Assembly: GCA_903913885.1 (NCBI GenBank)
Contig: CAIWMX010000128.1
Span: forward strand, 48,097-112,096
From: an uncultured Bacteroidales bacterium
Lineage (GTDB): Bacteria; Bacteroidota; Bacteroidia; Bacteroidales; FEN-979
Direction of reading: 5' to 3'
Length of the DNA stretch: 64,000 nt
Of this stretch, positions 1-64,000 are shown piece after piece. The notes below the pieces were generated by a model, which saw nothing but the letters and a program-made list of their open reading frames with translations, made no database searches and was not told the DNA's origin. Position 1 is the first letter of the stretch; each line of letters begins with the position of its first letter. The translations under genes and the position numbers were made by a program.

Positions 1-3
1 TAA

Positions 4-2034
4 ATGTACGCCAACTGGCAGACTATCAAGTATATTTTTGATCAATTTACCCGGATTTTCAACCCGGTTTCAGTTAGCATGGGCGTGTTCCTCCTTTTAT
101 CCCTCATGGTAACCGGAAACCCGGCGATGCATAAAAAGGGAAAGAATCCCAGAGATAAAGTTCATGCTGATACTGTTCGCAAAGGCGGCAATTTCCTGCT
201 GAAACCACCCGGGACCCTCATCCCCGAGGATACCTCCCAGGCTATTCCCATTGACCACGGGAAGGTACGGGATTCATCGGGCTATCAGAAATCGCAGGCT
301 TTTTATGATTCCATTTTTAAAAAATTTTCCCGCAAGAAGATTACCCAGTTGCTTTATCCCCTCGCCTTTCGCGCGCCGAAACAAACAAATCTCCCGGATT
401 CAGTGCAAATCCTGAAAAATACAACACCCTTCGATAATGTCAAAGGTAAAGTGATCAGGAACATCAGCATCAATGTGCTTTCTCCCTTCGGGACGAGCAT
501 TTATGATACCTGCGGCACTGCGCAGACCACGACGGGCAGAGCACTCAACAGCATGCATCGAAATACGCGGAAGCATATCATCCGGAGAAACCTGCTGTTT
601 AAAAAAGGAGACCTGCTGAATCCCGGGATAATGGCTGACAACGAGCGAATCCTTAAAGATATCAATGCCATTGACAACGCGCGTATCCTTGTCACCCCCA
701 TCGGGCAATACAGCGACACGGTTGATGTCATTGTTCTTGTTAAGGATGTTTGGTCGATCGGCGTTGATGTGCCGGTGGTTACCGCTCAGCGACTCGATTT
801 CCGCGTTTATGATGCCAACTTTTTCGGCCTCGGTGACCAGGTCACCACGAAGATGTCGATGGACATTTACCGCGCTCCGTTTTTCCGGCTCGACGGGCTG
901 TCGTATACCTATTCGAACATTGCGGGTTCCTTTATTGATGGGTTTCTTGATTATACGCGCAACGATATCGGGAACCAGAATATGACCGCGGGATTCCAGC
1001 GGTCGTTCATAACCAACCACACAAAATGGGCCGGCGGGGCGGGCGTTACCTGGAAGAAAGATGTGAATGGGGCATTGCATGAAATACCGGTAACAACCTA
1101 TGCCATCAGGGAAGGATGCTGGCTTGGCAGGGCATTCCTGATGAAAGGAGCATCAGCAACTTCACGTGCCGTGATCGCCGCCAGCGTGTACCGGAATGAT
1201 TTTCTGTCGCGGCCTTATGTATCTATTGATTCCAACGGGAATTACTACAACGACCTGCAGGTCCTCAGCACACTATCCCTCTCAAAAAACAACTATTATC
1301 TCACGGATTATGTGCTTGAATTCGGCAAAACGGAGAACCTTCCCTATGGGCATCTGTTCCAGGTTACAGCCGGGATTGACAAAACCGATTTTTATTCACG
1401 GATTTATTCCGGGATGAACCTGACGGCCGGAAATTATTTCGCAGGGTTTGGGTATCTTGAAGCCTATGCTAAATTCGGGGGATTTTTCAACCATTCATCC
1501 TTCGAAGATGCCGTGATCAAATTGAATCTGAATTACTTCACCCCGCTATTGAAAACCCCCGATCAGCGATTTAAATTCAGAACTTTTTTTATCACCGACT
1601 ACCGCCATGTTTTTAACCAGCGATCGAACAACCATGATTACTACAATGCCAACCTGGTATTCAACATCAGCAGGGTAAACAACCCGGAAGGCTTAAGAGG
1701 GGTGAATTTCTTCTCTGTCAGAAGTGCGACCAAATGTTTTACCCCCTGGTATATTTATGGGTTCAGGTTTGCCATCACGGTCGACGTCCAGGCCGGATTG
1801 TTAGCTCAACGGGGAGAATCCCTCGTGAACACCTCCCTTTTTACCGGCATCGGACTGGGGCTGATCATTAAAAACGACAACCTTGTTTTTCCGGCCCTGG
1901 CAATTTCAGGTTATTATTATCCTGCATCGGCTAATGATATCAGGCAATTACAGGTAGTAGTCAATACAAACCTTCATGTTTCTTATTACAATTTCAATGT
2001 GGGTGCCCCCTATGAAGAAACACTCGGCAATTGA
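4..2034 (+). CDS. Outer-membrane beta-barrel protein with POTRA-like N-terminal region
   Basis: 676 aa ORF with hydrophobic N-terminus, POTRA-like 'RNLLFKKGDLLNPGIMADNERILKDINAIDNARI..VTP', then aromatic-rich alternating beta-barrel-like C-terminal half. Start codon uncertain (internal Met downstream also possible). Confidence 0.7.
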   Translation: MYANWQTIKYIFDQFTRIFNPVSVSMGVFLLLSLMVTGNPAMHKKGKNPRDKVHADTVRKGGNFLLKPPGTLIPEDTSQAIPIDHGKVRDSSGYQKSQAFYDSIFKKFSRKKITQLLYPLAFRAPKQTNLPDSVQILKNTTPFDNVKGKVIRNISINVLSPFGTSIYDTCGTAQTTTGRALNSMHRNTRKHIIRRNLLFKKGDLLNPGIMADNERILKDINAIDNARILVTPIGQYSDTVDVIVLVKDVWSIGVDVPVVTAQRLDFRVYDANFFGLGDQVTTKMSMDIYRAPFFRLDGLSYTYSNIAGSFIDGFLDYTRNDIGNQNMTAGFQRSFITNHTKWAGGAGVTWKKDVNGALHEIPVTTYAIREGCWLGRAFLMKGASATSRAVIAASVYRNDFLSRPYVSIDSNGNYYNDLQVLSTLSLSKNNYYLTDYVLEFGKTENLPYGHLFQVTAGIDKTDFYSRIYSGMNLTAGNYFAGFGYLEAYAKFGGFFNHSSFEDAVIKLNLNYFTPLLKTPDQRFKFRTFFITDYRHVFNQRSNNHDYYNANLVFNISRVNNPEGLRGVNFFSVRSATKCFTPWYIYGFRFAITVDVQAGLLAQRGESLVNTSLFTGIGLGLIIKNDNLVFPALAISGYYYPASANDIRQLQVVVNTNLHVSYYNFNVGAPYEETLGN

Positions 2035-2088
2035 AAAATTCGCAGAAAAATGTAATTTTACCTTTTCTTTTGATAAAACAGCTGACAA

Positions 2089-2637
2089 ATGACTGAGACG
2101 AACATACCCCTGGGAGATGAGCCGGTTTATTCCAAAAAAGTACTTGAAATGCTGACAGTTGCCAACGAATACTGTCTTTTTCTTGAAAAAGCGGAAGCGT
2201 ATTCCATGGAAGAACTGCTGAATTTCCTTCAAAAAATATCACCGCTTATCTATTTAAAGGGTTCGCTCCTGCCCGATATCGAGGTTGAAGACGAAGACGC
2301 CACGGAACATTATGTGAGCGAAGAACAGTGGGAAACCCTGTTCAACGTCCTGTACTTCAAGTTCGGAGGAAAAGATGAATTTTATTATATTGATCAGCAT
2401 GAAAAAAGTCACACTGATCCCGTGAAAGGAAGCCTGGCAGAATGTTTTACCGACATTTACCAGGATATGAAGGATTTTTTGCTCTTATACCAGAAGCCAT
2501 TGAAATCATTCAAGGAAAACGCCGTAAGGGATTGCAAAGTGCTTTTTGAAACCCGGTTCGGGTACCGGTTGTTAATTGCACAGGCTGCTATCCATTGCCT
2601 AAAGTTCCCGGGAGAACAAAATGATTTTATTTATTAA
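2089..2637 (+). CDS. DUF5063-like protein
   Basis: 182 aa acidic protein resembling the Bacteroidota DUF5063 family; RBS-spaced start after upstream gene. Confidence 0.6.
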   Translation: MTETNIPLGDEPVYSKKVLEMLTVANEYCLFLEKAEAYSMEELLNFLQKISPLIYLKGSLLPDIEVEDEDATEHYVSEEQWETLFNVLYFKFGGKDEFYYIDQHEKSHTDPVKGSLAECFTDIYQDMKDFLLLYQKPLKSFKENAVRDCKVLFETRFGYRLLIAQAAIHCLKFPGEQNDFIY

Positions 2638-2687
2638 CCCGTCGGGTCCTGTTAGTTTTTTATCTTTACAATAAATACTGCAAAAAA

Positions 2688-3032
2688 ATGATAGATCGCC
2701 TTGAGTTTAAAAAAACCGTCAGCGAATGGGGTGAGGAGATTGTTGCCATGAACATTGACATCTTCTGTTCTGAATTTGAAGAACGGTTTATCAGAATCCG
2801 AAAGAATGTAGCGGAGCGGGATTTTAAGGAGCTTGAGTTCACTGCGCACAGTCTCAAAGGCAATGTCGTGCTCTTCATGGATCCCGTGACCATACAACTC
2901 TCAAAAAGGCTGGTTGAAATGGCAAGACAACACATCACGACAGGGCTTGACGAGGTATTCGCCGACATGGAGGCAAATTCACGCCTGCTGCTCGAAGAAC
3001 TGAAAGTAATACGTAAGGGCCTTACTTCCTGA
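2688..3032 (+). CDS. Hpt (histidine phosphotransfer) domain protein
   Basis: 114 aa with Hpt signature 'LEFTAHSLKGNVVLF' and helical pattern. Confidence 0.8.
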   Translation: MIDRLEFKKTVSEWGEEIVAMNIDIFCSEFEERFIRIRKNVAERDFKELEFTAHSLKGNVVLFMDPVTIQLSKRLVEMARQHITTGLDEVFADMEANSRLLLEELKVIRKGLTS

Positions 3033-4050
3033 CCATGTGCTTATCGAGGCGGTTGAGCCCTTCAATGGCCTTATCATAATTGACTTCAATCTTCAGCGAG
3101 GACTGGTAGTCATCGTAGGCTTTTTTGTATTCTCCTGCGAGTTCGTATGCATATCCACGGTTGAAATAGGCCTGGTAGTAACGGGGATCCTTCTTCAATG
3201 ATTCGCTGAAAAAAGTTGCAGCCTTGTTAAAATCCTTCAGATAAACAAGATAAATGTATCCGATGTTGTAAGGGACTTCCCTGAATGCTGTATCAAACCT
3301 GGCAAGTTGCTGATAGGATATGATGGCATTATCATACTGCCCGGTTTCCTGGTAAAACAGTCCAAGCATGTACAGCGCCTCCCTGCTGTGCGGCCGCAGA
3401 TTCAACGCGTTTTTCAGGTACAGTATTGCCAGTGGATCCTTTTTGACAGAATAGAGCTCGCCCAGCTGAACATAGGCTTCGTAGTATTGCTGGTTCTTAT
3501 CCACCGCCTGCATCAGGTCGCCCACGGCATGAATGGTATCGCCCTGTTCGAGCAATGCAATGGCCCTGGTGAAATAGGCTGAGGCATTCCCGTTGTCGAT
3601 GGCGAGCAACTGTTTTACAATAGTATAACAGTTTTTATAATCCTTCACGATCAGGTAAAGTTTGGCGAGTTTCAACAACGCATCCTTGTCAGCCGGGTTT
3701 ATTTCAACGGCCCTGGTCAGCGCATCCCGGCTTCCGTCGGGTTTCCCCATTAAAAGGTATATGTCTGACAGCGTCGTGTAATAGCCCGATTTTTTACCAT
3801 CCAGTGTTATCGCCTTGTTGATATCCTTCAAGGCTTTATCGAACTGATGATCTATCAAAAAACATTTGGCCCGCTGGTTGTACAGGTCCGGGTTGGAAAG
3901 ATCCTTATCGATTTGCTGATTCAGGGTTTCCAGTTTTACCCGTGTTGAATCGGCACCCGGTTTGCCGTTCATAGCCGTGCCATCCCTGCCGCTGTGACAT
4001 GCAGATAACAGCAGCAGGGAGAGCAGCAGGACGTTTGCAATTATTTTCAT
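3022..4050 (-). CDS. TPR-repeat lipoprotein
   Basis: Lipobox 'LLLLSACHSG', multiple TPR units (e.g. 'AYFNRGYAYELAGEYKKAYDDYQSSLKI'). Confidence 0.85.
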   Translation of the reverse strand: MKIIANVLLLSLLLLSACHSGRDGTAMNGKPGADSTRVKLETLNQQIDKDLSNPDLYNQRAKCFLIDHQFDKALKDINKAITLDGKKSGYYTTLSDIYLLMGKPDGSRDALTRAVEINPADKDALLKLAKLYLIVKDYKNCYTIVKQLLAIDNGNASAYFTRAIALLEQGDTIHAVGDLMQAVDKNQQYYEAYVQLGELYSVKKDPLAILYLKNALNLRPHSREALYMLGLFYQETGQYDNAIISYQQLARFDTAFREVPYNIGYIYLVYLKDFNKAATFFSESLKKDPRYYQAYFNRGYAYELAGEYKKAYDDYQSSLKIEVNYDKAIEGLNRLDKHMVRK

Positions 4051-4054
4051 GCTG

Positions 4055-5059
4055 TTATTTATGAGGATTCAATACTTCCATAAGCTTTCCTTCGAGTTCA
4101 TCCGCCAGTTCCGGGTTATCCTGCAGGATCTTCTTCACGGCATCGCGTCCCTGGCCCAGTTTGGTATCGCCGTAACTGAACCACGAACCGCTCTTTTTGA
4201 TCACATTGAACTCGGTTGCCAGGTCGATGATTTCAAAAGCCCTGGAAATTCCTTCCCCGAAAATAATGTCAAATTCAGCTTTGCGGAATGGGGGGGCGAC
4301 TTTATTTTTCACCACCTTCACCTTGACATGATTCCCCACAACTTCGTCGCCTTCCTTGAGCTGGGTCTGCTTACGGATATCAAGCCTCACGGAAGCATAG
4401 AATTTCAGAGCGTTTCCTCCTGTGGTGGTCTCCGGGTTACCAAACATCACGCCGATCTTCTCCCGGAGTTGGTTGATGAAAATGCAGCACGTGGATGTTT
4501 TACTGATGGTAGAGGTAAGTTTCCTTAAGGCCTGTGACATCAGCCTTGCCTGGAGGCCCATTTTCGAGTCGCCCATCTCCCCTTCTATTTCGCTTTTAGG
4601 GGTCAGGGCCGCAACGGAGTCGATCACGATGATATCGATTGCACCCGAACGTATGAGATTCTCTGTGATCTCAAGCGCCTGTTCACCATTGTCGGGCTGA
4701 GAAACCAGCAGGTTCTCAACATCCACACCCAGTTTCTGTGCGTAAAAACGATCGAAGGCGTGCTCGGCATCGATAAATGCCGCAATTCCACCCATTTTCT
4801 GTGATTCGGCGATGGCATGCAACGCCAGCGTAGTTTTTCCTGATGATTCAGGTCCGTAGATTTCGATGACCCTGCCCTTGGGCAGTCCCCCGATTCCCAG
4901 GGCCGCGTTCAACCCGATCGATCCGGTTGAAATCACTTCCACAGCGTCAATGGCATTGTCGCCTAACCGCATGATGGTCCCTTTCCCGTAAGTCTTTTCC
5001 AGCTTGTCCAACGTGAGTTGCAAGGCTTTGACTTTTTCTTTGTTCACTTCGTTTGCCAT
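4055..5059 (-). CDS. recA: Recombinase RecA
   Basis: 334 aa; Walker A '[19 protein letters not shown]', '[37 protein letters not shown]'. Confidence 0.98.
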
Positions 5060-5084
5060 GATTTTGTCCTCCTGTTTGTTTTTA

Positions 5085-5163
5085 CCGCGGCGAGCCGCGG
5101 CTTTGGGTTAATACGCACCAGGGTGCGCCTTTATTGGTTCGCGGGATGCATTCGCTGCGTCCC
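5085..5163. repeat. Cluster of three consecutive palindromes/hairpins between bcp and recA
   Basis: CCGCGGC-GA-GCCGCGG (5085-5100), CGCACC-AG-GGTGCG (5114-5127), GGGATGCA-TTCGC-TGCGTCCC (5143-5163, one G:T pair). Confidence 0.8.
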
Positions 5164-5168
5164 TTCTG

Positions 5169-5633
5169 TTACAGGCCTGTAGCCTGAAGGATCTGGGCGG
5201 TATGGTTCTTTGTATCGACTTTGGTGAAGATGTGCTGAATATGCCCGGTTTCATCGATGATGAATGTCATCCGGTTGATTCCCTCATATTCCTTCCCGTA
5301 AAGTTTCTTTTTTCCCCACACTCCGTAATCTTTGATGATATTTACTGCTTTATCGGGTATGAGGGCAAAAGGTAATACATATTTTTCAGAAAAATTTTTA
5401 TGCGACTTTTCATTATCCGCACTTACGCCGATGATTTCGAAGCCTTTTTCAATGAGAATCTGATAGTTATCACGTAAATTGCATGCTTCCGCCGTACATC
5501 CGGGCGTATTGTCCTTCGGATAAAAATAGAGGATTACCTTTTTGCCTCTGAAGGCAGCCAGGGATACCTCGCTGCCATGCTGATCCATCGCCCGGATTTC
5601 GGGAGCAACATCTCCAATCGCTAATTGTGCCAT
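5169..5633 (-). CDS. bcp: Thioredoxin-dependent thiol peroxidase (peroxiredoxin Q/BCP)
   Basis: 154 aa; 'LYFYPKDNTPGCTAEACNLRDNY' active site. Confidence 0.95.
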   Translation of the reverse strand: MAQLAIGDVAPEIRAMDQHGSEVSLAAFRGKKVILYFYPKDNTPGCTAEACNLRDNYQILIEKGFEIIGVSADNEKSHKNFSEKYVLPFALIPDKAVNIIKDYGVWGKKKLYGKEYEGINRMTFIIDETGHIQHIFTKVDTKNHTAQILQATGL

Positions 5634-5736
5634 AACCAGTTCATTAAAAATGACATCCTCACAGGGATAACAATGTTCAAAATTAGAAATTTATGACGGG
5701 AATGCGTCCTCACAGGGGAGTGAGTTATCAACAACT

Positions 5737-6381
5737 TTATGTGGCCTGGTTCGTCACAAAATACAGGCAGAAGGCCTGGATACCACACGCTGAACATTTT
5801 GGCTTGCGGGCGATGCAGGTATACCGGCCATGCAGGATCAGCCAGTGATGTGCGATAGCACGCAGGTTTTCGGGAATGTGCATGATGAGTTGTTGCTCAG
5901 CCTGCAACGGATTTTTCGCGTTCGTGGTCAACCCGATGCGCGCTGCAACCCTGAAAACATGGGTATCAACAGCCAGCGCAGGTTTGTCAAAGAGAACGGA
6001 GGCAAGAACATTGGCTGTTTTTCTCCCGATCCCCGGGATCTTCTGGAGTTCGTCAACATCCGAAGGGAGTATCCCATGGTATTTTTCAACCAGAGCCTGC
6101 GCCATGCCGATCAGGCTCTTTGTCTTATTATTGGGATAGGTGCAGCTTCTGATCAGTTCGAACACCTGCGAAGGGTCGGCGGCGGCCAGTGAAGCTGCAT
6201 CAGGAAACTTCCTGTAAAACGGAGGGGTTACGATGTTGACCCTTTTATCGGTACACTGGGCCGACAGTATTACGGCAACCACAAGTTCATAAGGGCTGGC
6301 ATAAGCCAGCTCGGTTTCCGCTTTCGGCATATGTTCGAGGAAATAACCGAGCACCTCCCGGTAACGCTGTTCTTTGCGCAT
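5737..6381 (-). CDS. nth: Endonuclease III
   Basis: HhH '[34 protein letters not shown]' and Fe-S 'C(6)C(2)C(5)C' C-terminus. Start re-assigned to MRKEQRYREV within the 301 aa ORF. Confidence 0.93.
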   Translation of the reverse strand: MRKEQRYREVLGYFLEHMPKAETELAYASPYELVVAVILSAQCTDKRVNIVTPPFYRKFPDAASLAAADPSQVFELIRSCTYPNNKTKSLIGMAQALVEKYHGILPSDVDELQKIPGIGRKTANVLASVLFDKPALAVDTHVFRVAARIGLTTNAKNPLQAEQQLIMHIPENLRAIAHHWLILHGRYTCIARKPKCSACGIQAFCLYFVTNQAT

Positions 6382-6454
6382 GATGAAGAGTTTGGGCAAA
6401 ATTGCAAAAAATAGCGGATATTCCAGTATGTTTGTATACAAATACCAGGAGACC

Positions 6455-7687
6455 ATGGCCCGTTTTGAATTTGACCTGCTGATCGCCGGGGCCGGACCGG
6501 CCGGGTGCACCCTTGCGCTTAACCTTGCCGGGACAGGACTTCGTATAGCGGTCATCGAAAAGGATATTTTCCCGAGGAACAAGATCTGCGGGGATGCCCT
6601 GAGCGGAAAGGTGCTCAACGTCATGAAAAGAATTCCGGGCAACGTCTATGATGATTTCCTGCAAAATGTAAATAAAATACCCTCCTGGGGGATTCGTTTC
6701 ACGGCTCCGAATTCTCATTCGATCGACGTTCCGTTCCAGGCTGACCGGCTCCCAGGCACGCCGCCGCCCGGGTATGTTTGCAAACGCAATGATTTCGACA
6801 ATTTTTTATTCGAACAATTGAAGGCTCACTCAAATATCAGGGTTTTCCAGGGGGAACGGATACTGGAAGTTTCAACCGGGACCGGGGGCGCCCTTGTGAA
6901 AACCGAAAATCACGAATTCTATGGGCAGGTGATTGCGGGTGCCGACGGGGTGCATTCGTTTGTCAGGAAATCGCTCAACCGGCGTTCCGTTGATAAACGG
7001 CATTTTTGCGTCGGGATTCGTGCGTATTATGAAAACGTAACGGGGCTTCATCCTGAAAACTTTATCGAGCTCATTTTCCTGAAAGAGCTGCTGCCAGGCT
7101 ATTTCTGGATCTTCCCTTCCACAGGCGGACATGCCAACATCGGATTTGGAATGCTGCAGGACCAGGTCATCCGCAGAAAGGAAAACCTGACAAACATTTT
7201 CCATGACTTGATCACCTCGCATCCTTTACTGGCCCCCCGGTTTATCAATGCGAAACCCGCCGGTAAAAGCGGTGCGCACACCCTGCCTTTGGGAACGCTT
7301 GATTTCAATCGTTCAGGCGAACGATACGTGCTGCTTGGCGATGCCGCGTTCCTCGTTGATCCGTTCAGCGGTGAAGGTATCGGAAACGCCATGGCAAGCG
7401 GTGAAATTGCGGCTTCCATCCTGGATGCTTGTTTCAACAGGCAGGATTTCTCAGCCTCATCCCTGAAGGCCTATGATGTGCGGATCGGAAAGCGGTTTTC
7501 ACAGGAGTTCAAAACCACCGCCATCATGCAACGCCTCGCACATTCAGCATGGCTGTTTAACATGGTAATCGATAAGGCCAGGAAGAACAGGGATGTAAGC
7601 GGTTTGCTCACTGCCATGTTTACCAACGAGGATATCAAGAAGAAATTGACGCGGCCCGGATTTTACGCAGGTTTGCTGCTGAAATAG
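6455..7687 (+). CDS. Geranylgeranyl-reductase family FAD-dependent oxidoreductase
   Basis: 'FDLLIAGAGPAGCTLALNLAGTGLRIAVIEKDIFPRNKICGDALSGKV' and 'LLGDAAFLVDPFSGEGIGNAMASGEIAA'. Start re-assigned to MARFEFDLL. Confidence 0.88.
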   Translation: MARFEFDLLIAGAGPAGCTLALNLAGTGLRIAVIEKDIFPRNKICGDALSGKVLNVMKRIPGNVYDDFLQNVNKIPSWGIRFTAPNSHSIDVPFQADRLPGTPPPGYVCKRNDFDNFLFEQLKAHSNIRVFQGERILEVSTGTGGALVKTENHEFYGQVIAGADGVHSFVRKSLNRRSVDKRHFCVGIRAYYENVTGLHPENFIELIFLKELLPGYFWIFPSTGGHANIGFGMLQDQVIRRKENLTNIFHDLITSHPLLAPRFINAKPAGKSGAHTLPLGTLDFNRSGERYVLLGDAAFLVDPFSGEGIGNAMASGEIAASILDACFNRQDFSASSLKAYDVRIGKRFSQEFKTTAIMQRLAHSAWLFNMVIDKARKNRDVSGLLTAMFTNEDIKKKLTRPGFYAGLLLK

Positions 7688-7710
7688 GATTCGGGGAAGC
7701 CGGGGATAGG

Positions 7711-8871
7711 TTACTTCTCGCGCAGGAGCGTTACTGAGCCTTTAAAAACTTCATTCCCGTACTGGCCTACGCAATGCAGGATATAGAAATAAGTCCCGTC
7801 GGCAAGGTTGCCCCCGTCCCAGTCCTCGCTTTTGTAATCTTTTTTGTCAAAGACCTTTTTTCCCCACCGGTCAAAAACCATAAACTCATTGCTTAAATAG
7901 GCTATACGGAAATCGTCGCTGGGAGTTCCGTCTTTTAACCTTACCTTGAACGTGTCGTTGTAGCCATCGCCATTGGGGGTAATCAGATCGGTAATAGTAA
8001 GATCGGCCACCTTCACAGTCAGTTTATGCGTGATGGTCGTATCACACCCGTTCAGGTCGGTGAAGGTGAGACTGTCGATAAATTCGCCGGTTCGCTTATA
8101 GGTATGGAAAGCGGGGTTCAGGTTGGGTATCCGGGTGCTGTCGCCAAAATTCCATGTCCAGTTGGTAATATATTTCTTCAAAGAATCCGGGAAGGTCACC
8201 TGGACCTTCGGGTTTGTAAGGTAAACCGTGTCGCGCGGCAAAATGTCGAAATCAATCTTCGGGGATATCAGCGCCCTGACGATGTAACTTGTGTCGAGCG
8301 AGCAGCCAAGCGAATCAGTTACATTAAGCGGGTATTCACCACGGCAGAGACCGAAAACGATCGTATCCTGCGAAAAACCGCCATGCCAGTCATAAACATA
8401 AGGAGGATAGATTTTCGACGGGGTTCCGCCTGAAACCAGTGCCTTGAACTGGCCTTTGCACTCTTTCGCGCAACCAAGGGCATTATAACGGTACAGGGTG
8501 TCCAGTTTCAACCTGGGATGCATCCGCAAATGCGCATCGTTGCTGGTATAACTCCCCCCAGCCACTATAGCGACGCAATGATATAGACCCGGGGAGCCCG
8601 ACTTTACGTGTTTAATGGAATATACTGAAGAGGTTGCACCGCTAATGGGAATAAAGTTCTGCTGCCACGTGTATCCAACAGTATTACTGCCGGCGCCGGT
8701 AACAACTGCAGTGAATACAATACTGTCATTGTAACATACAATGGTATCGGCAGGTTTCACGGTCACTATCACCTGCCCCATGGCGGTAATGGCTGAAAGA
8801 AAAGAAAGCAAAAAGAGGAAATGTTTCATCTGGTGTTGCAAAACAGCAGCAAAAATAAGAATTTCTTTCAA
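7711..8871 (-). CDS. Secreted protein with gliding-motility-type (T9SS type B) C-terminal sorting domain
   Basis: PKD-like region plus 'ITDLITPNGDGYNDTFKV...FMVFDRWGKKVFDKKDYKSEDWDGGNLADGTYFYILHC'. Confidence 0.88.
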   Translation of the reverse strand: MKEILIFAAVLQHQMKHFLFLLSFLSAITAMGQVIVTVKPADTIVCYNDSIVFTAVVTGAGSNTVGYTWQQNFIPISGATSSVYSIKHVKSGSPGLYHCVAIVAGGSYTSNDAHLRMHPRLKLDTLYRYNALGCAKECKGQFKALVSGGTPSKIYPPYVYDWHGGFSQDTIVFGLCRGEYPLNVTDSLGCSLDTSYIVRALISPKIDFDILPRDTVYLTNPKVQVTFPDSLKKYITNWTWNFGDSTRIPNLNPAFHTYKRTGEFIDSLTFTDLNGCDTTITHKLTVKVADLTITDLITPNGDGYNDTFKVRLKDGTPSDDFRIAYLSNEFMVFDRWGKKVFDKKDYKSEDWDGGNLADGTYFYILHCVGQYGNEVFKGSVTLLREK

Positions 8872-8902
8872 TCAAACGCTGAAAGCAGGGCATTTAGTAT
8901 GA

Positions 8903-9265
8903 TCAGTACTGATTGTTGGAGATCATGATCAGCGTGCAGGCATGAACAACCTCAATTCCAGCGTCAGTTAACATCGCGGCGAATTCAGGAGATTCAGTAC
9001 CCGGGTTGAAAATCACCCTTTTGGGCATCAGACCCAGTATATAATCGTAATAAGCTGGCAGGTTCTTCGGGCCGATGTAGAGGGTGACGGTGTGAATATC
9101 GTTGAATTTGGGAAAAGGCTTCTCAATTCTGACCCCGTTGATCTCGCCTTCACGCAAGCCGACAGCCACAACCGGAACATGGCTGAACTTGAGCTTCCTC
9201 ACAGCCATATAAGCAAACCGCTCAGGATTCGTGCTTGCACCCAGTACCAGGGTCTTCTTCTTCAT
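8903..9265 (-). CDS. CoA-binding domain protein (YccU-like)
   Basis: 120 aa; 'KKTLVLGASTNPERFAYMAVRKL...PKRVIFNPGTESPEF'. Confidence 0.82.
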   Translation of the reverse strand: MKKKTLVLGASTNPERFAYMAVRKLKFSHVPVVAVGLREGEINGVRIEKPFPKFNDIHTVTLYIGPKNLPAYYDYILGLMPKRVIFNPGTESPEFAAMLTDAGIEVVHACTLIMISNNQY

Positions 9266-9277
9266 GTATGAGTTTAT

Positions 9278-9979
9278 TTATTTACCTGCTGCTTCCACCT
9301 TTACCAGCCTGCCGTTGAGGTAGGTCTCCTTTTTGGCAATAGCTCCCTTGTCATTGTAAAATAGCCATGTGCCTGCCTGGTGGCCCGAAACGTACTGGCC
9401 GCTCATCATCACCTGGCCCGATATAAAAAAGGTTTTCAGCGCGCCATGCTTTTCTCCGGCCTGGTATCCGCCCTTTAATTTCAGCTTACCTTCGGTGTAA
9501 TACTGTTCCCATGGCCCGTCGGGTATGCCATTTTTGTATGTGCGCTGCTCAGACAACCCGCCTTCGGGATAGTACACCTTCGACACCCCTTCTGCCAGTC
9601 CGTTTTTATAATTTTCTTCAGAAACCAGGGTCTCGGCCGTTTCGCTGAAAAATTGCCAGGTACTGTCCTTTTTCTCGTTGAGGTACCTGCCAGCGGCCAT
9701 TTTCCGGCCATTGGGGAAATAGGAGGTTGTCATCGCCAGTTTCCCCCGGTTTGTCACAACGGATAAGGTTTTCAGCTTTCCGTCGGGGTAATAATAATGA
9801 AAAATCCCGGCAGGGATGCCGTCTTTAAAGTGACCGTCGTATACGACATGCCCGGCCGAATCGGCCTTGCGCCAGAATCCCTGTTTGCGTCCCTGGCTGT
9901 CTTTCATATTTACCGTATCCTGGCCGGCGGCATAACAGGAAAAAATTGTGAATAGGACGGCTGCGAATATCCTGAACAT
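9278..9979 (-). CDS. MORN-repeat (YwqK-like) exported protein
   Basis: Repeated 'G.....YY.DGKL....Y..G...G.W..Y' units; N-terminal signal peptide. Confidence 0.82.
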   Translation of the reverse strand: MFRIFAAVLFTIFSCYAAGQDTVNMKDSQGRKQGFWRKADSAGHVVYDGHFKDGIPAGIFHYYYPDGKLKTLSVVTNRGKLAMTTSYFPNGRKMAAGRYLNEKKDSTWQFFSETAETLVSEENYKNGLAEGVSKVYYPEGGLSEQRTYKNGIPDGPWEQYYTEGKLKLKGGYQAGEKHGALKTFFISGQVMMSGQYVSGHQAGTWLFYNDKGAIAKKETYLNGRLVKVEAAGK

Positions 9980-10023
9980 AAACTTTTTAAAATTACTTTT
10001 GCAAAGTTATAAGATAAAAACAA

Positions 10024-10644
10024 TTGCAAACCTACCCTTCAAAACTTCTTGAACTGGCTGTGAACGAATTGGCCAAACTGCCTGGCATCGGTCGTAAAAC
10101 CGCGTTGCGGATGGCGTTGCATTTACTTAAACGCAATCTTGCCGATGTAGAGGCGCTGGGAACTTCGGTTATCAAAATGCGCAGCGAGATCATTTATTGC
10201 ACTGAATGCCGGAACATTTCCGACCAGGAATTGTGCGCCATCTGCGCCAATCCCAGGCGCGACCGGTCTGTTATCTGTGTGGTTGAAGATATCCGCGATG
10301 TGATGGCCATCGAAAACACGGGTCAATACAGCGGGGTGTACCATGTGCTGGGAGGGATCATCTCCCCGATGAACGGGATCGGCCCCAATGAACTTCATAT
10401 TGATACGCTGATCAACCGGCTGCCCGGCGGGGTTAAGGAGATCATTCTGGCCCTGCCAACAACCATAGAAGGCGACACCACCAATTTTTATCTTTTCAGA
10501 AAGTTCGCTGGTTTTAACCTGGTGCTGACAACCATTGCCCGTGGAATCTCCATCGGCGACGAACTGGAGCATACCGATGAAGTCACGCTGGGCAGGTCGA
10601 TCCTCAACCGGACGCCTTACGAGTCGGTGATAAAAAACAAATAG
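10024..10644 (+). CDS. recR: Recombination mediator protein RecR
   Basis: '[20 protein letters not shown]', zinc finger '[22 protein letters not shown]', Toprim '[28 protein letters not shown]'. TTG start in the given ORF. Confidence 0.95.
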
Positions 10645-10649
10645 CCCTG

Positions 10650-10877
10650 TTAGAAAAGTTCAAGCTGGTTCAGGGCGACCGGAGGCAGACTGGTTGTTTT
10701 TAGCCCGGCATAATTATCAAGCATCGGGCGGATTGCTTTTTTTATAAGCTTGGTGGGGGTTGTCCTGCGCGACCTGCAAAAATTAACCAGCGACTTTTTC
10801 TGCCTGGCGGTAACCTTGAAGGTAATGGTCTTAAATTTTACCGGCTTTTTTGCCTTTTTGGCTTTTTTTCGTGCCAT
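10650..10877 (-). CDS. Small lysine/arginine-rich protein, possibly DNA-binding (RHH-like)
   Basis: 75 aa 'MARKKAKKAKKPVKFKTITFKVTARQKKSLVNFCRSRRTTPTKLIKKAIRPMLDNYAGL...' directly downstream of glmM; start re-assigned inside a longer ORF. Confidence 0.6.
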   Translation of the reverse strand: MARKKAKKAKKPVKFKTITFKVTARQKKSLVNFCRSRRTTPTKLIKKAIRPMLDNYAGLKTTSLPPVALNQLELF

Positions 10878-10881
10878 GCAG

Positions 10882-12276
10882 TCAGGGTTCGTTAACAATT
10901 TCATTGAAGTCGCTGATGATCTTTCCGGCAAGGTTCTCCGCCTTTTCCAACCTATCGCTTTCCGCGTAGATCCTAACAATGGGCTCGGTGTTTGACCGCC
11001 GCAGGTGAACCCACTCATTTTCAAAATGGATCTTGATGCCGTCGATGGTGGTGATAGGTTGTGAACTGTATTTCCCGACGATGATCTGCAGGATTTTCTC
11101 AATATCCATCTCCGGGGAGAATTCTATCTTATTTTTCGAAATGAAATAATCGGGATATTTGCCACGCAGGTCGGAACATTTTTTCCCCGACTTCGCCAGC
11201 CATGTAAGGAACAGGGCAATCCCCACGAGTGCGTCGCGCCCGTAATGCAAATCAGGATAGATAACACCGCCATTCCCCTCGCCGCCGATAACGGCATTCT
11301 GCAGTTTCATCATCTCCACCACGTTCACCTCTCCTACTGCGGATGGATAATAGGTTCCTCCTGCCTGTTCGGTCACCACTTTGAGAGCCAGGGTAGAAGA
11401 AAGGTTGGAAACCGTGTTTCCTTTTTTATGATGAAGGATATAATCCGCGACGGCAACCAGGGTATATTCTTCACCGAAAGGCTCCCCCATTTCGGTGATA
11501 ATGGCCAGCCGGTCAACATCGGGATCCACAACAAAGCCAAGATCGGCTTTATTTTTAACCACTGCTTCGCAGATATCGGCCAGGTGCTCGGGCAGCGGTT
11601 CCGGGTTATGCGGAAAATGGCCGGTAGGTTCGCAGTACAAAAGATCGGTATGTGCAACATTCAGGGCTTTCAACAGCTGAGGGATGACGATACCCCCGGT
11701 ACTGTTCACCGCATCGATCACCACACGGAAATTTGCATTCCTGATGACTTCAACATCGACAAGCGGCAAGGCGAGAACTTTTTCAATATGCCTGCTGATC
11801 CAGGTATCATCGGTTCGGTAACTTCCGAGGTCATACACGGTGGCAAAGTTGAGATCTGTGTCCCCGGTTAAGGCAAGCACCCTTTCGCCATCGGCGGCAG
11901 AAAGAAATTCACCACGGTGGTTCAACAGTTTCAGCGCGTTCCATTGGGCAGGGTTGTGACTTGCCGTAAGGATGATACCTCCCTGGGCGCAGACGCCGGC
12001 GACGGCAATTTCAACCGTGGGTGTCGTGGTTAACCCGATATCCAGCACATCCACACCCATTCCCATCAGGGTGCCGGTCACCAGGCTGTTCACCATGGGG
12101 CCAGAAATTCGTGCGTCACGCCCTACGACGACCGTGAGCTTTTCCCCCGGATGCGACTCCTGCAGGAACGTAGTATAGGCAGCGGTAAACTTTACAATAT
12201 CAACAGGGCTCAATCCCTCGCCGGGTTTCCCTCCGATGGTGCCCCTGATGCCCGATATGGATTTGATTAATGTCAT
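10882..12276 (-). CDS. glmM: Phosphoglucosamine mutase / phosphohexomutase
   Basis: 464 aa; 'GIILTASHNPAQWNALKLLN', 'DPDVDRLAIITE', 'GEGNGGVIYPDLHYGRDALVGIAL', 'RRSNTEPIVRIYAES'. Confidence 0.92.
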   Translation of the reverse strand: MTLIKSISGIRGTIGGKPGEGLSPVDIVKFTAAYTTFLQESHPGEKLTVVVGRDARISGPMVNSLVTGTLMGMGVDVLDIGLTTTPTVEIAVAGVCAQGGIILTASHNPAQWNALKLLNHRGEFLSAADGERVLALTGDTDLNFATVYDLGSYRTDDTWISRHIEKVLALPLVDVEVIRNANFRVVIDAVNSTGGIVIPQLLKALNVAHTDLLYCEPTGHFPHNPEPLPEHLADICEAVVKNKADLGFVVDPDVDRLAIITEMGEPFGEEYTLVAVADYILHHKKGNTVSNLSSTLALKVVTEQAGGTYYPSAVGEVNVVEMMKLQNAVIGGEGNGGVIYPDLHYGRDALVGIALFLTWLAKSGKKCSDLRGKYPDYFISKNKIEFSPEMDIEKILQIIVGKYSSQPITTIDGIKIHFENEWVHLRRSNTEPIVRIYAESDRLEKAENLAGKIISDFNEIVNEP

Positions 12277-12432
12277 CTTGTTTTTCCCGCAAATGTAAAT
12301 GTTTTCCTATTTGCAGCCCTTTCTGTTGATAAAAAAATGAAATCCGGTCAAATTGACAAACCCTTACAACCCATTTTTTTCGTAATTTTGTAAAAATGTT
12401 GCCTGACTGCAATATACAACTGAAACTGCTGA

Positions 12433-13872
12433 ATGGAAGAGCCTTTTGAATCATATTTTGATCGTGAAACCCTTTCCCTGGTAGGGCGTTTTGAAATTAT
12501 GGTGCAGCAGAACCAGCACTTTTTCTTTGATGTCGACGAATTTGAAGAGATCATCGAGTACTATTTCTTCAAGAACGAACAGCGGAAAGCCTTCAAAACC
12601 ATCAACCTGGCCCTGGATCAACACCCCGGCTGCGTTTCTATCATGGTTAAACTTGCCCAGTACCAGGTTAACGCGAAAAAAGACCGCGAAGCCCTCCGCA
12701 TCCTGAAAGAAATCGATCATGCCACATCGGCCGACAGCGAAATCTTCCTTGCCAAGGGCAACCTTTACAGCCAGCTTGAAAAACCTGAAAAAGCCATCGA
12801 AGAGTATAAAAAGGCCGTCGATGGGGCCGATTTTGTTGATGATATCTATTCAAGCATTGCGTTTGAATATGAAAATCTCGGTAAATATGACCAGGCCATT
12901 GAATTTTTACTCAAAGCGCTTGAGATCAATCCCGAAAATGATGCCGCACTTTATGAATTTGCTTTTTGTTGTGAAGTTTCGCAGCAAACAGATCGCAGCA
13001 TAGCATACCTCCACAGTTTCCTCGACCAGCAGCCCTATTCGGTTTCGGCCTGGTTTAACCTCGGCATCGCATACAGCAACATCGATCTTTATGAAAAAGC
13101 CATCGATGCATACGATTATGTGCTGGCCATCGATGAAACGTTTTCGTCAGCCTATTTCAACAAGGCCAACTGCTACGCCAACATCGGCAACTTCGACAAG
13201 GCTGTTGAAACCTACCTGGAAACTTTTTATTACGAAGATCCGGAGCCTGTTACCTATTATTATATCGCCGAGTGCTATGAGAAACTGAAGAAATTTGATA
13301 TTTCCATCGAATATTACCAGAAGGCGGTGGCACTCGATCCGGAGTTTGCAGATGCATGGCTGGGTATCGGAATTTCTCACGATGAACTTGGCAGGCCCCA
13401 GTCTGCCCTCCCTTATGTCCTCAAGGCCATAAAGATCACCCCGACCATTCCTGAATACTGGTTTATCCTCGGCGATATCCAGATCAAGCTTTCCAGGATC
13501 GCCGATGGCATTGCTTCCTACCGGAAAGTCATTGAACTCGATCCTGAAGATACTGATATCTGGCTGGATCTCTCGGTAGTGTATGCCGATCAGCAGGATT
13601 TTGAAAAAAGCTGCGAGGTGCTCAACGACGGGCTCCAATACCATGAAACGAATGTCGATTTTTTCTTTGCCATGGCCTGGTACCTGTTCATGATGGGGAA
13701 GGTGCAGGAGGCTGCCGAAACCATGCTGAAAGCCCTTGACATGGATTATGAAGGTTATAAACGATTGTTCTCCACGTTCCCCGAAGCGAAAAATCATCCC
13801 CAGGTTGTTGAAATGATCGAAGGATATAAACAAACGCCAAATGACCCAAATCAATCTCCCATTCCTGCCTGA
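12433..13872 (+). CDS. Cytoplasmic TPR-repeat protein
   Basis: 479 aa, many TPR units; no signal peptide. Confidence 0.88.
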   Translation: MEEPFESYFDRETLSLVGRFEIMVQQNQHFFFDVDEFEEIIEYYFFKNEQRKAFKTINLALDQHPGCVSIMVKLAQYQVNAKKDREALRILKEIDHATSADSEIFLAKGNLYSQLEKPEKAIEEYKKAVDGADFVDDIYSSIAFEYENLGKYDQAIEFLLKALEINPENDAALYEFAFCCEVSQQTDRSIAYLHSFLDQQPYSVSAWFNLGIAYSNIDLYEKAIDAYDYVLAIDETFSSAYFNKANCYANIGNFDKAVETYLETFYYEDPEPVTYYYIAECYEKLKKFDISIEYYQKAVALDPEFADAWLGIGISHDELGRPQSALPYVLKAIKITPTIPEYWFILGDIQIKLSRIADGIASYRKVIELDPEDTDIWLDLSVVYADQQDFEKSCEVLNDGLQYHETNVDFFFAMAWYLFMMGKVQEAAETMLKALDMDYEGYKRLFSTFPEAKNHPQVVEMIEGYKQTPNDPNQSPIPA

Positions 13873-14629
13873 CCGTACCGTTAAACCCCGGCAAAGCGGT
13901 GTTGCCATGGTCATGGACAAGGGGCTGAGCCTGCGCGAAGCCGAAGATTTTGTTGAAACTGCCGGCCACCTGGCCGATTTCGTCAAACTTGGGTTTGGCA
14001 CCTCCGTAGCAGCCAATAAAGTCAAAGAAAAAGTCAGGGTATACAGGGATGCGAATATAAAAGTATACGTTGGCGGAACCCTCTTTGAAGCCTTCATCAT
14101 ACGCAACATGTATGACGACTACCTCAGGTATATCGATCAGCTGGGCCTTGATTCGGTAGAGGTTTCCGACGGTTCCATGCTGATGGACCACGATGTGAAA
14201 TGCGAATACATCCATAAACTTTCAAAAAACTATACCGTCCTGTCTGAAGTCGGTTCCAAGGAATCCGGCATCCTGATCGCACCTGGCCGATGGGTGGAGA
14301 TGATGCAAAAGGAACTTCAGGCCGGGTCATTCAAGGTGATCGGCGAAGCCCGCGAAAGTGGCAATGTCGGCATTTACCGTGCCTCCGGCAAAGCCCATGT
14401 CACCCTGATCAATAAGATCCTTGCAAAAGTCGATGGCGACAAACTGTTATGGGAAGCGCCGCTTAAGCCGCAACAGGTATGGTTCATCAAACATTTCGGG
14501 GCCAATGTGAACCTTGGAAATATTGCCCCTGCTGAACTTATCGCGCTTGAAACCCTTCGCCTTGGCCTGCGGGGTGACACCTTTTTCACATTCCTGCCTG
14601 AAGAGTTCAGGAAGTTTCAGCCCGAATAA
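13841..14629 (+). CDS. comA: Phosphosulfolactate synthase family (ComA-like)
   Basis: 'GLSLREAEDFVETAGHLADFVKLGFGTS', 'VYVGGTLFEAFIIRN', 'VEVSDGSMLMDHDVK', 'LWEAPLKPQQVWFIKHFGANVNLGNIAPAELIALETLRLGLRGDT'. Confidence 0.88.
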   Translation: MTQINLPFLPDRTVKPRQSGVAMVMDKGLSLREAEDFVETAGHLADFVKLGFGTSVAANKVKEKVRVYRDANIKVYVGGTLFEAFIIRNMYDDYLRYIDQLGLDSVEVSDGSMLMDHDVKCEYIHKLSKNYTVLSEVGSKESGILIAPGRWVEMMQKELQAGSFKVIGEARESGNVGIYRASGKAHVTLINKILAKVDGDKLLWEAPLKPQQVWFIKHFGANVNLGNIAPAELIALETLRLGLRGDTFFTFLPEEFRKFQPE

Positions 14630-14701
14630 CACGTTGAACCGGGCATTCCGGAGCGCGCACGAACAGCAGGAAAAACCAGGGTGATTTTTTGAACCGGTGA
14701 A

Positions 14702-15460
14702 ATGACAGGTGAAAAAACTGAGTATGGATTAATTGGATTCCCTTTGGACCATTCATGGTCGGCAAACTGGTTCAATGAAAAATTCATCAGGGAAGGTGAT
14801 CTGAATAAATCATATCACCTTTTTCAATTACAGGATATAAGCGAATTCCCTGGCCTTATTGCGTCGCATCCCGAACTCAGGGGGCTTAATGTCACGATCC
14901 CATACAAAGAAAAGGTCATTCCGTTCCTCGACGAACTCGACAGCACAGCCGGATCAATCGGCGCAGTGAACACCATCCTGATTGAACGTGCAGGTGGCAA
15001 AATCCACACCCGTGGCTTCAACACAGATGCACCTGGTTTTCTTCAATCCCTTTCCGGGCTGGACCTTCCCGGGCAGGCGCTCATCCTTGGCACCGGCGGC
15101 GCCTCCAAAGCCGTTGCGTGGGCACTGACGCGGCTGAACATCCGCTTTGCATGTGTTTCCAGGCAAAAGCGCGGTAAAGATATCTTATCTTACCAGGAAT
15201 TAACACCGGATATTATCTCAAGGTATCCGTTCATTGTCAATACAACTCCCGCAGGCATGTACCCGGAGGTTGACACGTGCCCATCCATCCCCTATCATCT
15301 GCTTACAGGCAACCATTTTTTATATGACCTCGTCTACAATCCCGGGGAAACCCTGTTTATAAAACAAGGAAAGTCCATGAATGCCATGACTATGAACGGC
15401 TTACAGATGTTATTCAACCAGGCGGAATTATCATGGAAAATCTTTCTCAGTAACGGTTAA
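14702..15460 (+). CDS. aroE: Shikimate dehydrogenase
   Basis: 'YGLIGFPLDHSWSANWFNEKF', 'GLNVTIPYKEKVIPFLDEL', 'GAVNTI', 'ALILGTGGASKAVAWAL'. Confidence 0.93.
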   Translation: MTGEKTEYGLIGFPLDHSWSANWFNEKFIREGDLNKSYHLFQLQDISEFPGLIASHPELRGLNVTIPYKEKVIPFLDELDSTAGSIGAVNTILIERAGGKIHTRGFNTDAPGFLQSLSGLDLPGQALILGTGGASKAVAWALTRLNIRFACVSRQKRGKDILSYQELTPDIISRYPFIVNTTPAGMYPEVDTCPSIPYHLLTGNHFLYDLVYNPGETLFIKQGKSMNAMTMNGLQMLFNQAELSWKIFLSNG

Positions 15461-15550
15461 CTTGATCTTTGTTGATATTTAGAAGCATTATCAATAAGTA
15501 CAGATTGCAAAATAAGTCCCATTTTTACTTACTTTTGTATCATATAAAAA

Positions 15551-16462
15551 ATGCATACTGCTGAATATCAAAGCATTTCAACATACAAAGCAATGTCTAA
15601 AACCACCCACATCATTTACCTTATTTTTTTGTCACTCATTGTTTTAACAGCATTAGTAACCATTGCCTGGATTGGATTTCCCTATTACAAACTGGGTGTT
15701 GAAGAGCGCCCGTTTCATCCATCCGATGCACTGCTGAAGCCCAGCGGCATCTGGGGCCATGGACTCGGAATCATTGGGTCGCTGCTGATGATGGTCGGTG
15801 TGGGGTTTTATATGGCCCGGAAAAGGTTCAGGATGTTATCCCGAACCGGCCTGCTGAAACACTGGCTTGAATTTCATATTTTTCTATGCTCACTGGGTCC
15901 CATCCTGGTACTTTATCATACTTCCTTCAAATTCGGAGGACTTGTAGCCATCAGTTTCTGGAGCATGGTAGCGGTATTCCTGAGCGGGATCATCGGGAGG
16001 TTCATATACATCCAGATACCCAGGACGATCGAAGGGCGGGAATTGAGTTTGAATGAAGTCAGAGAGCTTACCAGCAATATCGGTGAATCCATCCGCAGCC
16101 TGGTTTCGCTCGATGATGACAGCTACAACGTGATCATCGATTCAACAAAAAAAAGGGTTGGAATTTATGCGGAGAACTTTCTGGTACGATCTTACCGAAA
16201 ATACAGCGATGACAGGAAAACAATGCACAACGTCAGGCAGGTTCTCAAGCGCAACAACGTCACCCGGTCACAGCAAAAACAGGTGCTTGACCTTGTTCAA
16301 AGTGATATTTCACTTAACCGGAGAATTGAAAGGCTTGTGCTTATGCAGAATCTCTTCAAATACTGGCATGTCGCCCACCTGCCTTTTGCCATTGTGATGC
16401 TTATTATCATGATCATTCACGTTGGTGTAACGATCGTATTTGGTTACCGCTGGATATTTTAA
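15551..16462 (+). CDS. Cytochrome-b-like integral membrane protein
   Basis: Several hydrophobic helices with conserved-looking His (GHGLG, KHWLEFHIF, VLYHTSF, YWHVAHLPFAI, IIHVGV). Immediately upstream of Fe-S flavoprotein and multiheme cytochromes. Start could be at MSKTTHIIYL. Confidence 0.65.
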   Translation: MHTAEYQSISTYKAMSKTTHIIYLIFLSLIVLTALVTIAWIGFPYYKLGVEERPFHPSDALLKPSGIWGHGLGIIGSLLMMVGVGFYMARKRFRMLSRTGLLKHWLEFHIFLCSLGPILVLYHTSFKFGGLVAISFWSMVAVFLSGIIGRFIYIQIPRTIEGRELSLNEVRELTSNIGESIRSLVSLDDDSYNVIIDSTKKRVGIYAENFLVRSYRKYSDDRKTMHNVRQVLKRNNVTRSQQKQVLDLVQSDISLNRRIERLVLMQNLFKYWHVAHLPFAIVMLIIMIIHVGVTIVFGYRWIF

Positions 16463-16464
16463 CC

Positions 16465-17799
16465 ATGGAACTACTTATAGAAAAAATCGGCATTTACGCT
16501 GTTGCAATCCTGCTCTGCCTGATAGTCGTTATCATATACCTGCGCAAGCAGAAACGTGATTCGAAGAAGGTAGAAGAGAAGATCGTAAAGGCAAAACTTG
16601 AGGGGATGTATGAACCGGTATCCCTGCACCCGGTGGTGGACGAAGGGAGCTGCATCAGGACGGGAGCATGCATCGCCGCCTGCCCTGAAAAGGATATCCT
16701 GGGAATCAGGAATGGCAAAGCCACAACCATCAATGCTTCCCAATGCATCGGGCATGGCGCCTGTTTCCACGCCTGTCCAACAGAGGCCATCACCTTATGC
16801 ATCGGTACCGAAACCCGGGGTGTGGAGCTACCCCACATAAACGAAAATTTCGAGACCAACATCCCGGGAATATTCATTGCCGGGGAACTTGGCGGCATGG
16901 GGCTTATCAGGAACGCCGTGGAACAGGGCCGCCAGGCAGTGGAACATATTGTAAAATCGCTGAAGAAAACCCATGATGCCTCTTATGATCTGATTATTGT
17001 AGGCGCCGGACCGGCAGGAATATCTGCTTCTCTCACTGCTAAAAAAAACCAGCTGAATTTCCTGACAGTTGACCAGGATACCCTGGGCGGTGCAGTTTTC
17101 ACTTTTCCGAGGTCAAAAATCGTGATGACCTCGGCGATGGACCTTCCACTATACGGCAAGGTTAAGCTGTTTGAAACCAGCAAATCTGAATTGCTCGACT
17201 TATGGACAACTGTTTTGAAGAAGAACAGCATCACCATCCGCGAAAATTCAAAAGTTGAAGCAATTATTCCTGAAAATGGTCATTTCAGCGTTGAATTTCT
17301 GAACGGCGAGCAGATTACTGCAAAAACCGTTCTTCTCTCCATAGGCCGGCGGGGAACTCCCCGCAAACTTGGAATACCGGGTGAGACCCTTGAAAAGGTT
17401 GCATACCGCCTGCTGGAGCCTGAAGCTATCAGCGGCAGGGATATCATGGTCGTTGGCGGAGGCGATTCGGCCATTGAGTCAGCCCTGTTACTTGCCGGTC
17501 AAAACACAGTAACCCTGTCGTACCGCAACGATGTTTTCAACAGGATCAAACCAAAAAACAAAGAAAGGATCAATGAAGCCATGCTTTCAGAAAAAATCAG
17601 GGTCCTGTTCAACACCTCCCCCGCCAGGATCAGCAATGATTCTGTGATCCTGTCCACAACCGGGAAAGAAGGCGAACTGAAAATCAAAAATGACCTGGTC
17701 TATATTTTTGCCGGAGGCGAACTGCCCACGCAGTTTCTTCAAAAGATCGGTTTGCAGATAACAAAGAAATTTGGTGAAGCAGTCCTAAAACATAAATAA
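16465..17799 (+). CDS. Membrane-anchored oxidoreductase: ferredoxin-like domain fused to FAD/NAD(P)-binding (YpdA/thioredoxin-reductase-like) domain
   Basis: N-terminal TM helix, two ferredoxin-type motifs (CIRTGACIAACP, CIGHGACFHACP), FAD motif 'LIIVGAGPAGISASL', NAD(P) motif 'IMVVGGGDSAIESALLLA'. Confidence 0.88.
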   Translation: MELLIEKIGIYAVAILLCLIVVIIYLRKQKRDSKKVEEKIVKAKLEGMYEPVSLHPVVDEGSCIRTGACIAACPEKDILGIRNGKATTINASQCIGHGACFHACPTEAITLCIGTETRGVELPHINENFETNIPGIFIAGELGGMGLIRNAVEQGRQAVEHIVKSLKKTHDASYDLIIVGAGPAGISASLTAKKNQLNFLTVDQDTLGGAVFTFPRSKIVMTSAMDLPLYGKVKLFETSKSELLDLWTTVLKKNSITIRENSKVEAIIPENGHFSVEFLNGEQITAKTVLLSIGRRGTPRKLGIPGETLEKVAYRLLEPEAISGRDIMVVGGGDSAIESALLLAGQNTVTLSYRNDVFNRIKPKNKERINEAMLSEKIRVLFNTSPARISNDSVILSTTGKEGELKIKNDLVYIFAGGELPTQFLQKIGLQITKKFGEAVLKHK

Positions 17800-17810
17800 T
17801 GGTCATCCCA

Positions 17811-17873
17811 CGTCCTGCGTTCCACGTCCTGCGTCCTTCGTCCTTCGTCCCACGTCCTTCGTCCCTCGTCCAA
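17811..17873. repeat. Heptamer tandem array (CGTCCNN)x9
   Basis: Nine consecutive 7-bp units cgtcctg/cgttcca/cgtcctg/cgtcctt/cgtcctt/cgtccca/cgtcctt/cgtccct/cgtccaa. Confidence 0.95.
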
Positions 17874-17907
17874 CTATCTGCTTCTTCATGCTAAATACTT
17901 TATTTTC

Positions 17908-19524
17908 ATGAATACCCGAATAAATCGAATCTTGTCCCTGCTTGTCCTGGCCTTTTTTGCCGGGTTTCCGCTGTATGGGCAAATATCTCCCGGCGAACTG
18001 GCCAAGGTACACAGCCACCTGGAAGGAATGTCAAACTGTACTAAGTGCCATATCCTTGGAAAGAAAGTCTCCCATCAAAAATGCCTTGACTGTCATACCG
18101 AACTGAAAACACGGATTGAACAAAAGAAAGGGTATCATGCTTCCGATGAAACCAGGGGAAAAGAATGTGTTGCATGCCACAGCGACCATCATGGCGTGAA
18201 TTTCCAGATCATCCGGTTCACAAAGGAAAAATTCAATCATAATCTTACAGGATACACCCTTTCAGTGGTTCATGGGAAAAAAGCCTGTACCGACTGCCAC
18301 AAACCGGCAAACATCAAAGATGAAAAGATCAGGAAGAAAACATTTACCTACCTGGGTTTAAATTCGACGTGCCTGACCTGTCATGCCGATTATCACCAGC
18401 AAACGCTTCCGGCCAATTGTACTGATTGTCATGAATCGGAAGCCTTTAAGCCTGCTTCAAAATTCAGCCACACCAGGGCAAAATTTCAGCTGGTCGGAAA
18501 ACACCAGTCGGTTCCCTGTGTCGCCTGCCACAAAACCGGGATCAAAAACGGGCAGAAATTTCAGGAGTTTAAAGGGATCAAATACGACAACTGTCTCAGC
18601 TGCCATAAGGATGTTCACAATGGCAAGTTCGGGCTGAACTGCACTCAGTGCCATTCAGAGCAGTCTTTTAGCGTCATCCGCAGCGGACAGAGTTTTGATC
18701 ATGACAAGACCGATTACAAACTGGAAGGGAAACATCAGAAAGTCGCCTGCAATTCCTGTCATAAAACAAAACTGACCAATGCGTTAAAATTTAACCGCTG
18801 CACCGATTGTCACACCGACTATCATAAGAACCAGTTCGCAAAACAGGGAGTGTTGCCCGATTGTGCCCATTGTCATACGGTGAACGGATTTTCAAACTTT
18901 ACATTCACCATCGAACAGCATAATGAAGGCCCTTTCCCCTTAAAAGGCGCTCACCTGGCCATTCCCTGTTTTACCTGTCATATAAAAGGCAACACGAAAA
19001 ATGACACTGTATGGAGTTTCAGGGAGATTGGGAAACGATGCATCGATTGCCACCAAAACATTCATCAGTCGATCATCAGTGAAAAATACTACCCGGGAGG
19101 CAGCTGCGAAAACTGCCATACTGAAGCCAGGTGGAATTCGGTCACTTTTGACCATAATAAAACAACTTTCGCGCTTTCAGGGGCGCATGCAGCAAAAACC
19201 TGCCGCGATTGTCATTTCAAAAAAGGAAACGACGGCGTTGCCGTCCAGAAATTCAACGGACTTCCGGGCCAATGTGTTGGCTGCCATAACGACATCCACG
19301 CAAGGCAGTTCGAAAACAACGGATCAACCGATTGCAACAGGTGTCATGAGCAGGGGTCATTCAAACCTGCTTCGAAATTTGACCACGCTAAAACGCTGTT
19401 TCCCCTTGACGGGAAACACAGGGATGTGCCTTGCGGCAAATGCCACAAGACCATACAGGATAAGGGAATTGCTTTTGTTCTTTACAAAATAAAGGATTTC
19501 AAATGCGAAAATTGTCATCATTAA
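17908..19524 (+). CDS. Multiheme cytochrome c (20 CxxCH motifs)
   Basis: 538 aa with signal peptide; I counted 20 CxxCH; repeated 'FDH..T.F.L.G.H....C..CH' modules. Confidence 0.95.
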   Translation: MNTRINRILSLLVLAFFAGFPLYGQISPGELAKVHSHLEGMSNCTKCHILGKKVSHQKCLDCHTELKTRIEQKKGYHASDETRGKECVACHSDHHGVNFQIIRFTKEKFNHNLTGYTLSVVHGKKACTDCHKPANIKDEKIRKKTFTYLGLNSTCLTCHADYHQQTLPANCTDCHESEAFKPASKFSHTRAKFQLVGKHQSVPCVACHKTGIKNGQKFQEFKGIKYDNCLSCHKDVHNGKFGLNCTQCHSEQSFSVIRSGQSFDHDKTDYKLEGKHQKVACNSCHKTKLTNALKFNRCTDCHTDYHKNQFAKQGVLPDCAHCHTVNGFSNFTFTIEQHNEGPFPLKGAHLAIPCFTCHIKGNTKNDTVWSFREIGKRCIDCHQNIHQSIISEKYYPGGSCENCHTEARWNSVTFDHNKTTFALSGAHAAKTCRDCHFKKGNDGVAVQKFNGLPGQCVGCHNDIHARQFENNGSTDCNRCHEQGSFKPASKFDHAKTLFPLDGKHRDVPCGKCHKTIQDKGIAFVLYKIKDFKCENCHH

Positions 19525-21611
19525 TTCTGGCAACAGTGCTCACAATGAGACTGTTCGGCCAATCATCACCTCACGGTGAGGGATTTACCATGAAATGTCT
19601 TGACTGCCATAGTACAACAGGGTGGAAAATCGACACAAAAACTTTGTCATTCAATCATAACGGAACCTCTTTTCCCCTTACCGGACAACACCAGGCTGTC
19701 GATTGCAGGCTGTGCCACACTTCCCTCGCCTTTTCAAAAGCAGGAAAGGAGTGTATTGCCTGTCACACCGATATGCACAACCAAACAGTTGGTGCCGACT
19801 GCGGAAGATGCCATACCCCGAATTCCTGGGTGGTGAACAACATTACCCAGATACACCAGCGAAGCCGGTTTCCGCTCGTAGGCGCTCATGTAGCGGCCGA
19901 CTGCTTTTCGTGCCATAAAAATGCATCGGCAAATCTCCTGTTGTTCGGCCCATTGGGCATTGAATGCGTTGATTGCCACAAGGACAAATATGACGCAACT
20001 ACGAAACCGAAACATATCCTGCCTGATTTCCCGACCAATTGCATCGAATGTCATTCCATGAGCGCTTTTTCGTGGGCAGGTGCCCGGTTCAACCATTCGG
20101 GCATTTCAGCGCCCTGTGTTCAATGCCATCAGGCAAACTACAATGCAACCGCAAATCCAAATCACAATGCCATCGGCTTTTCCACCAACTGTAATGACTG
20201 TCACACTTTCGACCCGGGATGGAAACCAGCCCAGTACAGGGAGCACGATGCCAAATCCTTTCCGATCTATTCAGGCAGGCACAATGGCGTATGGAATACC
20301 TGCAGCCAGTGCCACGCCAACCCGGCCTCCTATCTTCAATATACTTGTATCGATTGCCACGAACACAGTCAATCTGAAATGAGCAGCAAGCATAACGGTA
20401 TAAACGGATACGCGTGGAACAGTCCTGCATGCTTTGCCTGTCACCCAACCGGGTCCAAAGAAGGGACCTTTAACCATGCTACTTCGGGTTTCCCGCTTAC
20501 CGGGGCCCATACGGCCACCGAGTGCAACAAATGCCATGCAAACGGTTACGCCGGCACATCCCCCTTGTGTTACAGCTGTCATACGGCAAATTTCAATCTA
20601 TCAACAAATCCGAACCACAGTACACTGAACATTCCTCACGAATGCGGCACCTGCCACACAACACTCCCGGGCTGGAAACCGGCAACATTCCCGATCCATG
20701 ACAATTACTATGTTTTAGCTGGTGCCCATCTTCCGATCGCAAATGACTGCGCAACCTGTCACAAGGGAAATTACACCAACACCCCAAAATTATGTTTTGG
20801 TTGCCATGCTGATAAATACAACCAGTCGACCAACCCGAACCATACCACCTCCAATTTCCCGACAACCTGTGAAACATGCCATTCACAAGCTGCCTGGACT
20901 CCTTCAACATTCAACCATGCCAATGTGTACCCGCTTACTGGAGCACATGCAACCATCGCCTCAAATTGTTTTTCATGCCACCAGGGGAATTATATAACCA
21001 CTCCCAACACCTGCGAAGGCTGTCATACTCCAAACTATAACGCGACAACCAATCCTGCCCATTCGGCAATCGGCATCCCGGCGACCTGCGTCACCTGCCA
21101 TACTACCAACCCCAACTGGAAACCGGCCACCTTTCCAATCCACAGCAACTATTACGTTCTTGCAGGGGCGCATGTCAGTCTGGATTGCAGCACCTGCCAT
21201 AACGGTACATACAACAACACGACCCCGACAATCTGTGTTGGATGCCACCAGGCCAACTACAACGGAACCACCAACCCGCCTCATGCAACTTCGCAGTTCC
21301 CGACAACCTGCCTCGACTGCCATACGCAATCATCCTGGACTCCTGCAAACTGGAACCACGACGGGTTGTATTTCCCGATCTATTCGGGCAAGCATAACGG
21401 CAAATGGAATACCTGCGCTGATTGCCATACAAATGCTTCAAATTATGCTGTCTTTACCTGTACAACCTCGTGCCATCCCCAGGCAACCATGAATAATAAA
21501 CACCAGGGAGTTAGCGGTTACAGTTATAACAGCGCTGCCTGTTACAATTGCCATCCGCACGGCTCAGCCGGGAAAATGATGAACAGAATCATTATCAAGG
21601 ACAATGACTAA
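19503..21611 (+). CDS. Multiheme cytochrome c (26 CxxCH plus one CxxxCH)
   Basis: 702 aa with signal peptide; I counted 26 CxxCH and one CTTSCH; start overlaps upstream gene by 22 bp. Confidence 0.95.
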   Translation: MRKLSSLILATVLTMRLFGQSSPHGEGFTMKCLDCHSTTGWKIDTKTLSFNHNGTSFPLTGQHQAVDCRLCHTSLAFSKAGKECIACHTDMHNQTVGADCGRCHTPNSWVVNNITQIHQRSRFPLVGAHVAADCFSCHKNASANLLLFGPLGIECVDCHKDKYDATTKPKHILPDFPTNCIECHSMSAFSWAGARFNHSGISAPCVQCHQANYNATANPNHNAIGFSTNCNDCHTFDPGWKPAQYREHDAKSFPIYSGRHNGVWNTCSQCHANPASYLQYTCIDCHEHSQSEMSSKHNGINGYAWNSPACFACHPTGSKEGTFNHATSGFPLTGAHTATECNKCHANGYAGTSPLCYSCHTANFNLSTNPNHSTLNIPHECGTCHTTLPGWKPATFPIHDNYYVLAGAHLPIANDCATCHKGNYTNTPKLCFGCHADKYNQSTNPNHTTSNFPTTCETCHSQAAWTPSTFNHANVYPLTGAHATIASNCFSCHQGNYITTPNTCEGCHTPNYNATTNPAHSAIGIPATCVTCHTTNPNWKPATFPIHSNYYVLAGAHVSLDCSTCHNGTYNNTTPTICVGCHQANYNGTTNPPHATSQFPTTCLDCHTQSSWTPANWNHDGLYFPIYSGKHNGKWNTCADCHTNASNYAVFTCTTSCHPQATMNNKHQGVSGYSYNSAACYNCHPHGSAGKMMNRIIIKDND

Positions 21612-23256
21612 ATCTGCCGAAATGAGATACATACTCTGTTTCATGATGTCCGTGATCCCCGGTTTTATCGTGCTGGGGCAGAATCCCCGCGAAATAAAAG
21701 AAGGGAAAGTCTCATACATAACGACACAAAATGTTTATGTAAAATTTCAATCGACTGAAAATATTCAATCGGGCGATACCTTGTACGTCAGGAAGGACGG
21801 TCACCTCCTACCTTCTTTAATCGTAAAGGAAATCTCATCCATTTCATGCGTTTGTATCCCTGTTTCAGGGGAGAAATTATCAGTGGGGGACCAGGTGCTT
21901 GCCCGGCAAAAAGGACTGAGTCCTGAAAATCCCCAGGTTCCTGCTGAAGTTAAATCACAGGTGGTTGCAGCAAAAACCGATACGGCTGCCATAAAAAAAA
22001 AACAGCCGGTGAAACTGAAACAAAAGATTACCGGTAATTTCTCAGTTGCATCCTACCTGAACTTTTCAAATGTTGCTGCCAATTCTCAGAGGATGAATTA
22101 TACTTTCGCGATGGTTGCCCAGAATATTGGCAATTCAAAATTATCGGCTGATGTTTATATTACCTTCGCACACCAGCTAAATGCATGGAATGCCATAAAA
22201 AGCAACATCTTTAATGGACTGAAGATTTACAGTCTTGCACTTAATTATGATTTTAACAGTCACAACACAATCTGGGTCGGAAGAAAAATCAACCCAAGGA
22301 TTTCAAATGCAGGTGCTATCGACGGCTTGCAATATGAACTAAGAACAGGCACCTTTACGTTTGGCCTCATCGGAGGGACACGGCCCGATTACAGAGATTA
22401 CAGTTTCAACACAAACCTGGTGCAGGTCGGCGCCTATGTGGGGCATGATCTGGCTAAGAAAGGCGGCACCATGCAAACTACACTGGCTTTTATCGAACAG
22501 ACGAACAACGGGCAAACCGACCGGAGGTTCGCCTATCTGCAATATACAAACTCGCTGTTGCGGAACCTGTTCTTTTTCGGATCGGCAGAGGTGGACCTGT
22601 ATAAAAAAACGATGAACCCGCTTGATACGGCAGTCAGCAGGGACACCACCTATAAAAAGGACAATTCGCCCCACCTTTCAAACATATATCTTTCGCTCAG
22701 GTACCGGCCTTTCAGGCAGTTATCGCTGTCGTTATCCTACAGCAACAGGCAGAATGTGATTTATTACGAAACCTACAAATCACTGGTAGAAAGGCTGTTG
22801 GAAGCATCAACCGTACAGGGATATACCTTGCAGGTCAGCTACCAGCCGGCTAAATTGCTCTCCGTTGGGATCAATGCCGGATATCGCGACAGCAAATCCG
22901 ACCCCAGGCCATCAAAAAACCTGTATTGTTATATTACCGGGTCGAGGATTCCTGGCATCATGGTGACGGCAACCATTTCAGCTACCTTCCTCGAAACGGG
23001 TTATATGTCGGGAAAGATATACAGTGCCGGCATTTCGCGCGATCTAGTTCCGGGAAAACTTTACGGAGGGCTTGACTATCGCTATGTGATCTATAAGTTC
23101 TATAACGGGGAAGCGATGCCGGCACAGCAAATGGGCGAGGTTAATATTACCTGGCGGATTATGAAAAAGCTGTCGTGCGGATTCTATTACGAAGGTACTT
23201 TTGAGAAAACCTCAATGTTCAACCGGGTTTATATCAACCTTACCCAACGGTTCTGA
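21604..23256 (+). CDS. Outer-membrane beta-barrel protein, candidate porin of a porin-cytochrome conduit
   Basis: 550 aa; signal peptide, N-terminal small beta domain ('KEGKVSYITTQNVYVKFQSTENIQSGDTLYV..'), Lys-rich linker, then alternating amphipathic strands ending in 'YINLTQRF'; overlaps cytochrome gene by 8 bp. Confidence 0.78.
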   Translation: MTKSAEMRYILCFMMSVIPGFIVLGQNPREIKEGKVSYITTQNVYVKFQSTENIQSGDTLYVRKDGHLLPSLIVKEISSISCVCIPVSGEKLSVGDQVLARQKGLSPENPQVPAEVKSQVVAAKTDTAAIKKKQPVKLKQKITGNFSVASYLNFSNVAANSQRMNYTFAMVAQNIGNSKLSADVYITFAHQLNAWNAIKSNIFNGLKIYSLALNYDFNSHNTIWVGRKINPRISNAGAIDGLQYELRTGTFTFGLIGGTRPDYRDYSFNTNLVQVGAYVGHDLAKKGGTMQTTLAFIEQTNNGQTDRRFAYLQYTNSLLRNLFFFGSAEVDLYKKTMNPLDTAVSRDTTYKKDNSPHLSNIYLSLRYRPFRQLSLSLSYSNRQNVIYYETYKSLVERLLEASTVQGYTLQVSYQPAKLLSVGINAGYRDSKSDPRPSKNLYCYITGSRIPGIMVTATISATFLETGYMSGKIYSAGISRDLVPGKLYGGLDYRYVIYKFYNGEAMPAQQMGEVNITWRIMKKLSCGFYYEGTFEKTSMFNRVYINLTQRF

Positions 23257-23326
23257 ACCCTGTTCCCGTTGCAACCAACAAGCTTTACTGAGGCTCAGAC
23301 AACAATAAATCAGCCATTTAAATGGT

Positions 23327-23358
23327 TTTGGGCAGGTCATTGATTTTCTCTATCTTTG
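23327..23358 (+). promoter_or_regulatory. Bacteroidota-type promoter upstream of OB-fold-like gene
   Basis: TTTG (23327-23330), 20 bp spacer, TATCTTTG (23351-23358); matches TTTG-N19-21-TAnnTTTG. Confidence 0.6.
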
Positions 23359-23401
23359 CGTTCTGAAATCAAGTTTCAATAAATTAAAACTTCCATCTGA
23401 T

Positions 23402-24127
23402 ATGAACAGGACCAAGTTAATCGTCACCATCGTATTTCTCCTTATGGGTATTGTTTTTATCGTGACCACCTGCTACCGGTCCGGTGAAAAAAAGCAACAA
23501 AAAGCCCTCCCCCCGGGCATGCATGGTGTGGTCATTGACGATGTTATTCAAACTTCCAACTACACCTACCTGCAGGTTGAGGAGAACAACAGCAAATTCT
23601 GGATCGCAGTTGTAAAAACCGGCAGCAAGGCAGGCGATTCGGTTTATTACACCATCTCTATGGAAATGAAGAATTTTGTCAGCAAGGAATTGAACCGCAC
23701 CTTCCCCAGTGTATTTTTTGTTCAGGATCCAAGCAGCAAAATGCCGGGAAGCGAGCCTGCCCCAAAACTTACACCCCAGAAAGTTGATGTTGTGCAAAAA
23801 TCAGATATTTCTGTAAAACCCGCGCAAGGTGGTATTTCCATTGCAGATCTTTATAAAAGCCCGGCCGGTTTTAATGGAAAAACCGTGATCATCCGGGGCG
23901 TTGTAACGAAATTCAACTCCCAGATCATGAAGAAAAACTGGATCCATATCCAGGACGGCACCAGCAACGCGGGAAAATTCGACCTTACCATCACCTCCCT
24001 CGACAGTCTGGCTGTGGGCAGTACTGCAACCTTTAAGGGAATTATCACGCTGAACAAGGATTTTGGTTACGGGTATACCTACGACGTAATTATGGAAGAG
24101 GCCAAAGTCTCAGATATAACTAAGTAG
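23402..24127 (+). CDS. Exported/membrane-anchored OB-fold-like protein
   Basis: 241 aa; N-terminal hydrophobic segment, two related beta domains; 'GKTVIIRGVVTKFNSQIMKKNWIHIQDGT....LTITS....VGSTATFKGIITLNKDFGYGYTYDVIMEEA'. Confidence 0.65.
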   Translation: MNRTKLIVTIVFLLMGIVFIVTTCYRSGEKKQQKALPPGMHGVVIDDVIQTSNYTYLQVEENNSKFWIAVVKTGSKAGDSVYYTISMEMKNFVSKELNRTFPSVFFVQDPSSKMPGSEPAPKLTPQKVDVVQKSDISVKPAQGGISIADLYKSPAGFNGKTVIIRGVVTKFNSQIMKKNWIHIQDGTSNAGKFDLTITSLDSLAVGSTATFKGIITLNKDFGYGYTYDVIMEEAKVSDITK

Positions 24128-24573
24128 TCTCTTTCCCCGGTTCTTCCGGTTCATCATTTCTCACAACCTCGATCTTCAGGTTGGCCACCATGGCTGCCAG
24201 CACCCTGCTGCTGCCTGACTTTTTCAACCAGCTCCTCTCCTCTTACCCAAAACTCTTCTTCATGGTTTTCCATATGAATGAGATTAATGATATCAGGTAA
24301 ACGCTGATATGCTGGTTTTGCTACAGGACAATCCATAGTACATACGGAGGCGCACGTACGTCTTATTTTTTAGTAAAACGCCTTTGTGCGCCATTGTAAT
24401 TCCCTTTGTGCACCAATGTCGTTAGCATTTTTTTGAAAATCAAGATGATACTCAACATGGCGGAACCTTTCCAGGATAAATGGTGTAATTTTACTGGTCC
24501 CCATGTACTCAACCAACGTATTTTTTGTATTTTTAGGTTTTCTCAGAAGGAAAACTGCAAAAGGGAATAAAGG

Positions 24574-25242
24574 TTGAAGATCCTATTCAAATTATTGGTA
24601 CTGCTCTTATGCTGCCATGCAACCGGCTGCAAAAAGAACGTGAATGAAACAAAACCGTTTCGTGCGTCGTTCAGCGCATTGATTGATCATTCAGGGTTTT
24701 CATTCGAACAGTCGGGCGATTACCGCTTGATGGGGGGCGCAGGTTTGATGGATAAAATAAACGGCACGGATTCTGCAGGATGCGTGATTGAATCGCGGCT
24801 TGAGATGGTCAGGACTTCACCTGTTCCCATTATTCAAAATAGTATCGGTATCTATTTTATTAATCATATCCCGGATGACAGTTTAAACTTTTCCCAACCC
24901 TTGCTACCTTTGCCCGAACGTATTTTCCGACGGTTATTTACTCCGGGAAAATACGGATACACATACCTGCCTTCCGTTAAGGGTGGAGTTATTGTTACAT
25001 GGTACGATGGTGATGGGAGAAAATGGGGCACCGGCGCAGACGACCCTGCAGATACGATTCCACCTGCGCCGCCAAGTTACGCGCACAATGAGTTCGAAGT
25101 TGTATACAGCACTCCTGTACAACCAGGGACGTTTAACTACAGGCAGGAAGTTCATATGACATTCAGCTGCTGGATTTACAATGACGCCGGAGATAGTATT
25201 TTCATGGACCATGCCAGATTCAATACGATTTTTTCATATTGA
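24574..25242 (+). CDS. Hypothetical lipoprotein
   Basis: 222 aa; 'LLVLLLCCHATGCKKN' lipobox-like; TTG start in given ORF. Confidence 0.55.
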   Translation: MKILFKLLVLLLCCHATGCKKNVNETKPFRASFSALIDHSGFSFEQSGDYRLMGGAGLMDKINGTDSAGCVIESRLEMVRTSPVPIIQNSIGIYFINHIPDDSLNFSQPLLPLPERIFRRLFTPGKYGYTYLPSVKGGVIVTWYDGDGRKWGTGADDPADTIPPAPPSYAHNEFEVVYSTPVQPGTFNYRQEVHMTFSCWIYNDAGDSIFMDHARFNTIFSY

Positions 25243-25291
25243 GAGAATCAACTGGCAACCAGGTTGTAACTGTAAGCATATCTCAGAAAAT

Positions 25292-26008
25292 ATGGTTTTA
25301 AAATCAACAAACCTGGGGAAAAAATTGTTATTATCCGCAATCCTTTTCATCGGGCTGTCATCGTGCAGGATGCAAAAAGGCACGTTGACAGATATCGAAG
25401 GGCATGTTTACCGCACAGTCGTGGCCAGCAGCCAGGAATGGATGTGCGAAAACCTGAAGACCACCTCCTACCGCAACGGGGTGAAAATACCCATCGTCCC
25501 TGACAGCATCGCATGGCCTGCATTGCACGAGGGAGCCTGCTGCTGGTATAACAATGATGCCCGCAACGCAAAGGCTTATGGAGTGCTTTATAACTGGTAT
25601 GCTGTAAAAACGGGCATGCTTTGTCCCAAAGGATGGCGGGTTCCGGGCGACGATGACTGGAAGTTCCTGGAGGGTTTCGCCGACAGCCTTTATCCGCCAG
25701 GAGACACTGAATGGGATAAACAGGGCGGGCGCGGATGCAATGCCGGCCGGCGGCTGAAGGCAGCGAAAGGCTGGAACAACAGTGGCGATGGCGGGGATGA
25801 CTTGTGCTTCGCTGCGCTTCCCGGGGGCGAACGATGCAGCCATGGCCGCTTCTTCATTGCAGGCAGAAGTGGTTTGTGGTGGAGCAGTACCGCATATGAC
25901 TCGTCCTATGCGTGGTACCGGAACATGATCTATGGCATGGATGAGGTTTTCCGAAACACCCACCCGAAATGGATGGGTTTTTCTGTAAGGTGCGTCAGGG
26001 ATAAATAG
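25292..26008 (+). CDS. FISUMP-domain lipoprotein
   Basis: 'ILFIGLSSCRM' lipobox; 'QEWMCENLKTTSYRNG', 'GVLYNWYAV', 'CPKGWRVPGDDDWKFLE', 'GFSVRCVRD'. Start re-assigned to MVLKSTNLGK. Confidence 0.88.
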   Translation: MVLKSTNLGKKLLLSAILFIGLSSCRMQKGTLTDIEGHVYRTVVASSQEWMCENLKTTSYRNGVKIPIVPDSIAWPALHEGACCWYNNDARNAKAYGVLYNWYAVKTGMLCPKGWRVPGDDDWKFLEGFADSLYPPGDTEWDKQGGRGCNAGRRLKAAKGWNNSGDGGDDLCFAALPGGERCSHGRFFIAGRSGLWWSSTAYDSSYAWYRNMIYGMDEVFRNTHPKWMGFSVRCVRDK

Positions 26009-26116
26009 CGGGATTCCGGAGCAAAATTCCATGATCGGTTGTTAAGCAACAAAATGCTACTTTTGTTTGCAATGAATTCTTTGCCCGCAGCTGAATTACA
26101 TAAATTATTTTATGAT

Positions 26117-26659
26117 ATGATACAAATCAGGAAATCAGACATACTCCTTGTTCTTATTCTTACTATGGCAGGATGCAATATGAAAACGAATATAAATGCC
26201 AGGAAAGACAAACATGAACATATGGCATCTTTTGTGTTGGACACGACGCCGAAAGTCACCGGAATAGGCGGAATATTATTTATCTCGGAAAATCCACAAA
26301 AGACCAGAACTTGGTATGGGGAAAACCTGGGCCTGGCCACCAATCAATATGGTTCACCCTTCGAATTCAGGAATGCCAACCGTCCCGCCGAGATCAATTA
26401 CCTGGAGTGGAGCCCGCTTAAAAAAGGAACCGATTACTTCGAGCCATCTAAAAAGGAATTCATGATCAACTACAGGGTTCAGAAGATTGAGGCACTGGTG
26501 AAAAAATTACGCGAAAACGGGGTAACGATCGTCGATACAATCGAAAAATTCGACTACGGAAAATTCGTTCATATCATGGATCCGGACGGAAATAAGATCG
26601 AACTCTGGGAGCCGGTCGACAGCATTTTAACTAAAATGGGGACAAAAACAACAAAATGA
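26117..26659 (+). CDS. VOC (glyoxalase/bleomycin-resistance-like) family protein
   Basis: 'VTGIGGILFISENPQKTRTWYGENLGLATN', 'GKFVHIMDPDGNKIELWEP'. Start uncertain: MIQIRKS gives a lipobox; MASFVLDT gives a cytosolic form. Confidence 0.8.
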   Translation: MIQIRKSDILLVLILTMAGCNMKTNINARKDKHEHMASFVLDTTPKVTGIGGILFISENPQKTRTWYGENLGLATNQYGSPFEFRNANRPAEINYLEWSPLKKGTDYFEPSKKEFMINYRVQKIEALVKKLRENGVTIVDTIEKFDYGKFVHIMDPDGNKIELWEPVDSILTKMGTKTTK

Positions 26660-27294
26660 ATCCTATGGCCACACCTGATAAAAATGAACAATTCCCGCTA
26701 AAAAATTACGGGAGATTATGCTTCCTGAAAAACATCATAACCCGGCCCAACATCATCGTGGGAGACTATACCTATTACGATGATTTTGAAGACGTTCACA
26801 ACTTTGAAAAAAATGTGAAATACCATTTTGATTTTACGGGCGACAAGCTGGTCATCGGCAAATTCTGCATGATCGCATCGGGAGTCACGTTTATTATGAA
26901 CGGCGCAAATCATTTATCGGAGTCCGTTTCAGCCTACCCTTTTGCCATTTTCGGCAAAGACTGGCAGCACGCCATGAATGGTAAAACTTATCCCTGCAAA
27001 GGTGATACTATCATTGAGAATGATGTTTGGATTGGTTTCCAGGCCACGATCATGCCCGGGGTGAGAATTGGCAACGGAGCCATTATCGCTGCCGGATCTG
27101 TTGTGACAAAGGATGTGGAACCCTACGCCATCGTGGGAGGGAATCCGGCGAAGGAAATCAGAAAGCGTTTTACTGACGAACAAATTGCCAAACTACTGGC
27201 AATACAATGGTGGAATTGGGATATTGAGAAAATAACCCGGAATGTTCAGAATTTAACCGGCCATGATATTGATGGCCTGATACAAGTCAAATAG
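26656..27294 (+). CDS. CatB/Vat-related O-acetyltransferase (hexapeptide repeat)
   Basis: 'NIIVGDYTYYDD', 'GDKLVIGKFCMIASGVTFIMNGANH', 'ENDVWIGFQATIMPGVRIGNGAIIAAGSVVTKDVEPYAIVGGNPAKEIRKRF'. Confidence 0.88.
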   Translation: MNPMATPDKNEQFPLKNYGRLCFLKNIITRPNIIVGDYTYYDDFEDVHNFEKNVKYHFDFTGDKLVIGKFCMIASGVTFIMNGANHLSESVSAYPFAIFGKDWQHAMNGKTYPCKGDTIIENDVWIGFQATIMPGVRIGNGAIIAAGSVVTKDVEPYAIVGGNPAKEIRKRFTDEQIAKLLAIQWWNWDIEKITRNVQNLTGHDIDGLIQVK

Positions 27295-27307
27295 CACTCG
27301 AAAATCC

Positions 27308-28684
27308 CTATTTTATCAGCATCTTCACGAGCCCGAGTTTGTTTTTATACGGGGCGTACCTGATGGGGATATCAATAAAATTGGCCTTTTTCATGATGGA
27401 GCGGGAATGGGAAAACACCTCGAAACTGTACTTCCCGTGATAATGCCCGATACCGCTGTTCCCCACGCCGCCGAATGGTAACCGGTCGTTGGCGATATGC
27501 ATGAGTACTTCGTTGATGCACCCGCCGCCCGACGTTGTAGTATGAAGCATCTCCTCCTGCTTTTTCCGGCTGTCGGAAAAGTAGTAGAATGCAAGGGGCT
27601 TCGGATGGGAATTCACATAATTTGTAACCTCCTTCAGGTCTGTGAATTCCATCACCGGCAGGATCGGTCCGAATATCTCCTCCCCCATGATTGGGTCATC
27701 GGGTTTTACAGAATCGATGATGGTTGGAGCAATGTAACGCGATGCTACATCAACGCCGCCGCCGGTCACAATGCGTGCTCCTTTGAGGAACAGAGCCAGC
27801 CGCTCCGTTTTGGCCGTGGTGGCAATGCGCACATAATCAGGACTGCCCTTGGGATCAGCTCCGAAATATTCGGCGATTTTCTTCTTCATTAACTCCATCA
27901 GTTCGGCTTTCACTGAATGATGAACAAAGAGATAATCGGGAGCAATGCAGGTCTGGCCGGCATTGATGTATTTGCCCCAGACGATCCGGCTGGCCGCGAC
28001 TTTCAGGTTGGCATCCTGGTCGACAATGCAGGGACTTTTCCCACCCAGTTCGAGCGAAACCGGGGTCAGGTTCCTGGCTGCGGCCTCCATCACCACCTTA
28101 CCTACCAACGGACTGCCGGTAAAGAAAATATAATCCCACGATTGCGCCAGCAGCGCCTGGTTGGCCGCACGACCTCCCCCAAACAGGGCGATATATTCAG
28201 GGGGGAAGAACTCGGCGATCATCTGCCCCATCACCTTCGCAGTACATGGCGTATACTCCGATGCTTTCAACACGGTACAGTTTCCCGCGGAAATGGCTCC
28301 CACCAGTGGATTGATCAGCAGCTGAAAAGGGTAGTTCCATGGAGCGATCACCAGCACGAGTCCATAGGGTTCCTTGTAAATCCGGCTGGTTGACCAGAAA
28401 TGGATCATCTGGTTAGTGAAAACCCTTTTGGGCTTTGCCCACTTCCGCAAATGGCGGATGTGTTCGCCGATTTCCGACAATACCAGGCCAATCTCCGTAC
28501 CATAGGCTTCAAACTTCGACTTATGCAGGTCCTTCCACAATGCTTCGTAGAGCCGGTCCTCGTATGCTAAAATTGCCTTTTTCAACGTTTTTAACTGGGA
28601 TATCCTGAAACCTATATCCTTTGTTTTATGTGTGTTGAAAAACAACCTTTGTTTTTCAACGATCGCATTGACATGTTCGTCCAT
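27308..28684 (-). CDS. Aldehyde dehydrogenase family protein
   Basis: 'VIAPWNYPFQLLINPLVGAISAGN', 'FTGSPLVGKVVMEAAARNLTPVSLELGGKSP', 'INAGQTCIAPDYLFV'. Confidence 0.92.
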   Translation of the reverse strand: MDEHVNAIVEKQRLFFNTHKTKDIGFRISQLKTLKKAILAYEDRLYEALWKDLHKSKFEAYGTEIGLVLSEIGEHIRHLRKWAKPKRVFTNQMIHFWSTSRIYKEPYGLVLVIAPWNYPFQLLINPLVGAISAGNCTVLKASEYTPCTAKVMGQMIAEFFPPEYIALFGGGRAANQALLAQSWDYIFFTGSPLVGKVVMEAAARNLTPVSLELGGKSPCIVDQDANLKVAASRIVWGKYINAGQTCIAPDYLFVHHSVKAELMELMKKKIAEYFGADPKGSPDYVRIATTAKTERLALFLKGARIVTGGGVDVASRYIAPTIIDSVKPDDPIMGEEIFGPILPVMEFTDLKEVTNYVNSHPKPLAFYYFSDSRKKQEEMLHTTTSGGGCINEVLMHIANDRLPFGGVGNSGIGHYHGKYSFEVFSHSRSIMKKANFIDIPIRYAPYKNKLGLVKMLIK

Positions 28685-28699
28685 TTTTTCTACAGGGGT

Positions 28700-28718
28700 G
28701 GAACTCCTGCGGAGTTCC
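28700..28718. repeat. Palindrome GGAACTCC-TGC-GGAGTTCC
   Basis: Perfect 8-bp arms, 3-nt loop; near-identical to 35832-35850. Confidence 0.9.
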
Positions 28719-28756
28719 GGGTTAATAATATGTTTGAAGGCTAATTATTTGCTATT

Positions 28757-28820
28757 TTACCATTTCACCATTTCACCATTTCCAATTTCGCTACCTCGCT
28801 ATTTCGCCACCTCGCTAACT
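28757..28820 (-). repeat. Octamer tandem array (reverse-complement of the 35733-35804 family), 8 units
   Basis: Reverse complement reads agttagcg/aggtggcg/aaatagcg/aggtagcg/aaattgga/aatggtga/aatggtga/aatggtaa. Confidence 0.88.
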
Positions 28821-29636
28821 CTTTTCATGCCCCTTAAACCCGCTCATCGATTTATAAATTCCAAGCCATTTGCCGACGAAGAGGTCGAACCATCGTACCG
28901 GCAGGATTCCTTTGGTGAAGGGGACAAGTTTTACCATAAAAGGTGCCCTCACAAACAACCTGTTGGATTTGATTGCACGGACAACCAGGGCCGCAAGGGT
29001 TTCAGGTTTGAGGAGGGGAAGCAGGGGATTCACCTTAACGCCTGCGAACATCCCGGTATTAATGTATGACGGACAAACAGTGGTTACCCTGACTCCCGAC
29101 CGCGATAATTCAAGCTCCATGCGCATGGCTTCCGACCAGCCGACGACCGCCCATTTGCTGGCGCAATAAACCGACATCTGCGGGTTTGACAGCATCCCTG
29201 CGGCCGATGCGATGTTCACGATGTGACCAGACTGCTTCCGGATCATGGCCGGGAGAAATTCGAGCGTCACATGCATCAGCGCACTCGTATTTACCGCAAT
29301 AGTTCTGTCGATGCCGGCATGGGTGAAATCTTTAAAGTCGCTGTTTCCTGTAATAATCCCGGCATTGTTTATCAGGATATCAACCTCCCCAACTTCGGAT
29401 TGGACTTTCATGGCTGTTTCCCTCACCTGTGCAAGATCTGAAACATCAACCAGATATGGATGCACGCTGAAATGCATAGCCCGGAGTTCACGAGTGGTTT
29501 CATCCAGCTTTTCCTTATTAATGTCCCAGATCACCAGGTTGGCAGCTCCGTCCTGAAGACACATATCACCCATGAGCCGTCCGATGCCGGCAGCTCCTCC
29601 GGTAACCAGCACCGTAGTTTCCTTTATCTTTGTCAT
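28815..29636 (-). CDS. Short-chain dehydrogenase/reductase
   Basis: 'TVLVTGGAAGIGRLMG', 'DILINNAGI', 'S(13)YCASKWAVVG'. Confidence 0.92.
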   Translation of the reverse strand: MTKIKETTVLVTGGAAGIGRLMGDMCLQDGAANLVIWDINKEKLDETTRELRAMHFSVHPYLVDVSDLAQVRETAMKVQSEVGEVDILINNAGIITGNSDFKDFTHAGIDRTIAVNTSALMHVTLEFLPAMIRKQSGHIVNIASAAGMLSNPQMSVYCASKWAVVGWSEAMRMELELSRSGVRVTTVCPSYINTGMFAGVKVNPLLPLLKPETLAALVVRAIKSNRLFVRAPFMVKLVPFTKGILPVRWFDLFVGKWLGIYKSMSGFKGHEKS

Positions 29637-29734
29637 AATTTTCAGTATATTTGCAGGAATATCATCAAAAATACAATTTTTTCGGTTCGATGAATATTCT
29701 TTTTCGTGGAAATATTACTGCGGAGAAAGTTTTA

Positions 29735-29766
29735 TTTGGTGATATTAAAAGAATTTCGTAGTTTTG
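29735..29766 (+). promoter_or_regulatory. Bacteroidota-type promoter upstream of rpsO
   Basis: TTTG (29735-29738), 20 bp spacer, TAGTTTTG (29759-29766). Confidence 0.7.
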
Positions 29767-29817
29767 CAGCCCGTTTAAAAGGCCTATAAACAATTAACAG
29801 AATCAACACTTACAGCA

Positions 29818-30087
29818 ATGAATTTAGCTCCTGAAGTAAAAAAGAAAGCATTTTTAGAACACGGAAAATCAGAATTTGACAGTGGGTCAACTGAAGCCCA
29901 GGTGGCCCTGTTCACCATGAAGATCCAGCATCTTACCGAACATCTGAAAAAGAACAAGAAAGACATGGTTACAGAACGGTCGCTGGTGATCATGGTAGGA
30001 AAACGCAGGAAATTGCTGGATTACCTGAAAAGCAAAGAAATTCAGCGGTATCGTGACATCATCAAAAAGCTCGGTATCCGTAAATAA
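29818..30087 (+). CDS. rpsO: 30S ribosomal protein S15
   Basis: 89 aa; 'GSTEAQVALFTMKIQHLTEHLKKNKKDMVTERSLVIMVGKRRKLLDYLK'. Confidence 0.97.
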   Translation: MNLAPEVKKKAFLEHGKSEFDSGSTEAQVALFTMKIQHLTEHLKKNKKDMVTERSLVIMVGKRRKLLDYLKSKEIQRYRDIIKKLGIRK

Positions 30088-30113
30088 TTTTTTTTATTTC
30101 TTTATAAATCAAG

Positions 30114-30142
30114 AAAGAGGCAATGTGATAATTGCCTCTTTT
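30114..30142 (+). terminator. Hairpin + T-run between rpsO and pnp
   Basis: AAAGAGGCAAT-GTGATA-ATTGCCTCTTT followed by T; perfect 11-bp stem. Confidence 0.75.
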
Positions 30143-30163
30143 AATATCTGAAAGACAACACAC

Positions 30164-32395
30164 ATGAATGGAATAACAAAGACTTTTACCCTTGCCGACG
30201 GCAGGGAGATTACTATTGAAACAGGGAAACTCGCCAAACAAGCCGATGGGGCTGTAGTTGTAAAGATGGGCGATACTATGTTGCTGGCTACCGTCGTAGC
30301 CATGCAGGAAGCCAAGGAAAACGTTGACTTCATGCCCTTATCCGTTGAATACCGTGAAAAATATGCTGCTGCCGGAAGGTTCCCGGGTGGTTTTTTCAAA
30401 CGCGAGGCACGGCCTTCCGATTATGAGATTTTAATTTCCAGGCTGATCGACCGGGCCTTGCGCCCCCTCTTTCCTGATGATTTCCATGCTGAAGTCCAGG
30501 TAATCGTCACCCTGATCTCTGCAGATACGAATGTACTGCCCGATGCACTGGCATGTCTCGCTGCTTCGGCAGCGCTCGCCGTAAGCGATATCCCCTTCAA
30601 CGGCCCCATCTCCGAAGTGAGGGTTGCCCGCATCAAGGGACAGTTTGTCATCAACCCGAATATCGATGCCATGGTCGACGCAGATATCGACATCATCGTA
30701 GCCGCCTCGCTCGACAATATCATGATGGTTGAAGGCGAAATGAAAGAAGTTTCGGAAGACGATATGATCGAAGCCATCCGCATCGCACACGAAGCCATCA
30801 AGGATCAGTGCAATGCACAGCTCGAACTGGCGTCGATGATTGAAAAATCAAAGGTAAAACGTACTTACTGCCACGAAACAAATGATCCTGAATTCAAGGA
30901 AAAGGTAAAGGCAGCAACTTACCAGAAGGTTTACGACATGGCCTCCAGCGGCAATGCCAACAAGCACGAACGCAAAAAGATCATCGAAGGGATCAAGGAA
31001 GAATTTGTTGCCACCCTCACCGATGAGGAAAAGGATACAAAGAAACCCATGATCGGCCGTTATTACCATGAAGTTGAAAAGGAAGCCATCCGCAACGCAA
31101 CCATGGATAACCGCCAGAGGCTGGACGGCCGTAAACTCGACGAAATCCGCCCCATCTGGACCGAGATCGATTATTTACCCGCAGCCCACGGATCCGCCAT
31201 CTTCACCCGTGGCGAAACCCAGTCGCTGACTACGGTTACCCTGGGTACCAAGCTTGATCAGCAGGCCATCGACGGAGCGATCATTGAAGGTAAAGTTAAT
31301 TTTATCCTTCACTATAATTTTCCATCGTTTGCCACCGGTGAAGTCAAGCCGATCCGCAGCACAGGCCGCCGCGAAATCGGCCATGGGAACCTGGCACTTC
31401 GCGCACTGAAAAACATGATCCCCCAGGGAGCTGATAATTTGTATACCATCCGCATCGTTTCCGACATCCTTGAATCGAACGGCAGTTCTTCCATGGCAAC
31501 CGTTTGCGCGGGAACCATGGCGCTGATGGATGCCGGCGTGAAGATTGTCAAGCCCGTTTCAGGCATTGCCATGGGGCTGATCACCGACAACAAACGTTAT
31601 GTCGTTTTATCCGACATCCTGGGCGATGAAGATCACCTGGGCGACATGGACTTCAAGGTTTGCGGCACCCGCGACGGGATTACCGCCTGCCAGATGGATA
31701 TCAAGGTTGACGGGTTGTCATTCGATATCCTGCGCGAAGCACTGGCCCAGGCCCGCCAGGGACGTATGCACATCCTCGGGGAAATGGCGAAGACCATCAC
31801 CGAGCCGCGTGCCGATTTCAAACCGTTCGTTCCCCGTATCTTCCAGATGAAGGTACCCAAGGAATTCATCGGCGCCATCATCGGCCCCGGCGGCAAAGTC
31901 ATCCAGGAGATGCAGCGCGAAACAGGCACGACCATTGTTATTGAAGAAGTCGGTGAATTTGGCATCGTCGATATCGTGGCTGATAACCTGGAAGCACGCG
32001 ACAAGGTGATCGAAAAGATAAAAAGAATCGCTTCGGTTGCCGAAGTGGGCGAAATTTATAAAGGAAAAGTGAAAAACATCCAGTCGTTCGGAGCTTTTGT
32101 TGAAATTCTCCCCAACCAGGACGGGTTGCTACACATTTCTGAAATTGACTGGAAACGTCTTGAGAAGGTTGAAGACGCCCTTAAAGTTGGCGACGAGATC
32201 GAAGTGAAACTCATCGAGGTTGATCCGAAGACCGGCAAACTTAAACTATCACGCAAAGCGTTGCTTCCAAAACCGGAAGGGTATGTTGAACGGAAATCAG
32301 AGCCACGGCCCGACCGCGACCATGACCGCGACCGCGATCGTGACCGTGACAGGGGACATGACCGTGACGGCGACCACCGGGGCCCCCGCAGGTAA
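30164..32395 (+). CDS. pnp: Polyribonucleotide nucleotidyltransferase
   Basis: RNase PH domains, KH '[27 protein letters not shown]', S1 '[33 protein letters not shown]'; Arg/Asp-rich C-terminal tail. Confidence 0.97.
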
Positions 32396-32465
32396 TTCTG
32401 CTGTAACCTAAAGTTGATTTTCACGTAAAACAACCTGAACAAGGTTTAACACAAATTGCATTCGC

Positions 32466-33329
32466 ATGAGGCAGTTAAAAATTACGAAACAGGTTACCAA
32501 CCGTGAAACCGCATCGCTGGATAAATACCTCCAGGAAATTGGTAAAGTTGAACTGATCACGGCTGATGAGGAAGTATCGCTTGCCCAGCGTATCAAGCAG
32601 GGCGATATGGCCGCACTCGAAAAACTGACCAAGGCCAACCTGCGTTTCGTGGTTTCTGTTTCCAAACAATATCAAAACCAGGGATTGAGCCTTCCCGACC
32701 TCATCAACGAAGGGAATCTCGGACTTATTAAGGCAGCCCAGCGGTTTGACGAAACCCGCGGTTTCAAATTTATCTCTTATGCCGTATGGTGGATCCGTCA
32801 ATCGATCCTGCAGGCACTGGCCGAACAGTCGCGTATTGTTCGGTTGCCCCTCAACAAAATCGGTTCGATAAATAAGATCAACAAAGCATACGCCCAGCTC
32901 GAACAGCAATACGAACGTGAACCGAATGCCGGGGAAATTGCTCTGTTGCTCGAGGTTTCGGAGAACGAGGTGAAGGAGTCGATGCGTAACTCTGGCCGTC
33001 ATGTCTCCATGGACGCCCCGCTTATCCAGGATGAGGACAACACCATGTATGATGTTCTCCGGAGCGAGGAAAATACCACGCCGGATAACGGGTTGCTCTA
33101 TGAATCGCTGAAAAAGGAGATCGAACGGGCTGTTTCAACCCTCACCCAGCGTGAAGCTGATGTGATCCGCCTTTATTTCGGACTGAATGGCAGTCACCCG
33201 ATGACCCTCGAGGAGATTGGTGAAAAATTCGACCTTACGCGCGAACGGGTCCGCCAAATCAAGGAAAAAGCCATAAGACGGCTCAAACACACCTCGCGAA
33301 GCAAGATATTGAAGACGTACCTGGGATAG
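32466..33329 (+). CDS. rpoD: Primary-type RNA polymerase sigma-70 factor (RpoD/SigA family)
   Basis: '[63 protein letters not shown]', region 4 '[18 protein letters not shown]'. Confidence 0.93.
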
Positions 33330-33410
33330 GTGACAAGGTGACAAGGTAAAGGTGACAAGGTGACAAGGTAACAAGGTGACAAGGTGACAAGGTGACAAGG
33401 TAACAAGGTA
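33329..33410. repeat. Octamer tandem array (GGTGACAA/GGTAACAA), about 10 units
   Basis: Nine full octamers plus two truncated units; begins at the rpoD stop codon. Confidence 0.92.
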
Positions 33411-33412
33411 CG

Positions 33413-33454
33413 AAATCGTAAATCGTAAATCGTAAATCGTAAATCGTAAATCGT
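33413..33454. repeat. Heptamer tandem array (AAATCGT)x6
   Basis: Six perfect AAATCGT units, ending 2 nt before the rpe ATG at 33457. Confidence 0.95.
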
Positions 33455-33456
33455 AG

Positions 33457-34110
33457 ATGTCTGTCCTTATAGCCCCATCGCTCCTTTCAGCCAATTTTCT
33501 GAACCTGCAGAAGGATGTTGAGATGCTTAACAGGAGCGAGGCTGACTGGCTGCATCTTGACGTGATGGATGGGGTTTTTGTACCCAACATTTCCTTCGGG
33601 TTTCCCATTATTCAGAAAATCAGGGGAGCGACCACCAAAATACTCGATGTCCACCTGATGATTATTGATCCCGAACGGTATCTTGAACGGTTTAGAAAAG
33701 CCGGCGCCGACGTCATCAGTATTCACGCAGAAGCCTGTAAAAACCCGCTGGAGTCAGTTAAAATAATCAGGAGCCTCGGTGCCAGGGCTGGTATCGTTAT
33801 CAATCCTGAAACACCTGTGAATGTCATTGAGAATCTTATCAGCCAGGTGGATATGGTATTGATCATGTCGGTCCATCCGGGATTTGGAGGACAATCATTT
33901 ATTCAGGAAACCTTTGGGAAAATCGAAGCGGTGAAAACCATGATCAGCGAAATTAACCCGGGCGTACTGATTGAGGTGGACGGCGGTGTTGACTTACTGA
34001 ACGCCGGGAAACTTGTAAAATCAGGGGTTGATATCCTTGTAGCCGGTAACACAATTTTCGCATCTCCTGATCCACTTCAAACCATCCATCTTCTTAAAAA
34101 CATCTCTTAA
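33457..34110 (+). CDS. rpe: Ribulose-phosphate 3-epimerase
   Basis: 'IAPSLLSANFLNLQKDVEML', 'DWLHLDVMDGVFVPNISFGFPII', 'MSVHPGFGGQSFI', 'EVDGGVDLLNAGKLVKSGVDILVAGNTIF'. Confidence 0.96.
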   Translation: MSVLIAPSLLSANFLNLQKDVEMLNRSEADWLHLDVMDGVFVPNISFGFPIIQKIRGATTKILDVHLMIIDPERYLERFRKAGADVISIHAEACKNPLESVKIIRSLGARAGIVINPETPVNVIENLISQVDMVLIMSVHPGFGGQSFIQETFGKIEAVKTMISEINPGVLIEVDGGVDLLNAGKLVKSGVDILVAGNTIFASPDPLQTIHLLKNIS

Positions 34111-34180
34111 TCGCCCTCTGAGGTTATTTCTTATATTTCCTTCGCCTTTTTTTTCTAATTTTACAAAAAAAACACCGGGC

Positions 34181-34780
34181 ATGGATTTCAAGGGAGCCAG
34201 TGAATATATCGTTCAGCGCCTGAATTCGGAACTAAGTCCGTCGCTCTTTTACCATACTCCCGGACACAGCCTTGATGTTCTCACGGCCATACGAAAGTTG
34301 GGTGAAACTGAAGATATCGATGACCACGCCAGGATCTTACTTGATACGGCAGCGCTTTTCCATGATGCGGGCATGTTGGTTCAATATCATGATCATGAAG
34401 CGTTCTCAGTGACCCTGTGTCATGAAATTCTTTCCGGATTTGGATACTCCGACACTGAACTCGATCAGATTTCCAGTCTTATCCTGGTCACCAGGCTTCC
34501 CCAGCATCCTGCAAATATTCTTGAACAGATAATTTGTGACGCCGACCTGGATTACCTTGGCAGAGATGACTACTTCATCAACTCGTTCAAACTCAGGCTT
34601 GAATGGCAGGTCAACGGGATTAGAAACACAACTTTGAACGAGTGGTTTGACCTCCAGGTAAAATTTTTATCTGAACACCATTATTTCACAAAATCTGCGT
34701 TCAATTTAAGAAACGCAAAAAAAATGGCTAACCTGGCAGAACTAAGAACCATCGTAAATAATTCAGGACCGCAATTATAA
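34181..34780 (+). CDS. HD-domain phosphohydrolase-like protein
   Basis: 'YHTPGHSLDVLTAI', 'LLDTAALFHDAGMLVQYHDHE', 'IICDADLDYLG'. Confidence 0.85.
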   Translation: MDFKGASEYIVQRLNSELSPSLFYHTPGHSLDVLTAIRKLGETEDIDDHARILLDTAALFHDAGMLVQYHDHEAFSVTLCHEILSGFGYSDTELDQISSLILVTRLPQHPANILEQIICDADLDYLGRDDYFINSFKLRLEWQVNGIRNTTLNEWFDLQVKFLSEHHYFTKSAFNLRNAKKMANLAELRTIVNNSGPQL

Positions 34781-34785
34781 ATCTG

Positions 34786-34834
34786 AAATCGTAAATCGTA
34801 AATCGTAAATCGTAAATCGTAAATCGTAAATCGT
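34786..34834. repeat. Heptamer tandem array (AAATCGT)x7
   Basis: Seven perfect units, ending 13 nt before the ATG at 34848. Confidence 0.95.
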
Positions 34835-34847
34835 AAATATTTTTTTT

Positions 34848-35729
34848 ATGGCCCCCTCTAACCCCGACAAGAAGTACAACAACATTATCCTGATCCCAAC
34901 CGATTTTTCTGAGGTATGCAGCAACGCTATCTCCCATGGCGTAAAGCTGGCAAAATTCCTCGGGTACTCAGTTTGCATACTCCATATCATCAACAAGGAG
35001 ACCAAGGCTGAACTGAAAAAGAAAAATGTCGGTGTCGACTTTATCGAATACCGGTTGAAGGAGTATAAAAAATATTACGAGAAAAAATACCAGGTTGTGG
35101 TAGATACAATAGCTGTTGAAGGGAACATTTTTTCAACCATCAGCGATATTGCCAGGGAGATCAAAGCAAACCTGATGGTGATGGGAACCCATGGAAAAAA
35201 GGGCCTCCAGCATGTTTTCGGAAGCTATGCACTGAAAGTCGTCGTGGAAGCCCCTGTTCCTGTCGTGGTGGTTCAAAAGCGCGCCTTTAAGCTGGGCTAT
35301 AACAACATCGTTTTCCCCGTGAGCAATGATCTGGAGCCCCGCCAGGCTGTGCATTGGGCGAAACTGATGGCCAAACTCTTCAACGCCAAACTCCATATCG
35401 TGATTTGTCCTGAAAAAGAAACGGGCAGGAAAACAAGTTTGTCGATCATAACCAAGCAGATTACCGACATCTTTGATGCTGAAAAGGTCTCCTATATCTG
35501 TCAGTTTGCAGAAACCTCGGTCAAGTTTGCCGAAGAAGTGATCTCCTACAGCGTACTCAACCGTGCCGACCTGATCATGATCATGACACGGCCCAACGTC
35601 GATGTTGCCGGATTCAGCCTGGCCTCATGGGATGAACGGCTGATGTTCAACGATGCACAGATCCCGGTCATGGGCATTAACCCAGTCGAGTACGGGTTCC
35701 ATTATTTTGAGTGGTCCATGCTTGCATAA
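34848..35729 (+). CDS. Universal stress protein (tandem UspA domains)
   Basis: 'IILIPTDFSEVCSNAISHGVKLAKFLGYSVCILHII', 'ANLMVMGTHGKKGLQHVFGSYALKVVVEAPVPVVVV'. Confidence 0.9.
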   Translation: MAPSNPDKKYNNIILIPTDFSEVCSNAISHGVKLAKFLGYSVCILHIINKETKAELKKKNVGVDFIEYRLKEYKKYYEKKYQVVVDTIAVEGNIFSTISDIAREIKANLMVMGTHGKKGLQHVFGSYALKVVVEAPVPVVVVQKRAFKLGYNNIVFPVSNDLEPRQAVHWAKLMAKLFNAKLHIVICPEKETGRKTSLSIITKQITDIFDAEKVSYICQFAETSVKFAEEVISYSVLNRADLIMIMTRPNVDVAGFSLASWDERLMFNDAQIPVMGINPVEYGFHYFEWSMLA

Positions 35730-35732
35730 ACA

Positions 35733-35804
35733 GGTAGCGAGGTAGCGAAATAGCGAGGTAGCGAAAAAGTGAAGTACCGAAACAGTGAAATAGTGAAATG
35801 GTAA
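35733..35804 (+). repeat. Octamer tandem array (GGTAGCGA family), 9 degenerate units
   Basis: ggtagcga/ggtagcga/aatagcga/ggtagcga/aaaagtga/agtaccga/aacagtga/aatagtga/aatggtaa. Confidence 0.9.
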
Positions 35805-35831
35805 AAATGTACCTTTTCCCAAATCCCCCCA

Positions 35832-35850
35832 GGAACTCCGTAGGAGTTCC
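35832..35850. repeat. Palindrome GGAACTCC-GTA-GGAGTTCC
   Basis: Perfect 8-bp arms; same arms as 28700-28718. Confidence 0.9.
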
Positions 35851-35860
35851 ATTCCTATAG

Positions 35861-37936
<2,076 letters not shown>

Positions 37937-37978
37937 ATATCCCTTGTTACCTTCGGTGTAATTGGTCATCTGCCAAGA

Positions 37979-40078
37979 TCAATGTATTATCGTCAGTTTC
38001 CTGGTGATCATAAGCGTTGATGACCGGATAACCAGCAAATACAATCCCGGTGAAACCCCTGAAATATCCATGACTTTCTCAATTGATCCTGAAGCCATTA
38101 CCTCCGACCGGATCAACCTGCCCTGGTCATCAAATATACTGATCAGGGTCTTCTCTCCCAATGGCAAATTGAAGGTTACCCGGGCCTGTGATGCAGCGGG
38201 GTTGGGATATACGGAACAGGAAGCGCTAGTCTGCGCCGGCAGTTCCTTCACATCCGTAAAGGACTGTCCCCCAGGCAATTTATTGGTGATAAAGGCATGT
38301 CTGACGATGTCGATCATCTGCATCAGTTTGGTTACCGATGCCAGGGTGTCGGGGCTGGTGTAGTCCCGTGCGAACACCAAAGCCAGGTCAAGTTCCTTCA
38401 TCTCGCCGGGGCGGAAGGTGAAAGGCCCAGAGGATCCCATGCCCCTGATATCTCCCGGGGGAATCCCTGCTGACCGTTCAGTCCAGTTTTTCTGACCGTT
38501 CGGGGACTGGCCACCAAGACCCCAGTTCAGCGTATCCGATTCACCGGGAAAGAGGAACCTGCAGGAAGGTCCGTAACCGCCATAACCAATGTGACCGTAA
38601 CCACCGTAGTTTATGTTGGTAGAATCAACCCATTTTGAACGTAAAAAGTTATAAAAAACCCGGGGGCTCCTCGATTCCCACATAAACGGCGGAATGCTCA
38701 TTTGTGGATAGTAGAACCGGATAAAGTTAGTCAGGCCCATGCGCTCATTGTCGGGGATCCCGTCGCCAAATCCGGTACCGTTGATGCTTGCATTGCACAG
38801 CTGGTGGCCGCTGCCATCAACCCGAGGGCGGTCGGTCCCGGCCGGATCCAGTTTCGGCCCGGCCAGGAAGGTAACCGATTGCGCCGGTGGATGGGCGCCG
38901 TAAGCCCCCTGGTAAGCACCTGTATCAATTGCCTTTCCGTTATACCCAATAATACTGCCGCGAGAAACATCGCACCCCATGTAATCGTCAATCATGTTGC
39001 CAATATCGATATCTTCAAAAAATCCCAGGTAACTATTGTAGTAGGCCTGCTGTGAACGGTTGAAAACCTGGTAATTCAGGAATAATGTATTGTTGAATGC
39101 CGAGTCTCCGGGCATGTCCCATCCGTAAGCCATGGCATGGACTTCCGCCTTCATCGTCCTTGTTCCGCCGGATTCGAGGTGGGGGCCCCGGTTTTCATTA
39201 AAAATGAAATAGAGCGCCTGGTCGCCCCGGATCAGGGGATAATCTCCATCCATCGGGTTATAAATTCCGTCGTTATTTCTGTCAAAAAAGGGAGCAAGAC
39301 GGGGTGCCTCGCCGAGGTTAACATCACCGTTACCAGGCCAGGTAAGAATAGCGCGAACCGGGTGATATCCTATATCCTGCCAGTGAAGCCTGTGATAATC
39401 GATCTCTGTTTTTTTAAGGTTCCATATTTTGTTCCAGATGGTATCCTGGTAAACAGAGTAATTGGCTGAATCCATCACCGGCCCGGCATAAAAATCGGGC
39501 TGCGTGCCAACTTTACCGAAATTTCCCTGCCGGTAACGCTCGCCGGCGAAGTACACATTGCTATCCTGGTCTTCTCCTCCGATCCAAAAGGAGCTAGTAA
39601 AAAAGGTCTTTTTCCCGCTTCCCTTTGGAACGACAAACCCCCTATAAGCATTGGGATCAGCGAAGAATAAAAGGAAATTGGAGCCGGAGGCGTTGAAGTT
39701 GGCATCGATGTTGTTGATTGCCAATGAATCATAGCTATGGTCGTGAATCCTGCAGACAATTTTTGCCACAGTTACTTTCTGGATTGTGTAGTCTGTGACG
39801 GTATAAGATGATTCGGCTTTCCCGTTATATCCCCACTGGTTCGCAACATAGCTAAACCAACCCTTATTTTTCCATGTACTTACAACCATGCCGTTGGTAA
39901 AATTGGTTCCGTTGGTAACCTTAACCGAATCTCCGACGGGGATGGTGTCGTTGGCCAGGAGATATACGGAAACAGGCACACCGGGTACAAGGTCGATGGT
40001 ATCGTTGACAGCCCTGAATCCCTGGGCCGCCAGCGTTGCGGAAATAAGAATAAAAATTGAAGCGAGAATCGCTCTCAT
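37979..40078 (-). CDS. Large secreted protein with T9SS type A sorting domain
   Basis: Signal peptide; C-terminus 'SVYPNPAASQARVTFNLPLGEKTLISIFDDQGRLIR...VSPGLYLLVIRSSTLMITRKLTIIH'. Confidence 0.88.
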   Translation of the reverse strand: MRAILASIFILISATLAAQGFRAVNDTIDLVPGVPVSVYLLANDTIPVGDSVKVTNGTNFTNGMVVSTWKNKGWFSYVANQWGYNGKAESSYTVTDYTIQKVTVAKIVCRIHDHSYDSLAINNIDANFNASGSNFLLFFADPNAYRGFVVPKGSGKKTFFTSSFWIGGEDQDSNVYFAGERYRQGNFGKVGTQPDFYAGPVMDSANYSVYQDTIWNKIWNLKKTEIDYHRLHWQDIGYHPVRAILTWPGNGDVNLGEAPRLAPFFDRNNDGIYNPMDGDYPLIRGDQALYFIFNENRGPHLESGGTRTMKAEVHAMAYGWDMPGDSAFNNTLFLNYQVFNRSQQAYYNSYLGFFEDIDIGNMIDDYMGCDVSRGSIIGYNGKAIDTGAYQGAYGAHPPAQSVTFLAGPKLDPAGTDRPRVDGSGHQLCNASINGTGFGDGIPDNERMGLTNFIRFYYPQMSIPPFMWESRSPRVFYNFLRSKWVDSTNINYGGYGHIGYGGYGPSCRFLFPGESDTLNWGLGGQSPNGQKNWTERSAGIPPGDIRGMGSSGPFTFRPGEMKELDLALVFARDYTSPDTLASVTKLMQMIDIVRHAFITNKLPGGQSFTDVKELPAQTSASCSVYPNPAASQARVTFNLPLGEKTLISIFDDQGRLIRSEVMASGSIEKVMDISGVSPGLYLLVIRSSTLMITRKLTIIH

Positions 40079-40090
40079 ATAATGTTATTT

Positions 40091-42385
40091 TTAAGGTTCA
40101 AACTTCCTTGTAACAGTCCATCCTGCCCCGCAGATCTTTATTAAATAAATACCCTTTGCAAGCGAAGTAAGGTTTAATTCCACGTTTCCGGCATTGACTG
40201 CCCTGTTCATGACAACAAATCCCGTCATGGAATAAACTGCAATACTGCTGATCTCCTGACGGGCAGAAATAGTCATTATTCCCTTCCGGGCATTAAAATC
40301 AATTGTAACGCCAACATGCTCCCGGGCTTCATCAACGGCGGCATTTTTACCCAATTGAGTTACCGTAAACGAGATGGTTGGTGCAATCGAAGAAAAGAGG
40401 TACAGGGTGAAATTCCTGGCCAGGTAGCCCAGGTTCGGCTTGAGGGAGGTGACAAAGAGCGTGTCGTTCCCTGTACCTGCAAGTTTACTTATGGAGAACC
40501 AGTCGGGTATATTTCCCTCGATGGACCAGTCGATGTCAGATTGGATAAGCAGCGTATCCCGGGCCCCCAGGGTTTGCTTCAATATTGTTGTATCTGGAAT
40601 GACCTTGTTGGTGAACAGGTTGCTCATGGGCCTTTCCCATGTACCGCTTTCCCCCGTGCCTGCGTAGATATTCATGCTTGTTGTGACCAGGGTGTTGATG
40701 GTGCTGTCGCCCAAACCGGTATTCAGCGACTTCCAGTTATCGCCTTCGTCGGTGCTGAGAAGGATGCCATGCTGGTCGGTTCCGATTAACAGGGTATTGC
40801 CGAAAAAAGTGACACTGCGTGCATGGATCATTTCTCCGCCCTGCAGCAGCGGGACCCAGTTGCTGCCAGTTGCAGGCAAGCGGCACAGACCTCCTGAAGT
40901 GCAAGCGAAAAGCGTTTGTCCCTTCCCTGCCAGTGTTTTGATCCCCGGCCCGGACAGACCCGAATTTTCCGATGTCCATGTGCTGCCGTTGTCTGATGAA
41001 AAAAACACGCCGGCACCCTGGGTGCCGGCATAGATCCGGTTATTCCAGTAGGTTAAAGAAGTGATTATGGGGTCGGTGATGCCGTTGGATGCTGCTTTCC
41101 AGGTCAGTCCCGAGTCAAGAGATAAAAAAACGCCAGAACCCGGCGTACCGGCAAAAATTCCTGAACCAGAAATGCAAAGGGCAGAAATATACGATGAAGT
41201 TATCCCGCTCCCGCCTGGTACCCAGCTGATGCCCGTGTTCGACGACATGCAGAGCCCGGCCCCGGACGTACCTGCGAAGAGCGTGTTTCCTATCGCAGCA
41301 ATCGAAGTAATATACCTGCTTGATACTCCATTATTCCGGGGAAGCCAGCTGTGACCGTTGTCGAATGAAATAAAAAACCCTGCGCCTGATGTCCCGGCCA
41401 TAAGCTGGCTGCTCTTTTGAAACAGCACATTGACGGTTGAAGCGTTTAAACCTTCATTGGCAGGCAACCATGACGATCCGGGAGCAGGAGCCAGGTAGAT
41501 ACCGCCGCCATCGGTTCCTGCCAATAGCCTGCTCCCGCACAGTGCCAGTGAATTAATAAATGGATTTTCCAGGAGTGTATTTATGGCAGTCCAGGTTTGC
41601 CCGTTGTCGGCTGACCGGTACACACCCGTACCGCGGGTACCAGCGAAAATACTGCTTCCGGAAATCATCAGCGAGTTTACCGCCGCAGATGACTGAAGTC
41701 CTGGTGATGACAACTGCCAACTGTTTCCGTTGTCCGCAGAATGAAAGATATTACCTCCTTCTGTGCCGGCAACGATGATTCCGCTACCGTTTGCCAGGGA
41801 TAGCACAGTGAAGTCGGAAAGACCGGTGTTGCTTTGTTGCCATGTACTTCCGTTGTCGCCAGAAATGAAAACACCGTTACCATAGGATCCTGCGATCAAC
41901 AGTGATCCGGATACAGCCAGCGATGTAATGTTTTTCCCTGCAATCACCCCTCCCTTCATTGTCCAATGATCACCAGAATCAGTGGAATAAAACAATCCAC
42001 CGCCACTTCCTGCATATAACGCGTCTGGAGTTGCCAGGAGTGCCTTTATCCCGTGGTTTGCAAGTCCGGAATTGCAGGAAGTAAATGAAATACCTCCGTC
42101 GGCGGACCTGAAAATTCCGGAGCCTCCAGTACCCGCCCAGACAAGGGAACCCGAGGCCGATATCGCCGTAAAACTTGCTATCGGAAGGCCATCTCCGGAC
42201 TTCTTCCAAGTAGATCCGGAATCAGCCGACTGCCACAAGGCAGCTGGCGTGCCGGCAAAAACCCGGTTGCCCTTAATTAACAACGACAGAATGTGTCCCC
42301 CTTGCGGGCCGTCTGTCTGGTTCCATTGGGAAAATCCCTGGAAAGAGATCAATATGACTATTATCAGAAGCAGGATCCGTTTCAT
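40091..42385 (-). CDS. Secreted BNR/YCF48-like beta-propeller protein with T9SS-type C-terminus
   Basis: About 40-residue repeats ('...AGT.G.G.F.S.D.G.TW...N.G...')  and C-terminal 'GVTIDFNARKGIMTISARQEISSIAVYSMTGFVV...SLAKGIYLIKICGAGWTVTRKFEP'. Confidence 0.88.
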   Translation of the reverse strand: MKRILLLIIVILISFQGFSQWNQTDGPQGGHILSLLIKGNRVFAGTPAALWQSADSGSTWKKSGDGLPIASFTAISASGSLVWAGTGGSGIFRSADGGISFTSCNSGLANHGIKALLATPDALYAGSGGGLFYSTDSGDHWTMKGGVIAGKNITSLAVSGSLLIAGSYGNGVFISGDNGSTWQQSNTGLSDFTVLSLANGSGIIVAGTEGGNIFHSADNGNSWQLSSPGLQSSAAVNSLMISGSSIFAGTRGTGVYRSADNGQTWTAINTLLENPFINSLALCGSRLLAGTDGGGIYLAPAPGSSWLPANEGLNASTVNVLFQKSSQLMAGTSGAGFFISFDNGHSWLPRNNGVSSRYITSIAAIGNTLFAGTSGAGLCMSSNTGISWVPGGSGITSSYISALCISGSGIFAGTPGSGVFLSLDSGLTWKAASNGITDPIITSLTYWNNRIYAGTQGAGVFFSSDNGSTWTSENSGLSGPGIKTLAGKGQTLFACTSGGLCRLPATGSNWVPLLQGGEMIHARSVTFFGNTLLIGTDQHGILLSTDEGDNWKSLNTGLGDSTINTLVTTSMNIYAGTGESGTWERPMSNLFTNKVIPDTTILKQTLGARDTLLIQSDIDWSIEGNIPDWFSISKLAGTGNDTLFVTSLKPNLGYLARNFTLYLFSSIAPTISFTVTQLGKNAAVDEAREHVGVTIDFNARKGIMTISARQEISSIAVYSMTGFVVMNRAVNAGNVELNLTSLAKGIYLIKICGAGWTVTRKFEP

Positions 42386-42511
42386 GACACCGGGTTGTTG
42401 TAACCAAAATTAGTAAAATAAAAACACAGTGATAAAATTAGCCGGGAAAATTACAAAGCCATGCATAAAAATGTAAATTTGTACCTGTTTGCGCATACTG
42501 AGTTAAAGAAA

Positions 42512-44848
42512 ATGAGATATCTCCGCCTTTTTTTCCTGCTGGTGTATATTGTCCCCGCTTTGGCAGTTGCGCAGGAGACACCGAAACCGATTGTTTCGGT
42601 TGCCACTTATTTCGATATTTCACCCCCGCTGAGGACCATGTGCATTGGCGGGGTCAAAAAGGCTGATCAGAGCTGGAAAGATGGAATTGTAAAAAACTAT
42701 TTCAGGCCTGGTACCCATTATGGAAACAGCAGGGCGACGTGGTGTTCCACAGAGCAGAAGGCTGAGGGTGTGAAAACAGGCGACTCGATTCTTCAGAATT
42801 TTGACGGCATTTCAAACCTCAGCTGGATCGTTCCCCCTGATCCCAGCGGTGATGCCGGCCCGGATCATTATTTCCAGATGGTCAACTTTGCCTGTGCCAT
42901 TTACAATAAAACCGGCGGTCTTGTCCTTGGACCGTTTGGCTCCGGCACCATCTGGAATGGCATGCCCAATAGCCAGAGCAACGGAGACGGCGTGGTGTTG
43001 TATGACGAAAACGCCCACCGCTGGTTGATCAGCCAGCTGTCGATGCCGAATTATCCATCCAACCCGTTTTATGAAATGATCGCCGTTTCGCAAACACCTG
43101 ATCCAACCGGGTCGTGGTACCGGTGGATATTTACCTTCAACGACCTCACCGATTACCCGAAGTTCGGGATCTGGCACGACGGGTACTACATGTCATATAA
43201 CCGCATCAGGACGGGCGGGATGGTGTACGACGGAACCGGGGCGGCAGTTTTCGACCGGGCGGCCATGATGGCTGGTGATTCCCAGGCCAGGATGATCCTG
43301 TTTTTGGAAAACTCTGCCAACGATGCCTATTCCACCATACCGGCCGACTGTGACGGCGATTTTCCTGATCCTTCAACACCCGAGTATTTCTTTTTTGTCA
43401 AACGGAATTACCTTGGGGTGAGGGAATTTCATACCAACTGGTCCAACCCTTCAAATTCGACGTTCGGCAGCTATTCCCGCATTTCGGTCAACCCATATTT
43501 GGACAACACCGAAAGCATACCGCAAAAAGGAACCGGCAGTTCACTTAATCCGATCAACGACCGGCTTATGTTCAGGCTGAACTTCAGAAAATTTGCCGAC
43601 CATCAATCTGCCGTCATCAACCATACGGTCGACGTTGGAACCTCCACAGGTATAAGGTGGTATGAACTCAGGAGAACCACCGAAAACTGGTACCTTCACC
43701 AGCAGTCCACCTATGCGCCCGACAGCAATTTCAGGTGGATGGGGAGTGCGGCAATTGACCAGCAGGGAAATATTGCACTCGGTTATTCGGTTTCAGGGTC
43801 TGGTCTTTACCCGTCGGTGAGATATACCGGCAGGATGGCAAACGACCCGGTAAACCAGATGACGATCGCTGAAAGGGAGATCATTTCGGGCGGGGGGGCT
43901 CAAACCGGTGTTTGGGGAAGCGGCGGCCGCTGGGGTGATTACAGTGCCATGAGCGTGGATCCATCGTTATCCCAGACTTTCTGGTATACCCAGGAATATT
44001 ACGACTCAACTTCCTACAGTACCTGGAATACCAGAATTGCCTCCTTCAGCTTCGCCCGTGTACTCGCAATGCACGCAACAGCGTCGACCGGGTTAATCTG
44101 CTCAGGAGGAAGCAGCATCCTGGATATCTCTGTTTCAGGGGGCACCGGGAATTATACCTATGAATGGTGGTCCGATCCCTCCGGGACCATGGCAGGCGGG
44201 AAACAGATCGTGGTTTCGCCTGTTATAACCACCCGGTATTTTGCCAGGGTTTCCGACGGGCAATCGGTTTGTACCGATACCCTCACAATTACGCCAATGC
44301 CCCTGCCTTCAGTATTCCCGGGAAATGACACCAGCTACTGCCACTACATCGACACCATTTTACTTCAGGGCAGTGCCTCAAACATCATTTCTATAAAATG
44401 GACCACAACCGGCGATGGTTTATTCAGCGATGAAACAAGCCTGGCCCCCTTGTATTTCCCGGGCCTCTACGATAAAAGCCTCACCATGGCCGACCTGAAG
44501 TTGACAGGTCTGCCGATGCCTCCGTGTTCGCCGGTATCATCGGTGAAACACATTACATTTGAACCTTGTCCCGGTTTTGATGAGCTTGCGGATAGCCCGT
44601 CACCGGTTGAAATTTTCCCGAATCCCTCTTCCGGACATTTCACCATCATGCTGAAGGGATTAGCTTTGCAGCCGGTATCTGTTGGAATTTTCAACGGCAT
44701 CGGGCAACCTGTTCAATGCAGAATAACGGATTCACCTGGTTCTTCATCAATCCTGCAAGTGACCATGCCTGAAGAATCCATCGGGGTTTTCCTGGTCAAA
44801 GTCCAAACCAAGGAGACAACCATCTGCAGAAAGATTATTGTACAGTAG
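42512..44848 (+). CDS. Large secreted protein with Ig-like/PKD region and T9SS type A sorting domain
   Basis: Signal peptide 'MRYLRLFFLLVYIVPALAVAQ'; C-terminus 'EIFPNPSSGHFTIML...VSVGIFNGIGQPVQ...GVFLVKVQTKETTICRKIIVQ'. Confidence 0.85.
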   Translation: MRYLRLFFLLVYIVPALAVAQETPKPIVSVATYFDISPPLRTMCIGGVKKADQSWKDGIVKNYFRPGTHYGNSRATWCSTEQKAEGVKTGDSILQNFDGISNLSWIVPPDPSGDAGPDHYFQMVNFACAIYNKTGGLVLGPFGSGTIWNGMPNSQSNGDGVVLYDENAHRWLISQLSMPNYPSNPFYEMIAVSQTPDPTGSWYRWIFTFNDLTDYPKFGIWHDGYYMSYNRIRTGGMVYDGTGAAVFDRAAMMAGDSQARMILFLENSANDAYSTIPADCDGDFPDPSTPEYFFFVKRNYLGVREFHTNWSNPSNSTFGSYSRISVNPYLDNTESIPQKGTGSSLNPINDRLMFRLNFRKFADHQSAVINHTVDVGTSTGIRWYELRRTTENWYLHQQSTYAPDSNFRWMGSAAIDQQGNIALGYSVSGSGLYPSVRYTGRMANDPVNQMTIAEREIISGGGAQTGVWGSGGRWGDYSAMSVDPSLSQTFWYTQEYYDSTSYSTWNTRIASFSFARVLAMHATASTGLICSGGSSILDISVSGGTGNYTYEWWSDPSGTMAGGKQIVVSPVITTRYFARVSDGQSVCTDTLTITPMPLPSVFPGNDTSYCHYIDTILLQGSASNIISIKWTTTGDGLFSDETSLAPLYFPGLYDKSLTMADLKLTGLPMPPCSPVSSVKHITFEPCPGFDELADSPSPVEIFPNPSSGHFTIMLKGLALQPVSVGIFNGIGQPVQCRITDSPGSSSILQVTMPEESIGVFLVKVQTKETTICRKIIVQ

Positions 44849-45015
44849 CATCAGGGAACCGGCACGCAGCTAAATCCATCAACCTGCTTCGCTGGAGTGC
44901 CATGCCTCATCCCCTGCCCCCTTCTCCCCAGGGAGAATGGGGAGATTCGTCACTTCAGTTTCGCGTTAAATTTCTTTTATTCTTGACTGGATCATAAAAA
45001 ATATTTTAATTTTTA

Positions 45016-45047
45016 TTTGGTTTATATCATAAACCTGTTTATATTTG
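45016..45047 (+). promoter_or_regulatory. Bacteroidota-type promoter
   Basis: TTTG (45016-45019), 20 bp spacer, TATATTTG (45040-45047), upstream of ATG at 45093. Confidence 0.7.
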
Positions 45048-45092
45048 CAATCTATTTACAAAACAACATATACTCAACCAAATTTCTTAGTA

Positions 45093-45686
45093 ATGGAAAC
45101 AAAAATCAACTTTAGCGAAGAGGAAAGCTTCAGGCTCATCAATGAAATGATCAATACGGCAAAACACAGTCTGGCCGATAACAGCTTTCATTATTTATTG
45201 TGGGGATGGCTTGTCTTCATCGCCAGTATGAGCAACTATCTGTTGCTTACCGTTTTCTACTCTCCGTACAACTGGCTGCCATGGCCGATCCTGATGCCTC
45301 TGGGTGCAGTCATTGCCGTGATCTATGTTGTCAGGGAAAAGCGGGAAAAGAAGGTAAAGACGTATGTTGACCGTTTTCTGGGATACACGTGGACAAGCGT
45401 GATGGCCGGCATTTTCCTGACAGCGGTGATCGGCTCAAGATTTGGCCTTACCTCAGCCTACCCGGTGTTATTGATCCTTTACGGAACCGGCCTCTATATT
45501 TCAGGAAAAGCCTTCAATTTCGTCCCCCTGGTGATCGGAAGTCTCGGTTGCTGGGTGTGTGCGGTGGTTGCATGTTACGTTTCTTTTGATATCCAGCTGG
45601 TCCTGCTGGGATTAGCTGTTCTCACGGGGTACATTATTCCGGGTTACATCCTGAAATTAAAATACAAACATGAACACGCTCAGTGA
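45093..45686 (+). CDS. Hypothetical multi-pass membrane protein
   Basis: Hydrophobic helices; start re-assigned to METKINFSEEESF. Confidence 0.7.
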   Translation: METKINFSEEESFRLINEMINTAKHSLADNSFHYLLWGWLVFIASMSNYLLLTVFYSPYNWLPWPILMPLGAVIAVIYVVREKREKKVKTYVDRFLGYTWTSVMAGIFLTAVIGSRFGLTSAYPVLLILYGTGLYISGKAFNFVPLVIGSLGCWVCAVVACYVSFDIQLVLLGLAVLTGYIIPGYILKLKYKHEHAQ

Positions 45687-45966
45687 ACTTGACCCGATCC
45701 TGCACTCCCAGCTTCGTCTTGCCATCGTTTCGATCCTCATTGGCGTGGTAGAGGCTGAGTTCACTTTCCTGAAGGAAAGAACAGGTTCAACGGCCGGGAA
45801 TCTCAGTGTGCAACTTGAGAAGTTAAGCTCTGAAGGATACATTTCAACAGAGAAGAGCTTCCGCAACAAGCGCCCGCTGACAACCTGCAGGATCACCCCG
45901 AAGGGGATCGCGCAGTTTGACATCTATGTCAGGGCTATAGAGACGTACCTCAGACCACCAAAATAA
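45670..45966 (+). CDS. Winged-helix transcriptional regulator
   Basis: 98 aa 'LDPILHSQLRLAIVSILIGVVEAEFTFLKERTGSTAGNLSVQLEKLSSEGYISTEKSFRNKRPLTTCRITPKG'; 17-bp overlap with upstream membrane gene. Confidence 0.85.
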   Translation: MNTLSELDPILHSQLRLAIVSILIGVVEAEFTFLKERTGSTAGNLSVQLEKLSSEGYISTEKSFRNKRPLTTCRITPKGIAQFDIYVRAIETYLRPPK

Positions 45967-45967
45967 A

Positions 45968-46005
45968 ATCCGGTTGCTTCGCATAAGAAGCAGCCGGATC
46001 TTTTA
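45968..46005 (+). terminator. Intrinsic terminator-like hairpin
   Basis: ATCCGGTTGCTTC-loop-GAAGCAGCCGGAT followed by CTTTTAT. Confidence 0.75.
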
Positions 46006-46047
46006 TGCTCCCTTCCCTGGCGGAGCCTTCAGGGGAAAACCGTTAAG

Positions 46048-46791
46048 CTAGTCGACCTTCCTGATCGATCCTGCCCCTGAAACATCCTGGTCGACATCTG
46101 TGGGCGAGCCTTTGTATTTCACACTGCCTGCTCCTGAGATTTGTGCGTGCAGCTTTTTTGAAACGTTGATCTGCGCATTCCCGGCTCCGCTGATATCAAT
46201 ATCATAGTTTTCGGCCAGGAGATCATATCCGAAAATATCGGAAGCACCTGAAAGGTCCATGCTCACATCAGTTGCGGATCCTGAAAATCTCAACTTGGTT
46301 GCCCCGCTGCAATCGAGCCTCAGTTTCTGAACAGCAAGATCCATTCTGGCATCGGAGGCACCGGAACCGTCAATGCTTAGTTCAGGAACGGTGATGCGGC
46401 CATCGGTCTTCACATTTACCGCGCCACTCATATCGATCATTTTCAGGTCTTTTACGGTAATATAAACCTTAAGAACTGTTGAATGATGGATATCTTTCCT
46501 GGTCTCGATTTTCAAGGTATTTCCCTGTACTTCGGTGCGCACAATTGGCAGGAGGTTACGATCGGTTTCAACCGTTACCTCTTCAGTTGCTCCCTGTTTC
46601 AGAATAATGTCAAAGGCCCCTGACACATCAATGGAATTAAACGATCCCACTGTTCTTGTTTCCTTAAGCACGTTGCCATCGCCACTGGTTCCACCGATCA
46701 TCCGGCAACTTGCAAAAAGACTGGTCATCCCGAAAAACAGGCAAATGAACATGGTCATGGTAAAAAATCTGGTTGTTTTCATAGTTTTCAA
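46048..46791 (-). CDS. Head GIN domain (DUF2807) protein
   Basis: 'GSFNSIDVSGAFDIILKQGATEEVTVETDRNLLPIVRTEVQGNTLKIET', repeated 'DxSGA' beta-helix pattern. Confidence 0.9.
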   Translation of the reverse strand: MKTMKTTRFFTMTMFICLFFGMTSLFASCRMIGGTSGDGNVLKETRTVGSFNSIDVSGAFDIILKQGATEEVTVETDRNLLPIVRTEVQGNTLKIETRKDIHHSTVLKVYITVKDLKMIDMSGAVNVKTDGRITVPELSIDGSGASDARMDLAVQKLRLDCSGATKLRFSGSATDVSMDLSGASDIFGYDLLAENYDIDISGAGNAQINVSKKLHAQISGAGSVKYKGSPTDVDQDVSGAGSIRKVD

Positions 46792-46837
46792 TTTTTGTTG
46801 ATTTGACGTTGGTTTGGTATTTGGTTACAGTTGAGGC

Positions 46838-46916
46838 GGACAGGTGGACGGGTGTACGGGTGGACAAGCGGACAAGTGGCCCTGCATTGTTTGCATTCTT
46901 GCATTCCTGCATTCTT
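46838..46916. repeat. Two adjacent octamer arrays: (GGACAAGT-like)x5 and (GCATTCTT-like)x4
   Basis: ggacaggt/ggacgggt/gtacgggt/ggacaagc/ggacaagt then gcattgttt/gcattctt/gcattcct/gcattctt. Confidence 0.85.
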
Positions 46917-47968
46917 TACTTTAGTTTGACGTTTCCAAACTCACTGCGCACATTCACCCTGGCAACGGGCGTTTCAGATCCTCCAATGGTGGCCTTGTAG
47001 ATATTTTCAGTCGGGGAGGTTGAACGGAGAGAGAATTTGGCCTTATCGGCAGGGAAATCCAGGTTGCAGAATTTAAGTTCTGCATCGAGGTTGTATTTTG
47101 CCTGTTCTGCAAGTGCGATTGTTACATTGCCATATTTGTTCCGGACATTTATACTGGTAAAATCGGCCGGCATTTCGTGAACCCTGCAGCTTCCATACTG
47201 GATGTCAAGGTTGAGGCTCTGATCTATCCGCTGGATATCGATATCCGAGAATTTCGACTTGCTGTCGACGGCCGACGAATTTTCCATATTCAGTCGTCCT
47301 CCTTCAAACACAACATTGAAGGCAACGATTTTTTCAGCATCGAGGTTTGAATATTTTGAATCCAGGCGCAGGCTCCCGGCATAATCAAGGTGCATGTCAG
47401 AATATTTCAGTGAAACTACAGCCCCTTTGATCCAATTCACCCGGGCTTTACCGAACTTGATATCGAGGACGTTGTCTGAATTGTCGAGTTTTTTCGCCTC
47501 AAGGTTACCATACCCTAAACTGATCCTGGTTCTTCCCTGGGTTTCATTCACAAAAATATCTCCGAATTTATTTGTTAGGTCAAGGTTGATCGAGACCGGC
47601 ATACTCACAATATAATCGATTGAAAATTTTCTTTTACCTGCACCCCCAGCCTCCTGGAAGTTTGTGATGGCTTTAACGGCAGTGGGAGAATCAGTGAAAT
47701 CAACGGCGATGTGTTTGAACAATTTATCTGCCTCCTCCTGGTCTGAAGCCGTGACCATCATGGTAACTTCAACGGAGAGGAGGTTCTTATCCCAGTTTGT
47801 GCATTGTATCTTGCCAAACCTGTTGTTAATCGTAAGTATTGCATCGGTGTTGACTGCAAACTCCTTTTTTATCACCCTGGTGAACTCGGAATGTGCCTTT
47901 ACGCCTTTGATCCCAAGGAGAAACAGGAACATCAGGGTGAAGATTGTTATTTTTAGCAATGTTTTCAT
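46916..47968 (-). CDS. DUF4097-like putative adhesin/beta-helix protein
   Basis: Signal peptide 'MKTLLKITIFTLMFLFLLGIKGVKA'; repeated short beta units; start re-assigned. Confidence 0.75.
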   Translation of the reverse strand: MKTLLKITIFTLMFLFLLGIKGVKAHSEFTRVIKKEFAVNTDAILTINNRFGKIQCTNWDKNLLSVEVTMMVTASDQEEADKLFKHIAVDFTDSPTAVKAITNFQEAGGAGKRKFSIDYIVSMPVSINLDLTNKFGDIFVNETQGRTRISLGYGNLEAKKLDNSDNVLDIKFGKARVNWIKGAVVSLKYSDMHLDYAGSLRLDSKYSNLDAEKIVAFNVVFEGGRLNMENSSAVDSKSKFSDIDIQRIDQSLNLDIQYGSCRVHEMPADFTSINVRNKYGNVTIALAEQAKYNLDAELKFCNLDFPADKAKFSLRSTSPTENIYKATIGGSETPVARVNVRSEFGNVKLK

Positions 47969-47987
47969 AATTTTTGGATTTTTTTGG

Positions 47988-48530
47988 TTACTTCTGTTGA
48001 GAAACACGGGAAATGATCGTATTCAGCACTGATTCCTTCATCTGCTGGTTCTGGATGATGGCATCGAGAATCCGCTCATTTCCAGGATTGCCATCAAGCA
48101 GTTTCTTTAATTCAGCCGTTGCGGCATCAAGGTCCCTGATCTCCCTGACGGCTGTTTCACTGATGCCACCCGGTTCATGTTGCGCGGCTGCCAGTTTATT
48201 CAATGTGGTCAATTGCGTATCTGTTTGGTTGCTATAATATTGAACAGCCTGCCTGATTTCGATGGGTAGTTCAGCACGCTGTTCCCGGGATGCAAAGCGA
48301 TGGCTTATTTCACGGCTGGCCATATCGAATACCAACACGCTAACGGTAATCATCAGCAGGATTATTGCTGCGATCTTCAGCATCAGTGATGGGCGGAAGG
48401 CTGATCCGGAGGCCACGGGATGACTGGCCAGGCGGCGTTCAAACCGCTGAAAATGGCCGGGATAGGGTTCGGTAGAATCGATCTCATCCCTATGGTCAAC
48501 GATGAATTTTTCGAGGTCTTTCATGATCAA
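47988..48530 (-). CDS. Single-pass membrane protein, probable anti-sigma-like partner
   Basis: Central TM helix 'MLKIAAIILLMITVSVLVFDM'; 4-bp overlap with the ECF sigma gene. Confidence 0.65.
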   Translation of the reverse strand: MIMKDLEKFIVDHRDEIDSTEPYPGHFQRFERRLASHPVASGSAFRPSLMLKIAAIILLMITVSVLVFDMASREISHRFASREQRAELPIEIRQAVQYYSNQTDTQLTTLNKLAAAQHEPGGISETAVREIRDLDAATAELKKLLDGNPGNERILDAIIQNQQMKESVLNTIISRVSQQK

Positions 48531-49117
48531 TTTGCACTAAATACATTGTTAATACTGTTTTTCTTCAACAAATCCAGCAATTTTGTCCGGGCACGTGAAT
48601 ACCGGGTGCGTGAAAGCTGATTCGAGATGTTGAGGATCGAAGAAATTTCTTCATGATCATAACCTTCGAGGAGAAATAGCGTGAGTACAACCCTGTAATC
48701 TTCTGTAAGTTGCGAGATGGCCAATTTAATTTCAGCTACCCTGAAGAGAATCTCCTCCTCGATGTTCACCTCCTCCACATCCGTGATGTCGAAGTCACCT
48801 TCGTCAATGGATATGGTATCTTTCAACTTCCTCAGGAAATCAAGCGAACGGTTTATAACGATACGCTTTAACCAGGAACCAAAACTGCCTTCGCCCGTAT
48901 AGCTGTCGAGGCGTTGAAACGCATCAAGAAATGATTCCTGCATGATGTCTTCTGCCTCGGCGCTGTCGTTTACTATTCTCAGGCTTGTATTGTACATGGC
49001 TTTATAGTAGCGTTTATAAATTTCAAACTGCGCTTTCCGGTCGCCGATGCGGCACGCGTCGATAAGTTCCTGATGGATATTGATAAATTTACCTTTCAAA
49101 CTCCCGGATTTTAGCAA
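48527..49117 (-). CDS. ECF-type RNA polymerase sigma factor
   Basis: 'AEDIMQESFLDAFQRLDSYTGEGSFGSWLKRIVINRSLDFLRK', region 4 'LFLLEGYDHEEISSILNISNQLSRTRYSRAR'. Confidence 0.93.
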   Translation of the reverse strand: MLKSGSLKGKFINIHQELIDACRIGDRKAQFEIYKRYYKAMYNTSLRIVNDSAEAEDIMQESFLDAFQRLDSYTGEGSFGSWLKRIVINRSLDFLRKLKDTISIDEGDFDITDVEEVNIEEEILFRVAEIKLAISQLTEDYRVVLTLFLLEGYDHEEISSILNISNQLSRTRYSRARTKLLDLLKKNSINNVFSAN

Positions 49118-49236
49118 AAGGACTCAGCTGTTTTTGAAATGTTACACGCTTGTGAAATAAAAACTGAATTATAGCTGCAAAGATATGTTGAATCCTGACG
49201 GTTTTGGACCGGCAGAGCCCCCCCGAAAGCCTTATT

Positions 49237-49309
49237 CCTTTGGTATACTTCGACTGTTTGAGTTTGCAAAAAAACAAACTCAAACGCTCAGTATAACTGG
49301 AAACAAAGG
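49237..49309. repeat. Long nested inverted repeat upstream of EamA gene
   Basis: Inner arms GTTTGAGTTTG (49256-49266)/CAAACTCAAAC (49275-49285), outer arms TATACT/AGTATA and CCTTTG/CAAAGG. Confidence 0.8.
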
Positions 49310-49322
49310 TGTAATTTTGCGT

Positions 49323-50213
49323 ATGATGAAAAAGATTCGCCTGCCGGTTTATTTTTATGCCCTCACGGCCATGCTTCTCTGGGGCATGTCGTTCATCTGG
49401 AGTTCCGTTCTCCTGCAATACTATGAGCCTGTAACCATTATTTTTATCAGGTTGGTCATATCATCGGCGCTCCTTTATGCTTTTATGTTCGTATCCGGTC
49501 AAAAGGTAAAACTGGAACGAAAAGATTTTTTCCTTGTTTTTCTTTCCGCCCTGTTTAACCCCTTTCTGTATTTCCTTGGTGAAAATTACGGATTAAAATA
49601 CTCAACACCAACAATTTCCGCGGTGATCATTGCTACAATCCCCCTGTTTTCGCCTGTGATTGCCTACATTACCTTCAAGGAGAGGCTGACGCCCATCAAT
49701 TTTATCGGCATTGCCATTTCATTTTGCGGGGTGATTCTGATGCTTGTCACCAGGTCATTGTCACTGGTAGCTGATGTCCGGGGTGTGATTTTCCTTTTTG
49801 GAGCCGTCTTTGCGGCCTTGCTCTATTCTGTTACGTTACGGAAACTCACTGAGAATTACTCCGCCGTATTGCTTGTCGCAACACAAAACCTGATCGGCGT
49901 TTTCCTTTTCATGCCTTTTTTCGTGATTTTTGAACTTAAAACCACCATCGCGGTGACCGTAACCGCAGAAGTCGTTACTTCGATGCTCCTGCTTGCCATC
50001 CTTGCTTCATCGGTATCTTTCGTATTCTTCGCCCATTCGGTCAAATTGCTCGGAATGAGCAAAACCAACATATTCTCGAACCTGATTCCAGTATTCACGG
50101 CAATTTTCTCCTATTTTCTTCTTTCTGAATCCTTTTCACCGCAAAAGATCGCCGGAATCGGGCTGGTGATCAGCGGGGTTTACCTTTCTGAACGGTCGAA
50201 GAAACGGATTTAG
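49323..50213 (+). CDS. EamA/DMT family transporter
   Basis: About 10 TM helices; 'PLFSPVIAYITFKERLTPINFIGIAISFCGVILML'. Start re-assigned to MMKKIRLP. Confidence 0.88.
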   Translation: MMKKIRLPVYFYALTAMLLWGMSFIWSSVLLQYYEPVTIIFIRLVISSALLYAFMFVSGQKVKLERKDFFLVFLSALFNPFLYFLGENYGLKYSTPTISAVIIATIPLFSPVIAYITFKERLTPINFIGIAISFCGVILMLVTRSLSLVADVRGVIFLFGAVFAALLYSVTLRKLTENYSAVLLVATQNLIGVFLFMPFFVIFELKTTIAVTVTAEVVTSMLLLAILASSVSFVFFAHSVKLLGMSKTNIFSNLIPVFTAIFSYFLLSESFSPQKIAGIGLVISGVYLSERSKKRI

Positions 50214-50261
50214 TTCTCTCTTATTTTCATACCTTTGTGGTTACAATAAAGTCCAGATTTC

Positions 50262-51692
50262 ATGATTTTCAGACCTGAAAAACTCAAGATTAAAGACCAG
50301 AGGATGAAACCCTTCATCGATTCTGATGAACTGTGGGGCTACATCCATGCTACGCCGGCTACCAAAGAACGTGTCAGGGAAGTTATTGCAAAATCACTTG
50401 GTAAAAACAGGCTTACCCTGGAAGAGACTGCTGTGCTCATTAATGCCACCGACCCTGACCTGATTGAGGAGATCAAACAAGGTGCACGGACACTGAAAGA
50501 AAAGGTTTACGGGCAACGGATCGTGCTTTTTGCTCCATTATATGTCGGGAACCTTTGTACGAATAATTGTGCTTATTGTGGTTTTAAAGCATCCAACCAG
50601 CAGGTGAAGAGGATCACACTCGATGAAGATGATCTTATTGCCCAGGTCAAAGCGCTGGAGGACAGCGGCCAGAAAAGGCTCATCCTGGTTTTCGGGGAGC
50701 ATCCCCGTTATGACGCGAAATTTATCGCAGATTCAGTCAGGACGGTGTATTCCGTTAAAAGCGGCCGCGGAGAGATCCGCAGGGTAAATATCAACGCCGC
50801 CCCGATGGATATTGACGGGTTCAGAATCATTAAAGATTCGAAGATCGGCACCTACCAGGTTTTCCAGGAGACCTATCATGAGGAAACCTATGGGAAGGTC
50901 CATCTCGGAGGCATCAAACGAAACTTTGAATGGAGACTCACTTCGCTCGACCGTGCCCAGGAAGCCGGCATCGACGATGTGGGTATAGGGGCTTTGTTCG
51001 GACTCTACGACTGGCGGTTTGAGGTGCTGGGACTGGTTCGCCATACGAACCATTTTGAGGCAGTTTACAATGTAGGTCCCCATACGATCTCATTTCCCCG
51101 CATACAGTATGCATCACAGCTGAACATCGACAAATCCCACATGGTGACTGATGCAGAATTCACGCGGCTTGTCGCCATTCTGCGCCTTGCAGTGCCGTAT
51201 ACCGGACTGATCCTGACTGCCCGGGAATCGGCCGCTATCCGGGATGAAATCATGCAATTCGGCGTTTCCCAAATCGACGGCGGCACGAACATTGAATTGG
51301 GCGGGTATTCAAAGAAAAAAGATAACCTTGACCAGGACATTGACATGGAACAGTTCCAGATCAATGACAACCGCACCCTGAACGAGATCATGGATGAACT
51401 GATCGACAAGAAATACATACCCTCCTTTTGCACGGCCTGTTACAGGCTTGGCCGCACAGGCGAGCACTTCATGGAGTTTTCCGTTCCCGGGTTCATCAAA
51501 CGCTATTGCCAGCCTAACGCGCTCCTGACCCTGGTTGAATACCTCGAAGATTATGCTCCGGCCGAAACCAAATTAAAAGGCTATGAACTAGTCAGTGAAA
51601 AACTGGGCGAGATCGAAGATACTGCTTTCAGAGAAAACCTGAGCGGTAAAATTGAACAACTTAAAAACGGAACACGTGACCTTTATTTCTGA
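50262..51692 (+). CDS. hydG: [FeFe]-hydrogenase H-cluster radical SAM maturase HydG
   Basis: 'CTNNCAYCGFKASN' radical SAM motif, 'YHEETYGKVHLGGIKRNFEWRLTSLDRAQEAGIDDVGIGALFGLYDWRFE', C-terminal 'CTACYRLGRTGEHFMEF'. Confidence 0.95.
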   Translation: MIFRPEKLKIKDQRMKPFIDSDELWGYIHATPATKERVREVIAKSLGKNRLTLEETAVLINATDPDLIEEIKQGARTLKEKVYGQRIVLFAPLYVGNLCTNNCAYCGFKASNQQVKRITLDEDDLIAQVKALEDSGQKRLILVFGEHPRYDAKFIADSVRTVYSVKSGRGEIRRVNINAAPMDIDGFRIIKDSKIGTYQVFQETYHEETYGKVHLGGIKRNFEWRLTSLDRAQEAGIDDVGIGALFGLYDWRFEVLGLVRHTNHFEAVYNVGPHTISFPRIQYASQLNIDKSHMVTDAEFTRLVAILRLAVPYTGLILTARESAAIRDEIMQFGVSQIDGGTNIELGGYSKKKDNLDQDIDMEQFQINDNRTLNEIMDELIDKKYIPSFCTACYRLGRTGEHFMEFSVPGFIKRYCQPNALLTLVEYLEDYAPAETKLKGYELVSEKLGEIEDTAFRENLSGKIEQLKNGTRDLYF

Positions 51693-51703
51693 AAAAGCAT
51701 CCC

Positions 51704-51961
51704 ATGAAAGAGATCAGAATCATCGGTTTATTGATCACCGACCGCATTAAAGAAGCCGGGCTGACGCAGCAGACACTGACAAAATATGCCCACGTAATAA
51801 AGTCGAGGCTGGGGTTCCACGAAGTATCGGAGGATGTGTGCAGCCGTGTAGGTGTCATCATCCTGCAGCTGGCAGGCGACCCGGCAGAATGCAACAAGCT
51901 CGAACAGGAACTGGGCCTTATCGGCGGTCTCGAAATTCAGCGGATGGTCTTTGGTTTATAA
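51704..51961 (+). CDS. TM1266-like (iron-only hydrogenase system regulator, ACT-like) protein, copy 1
   Basis: 85 aa 'KEIRIIGLLITDRIKEAGLTQQTLTKYAHVIKSRLGFHEVSEDVCSRVGVIILQLAG'. Confidence 0.8.
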   Translation: MKEIRIIGLLITDRIKEAGLTQQTLTKYAHVIKSRLGFHEVSEDVCSRVGVIILQLAGDPAECNKLEQELGLIGGLEIQRMVFGL

Positions 51962-51971
51962 CCGGCACGGG

Positions 51972-53642
51972 ATGAGGGAACAGTTCACCAGGAACCAGAA
52001 AGAATTTCACCAGCACTACATGATATCTTCCCTGCCAGGGATGAGGATGGGGTTGATTTTCACCATGGTCATGTTTTTCTGTTTCGTGCTTTTCAATACT
52101 TTTTTTTTCAGGGATGCGCCGGAAACGCAGTTTTATAACAGGTTCTGGATTATTTCGCCATTCATCATCATCTCCCTTGGTGTAACATATTTCAGGCGAC
52201 TTTACAAGTGGCTGCATCCCATCTACATCTTACTAAACCTCGGGATTTGTTTTGTTGTTTATTTTGTTGGCGCTACGTCGGGCTATTCCGAACCTGGCTA
52301 TGAATATTACTTTGCGTGGGTCATGCTTGTGGTGATCGGGCTGTTCGTTTTCTACAGGATGCCTTTCAGGTCACTTGTCATTATTGGTTTGCTGCAGGTT
52401 GCAGCTTTTATCATGGCATGTATTTCCAATGGCTTTTTTGCCCATCGGCCGATCATTTTCTTCAGCAACTTGTTTTTCATCATTGCCATGTATTCCATTG
52501 GGTTTATCATGGCCTTTACCCTGAGAAAGCTCAACTGGAGAAACTTCATGCACCAGAGAACGCTTGCAGAAAACAACTTGAGACTTAAGGAGGAGATCAT
52601 GGAGCGCAAACATGCGGTGGAAGCGTTCCAGCTATCTGAAATCCAATACCATAACACCCTGAATTCCATACCCGACCTTATACATGTTGTTGATCGTGAT
52701 TTTAGGGTGGTCATCATCAATGCGGCATTAAAAGACACCCATCACAACATGGGGCTTCCAGAGGATGTAATCGGAAAACATATTCTGGATGTATACCCAT
52801 TTATGAATACTGCCGGTATCAGTGAGCTCCATGATATTTTTGAAAGCGGGACCATATCCATCAATGAATTGCAAATACCCATTGATGGGACAACCCGGTT
52901 TATGGAAAACCGCAAAGTCCCCATCTTTAGGAATAACAAGGTAGTTCAGGTCATGACCATTCTGCGTGACCGCTCAAAAGAAAGAGAAGTTGACGAACTG
53001 AAACAACGCAACGCTGAACAAAAGGGGATTATGCTGCGCGAGATCCACCACAGGGTCAAGAACAACCTGACCATTGTGATCAGCCTGCTTGATCTCCAGC
53101 TTCGCAGCAACGCCAATCCTGAACTAAGGCGTATTATCACAGATATTGAAATGCGCATCCGTTCAATGGCCCTGATCCACGAACACCTCTACCGTTCTGA
53201 GAACATTGACCTTATTCCATTGGCATCATATATTCATTCCCTTGCGACCATCATATCGAGTGCATTCAGCGGGCACCGGATTACCCTGATAACCTCGCTG
53301 GATGCTGCAGAAGTAAGCATTGAAACCGCGCTGCCCATAGGACTCATTGCAAACGAATTGCTGACAAATGCCTATAAATATGCTTTCCCTGGTAGCATGA
53401 ACGGGGAAATAGAAATCCACCTGAAGCAGGATGCTGATGAAATGTTCACGCTCACCGTCAGTGACAACGGAGTTGGGTTGCCTGATTCGTTTACGCTGGA
53501 TTCTGAAAATTCACTGGGGATGTTTATTGTAAGGCTTCTGGTGGAGCAATTAGACGGAGCCCTTGAAATCGACAGAGAACAAGGTACTTCATTTATTATA
53601 AGATTCAAAAACCTGGTTGTGAAAAAACTAAATACCCTTTGA
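51972..53642 (+). CDS. Membrane sensor histidine kinase (PAS + HisKA_2 + HATPase)
   Basis: TM helices, PAS region, 'EQKGIMLREIHHRVKNNLTIVISLLDLQLR', 'LIANELLTNAYKYAFP', 'VSDNGVGLP'. Start re-assigned to MREQFTRNQ. Confidence 0.9.
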   Translation: MREQFTRNQKEFHQHYMISSLPGMRMGLIFTMVMFFCFVLFNTFFFRDAPETQFYNRFWIISPFIIISLGVTYFRRLYKWLHPIYILLNLGICFVVYFVGATSGYSEPGYEYYFAWVMLVVIGLFVFYRMPFRSLVIIGLLQVAAFIMACISNGFFAHRPIIFFSNLFFIIAMYSIGFIMAFTLRKLNWRNFMHQRTLAENNLRLKEEIMERKHAVEAFQLSEIQYHNTLNSIPDLIHVVDRDFRVVIINAALKDTHHNMGLPEDVIGKHILDVYPFMNTAGISELHDIFESGTISINELQIPIDGTTRFMENRKVPIFRNNKVVQVMTILRDRSKEREVDELKQRNAEQKGIMLREIHHRVKNNLTIVISLLDLQLRSNANPELRRIITDIEMRIRSMALIHEHLYRSENIDLIPLASYIHSLATIISSAFSGHRITLITSLDAAEVSIETALPIGLIANELLTNAYKYAFPGSMNGEIEIHLKQDADEMFTLTVSDNGVGLPDSFTLDSENSLGMFIVRLLVEQLDGALEIDREQGTSFIIRFKNLVVKKLNTL

Positions 53643-53646
53643 TACA

Positions 53647-53910
53647 ATGATAACCAAAGAAATCTGGATTCTCGGCATTCATATCACCGACAGGGTGAAG
53701 GAAGTTTCAGATATTCAATCCGTTCTGACCAAATTCGGATGTACCATTAAAACCCGTCTCGGGTTGCATGAAGTAAAGGAAGATTTCTGCGCCCGCAGCG
53801 GGCTTATCCTTCTCGAACTCACCGGCAGCAGAGAGGAGTTTATCAAACTGGAGAACGAACTGCTGAAGATCGGCGGGCTTGATGTAAAAAAAATGGTATT
53901 CGCCGAATAA
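53647..53910 (+). CDS. TM1266-like regulator, copy 2
   Basis: 87 aa 'KEIWILGIHITDRVKEVSDIQSVLTKFGCTIKTRLGLHEVKEDFCARSGLILLELTG'; clearly paralogous to copy 1. Confidence 0.8.
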   Translation: MITKEIWILGIHITDRVKEVSDIQSVLTKFGCTIKTRLGLHEVKEDFCARSGLILLELTGSREEFIKLENELLKIGGLDVKKMVFAE

Positions 53911-53945
53911 TCCATCCCAACGATGTCATCTGCGGCGTTAAAATG

Positions 53946-54011
53946 CACCCCCTACAGGGGTGTGATGGCGGGGTGCCATATCTACAGGAAATGTCATCCC
54001 CTACAGGGATG
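53946..54011. repeat. REP-like short palindromes with shared CTACA loop
   Basis: CACCCC-CTACA-GGGGTG (53946-53962) and CATCCC-CTACA-GGGATG (53995-54011), degenerate third copy between. Confidence 0.8.
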
Positions 54012-54096
54012 ATCAGACAGAAAGAAGGAATTAACAATACTACGCTAATTTTTCCGGGATTTTCAAATATTTTCCCCACCAGCCTGCTCTTCACCA

Positions 54097-54180
54097 CGTC
54101 CCACGTCCCTCGTCCCTCGTCCCTCGTCCCTCGTCCTTCGTCCCTCGTCCTTCGTCCCTCGTCCCACGTCCCTCGTCCTA
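54097..54180. repeat. Heptamer tandem array (CGTCCNN)x12
   Basis: Twelve 7-bp units; last unit supplies the arcC stop codon (minus strand). Same family as 17811-17873. Confidence 0.95.
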
Positions 54181-55122
54181 AACGAGCGTAACCCTGGTTC
54201 CTCCGTTGTCGATGCCGAGCATGGTGGTTTTCGTGATGATCGTATCTTTCCCCGAGTGCTCAACGAAATGGATAGCTGCCTTGACTTTGGGGCCCATGCT
54301 GCCATCGGGGAACTGGCCCTCGTCGAGGTAGCGTTTGGCTTCGGCAATGGTCATGCGGTCGAGCGATTTTTCCTGCGGAGTGTTGAAATTAATACAAACT
54401 TTAGGGACATCGGTCAGGATGAAAAATTTGTCGGCGTTAATTTGTGAAGCAAGCAAGGCTGAGGCCAGGTCTTTATCGATCACTGCATCTATGCCCTGCA
54501 GTTTGTTTGGGGCCACATAAAAAACCGGGATACCGCCTCCTCCAACGGCAATGGCAATTTGCCCGCCGCGGGCAATTTTCTCGATGGTTTTTTTATTGAT
54601 GATGACGAGTGGTGTCGGCGAGGCAACCACTTTGCGCCATCCGCGTCCGCGGGGGTCTTCCCTGAAAAACGCCCCGGTGTCCTTTGCCATCGCATCGGCC
54701 TCTTCCTTTGAATAATAGGGACCTACAGGTTTGGTAGGTTTTTTAAATGCGGGATCGTCCTTATTCACAAGCACCTGCGTGGTGATGGTGATGATGTCGC
54801 GTTCCATGTCGTGAATTTCCAGAACGTTCTTCAACTGCTGTTCTATGATATATCCTATAAAACCTTGCGAATAGGCAACGCAAATATCGAGTGGCATCTC
54901 AGGGATACCGAACATTTTAAATCCCGCCGAATTGGCGAGCATAATGTTCCCGACCTGAGGCCCGTTGCCATGGGTGATGACGATATTGTAATCGCGCTTG
55001 AGCAGTTTTACCAGGCTTTCGGCCGTGGCATTTGCATTTTCCTCCTGTTCATCGATGGTACCTTTTTGATCCCCGCGTAAAAGAGCGTTTCCGCCAAGGG
55101 CTACAACAGCTAATTTTTTCAT
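54178..55122 (-). CDS. arcC: Carbamate kinase
   Basis: 'VVALGGNALLRGDQKGT', 'VITHGNGPQVGNIMLANSA', 'IAVGGGGIPVFY', 'DKDLASALLASQINADKFFILTDVPKV'. Confidence 0.93.
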   Translation of the reverse strand: MKKLAVVALGGNALLRGDQKGTIDEQEENANATAESLVKLLKRDYNIVITHGNGPQVGNIMLANSAGFKMFGIPEMPLDICVAYSQGFIGYIIEQQLKNVLEIHDMERDIITITTQVLVNKDDPAFKKPTKPVGPYYSKEEADAMAKDTGAFFREDPRGRGWRKVVASPTPLVIINKKTIEKIARGGQIAIAVGGGGIPVFYVAPNKLQGIDAVIDKDLASALLASQINADKFFILTDVPKVCINFNTPQEKSLDRMTIAEAKRYLDEGQFPDGSMGPKVKAAIHFVEHSGKDTIITKTTMLGIDNGGTRVTLV

Positions 55123-55227
55123 ACTTCAAAATTCGTTAATCAATATTCGATATTCATTTTCCAGGGTTTTCCCGACAATCAGCAAATTTAGAAATTTTTC
55201 CCGATCTTTAAGTACCTTCGCATCCTG

Positions 55228-56166
55228 ATGAAACTACAGAAAAAAGCCTATTTATTTGCCTTTGCAGCCATCGCATGCTGGTCAACCATCGGTTCGGCCT
55301 TTAAACTCTCGTTGCGTTTTCTCAGTCCTGTGGAATTGTTGTTTTATTCATCGTTCACTGCATGTACAGTTCTGTTTGCGATCATGCTGGTGCAGGGCAA
55401 GATTGGGCTGTTGACGTCGCTGACCCTGAAACAAACCACACATTCCGCCCTCCTCGGGCTGTTAAACCCGTTTCTTTATTATGTTGTGCTTCTTAAAGCC
55501 TATGAGGTTCTTCCTGCACAGGAGGCAGGAACCCTCAATTACATCTGGCCACTGATCCTGGTGTTGCTTTCCATTCCCCTGTTAAAACAGAAAATCAGCA
55601 TGATGAGCATATTAGCCATCCTTGTGAGTTTTGCCGGGATCATCATTATCGCCTCCCACCCTGACGGGGTCCTCCACCCTGACGGGGTCCTCCACCCTGA
55701 CGGGGTCACCCACCCTGACGGGGTCCTCCACCCTGACGGGGTCACCCATGCAACAGGCGTTATCCTGGCCGTTGGCAGCGCGGTTTTCTGGGCCCTCTAT
55801 TGGATATACAACATCAAAGATAACCGCGAAGCAGTAAGCAAACTGTTCCTGAACTTCTGTTTTGGCTTTCTTTACACCCTAGTTGCAATCGTTGCCACAG
55901 GAAAATTCCGGATTCCCGCCTGGCCAGGCATTGCGGGGGCCGTTTACATCGGTTTTTTTGAAATGGGCATCACCTTCGTCCTCTGGCTGAATGCCCTGAA
56001 ATTTTCTTCCACAACAGCCAAGGTTTCAAACCTGATCTACCTCTCCCCTTTCATCTCCCTCATCATTATCCATTTTACCGTTGGGGAGACGATTTACTTA
56101 TCAACTGTGGTCGGACTGGTGTTCCTGGTAACAGGCATTCTCCTTCAGCAGTACCTGAAACGATGA
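55228..56166 (+). CDS. EamA/DMT family transporter with in-frame HPDGV(L/T) repeat
   Basis: About 10 TM helices; 'SHPDGVLHPDGVLHPDGVTHPDGVLHPDGVTHATGVILAVGSAVFWALYW'. Confidence 0.88.
   Translation: MKLQKKAYLFAFAAIACWSTIGSAFKLSLRFLSPVELLFYSSFTACTVLFAIMLVQGKIGLLTSLTLKQTTHSALLGLLNPFLYYVVLLKAYEVLPAQEAGTLNYIWPLILVLLSIPLLKQKISMMSILAILVSFAGIIIIASHPDGVLHPDGVLHPDGVTHPDGVLHPDGVTHATGVILAVGSAVFWALYWIYNIKDNREAVSKLFLNFCFGFLYTLVAIVATGKFRIPAWPGIAGAVYIGFFEMGITFVLWLNALKFSSTTAKVSNLIYLSPFISLIIIHFTVGETIYLSTVVGLVFLVTGILLQQYLKR
55657..55746 (+). repeat. 18-bp in-frame tandem repeat, 5 copies (caccctgacggggtcctc)
   Basis: Five near-identical 18-bp units, differing only at the L/T codon (ctc vs acc). Confidence 0.97.
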
Positions 56167-56214
56167 CCTGCCGACTGACTTCCTCAGAGAAATAAACTTC
56201 CACTGCCGCCATCA

Positions 56215-58269
56215 CTAATCCTTGCAAATCTGCCTGAGCAGCTTTTTGTCTTTTGATTCAAAACAATCCGACTTCTTAATTGCCTTAACAATCGGACAAA
56301 TTTCCTTTGCAATTTTATCGCGGTACTCTGCAGATTTCACTTTGCCATAGCGATCGAGCAGATGACAAAACTCCTTCTTCTGTATTTCGACCATTGAAAC
56401 CAGGTAGGCAGCCGAATCAAACTCTGCTGCATTCTGTGGAATATTCATAAGGTCAGCTGCTGCCCTGTTGAGGGCAACCATCCCCCCGTTCTCCGACAGG
56501 TACTTATCATACCATGCATGGCCACTTAACAACAGGATTTTTGCCGAATCCCAGGGCTTTCTTTGCATGTACATTGAACAATAGCGTATCAGGGAATCAT
56601 TGCTGCGGTGAAGCGAATCTTTATTTGTTTCAAATGTGCTGTATACCAACGCCATCTGTCGGGTAAAATCGGGCATGATGGTATCCAGGTTATAATGCTG
56701 CATGGCACGAAGGTCCCGGTATGTCATCATTATATCTTTCCCCCCCCGCTGTGTCGCTTTCCTGTACATTTGGTAGGTTAGTCCGGCAATGGTTCCTTTC
56801 AGCGTGTCCTTCCCGTCGAGGGCTGGCAACAGTCGGTAAGCCTTCATGTAATCATCAAGCGCCGGCGTAAGGTCATCAGGATTGACGCGCATCTTCAGTT
56901 TTGCCCTGAAATAATAAACCACCGGTTTAAGACTGTCAACCCTGATCGAATGATTGAACGCAGCCAATGCGTTCGGGAGACTGTCAAGATACTCCTGGCA
57001 GATACCATAATAAAAGTATGCATTGCCGGTCAAATCACGACTTGGCTTCATTAATATTGAGCTGCTGAAATAGTTATTTGCCTTGCCATATGACTTGTAC
57101 ATAAACGAGGCAAAGCCCGCTTTGTAAAGCATATCGGCATCTTTTTTTAATGCAAGATAGATATCAAAATGCTCAATCGCCTTAGGCCAGCTCACTTTAT
57201 CCGTTTCTGCAAGCTTATAGAAAGTTTCGCCAAACAGTTTCTCAGCCAGCAGGCGATTCCCTGTAAAATGAAGGTCCATGCTCATGTTACGGAGTATCTC
57301 CATAACATCCAGGTATCTTTTATTGGCATACAACACCATGGCTGTATCCAGCTTGCCGGCTTCCATGATGGAATCAGCAAGCAAGTGATCATCCAGTTTT
57401 TTCTGCTCCATTTTCCAGCCGTCCATCAGACTGTTGTATCTTTCCTGGCGCGCCGGGTAATAGGCCGTCCGGTTTACGTTATGGATCAACCCCGCCATTT
57501 TGGTGATCACCATTGAATCGGCCCCCATGGCAAAAAGCCATCTGCCGGCGTATTTATCTGCAACCAGTTCTGATCCGATGTTGGTTGAATCCATATGCAG
57601 GGTATGCATGTTGAAGATATGCCCCATTTCATGAAGGATTACCCCGCAAATAACCAGTGAATCCCCGGCCCTGACAAGTTTTGCCAGCGTATCAGGGTTA
57701 TAATAAAGGTAACAGTCTATGTCACTCCCACGCAACACCCTGTTCTCGGCGAAGGTTGGCACGGAAGCCCCGACGACATTGAGTTTCTCGGTAAATTTCT
57801 CATTCTTCAGATGGTCGCACACCTTCCAGATAAAGTGATCAATATCGGGATCCCGCATAAAATAGGTGATTGCATTGGGGTTGATGATCCCGTCGTACGC
57901 CAAGGGAGGCGAGTTGGTCTTGCTCAGGAGCGGTATTTTAACAACCGGTTTGTACAAGGATAACTTCCAGCAATCGATCGGCTCAATGGGGTAATAATCA
58001 TTGATGTCACTTTTAGCCGGCAGGAACTGCAGTCTTAAAATTTCGCCGCAGCTGCCTCCCTGGCTTTTTGCATCAGCGTAACTAAGGGTATCCGGCTTTT
58101 TATCGTTGTTATAAATAAACTTTACCCGGCAGCGCCTGGTATAATCCAGGCTTCCATCCTGAACTGAAACCCCGTCGAGTTTGATCTGTGCACGGGGACA
58201 CAGGTGCAGGAATAAGATGCAGGCAAATATAATGGGAAGTCTAAACTTCCTCGCTGCTGAATTTTGCAT
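56215..58269 (-). CDS. Exported HExxH metalloprotease-like protein with TPR region
   Basis: 'VILHEMGHIFNMHTLHMDSTNIGSELVADKYAGRWLFAMGADSM' (HEMGH and ExxxD) followed by TPR-like helices; signal peptide. Confidence 0.75.
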   Translation of the reverse strand: MQNSAARKFRLPIIFACILFLHLCPRAQIKLDGVSVQDGSLDYTRRCRVKFIYNNDKKPDTLSYADAKSQGGSCGEILRLQFLPAKSDINDYYPIEPIDCWKLSLYKPVVKIPLLSKTNSPPLAYDGIINPNAITYFMRDPDIDHFIWKVCDHLKNEKFTEKLNVVGASVPTFAENRVLRGSDIDCYLYYNPDTLAKLVRAGDSLVICGVILHEMGHIFNMHTLHMDSTNIGSELVADKYAGRWLFAMGADSMVITKMAGLIHNVNRTAYYPARQERYNSLMDGWKMEQKKLDDHLLADSIMEAGKLDTAMVLYANKRYLDVMEILRNMSMDLHFTGNRLLAEKLFGETFYKLAETDKVSWPKAIEHFDIYLALKKDADMLYKAGFASFMYKSYGKANNYFSSSILMKPSRDLTGNAYFYYGICQEYLDSLPNALAAFNHSIRVDSLKPVVYYFRAKLKMRVNPDDLTPALDDYMKAYRLLPALDGKDTLKGTIAGLTYQMYRKATQRGGKDIMMTYRDLRAMQHYNLDTIMPDFTRQMALVYSTFETNKDSLHRSNDSLIRYCSMYMQRKPWDSAKILLLSGHAWYDKYLSENGGMVALNRAAADLMNIPQNAAEFDSAAYLVSMVEIQKKEFCHLLDRYGKVKSAEYRDKIAKEICPIVKAIKKSDCFESKDKKLLRQICKD

Positions 58270-59563
58270 ACAGAATCAGGTTTAAAATGATAATGAGGGC
58301 TGAAAAAACAATAAGCATATAGATGGTGTTTAACCTCGAATCGATGATCCAGTTAAATCTGTTTGACTTCATCAGGAAAATTTTCTCCTGCTCGGTAGTC
58401 TGGTACAGATTCATAGGTAAGTCAGGTGTGTTTGTAATAAGTTCAAGGATGATGTTGCTGCCTGGAGGCATGTTTACCTTCCTGAAACTGGCCTTGGTCC
58501 CATATACCTCCGGATCGGCAAAATCGCTTCTGACCAGCGAACTTGTTTGAGCAAATCCCATGATCACACGGTCATCCCCTTTAAATTTAAAGGTCAGGTC
58601 GATATTTTTTAAATAATATTTGGAGATGTTGCGGAAGGTGACTGTAGATTTGTAAAATTTATTGTTTCCGTCAATTTTGATTCCGCAGATATTTTTAATG
58701 AGGTGGATCAGGTTGTCCATGCTCGATTTACACTGGGGACAGGGATTGTCGGTAAAACTGCCCTGGTTCGATTGCATAGTCTTTCCATAATCTCCGACGA
58801 GGATATCACTCAAAGTTATAACCTGGAAGTCATGGTCATATTTAACGATGCACATATCCTTGTACTCATTGAGCAGGTTCGTAACAAGAAACCCGATGAT
58901 CGCAAATAAAACAGTAAGCAGGTAAGGCAGCCGTTCCATCATGACAAGCGACCTGAAGGTCTTCATCATCGACCGGCGGTTGCTGGTCCACAAATCGGTC
59001 CTGTGTTCACTCCTGAAGGTATTGTTGGTTATCTTTCCCAGTATTTCCCGGCGAAGTACGGGATAGAGGTTCACCGAGCTGAGGGTGTCGGCCAGGTCGA
59101 TCAGTTTGATCAGCAACATCCTGAAATCATCCGGCCAGACTTCAATCACCTGGTTCACATCATTGTAAAAAGGCCCGAACCGGTCGGCAATACCCAAATC
59201 ACTTTTTTGAACCTTTTCAGTATCCATCAATCCTTGCAGGACCAACTGGATACCTTCCTCCGAAAGTTCAGTAAAAACAGTAATCAGGTCGCCGATCCGG
59301 TCGGGCGAAATTCTTTTACTCACCAGCACAATCAGCCGGTCGATCGCCTTGTCGATTGCCGGATTGCGCGTGTCGCTATAAAGGCGGTATAATTGCATGT
59401 GAAACAAAATCCGCAGGAGAAAGAAAAGGCATTGATCATCAAGCCGGATAATATCCATTCGATGGTATTCCATCCGGCTGAATCTTTCAAGAAATGTTAT
59501 TACATCATCCGCTATGACTTTTCCGAAGTTCATTTTATTCACCTCTTCGGGGGTAATTTTCAT
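58241..59563 (-). CDS. Hypothetical membrane protein
   Basis: Two TM segments flanking a CxxC-containing extracytoplasmic region; overlaps downstream metalloprotease-like gene by 29 bp. Start re-assigned to MKITPEEV. Confidence 0.6.
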   Translation of the reverse strand: MKITPEEVNKMNFGKVIADDVITFLERFSRMEYHRMDIIRLDDQCLFFLLRILFHMQLYRLYSDTRNPAIDKAIDRLIVLVSKRISPDRIGDLITVFTELSEEGIQLVLQGLMDTEKVQKSDLGIADRFGPFYNDVNQVIEVWPDDFRMLLIKLIDLADTLSSVNLYPVLRREILGKITNNTFRSEHRTDLWTSNRRSMMKTFRSLVMMERLPYLLTVLFAIIGFLVTNLLNEYKDMCIVKYDHDFQVITLSDILVGDYGKTMQSNQGSFTDNPCPQCKSSMDNLIHLIKNICGIKIDGNNKFYKSTVTFRNISKYYLKNIDLTFKFKGDDRVIMGFAQTSSLVRSDFADPEVYGTKASFRKVNMPPGSNIILELITNTPDLPMNLYQTTEQEKIFLMKSNRFNWIIDSRLNTIYMLIVFSALIIILNLILYAKFSSEEV

Positions 59564-59838
59564 GTTGCTCGTAATTAAGTGCAATGACAAATAGTAATGT
59601 AAAAGTATGACATTTTACGTATGAAGTCAAGTTTAAACAATAAAATAACCTAACCTTCACCTTGTTTCTTTAAAACTTTCACCAGGATGCATGCCATGGA
59701 TCAACAATAATACTATTGGTTTTCCAGTGACAGCCGGATTTTTAATAACTTTGGCTGACTATTCCTGGTCAAGAGAAATAACCTTCCACACCTCACGCGC
59801 ACTGACCATTGCGGTGCGGCAAACTAAAAATAACCCAT

Positions 59839-61089
59839 ATGCAGCTAAAAGACCTCGTAAAAAGAATCGCAGCAGTAACCTTGTTCCTTCTTATTCTCCA
59901 ACCAGTTTTCAGCCAGGAGAACTTTGTACCCGGATACCTCATCAGGCTGAACGGCGACACGTTGCGCGGATTTGTCGACTACCGCAACTGGTCGTCCAAC
60001 CCGGATCAAATATTTTTCAGACAAAGCCCCGGCGCCCCCAAATCAGCTTTTACACCCTTGAGCATCCTGGGTTTCAGCGTACTTGATGAAGAATACACAG
60101 GGGCGATCGTTGAAACCGAAATCAGTTCGGCAAACATCAATAATTTCGGACACGAAAGGGAACTGCAGATACAGACTGATACCACATTCCTTCAAATCAT
60201 GGTGAAAGGGGCAAAGAGCATAAGCTATTACAGGACCAGCACAGGGAAGGAACAATTCTATGTCCGCCAGGGACCCTCCTGGGAATTACTTGTCTACAAA
60301 AAATACCTTCAGTATCAGGACGGCCAGACGCTGATCGGCGAGAATAAAAAATTCGTAGGCCAGCTTACCATTTACCTTCGCGACTGCCCTGAACTCCAGC
60401 TGAAGATCAATCAAACCGGTTACCAGAAAAATAGCCTTGAAAACCTGTTTCTTGCCTACTACAAATGTACCGGGTCGGCTATCAGCTTCCATAAAAAAAC
60501 GGAAAAGACAACGTTGGAAATTGGTGTCATGGCTGGTTTGTCGGTGACATCGGTCAATTTCACCAGCAGCAGTTTCCCTCAGCTTGTGAATGCAAAATAC
60601 CCCAATTCCGAAAATTTCACGGCCGGGGTCGCCTTTGATATCATCCTGCCGCGAAACCATGGCAAATGGTCCATTTGCAACGAGCTGGCATTCTCCTCCT
60701 TTAAAACCAGCGGCCAGTATGCCGACAAATACCAAACCACCTATACGACCCTGGGGTTTTCATACCTGGAGATGAACAACATGCTGCGTTTTAAATATCC
60801 TTTGGGGAAGGTTGCAATTTATCTGAATTCCGGGATATCAAACGGATATGCCATAACCGTGAAGAACTACAAAAAAACGGTTTCCCTCTTTGGGCCGCAA
60901 ACGGTTGAAGAAGCCAATGCCATCAATGGACCCAGGAAGTGGGAACTGGGTTTCCTCGCGGGGCTGGGGGTTAAATTTCACCGGTTTTCCCTCGAGGGCA
61001 GGTATGAACTGACCAACGGAATCGCCGACCAGGTCGTTCTGAAATCATCGGTGAACCGGGTTTATATCCTGCTTGGTTTCCGTTTCTGA
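59839..61089 (+). CDS. Outer-membrane beta-barrel family protein
   Basis: Signal peptide '[26 protein letters not shown]', C-terminal strands ending 'VYILLGFRF'. Confidence 0.78.
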
Positions 61090-63785
61090 TTCCTGCGGAA
61101 AGTCATTACAAGCAACAGCCCGGCCAGGCCTCCCAGGGCGATCACGCCATAAACCGCGGCCAAAACCAACGTGGGCAGGGGAACTCCATGGGAATGCGTT
61201 GGCGTTTCCGGCGGCATCAGCATGAGCGGCCCGATGATGATCACCGCCAGTGATGCTGCAGGTACCAGAATTTTGGGCAAAAGTTCTGCGATCTGCCTTG
61301 CAAGCGGCTTTGGCAGCCCGGAAGTCTTCACGTTGAACCTGCGCAACCGCAGACTGTTGGTAACCACGAAGATCGAACTGAATGCCATGGCCCCGGCGGC
61401 AAACATGGGCATGAAAAGCCCGGAAACAGCGATGGGGATGAGTGCAACGTTATAGAAAAGTGCCCAGATGAGGTTCTGGACGATCGTCTGGAAAGTACCT
61501 CGTGACAGCGTGATAGCATGCCCTACGCCACGCAGGTCCCCGCTTATGAGGGTAATCCCTGCTGCGGCCATGGCCACGTCGGCCCCGGTGCCTATGGCAA
61601 TCCCCACATCAGCCTGTGCGAGTGCCGGCGCATCGTTGATGCCATCACCCACCATGGCCACAACTTGTCCCGGCGAACCTTCCTGACCGGTCTGTAACCT
61701 TTTGATCTCGTTGGATTTTCCTCCGGGCAACACCTCCGCGATGACAGTTTCAATACCCACCTGCCGGGCAATGGCTTCAGCGGCGTTGCGGTTATCTCCG
61801 GTGATCATGATGACCTTCAGGCCCAGCTCGTGCAGGGTCGCAATGGCCTCCCGGGAGCCCTCTTTCACGGTATCAGCCACGGCAATGAGCCCGATTGCAC
61901 GAATGGTTTCAGATAAGGAGGCGGCTTCCCTGGTGCTGGTTGGCGTCGCGATCTCCCCGGCAGCAATGATCATCACGGTTTTTCCTTCGGTCTGGAGCCT
62001 GAGGATATCCTTTTCGAGGGAGACAAGATCAATCGCTTCAAGCTCCATCATCCGCGGGTTGCCAATGACAAGAGCAATGCTGTCAATCGTGGCGCGCACC
62101 CCCAGTCCGGCTACCGCCTTGAAATTTACCGGCTCCGTGAGTGACAGTCCTTTCGCTTGTGCAGCTTTTACAATGGCCCTGCCCAGCGGATGTTCCGAAC
62201 CCTGCTCGGCGGAGGCAGCCATCTGTAAAAGAGCATCCCTGTTAATCTCTTTCAACGTTACAATATCCGTCACTTCAGGCTCGCCCCGCGTGATGGTGCC
62301 GGTTTTATCGAGCACTACGGTCGTAACGCGGCCTGCCCGTTCGAGGGTTTCGCTGTTTTTTAACAGGATACCGTTCTCTGCCCCCCGGGTTGTTCCGACC
62401 ATAATGGCCGTGGGTGTTGCCAGCCCGATGGCGCAGGGGCATGCGATGACCAGCACTGCAATGGCGTTCATCATGGCTGCCGGCCATCCGCCATGGCCGA
62501 AAAAGGTCCAGCCGAAAAAGGTCAGCAACGCAATGCCCACAATTACCGGGACGAAATACCTGCCGATCTCATCCGAAAGTTTCTGGATCGGGGCTTTACT
62601 GGCCTGTGCCTCCTGCACAAGCCTGACGATCTGGGCCAGGGTGGTGTTTTTCCCGATCCGGGTGGCTTCAAACCTGATCATTCCTTCGCGGTTGATGGTA
62701 GCCCCAATCACGTCATCGCCGGGTCCTTTGCTCACGGGCATCGATTCGCCGGTGATCATCGATTCCTCAAATGCTGACCTTCCTTCGCTGATGATGCCGT
62801 CGACCGGAACCTTTTCGCCCGGGCGGACGACGATCGTGTCGCCTACAACAACATGGTCGATATTAATTTCAACTTCGACACCATCCCTGAATACCCGGGC
62901 AGTTTTAGACCGCAACCCCATGAGGGCTTTCAGGGCCTCGGAAGTTCTTCCCTTGGCGCGGGCTTCGAGGTATTTCCCCAGCCGGATCAGGGTGATGATG
63001 GCTGCCCCGGTTTCGTAAAAAACATGTGGACTATCAATAACGCCAATGGTTACGAGCAGGCTGGAAAAATATGCCACTGATGAACCCAGCATAATCAGGA
63101 CATCCATGTTGGCGCTGCCTGCCCGAAGGCTTTTGAAAGCCCCTGCATAGAACTGCCAGCCGACCACAAACTGCACGACGGTGGCCATCAGAAGCATGGC
63201 CATCTGGTCGTTTTTAAACCCGGCAAGATTGAAATCACGCATCATACTGAAGATAACCAGCGGCACTGTAAATACCAATCCGATGACGAGCAGCATTTTC
63301 TGCTGACTGAGTATCTTTGACCGTACCCTGGCCTCCACATCTTCAAAGTCTTCGGTTTCACCAGCCTGCACCGGGTCAAATCCTGCATGGTGCATGACGG
63401 AAGCAAGTGCGGCAATCCCGGTCATGCCGGGAATAAACTCCACGGCTGCACGCTCCGTGGCAAAACTGACGCTGGCCGACAATACCCCATCCTGTCTGAG
63501 CAATAGTTTTTCAAGCGAAAGCGCGTCAGCATTGTCGTGCAACCCAACGATGGGCAGGTCAGTTTTACCGATGGCTATCCCGAATCCGATATGTCTCACG
63601 CAATCGATGATATCCTGTTCATTGAGGCTGGCCGGATCGAAGGTTGCAGTAAGCTTTTCACCCGTGAGATCAACATTCACCTCGCCGATTCCGGGAAGTT
63701 TCCGCACATTCCGTTCAATATTGGCCGCACAATTGGTGCATGACATGCCGGTGACAGGCATAACCGTATGCTTAACAGTGATCAT
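61062..63785 (-). CDS. copA: Heavy-metal (Cu-type) translocating P1B-ATPase
   Basis: HMA '[23 protein letters not shown]', '[20 protein letters not shown]', '[16 protein letters not shown]', '[30 protein letters not shown]'. Confidence 0.95.
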
Positions 63786-63960
63786 AGAAGTATCTTAAGG
63801 TCGGGGGAAAGTTGCCCGGTTTCATTTTTCTGCCAGTTTCAATATATCTGCAAAATTAGATGTAATAATCAAACCTCCGGTGAAAAGTGCCGCTTTAAAA
63901 TTTTATTAACCGTAATCATGATTGCTGCCTCACGCATCAGCTCCCTTCGTTGATTCATAC

Positions 63961-64000
63961 CTCACCCCCCTGACCCCCTCTCCGCACGGAGAGGGGGAGA
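63961..64000. repeat. Intergenic C-rich/G-rich inverted repeat (CTCACCCCCCTGACCCCCTCTCC-GCAC-GGAGAGGGGG), truncated by window end
   Basis: CCCCCTCTCC/GGAGAGGGGG arms; a diverged relative lies at 44906-44944. Confidence 0.75.

What the first reader, a model, noticed from the sequence alone, without database searches (positions are those of the whole stretch)
15551..24127. Candidate trans-envelope electron conduit: cyt b-like / Fe-S flavoprotein / 20-heme / 27-heme / beta-barrel / OB-fold-like cluster
Seen directly: six consecutive same-strand genes. cyt b-like and flavoprotein are 2 nt apart, the two cytochromes overlap by 22 bp, and cytochrome 2 and the barrel overlap by 8 bp. Known: porin-cytochrome conduits (MtrAB-type, Geobacter PCC) pair a periplasmic multiheme cytochrome with an OM barrel. 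Here two very heme-rich exported cytochromes (47 heme-binding motifs in total) are coupled to an inner-membrane module and a barrel. Inference: electrons pass between an NAD(P)H or quinone pool and the outside through these proteins. The particular combination, with a YpdA-like Fe-S flavoprotein, is not one I recognise as a characterised system.
Basis: partly seen in the sequence, partly recalled or inferred. Interest (0 to 1): 0.78.

Follow-up and report, generated by a model that had tools for sequence, protein, structure and literature searches.

The report
PCC3-type electron conduit with Fe-S flavoprotein
This gene cluster very probably builds an electrical wire through the whole cell envelope of uncultured Bacteroidota bacteria; the outer part resembles a proposed conduit known from iron-oxidising Proteobacteria (PCC3), but here it comes with its own NAD(P)H-type enzyme at the inner end, and it is far more widespread than published reports suggest.

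Summary
In detail: six intact same-strand genes, 20 CXXCH in cytochrome 1 and 26 CXXCH plus one CX3CH in cytochrome 2, with the stated gaps and overlaps. It is a conserved unit. In 200 Bacteroidota-phylum genomes, the cyt b-like protein, flavoprotein, 20-heme cytochrome and barrel occur in the same 19 genomes; a 20th holds only remnants of the locus. Of 52 named-collection loci with enough downstream sequence, 51 have the same five-gene order. Emticicia oligotrophica DSM 17448, a cultured bacterium, carries all six genes on a plasmid. Architecture and residue tests match the proposed "PCC3" conduit (He et al. 2017): an inner-membrane protein with two HX13H motifs plus SGXXG, a ~20-heme and a larger repeat-rich cytochrome, and a barrel. 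PCC3 was reported from Proteobacteria. New here are a dedicated 3-Cys+His ferredoxin/FAD/NAD(P) protein in every intact locus, a fixed 20/23-heme cytochrome, and a partner growing in triheme steps (1+3n, 10-61 motifs). The flavoprotein lacks the dithiol of thioredoxin reductases. The sixth (OB/GW-like) gene is not core. Best model: NAD(P)H -> FAD -> Fe-S -> two hemes b -> 20-heme bridge -> barrel and long cytochrome -> outside. Direction, substrate and quinone involvement are unproven.

The parts
15593..16462 (+). inner-membrane diheme cyt b-like protein (PCC3-type IMP); annotated start 15551, likely true start 15593
   Evidence: two HX13H (H109/H123, H276/H290) and SGXXG in 25/25 homologues; five TM helices from AF2 model and hydropathy; weak DUF4405 / Ni_hydr_CYTB matches in relatives; start from orthologues
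16465..17799 (+). N-terminally membrane-anchored ferredoxin-FAD-NAD(P) oxidoreductase
   Evidence: Fer4_10 4e-10, Pyr_redox_3 1e-40; TM 8-26 followed by K/R-rich stretch; 3 Cys + T/S and 3 Cys + invariant His cluster motifs, no CXXC outside
17908..19524 (+). 20-heme exported cytochrome c, constant across relatives (20 or 23 hemes)
   Evidence: 20 CXXCH; 76 of 85 relatives have 20, six have 23
19503..21611 (+). 27-motif exported cytochrome c built of triheme units; relatives 10-61 motifs
   Evidence: 26 CXXCH + 1 CX3CH; counts are 1 modulo 3 in 78 of 83 relatives; spacing ~32/16/25
21604..23256 (+). outer-membrane beta-barrel with small N-terminal beta domain, about 22 strands, C-terminal Phe
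   Evidence: AF2 pLDDT 78.7; Foldseek E 8e-11 to OM barrels; profile found only in cluster-bearing genomes
23402..24127 (+). accessory OB/GW-like putative lipoprotein, not core
   Evidence: Pfam GW 0.004 here, 1.4e-6 in Emticicia orthologue; own promoter-like element; present without the cluster in other genomes
15530..15537 (+). TANNTTTG (Bacteroidota -7 element) upstream of the operon
   Evidence: same relative position in most genus orthologues

Best explanation
A PCC3-type porin-cytochrome conduit in an uncultured member of the Bacteroidales, with a dedicated NAD(P)H input module. Shown: the genes form one conserved, co-inherited unit with the motif content of PCC3 plus a ferredoxin-FAD-NAD(P) protein. 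Inferred: the flavoprotein sits on the cytoplasmic face of the inner membrane, oxidises NAD(P)H with FAD and passes single electrons through two ferredoxin-type clusters to the cyt b-like protein. That protein's two hemes b move them across the inner membrane. The constant 20-heme cytochrome bridges the periplasm. The variable triheme-repeat cytochrome, held by the barrel, carries them out and away from the surface to an extracellular acceptor (mineral, humic, electrode or partner cell). Outward flow is more likely because electrons leaving the negative cytoplasmic side are favoured by the membrane potential and the donor is low-potential.
For: Same 19 of 200 genomes for flavoprotein (E<=1e-90), cyt 1, cyt b and barrel; remnants in a 20th. 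80/80 named-collection loci keep the flavoprotein with cyt b; 51/52 with enough sequence keep all five in order. Two gene orders (flavoprotein second or last) both keep it. Distances between families correlate at r 0.77-0.95. PCC3 inner-membrane motifs in 25/25. Distant cyt b relatives on Proteobacteria and Spirosoma plasmids are also next to a NAD(P)H/FAD/2Fe-2S reductase and a multiheme cytochrome, the reductase being of an unrelated flavoprotein family; a third flavoprotein context is seen in L051. Invariant Arg354/Arg360 after the GGGDSA motif fit NAD(P)H binding. aa per heme 26-27, as in PCC3.
Against: No experiment in any Bacteroidota member was found. PCC3 itself has no proven function (PMC12442390). 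The cyt b model has no solved-structure match. He et al. propose that the PCC3 inner-membrane protein exchanges electrons with quinones; its heme ligands cannot tell the two apart. Extracellular exposure of cyt 2 is not tested. Direct sequence homology to proteobacterial PCC3 proteins could not be tested because no reference sequence was reachable.
Confidence: 0.6

Rival explanations
1. Same conduit, but coupled to the quinone pool: the cyt b protein is a menaquinol oxidase/reductase (as proposed for PCC3) and the flavoprotein is a side branch or a regulator.
For: He et al. model PCC3/PCC4 inner-membrane proteins as quinone-active, related in motif to FRD and bc1 cytb. Proteobacterial PCC3 clusters are described without a flavoprotein.
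Against: In Bacteroidota every intact locus has the flavoprotein, in either of two gene positions; distant cyt b relatives also sit beside NAD(P)H flavoproteins.
Confidence: 0.25
2. Electron uptake: the conduit oxidises extracellular Fe(II) or another donor and feeds electrons inwards, eventually to NAD(P)+ or an oxidase.
For: PCC3 was found in Fe(II) oxidisers and its inner-membrane gene rises with iron-oxidising ability in Sideroxydans CL21.
Against: Reduction of NAD(P)+ from such donors against the membrane potential is strongly uphill (established bioenergetics); most hosts here are Bacteroidota MAGs, many from lakes and other redox-stratified settings judging by record title, although Emticicia is from warm spring water.
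Confidence: 0.15
3. A conduit for detoxification or periplasmic electron storage (metal or oxidant reduction outside the cytoplasm), not respiration.
For: The distant flavoprotein-cyt b-multiheme modules mostly lie among copper-resistance genes; large heme counts could act as a capacitor (suggested in PMC10734462).
Against: No metal-resistance genes seen next to the window cluster; a dedicated OM barrel is unnecessary for storage.
Confidence: 0.1

Closest known systems
PCC3 (He et al. 2017, PMC5566968; Gallionellaceae survey PMC10734462)
   Same: porin + ~20-heme periplasmic cytochrome + longer repeat-rich cytochrome + ~300-aa inner-membrane protein with five TM, two HX13H and SGXXG; aa/heme about 26
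   Different: Bacteroidota hosts; dedicated ferredoxin-FAD-NAD(P) protein; often a TM-anchored TPR protein; periplasmic count 20/23 (2 mod 3) rather than 21/24/27; barrel modelled with ~22 strands rather than up to 42 predicted
PCC4 (He et al. 2017)
   Same: inner-membrane HX13H protein with neighbouring Fe-S redox proteins
   Different: PCC4 has 4-, 5- and 10-heme periplasmic cytochromes and no long extracellular one
MtrCAB / MtoAB / PioAB and Geobacter OmbB-OmaB-OmcB
   Same: porin plus multiheme cytochrome principle
   Different: no MtrB_PioB match for the barrel; no decaheme MtrA; inner-membrane partner is not CymA/Cbc
NOX/FRE flavocytochromes
   Same: NAD(P)H-FAD-diheme-b logic and HX13H spacing
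   Different: separate flavoprotein of thioredoxin-reductase type with ferredoxin clusters; electrons go to heme wires
YpdA/Bdr and TrxR-type ferredoxin-NADP reductases
   Same: fold of the FAD/NAD(P) part (best PDB hits 7a76, 7a7b)
   Different: no catalytic Cys, no CXXC, added ferredoxin domain and TM anchor
Uncharacterised cluster of MAG Bacteroidetes_1 on an anode (PMC8258643)
   Same: several multiheme cytochromes + barrel, hits only in Bacteroidetes/Ignavibacteriae
   Different: described as seven genes, six of them multiheme cytochromes; identity with this system not tested

Membership tests
PCC3 | outer-membrane beta-barrel encoded with the cytochromes | tested here: met
   AF2 model and Foldseek; gene order
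PCC3 | periplasmic MHC with about 21 hemes | tested here: met
   20 hemes; 76/85 relatives have 20, six 23; periplasmic location itself inferred
PCC3 | second, longer MHC (median 34 hemes) rich in repeats | tested here: met
   27 here, 10-61 in relatives, triheme units
PCC3 | second MHC is extracellular | not testable with these tools
   needs protease or antibody accessibility
PCC3 | ~300-aa IMP, five TM, two HX13H on TM3/TM5, SGXXG on TM4 | tested here: met
   25/25 homologues; both WX3HX13H forms in 21/25
PCC3 | aa-per-heme ratio 22-39 | tested here: met
   538/20 = 26.9; 702/27 = 26.0
PCC3 | sequence homology to S. lithotrophicus / Leptothrix PCC3 proteins | not tested
   no reference sequence reachable; only distant IMP relatives on plasmids found
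MtrAB/MtoAB | barrel of the MtrB_PioB family | tested here: not met
   no match in 23 barrels at E<=1
MtrAB/MtoAB | decaheme MtrA/DmsE-type periplasmic cytochrome | tested here: not met
   20 hemes; TIGR03508 46 bits against cut-off 192
Geobacter OmbB-OmaB-OmcB | OmbB-type porin | tested here: inconclusive
   no NCBIfam match, but no OmbB model or sequence was compared
YpdA/Bdr | family score above cut-off and catalytic Cys in GxGPCG | tested here: not met
   153.8 against 339.9 bits; residue is A/S/G in 22/22 (role of the Cys from general knowledge)
thioredoxin reductase | redox-active CXXC | tested here: not met
   none outside the Fe-S domain in 22/22

The most novel reading that the evidence does not exclude
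A single operon encodes a quinone-independent NAD(P)H-to-outside wire: an envelope-spanning NAD(P)H oxidase in which a ferredoxin-like flavoprotein with 3-Cys+His clusters feeds a diheme cyt b directly. The outer wire's length is set by the number of triheme units gained or lost by tandem duplication.
Probability: 0.4. Interest if true: 0.75.

Novelty: new variant of a known kind. Interest (0 to 1): 0.56.

Why it matters
PCC3 has been discussed as a proteobacterial iron-oxidation candidate whose inner-membrane partner is unknown. That gives a testable answer to where the electrons come from, suggests many Bacteroidota in redox-stratified waters can export electrons, and points to a cultured host (Emticicia oligotrophica, plasmid-borne) for experiments. 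The 1+3n heme series is a natural experiment on how wire length evolves.

Tried and rejected
MtrB/PioB or Ext-type barrel: no family match. Thioredoxin or bacillithiol disulfide reductase function for the flavoprotein: catalytic cysteines absent. Sixth gene as a core part: rejected on distribution. Solved-structure relatives of cyt b and barrel by sequence: only chance matches. Foldseek with the cyt b model: nothing significant, so its fold class rests on motifs and on weak DUF4405/Ni_hydr_CYTB hits. Papers joining PCC3 with Bacteroid-: three hits, all irrelevant by title.

Full report
OBSERVATION. The six ORFs exist as described. Motif counts are 20 CXXCH and 26 CXXCH + 1 CX3CH, against 0.25 and 0.33 in shuffles of the same proteins. 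The window lies in a 5.16-Mb, 99%-complete draft genome. Its closest named-collection relatives are uncultured Bacteroidales/Bacteroidetes MAGs, many from Lac Pavin and other lakes by record title. Start-site correction: orthologues begin at MSK..., equal to 15593 here, and a TANNTTTG element stands at a constant distance.

CONSERVATION. In 200 genomes spread over the phylum, strong cyt b homologues (E<=1e-50) occur in 20. Cyt 1 occurs in 19 of these 20, the barrel profile in the same 20 and the flavoprotein at E<=1e-90 in the same 19; none of the four occurs at these thresholds in the other 180. The 20th genome has a cyt b with stops and a barrel remnant. In the window's genus 15 of 20 genomes match, and every fetched locus long enough has all six genes in order. 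Distances of the four families correlate across 68 loci (r 0.77-0.95); shared ancestry explains part of this.

VARIANTS. In a second arrangement (families f12, f19, f30, f38) the flavoprotein is last, after the barrel, and an extra 9-10-heme cytochrome often precedes the barrel. A TM-anchored TPR protein often sits after cyt b; a role in heme attachment like NrfG/CcmI is a guess. Emticicia oligotrophica DSM 17448 carries the six genes on plasmid pEMTOL02 directly after a CcsA/ResB cytochrome-maturation gene, with 23 and 40 hemes.

CYTOCHROMES. Cyt 1 has 20 hemes in 76 of 85 relatives and 23 in six. Cyt 2 has 10 to 61 motifs, and the count is 1 modulo 3 in 78 of 83 (related sequences, so not independent draws). 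Spacing explains this: a constant head (36-16-16-34-19-25), then repeats of about 32-16-25, then a tail (37-15-28). In one relative the repeats are near-identical tandem copies. The window protein has 27, apparently because one unit lost a heme (spacing 25-25 in place of 25-32-16). Reading: a constant-length periplasmic bridge and an unconstrained outer wire. This fits the published idea that the PCC3 periplasmic cytochrome spans the periplasm and the other extends outside (PMC10734462); location is not shown here.

INNER MEMBRANE. The cyt b-like protein has H109/H123 and H276/H290, each HX13H, and SGXXG, in all 25 relatives: the motif set He et al. report for PCC3/PCC4 inner-membrane proteins, which they compare with ferric reductases, NOX and bc1 cytb. 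The AF2 model (pLDDT 80, pTM 0.68) has no solved-structure match. About 110 residues between TM4 and TM5 form a helical domain, cytoplasmic by the positive-inside rule, where a flavoprotein could dock (inference). The flavoprotein has a TM anchor, a two-cluster ferredoxin domain with motifs CxxTxxCxxxCP (Ser in relatives, Cys in the second arrangement) and CxxHxxCxxxCP (His invariant), and a TrxR-type FAD/NAD(P) part without CXXC. Distant cyt b relatives (about 21-26% identity) on plasmids of Alteromonas, Methylophaga, Variovorax, Acetobacter, Legionella, Qipengyuania and Spirosoma lie next to a different flavoprotein type (annotated 2Fe-2S proteins; FAD_binding_6/NAD_binding_1/Fer2 in the two scanned) and usually a cytochrome (seven hemes in the five plasmids counted). 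Two unrelated NAD(P)H flavoproteins beside one cyt b family is the strongest sign that NAD(P)H is the donor.

OUTER MEMBRANE. The barrel model has about 22 strands and a C-terminal Phe; Foldseek finds generic OM barrels (ushers, AlgE). No MtrB_PioB match. Whether a 22-strand pore holds the heme wire is untested.

VERDICT. A real, conserved conduit of PCC3 architecture, not reported from this phylum as far as the held literature shows, with a flavoprotein that proteobacterial PCC3 descriptions lack. Function and direction remain inferences.

Noticed in passing
window 17804-17871 and 54097-54178: CGTCCNN heptamer tandem arrays in spacers; 90 exact or one-mismatch hits genome-wide, none for the reversed control.
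   Followed up: partly
L051 (G055:C32), 8013-16368: PCC4-like cluster without a barrel seen: Fer4_11/cNMP protein, HX13H cyt b relative, 10-heme cytochrome, FHA proteins, Pyr_redox+Fer2 protein, PP2C.
   Followed up: partly
L165, L166, L167, L168, L169, L170, L171: Plasmid-borne 2Fe-2S/FAD/NAD reductase - cyt b - multiheme (7 hemes where counted) modules, mostly among copper-resistance genes.
   Followed up: partly
L045 (G142:C56) 13014-14136: Degenerate remnant of the cluster: cyt b with stops and a barrel C-terminus only.
   Followed up: no
L035 7483-9418: Near-identical 210-bp (three-heme) DNA repeats inside a 58-heme cytochrome gene, a sign of recent expansion.
   Followed up: partly
L161 6031-13725: Other multiheme genes of the same genome: a 6-heme lipoprotein-like gene, then a 7-heme gene followed by cyt b and NrfD-like genes.
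   Followed up: no
window 12433-15460: TPR gene, ComA-like phosphosulfolactate synthase and shikimate dehydrogenase precede the operon in most genus members with enough sequence.
   Followed up: no
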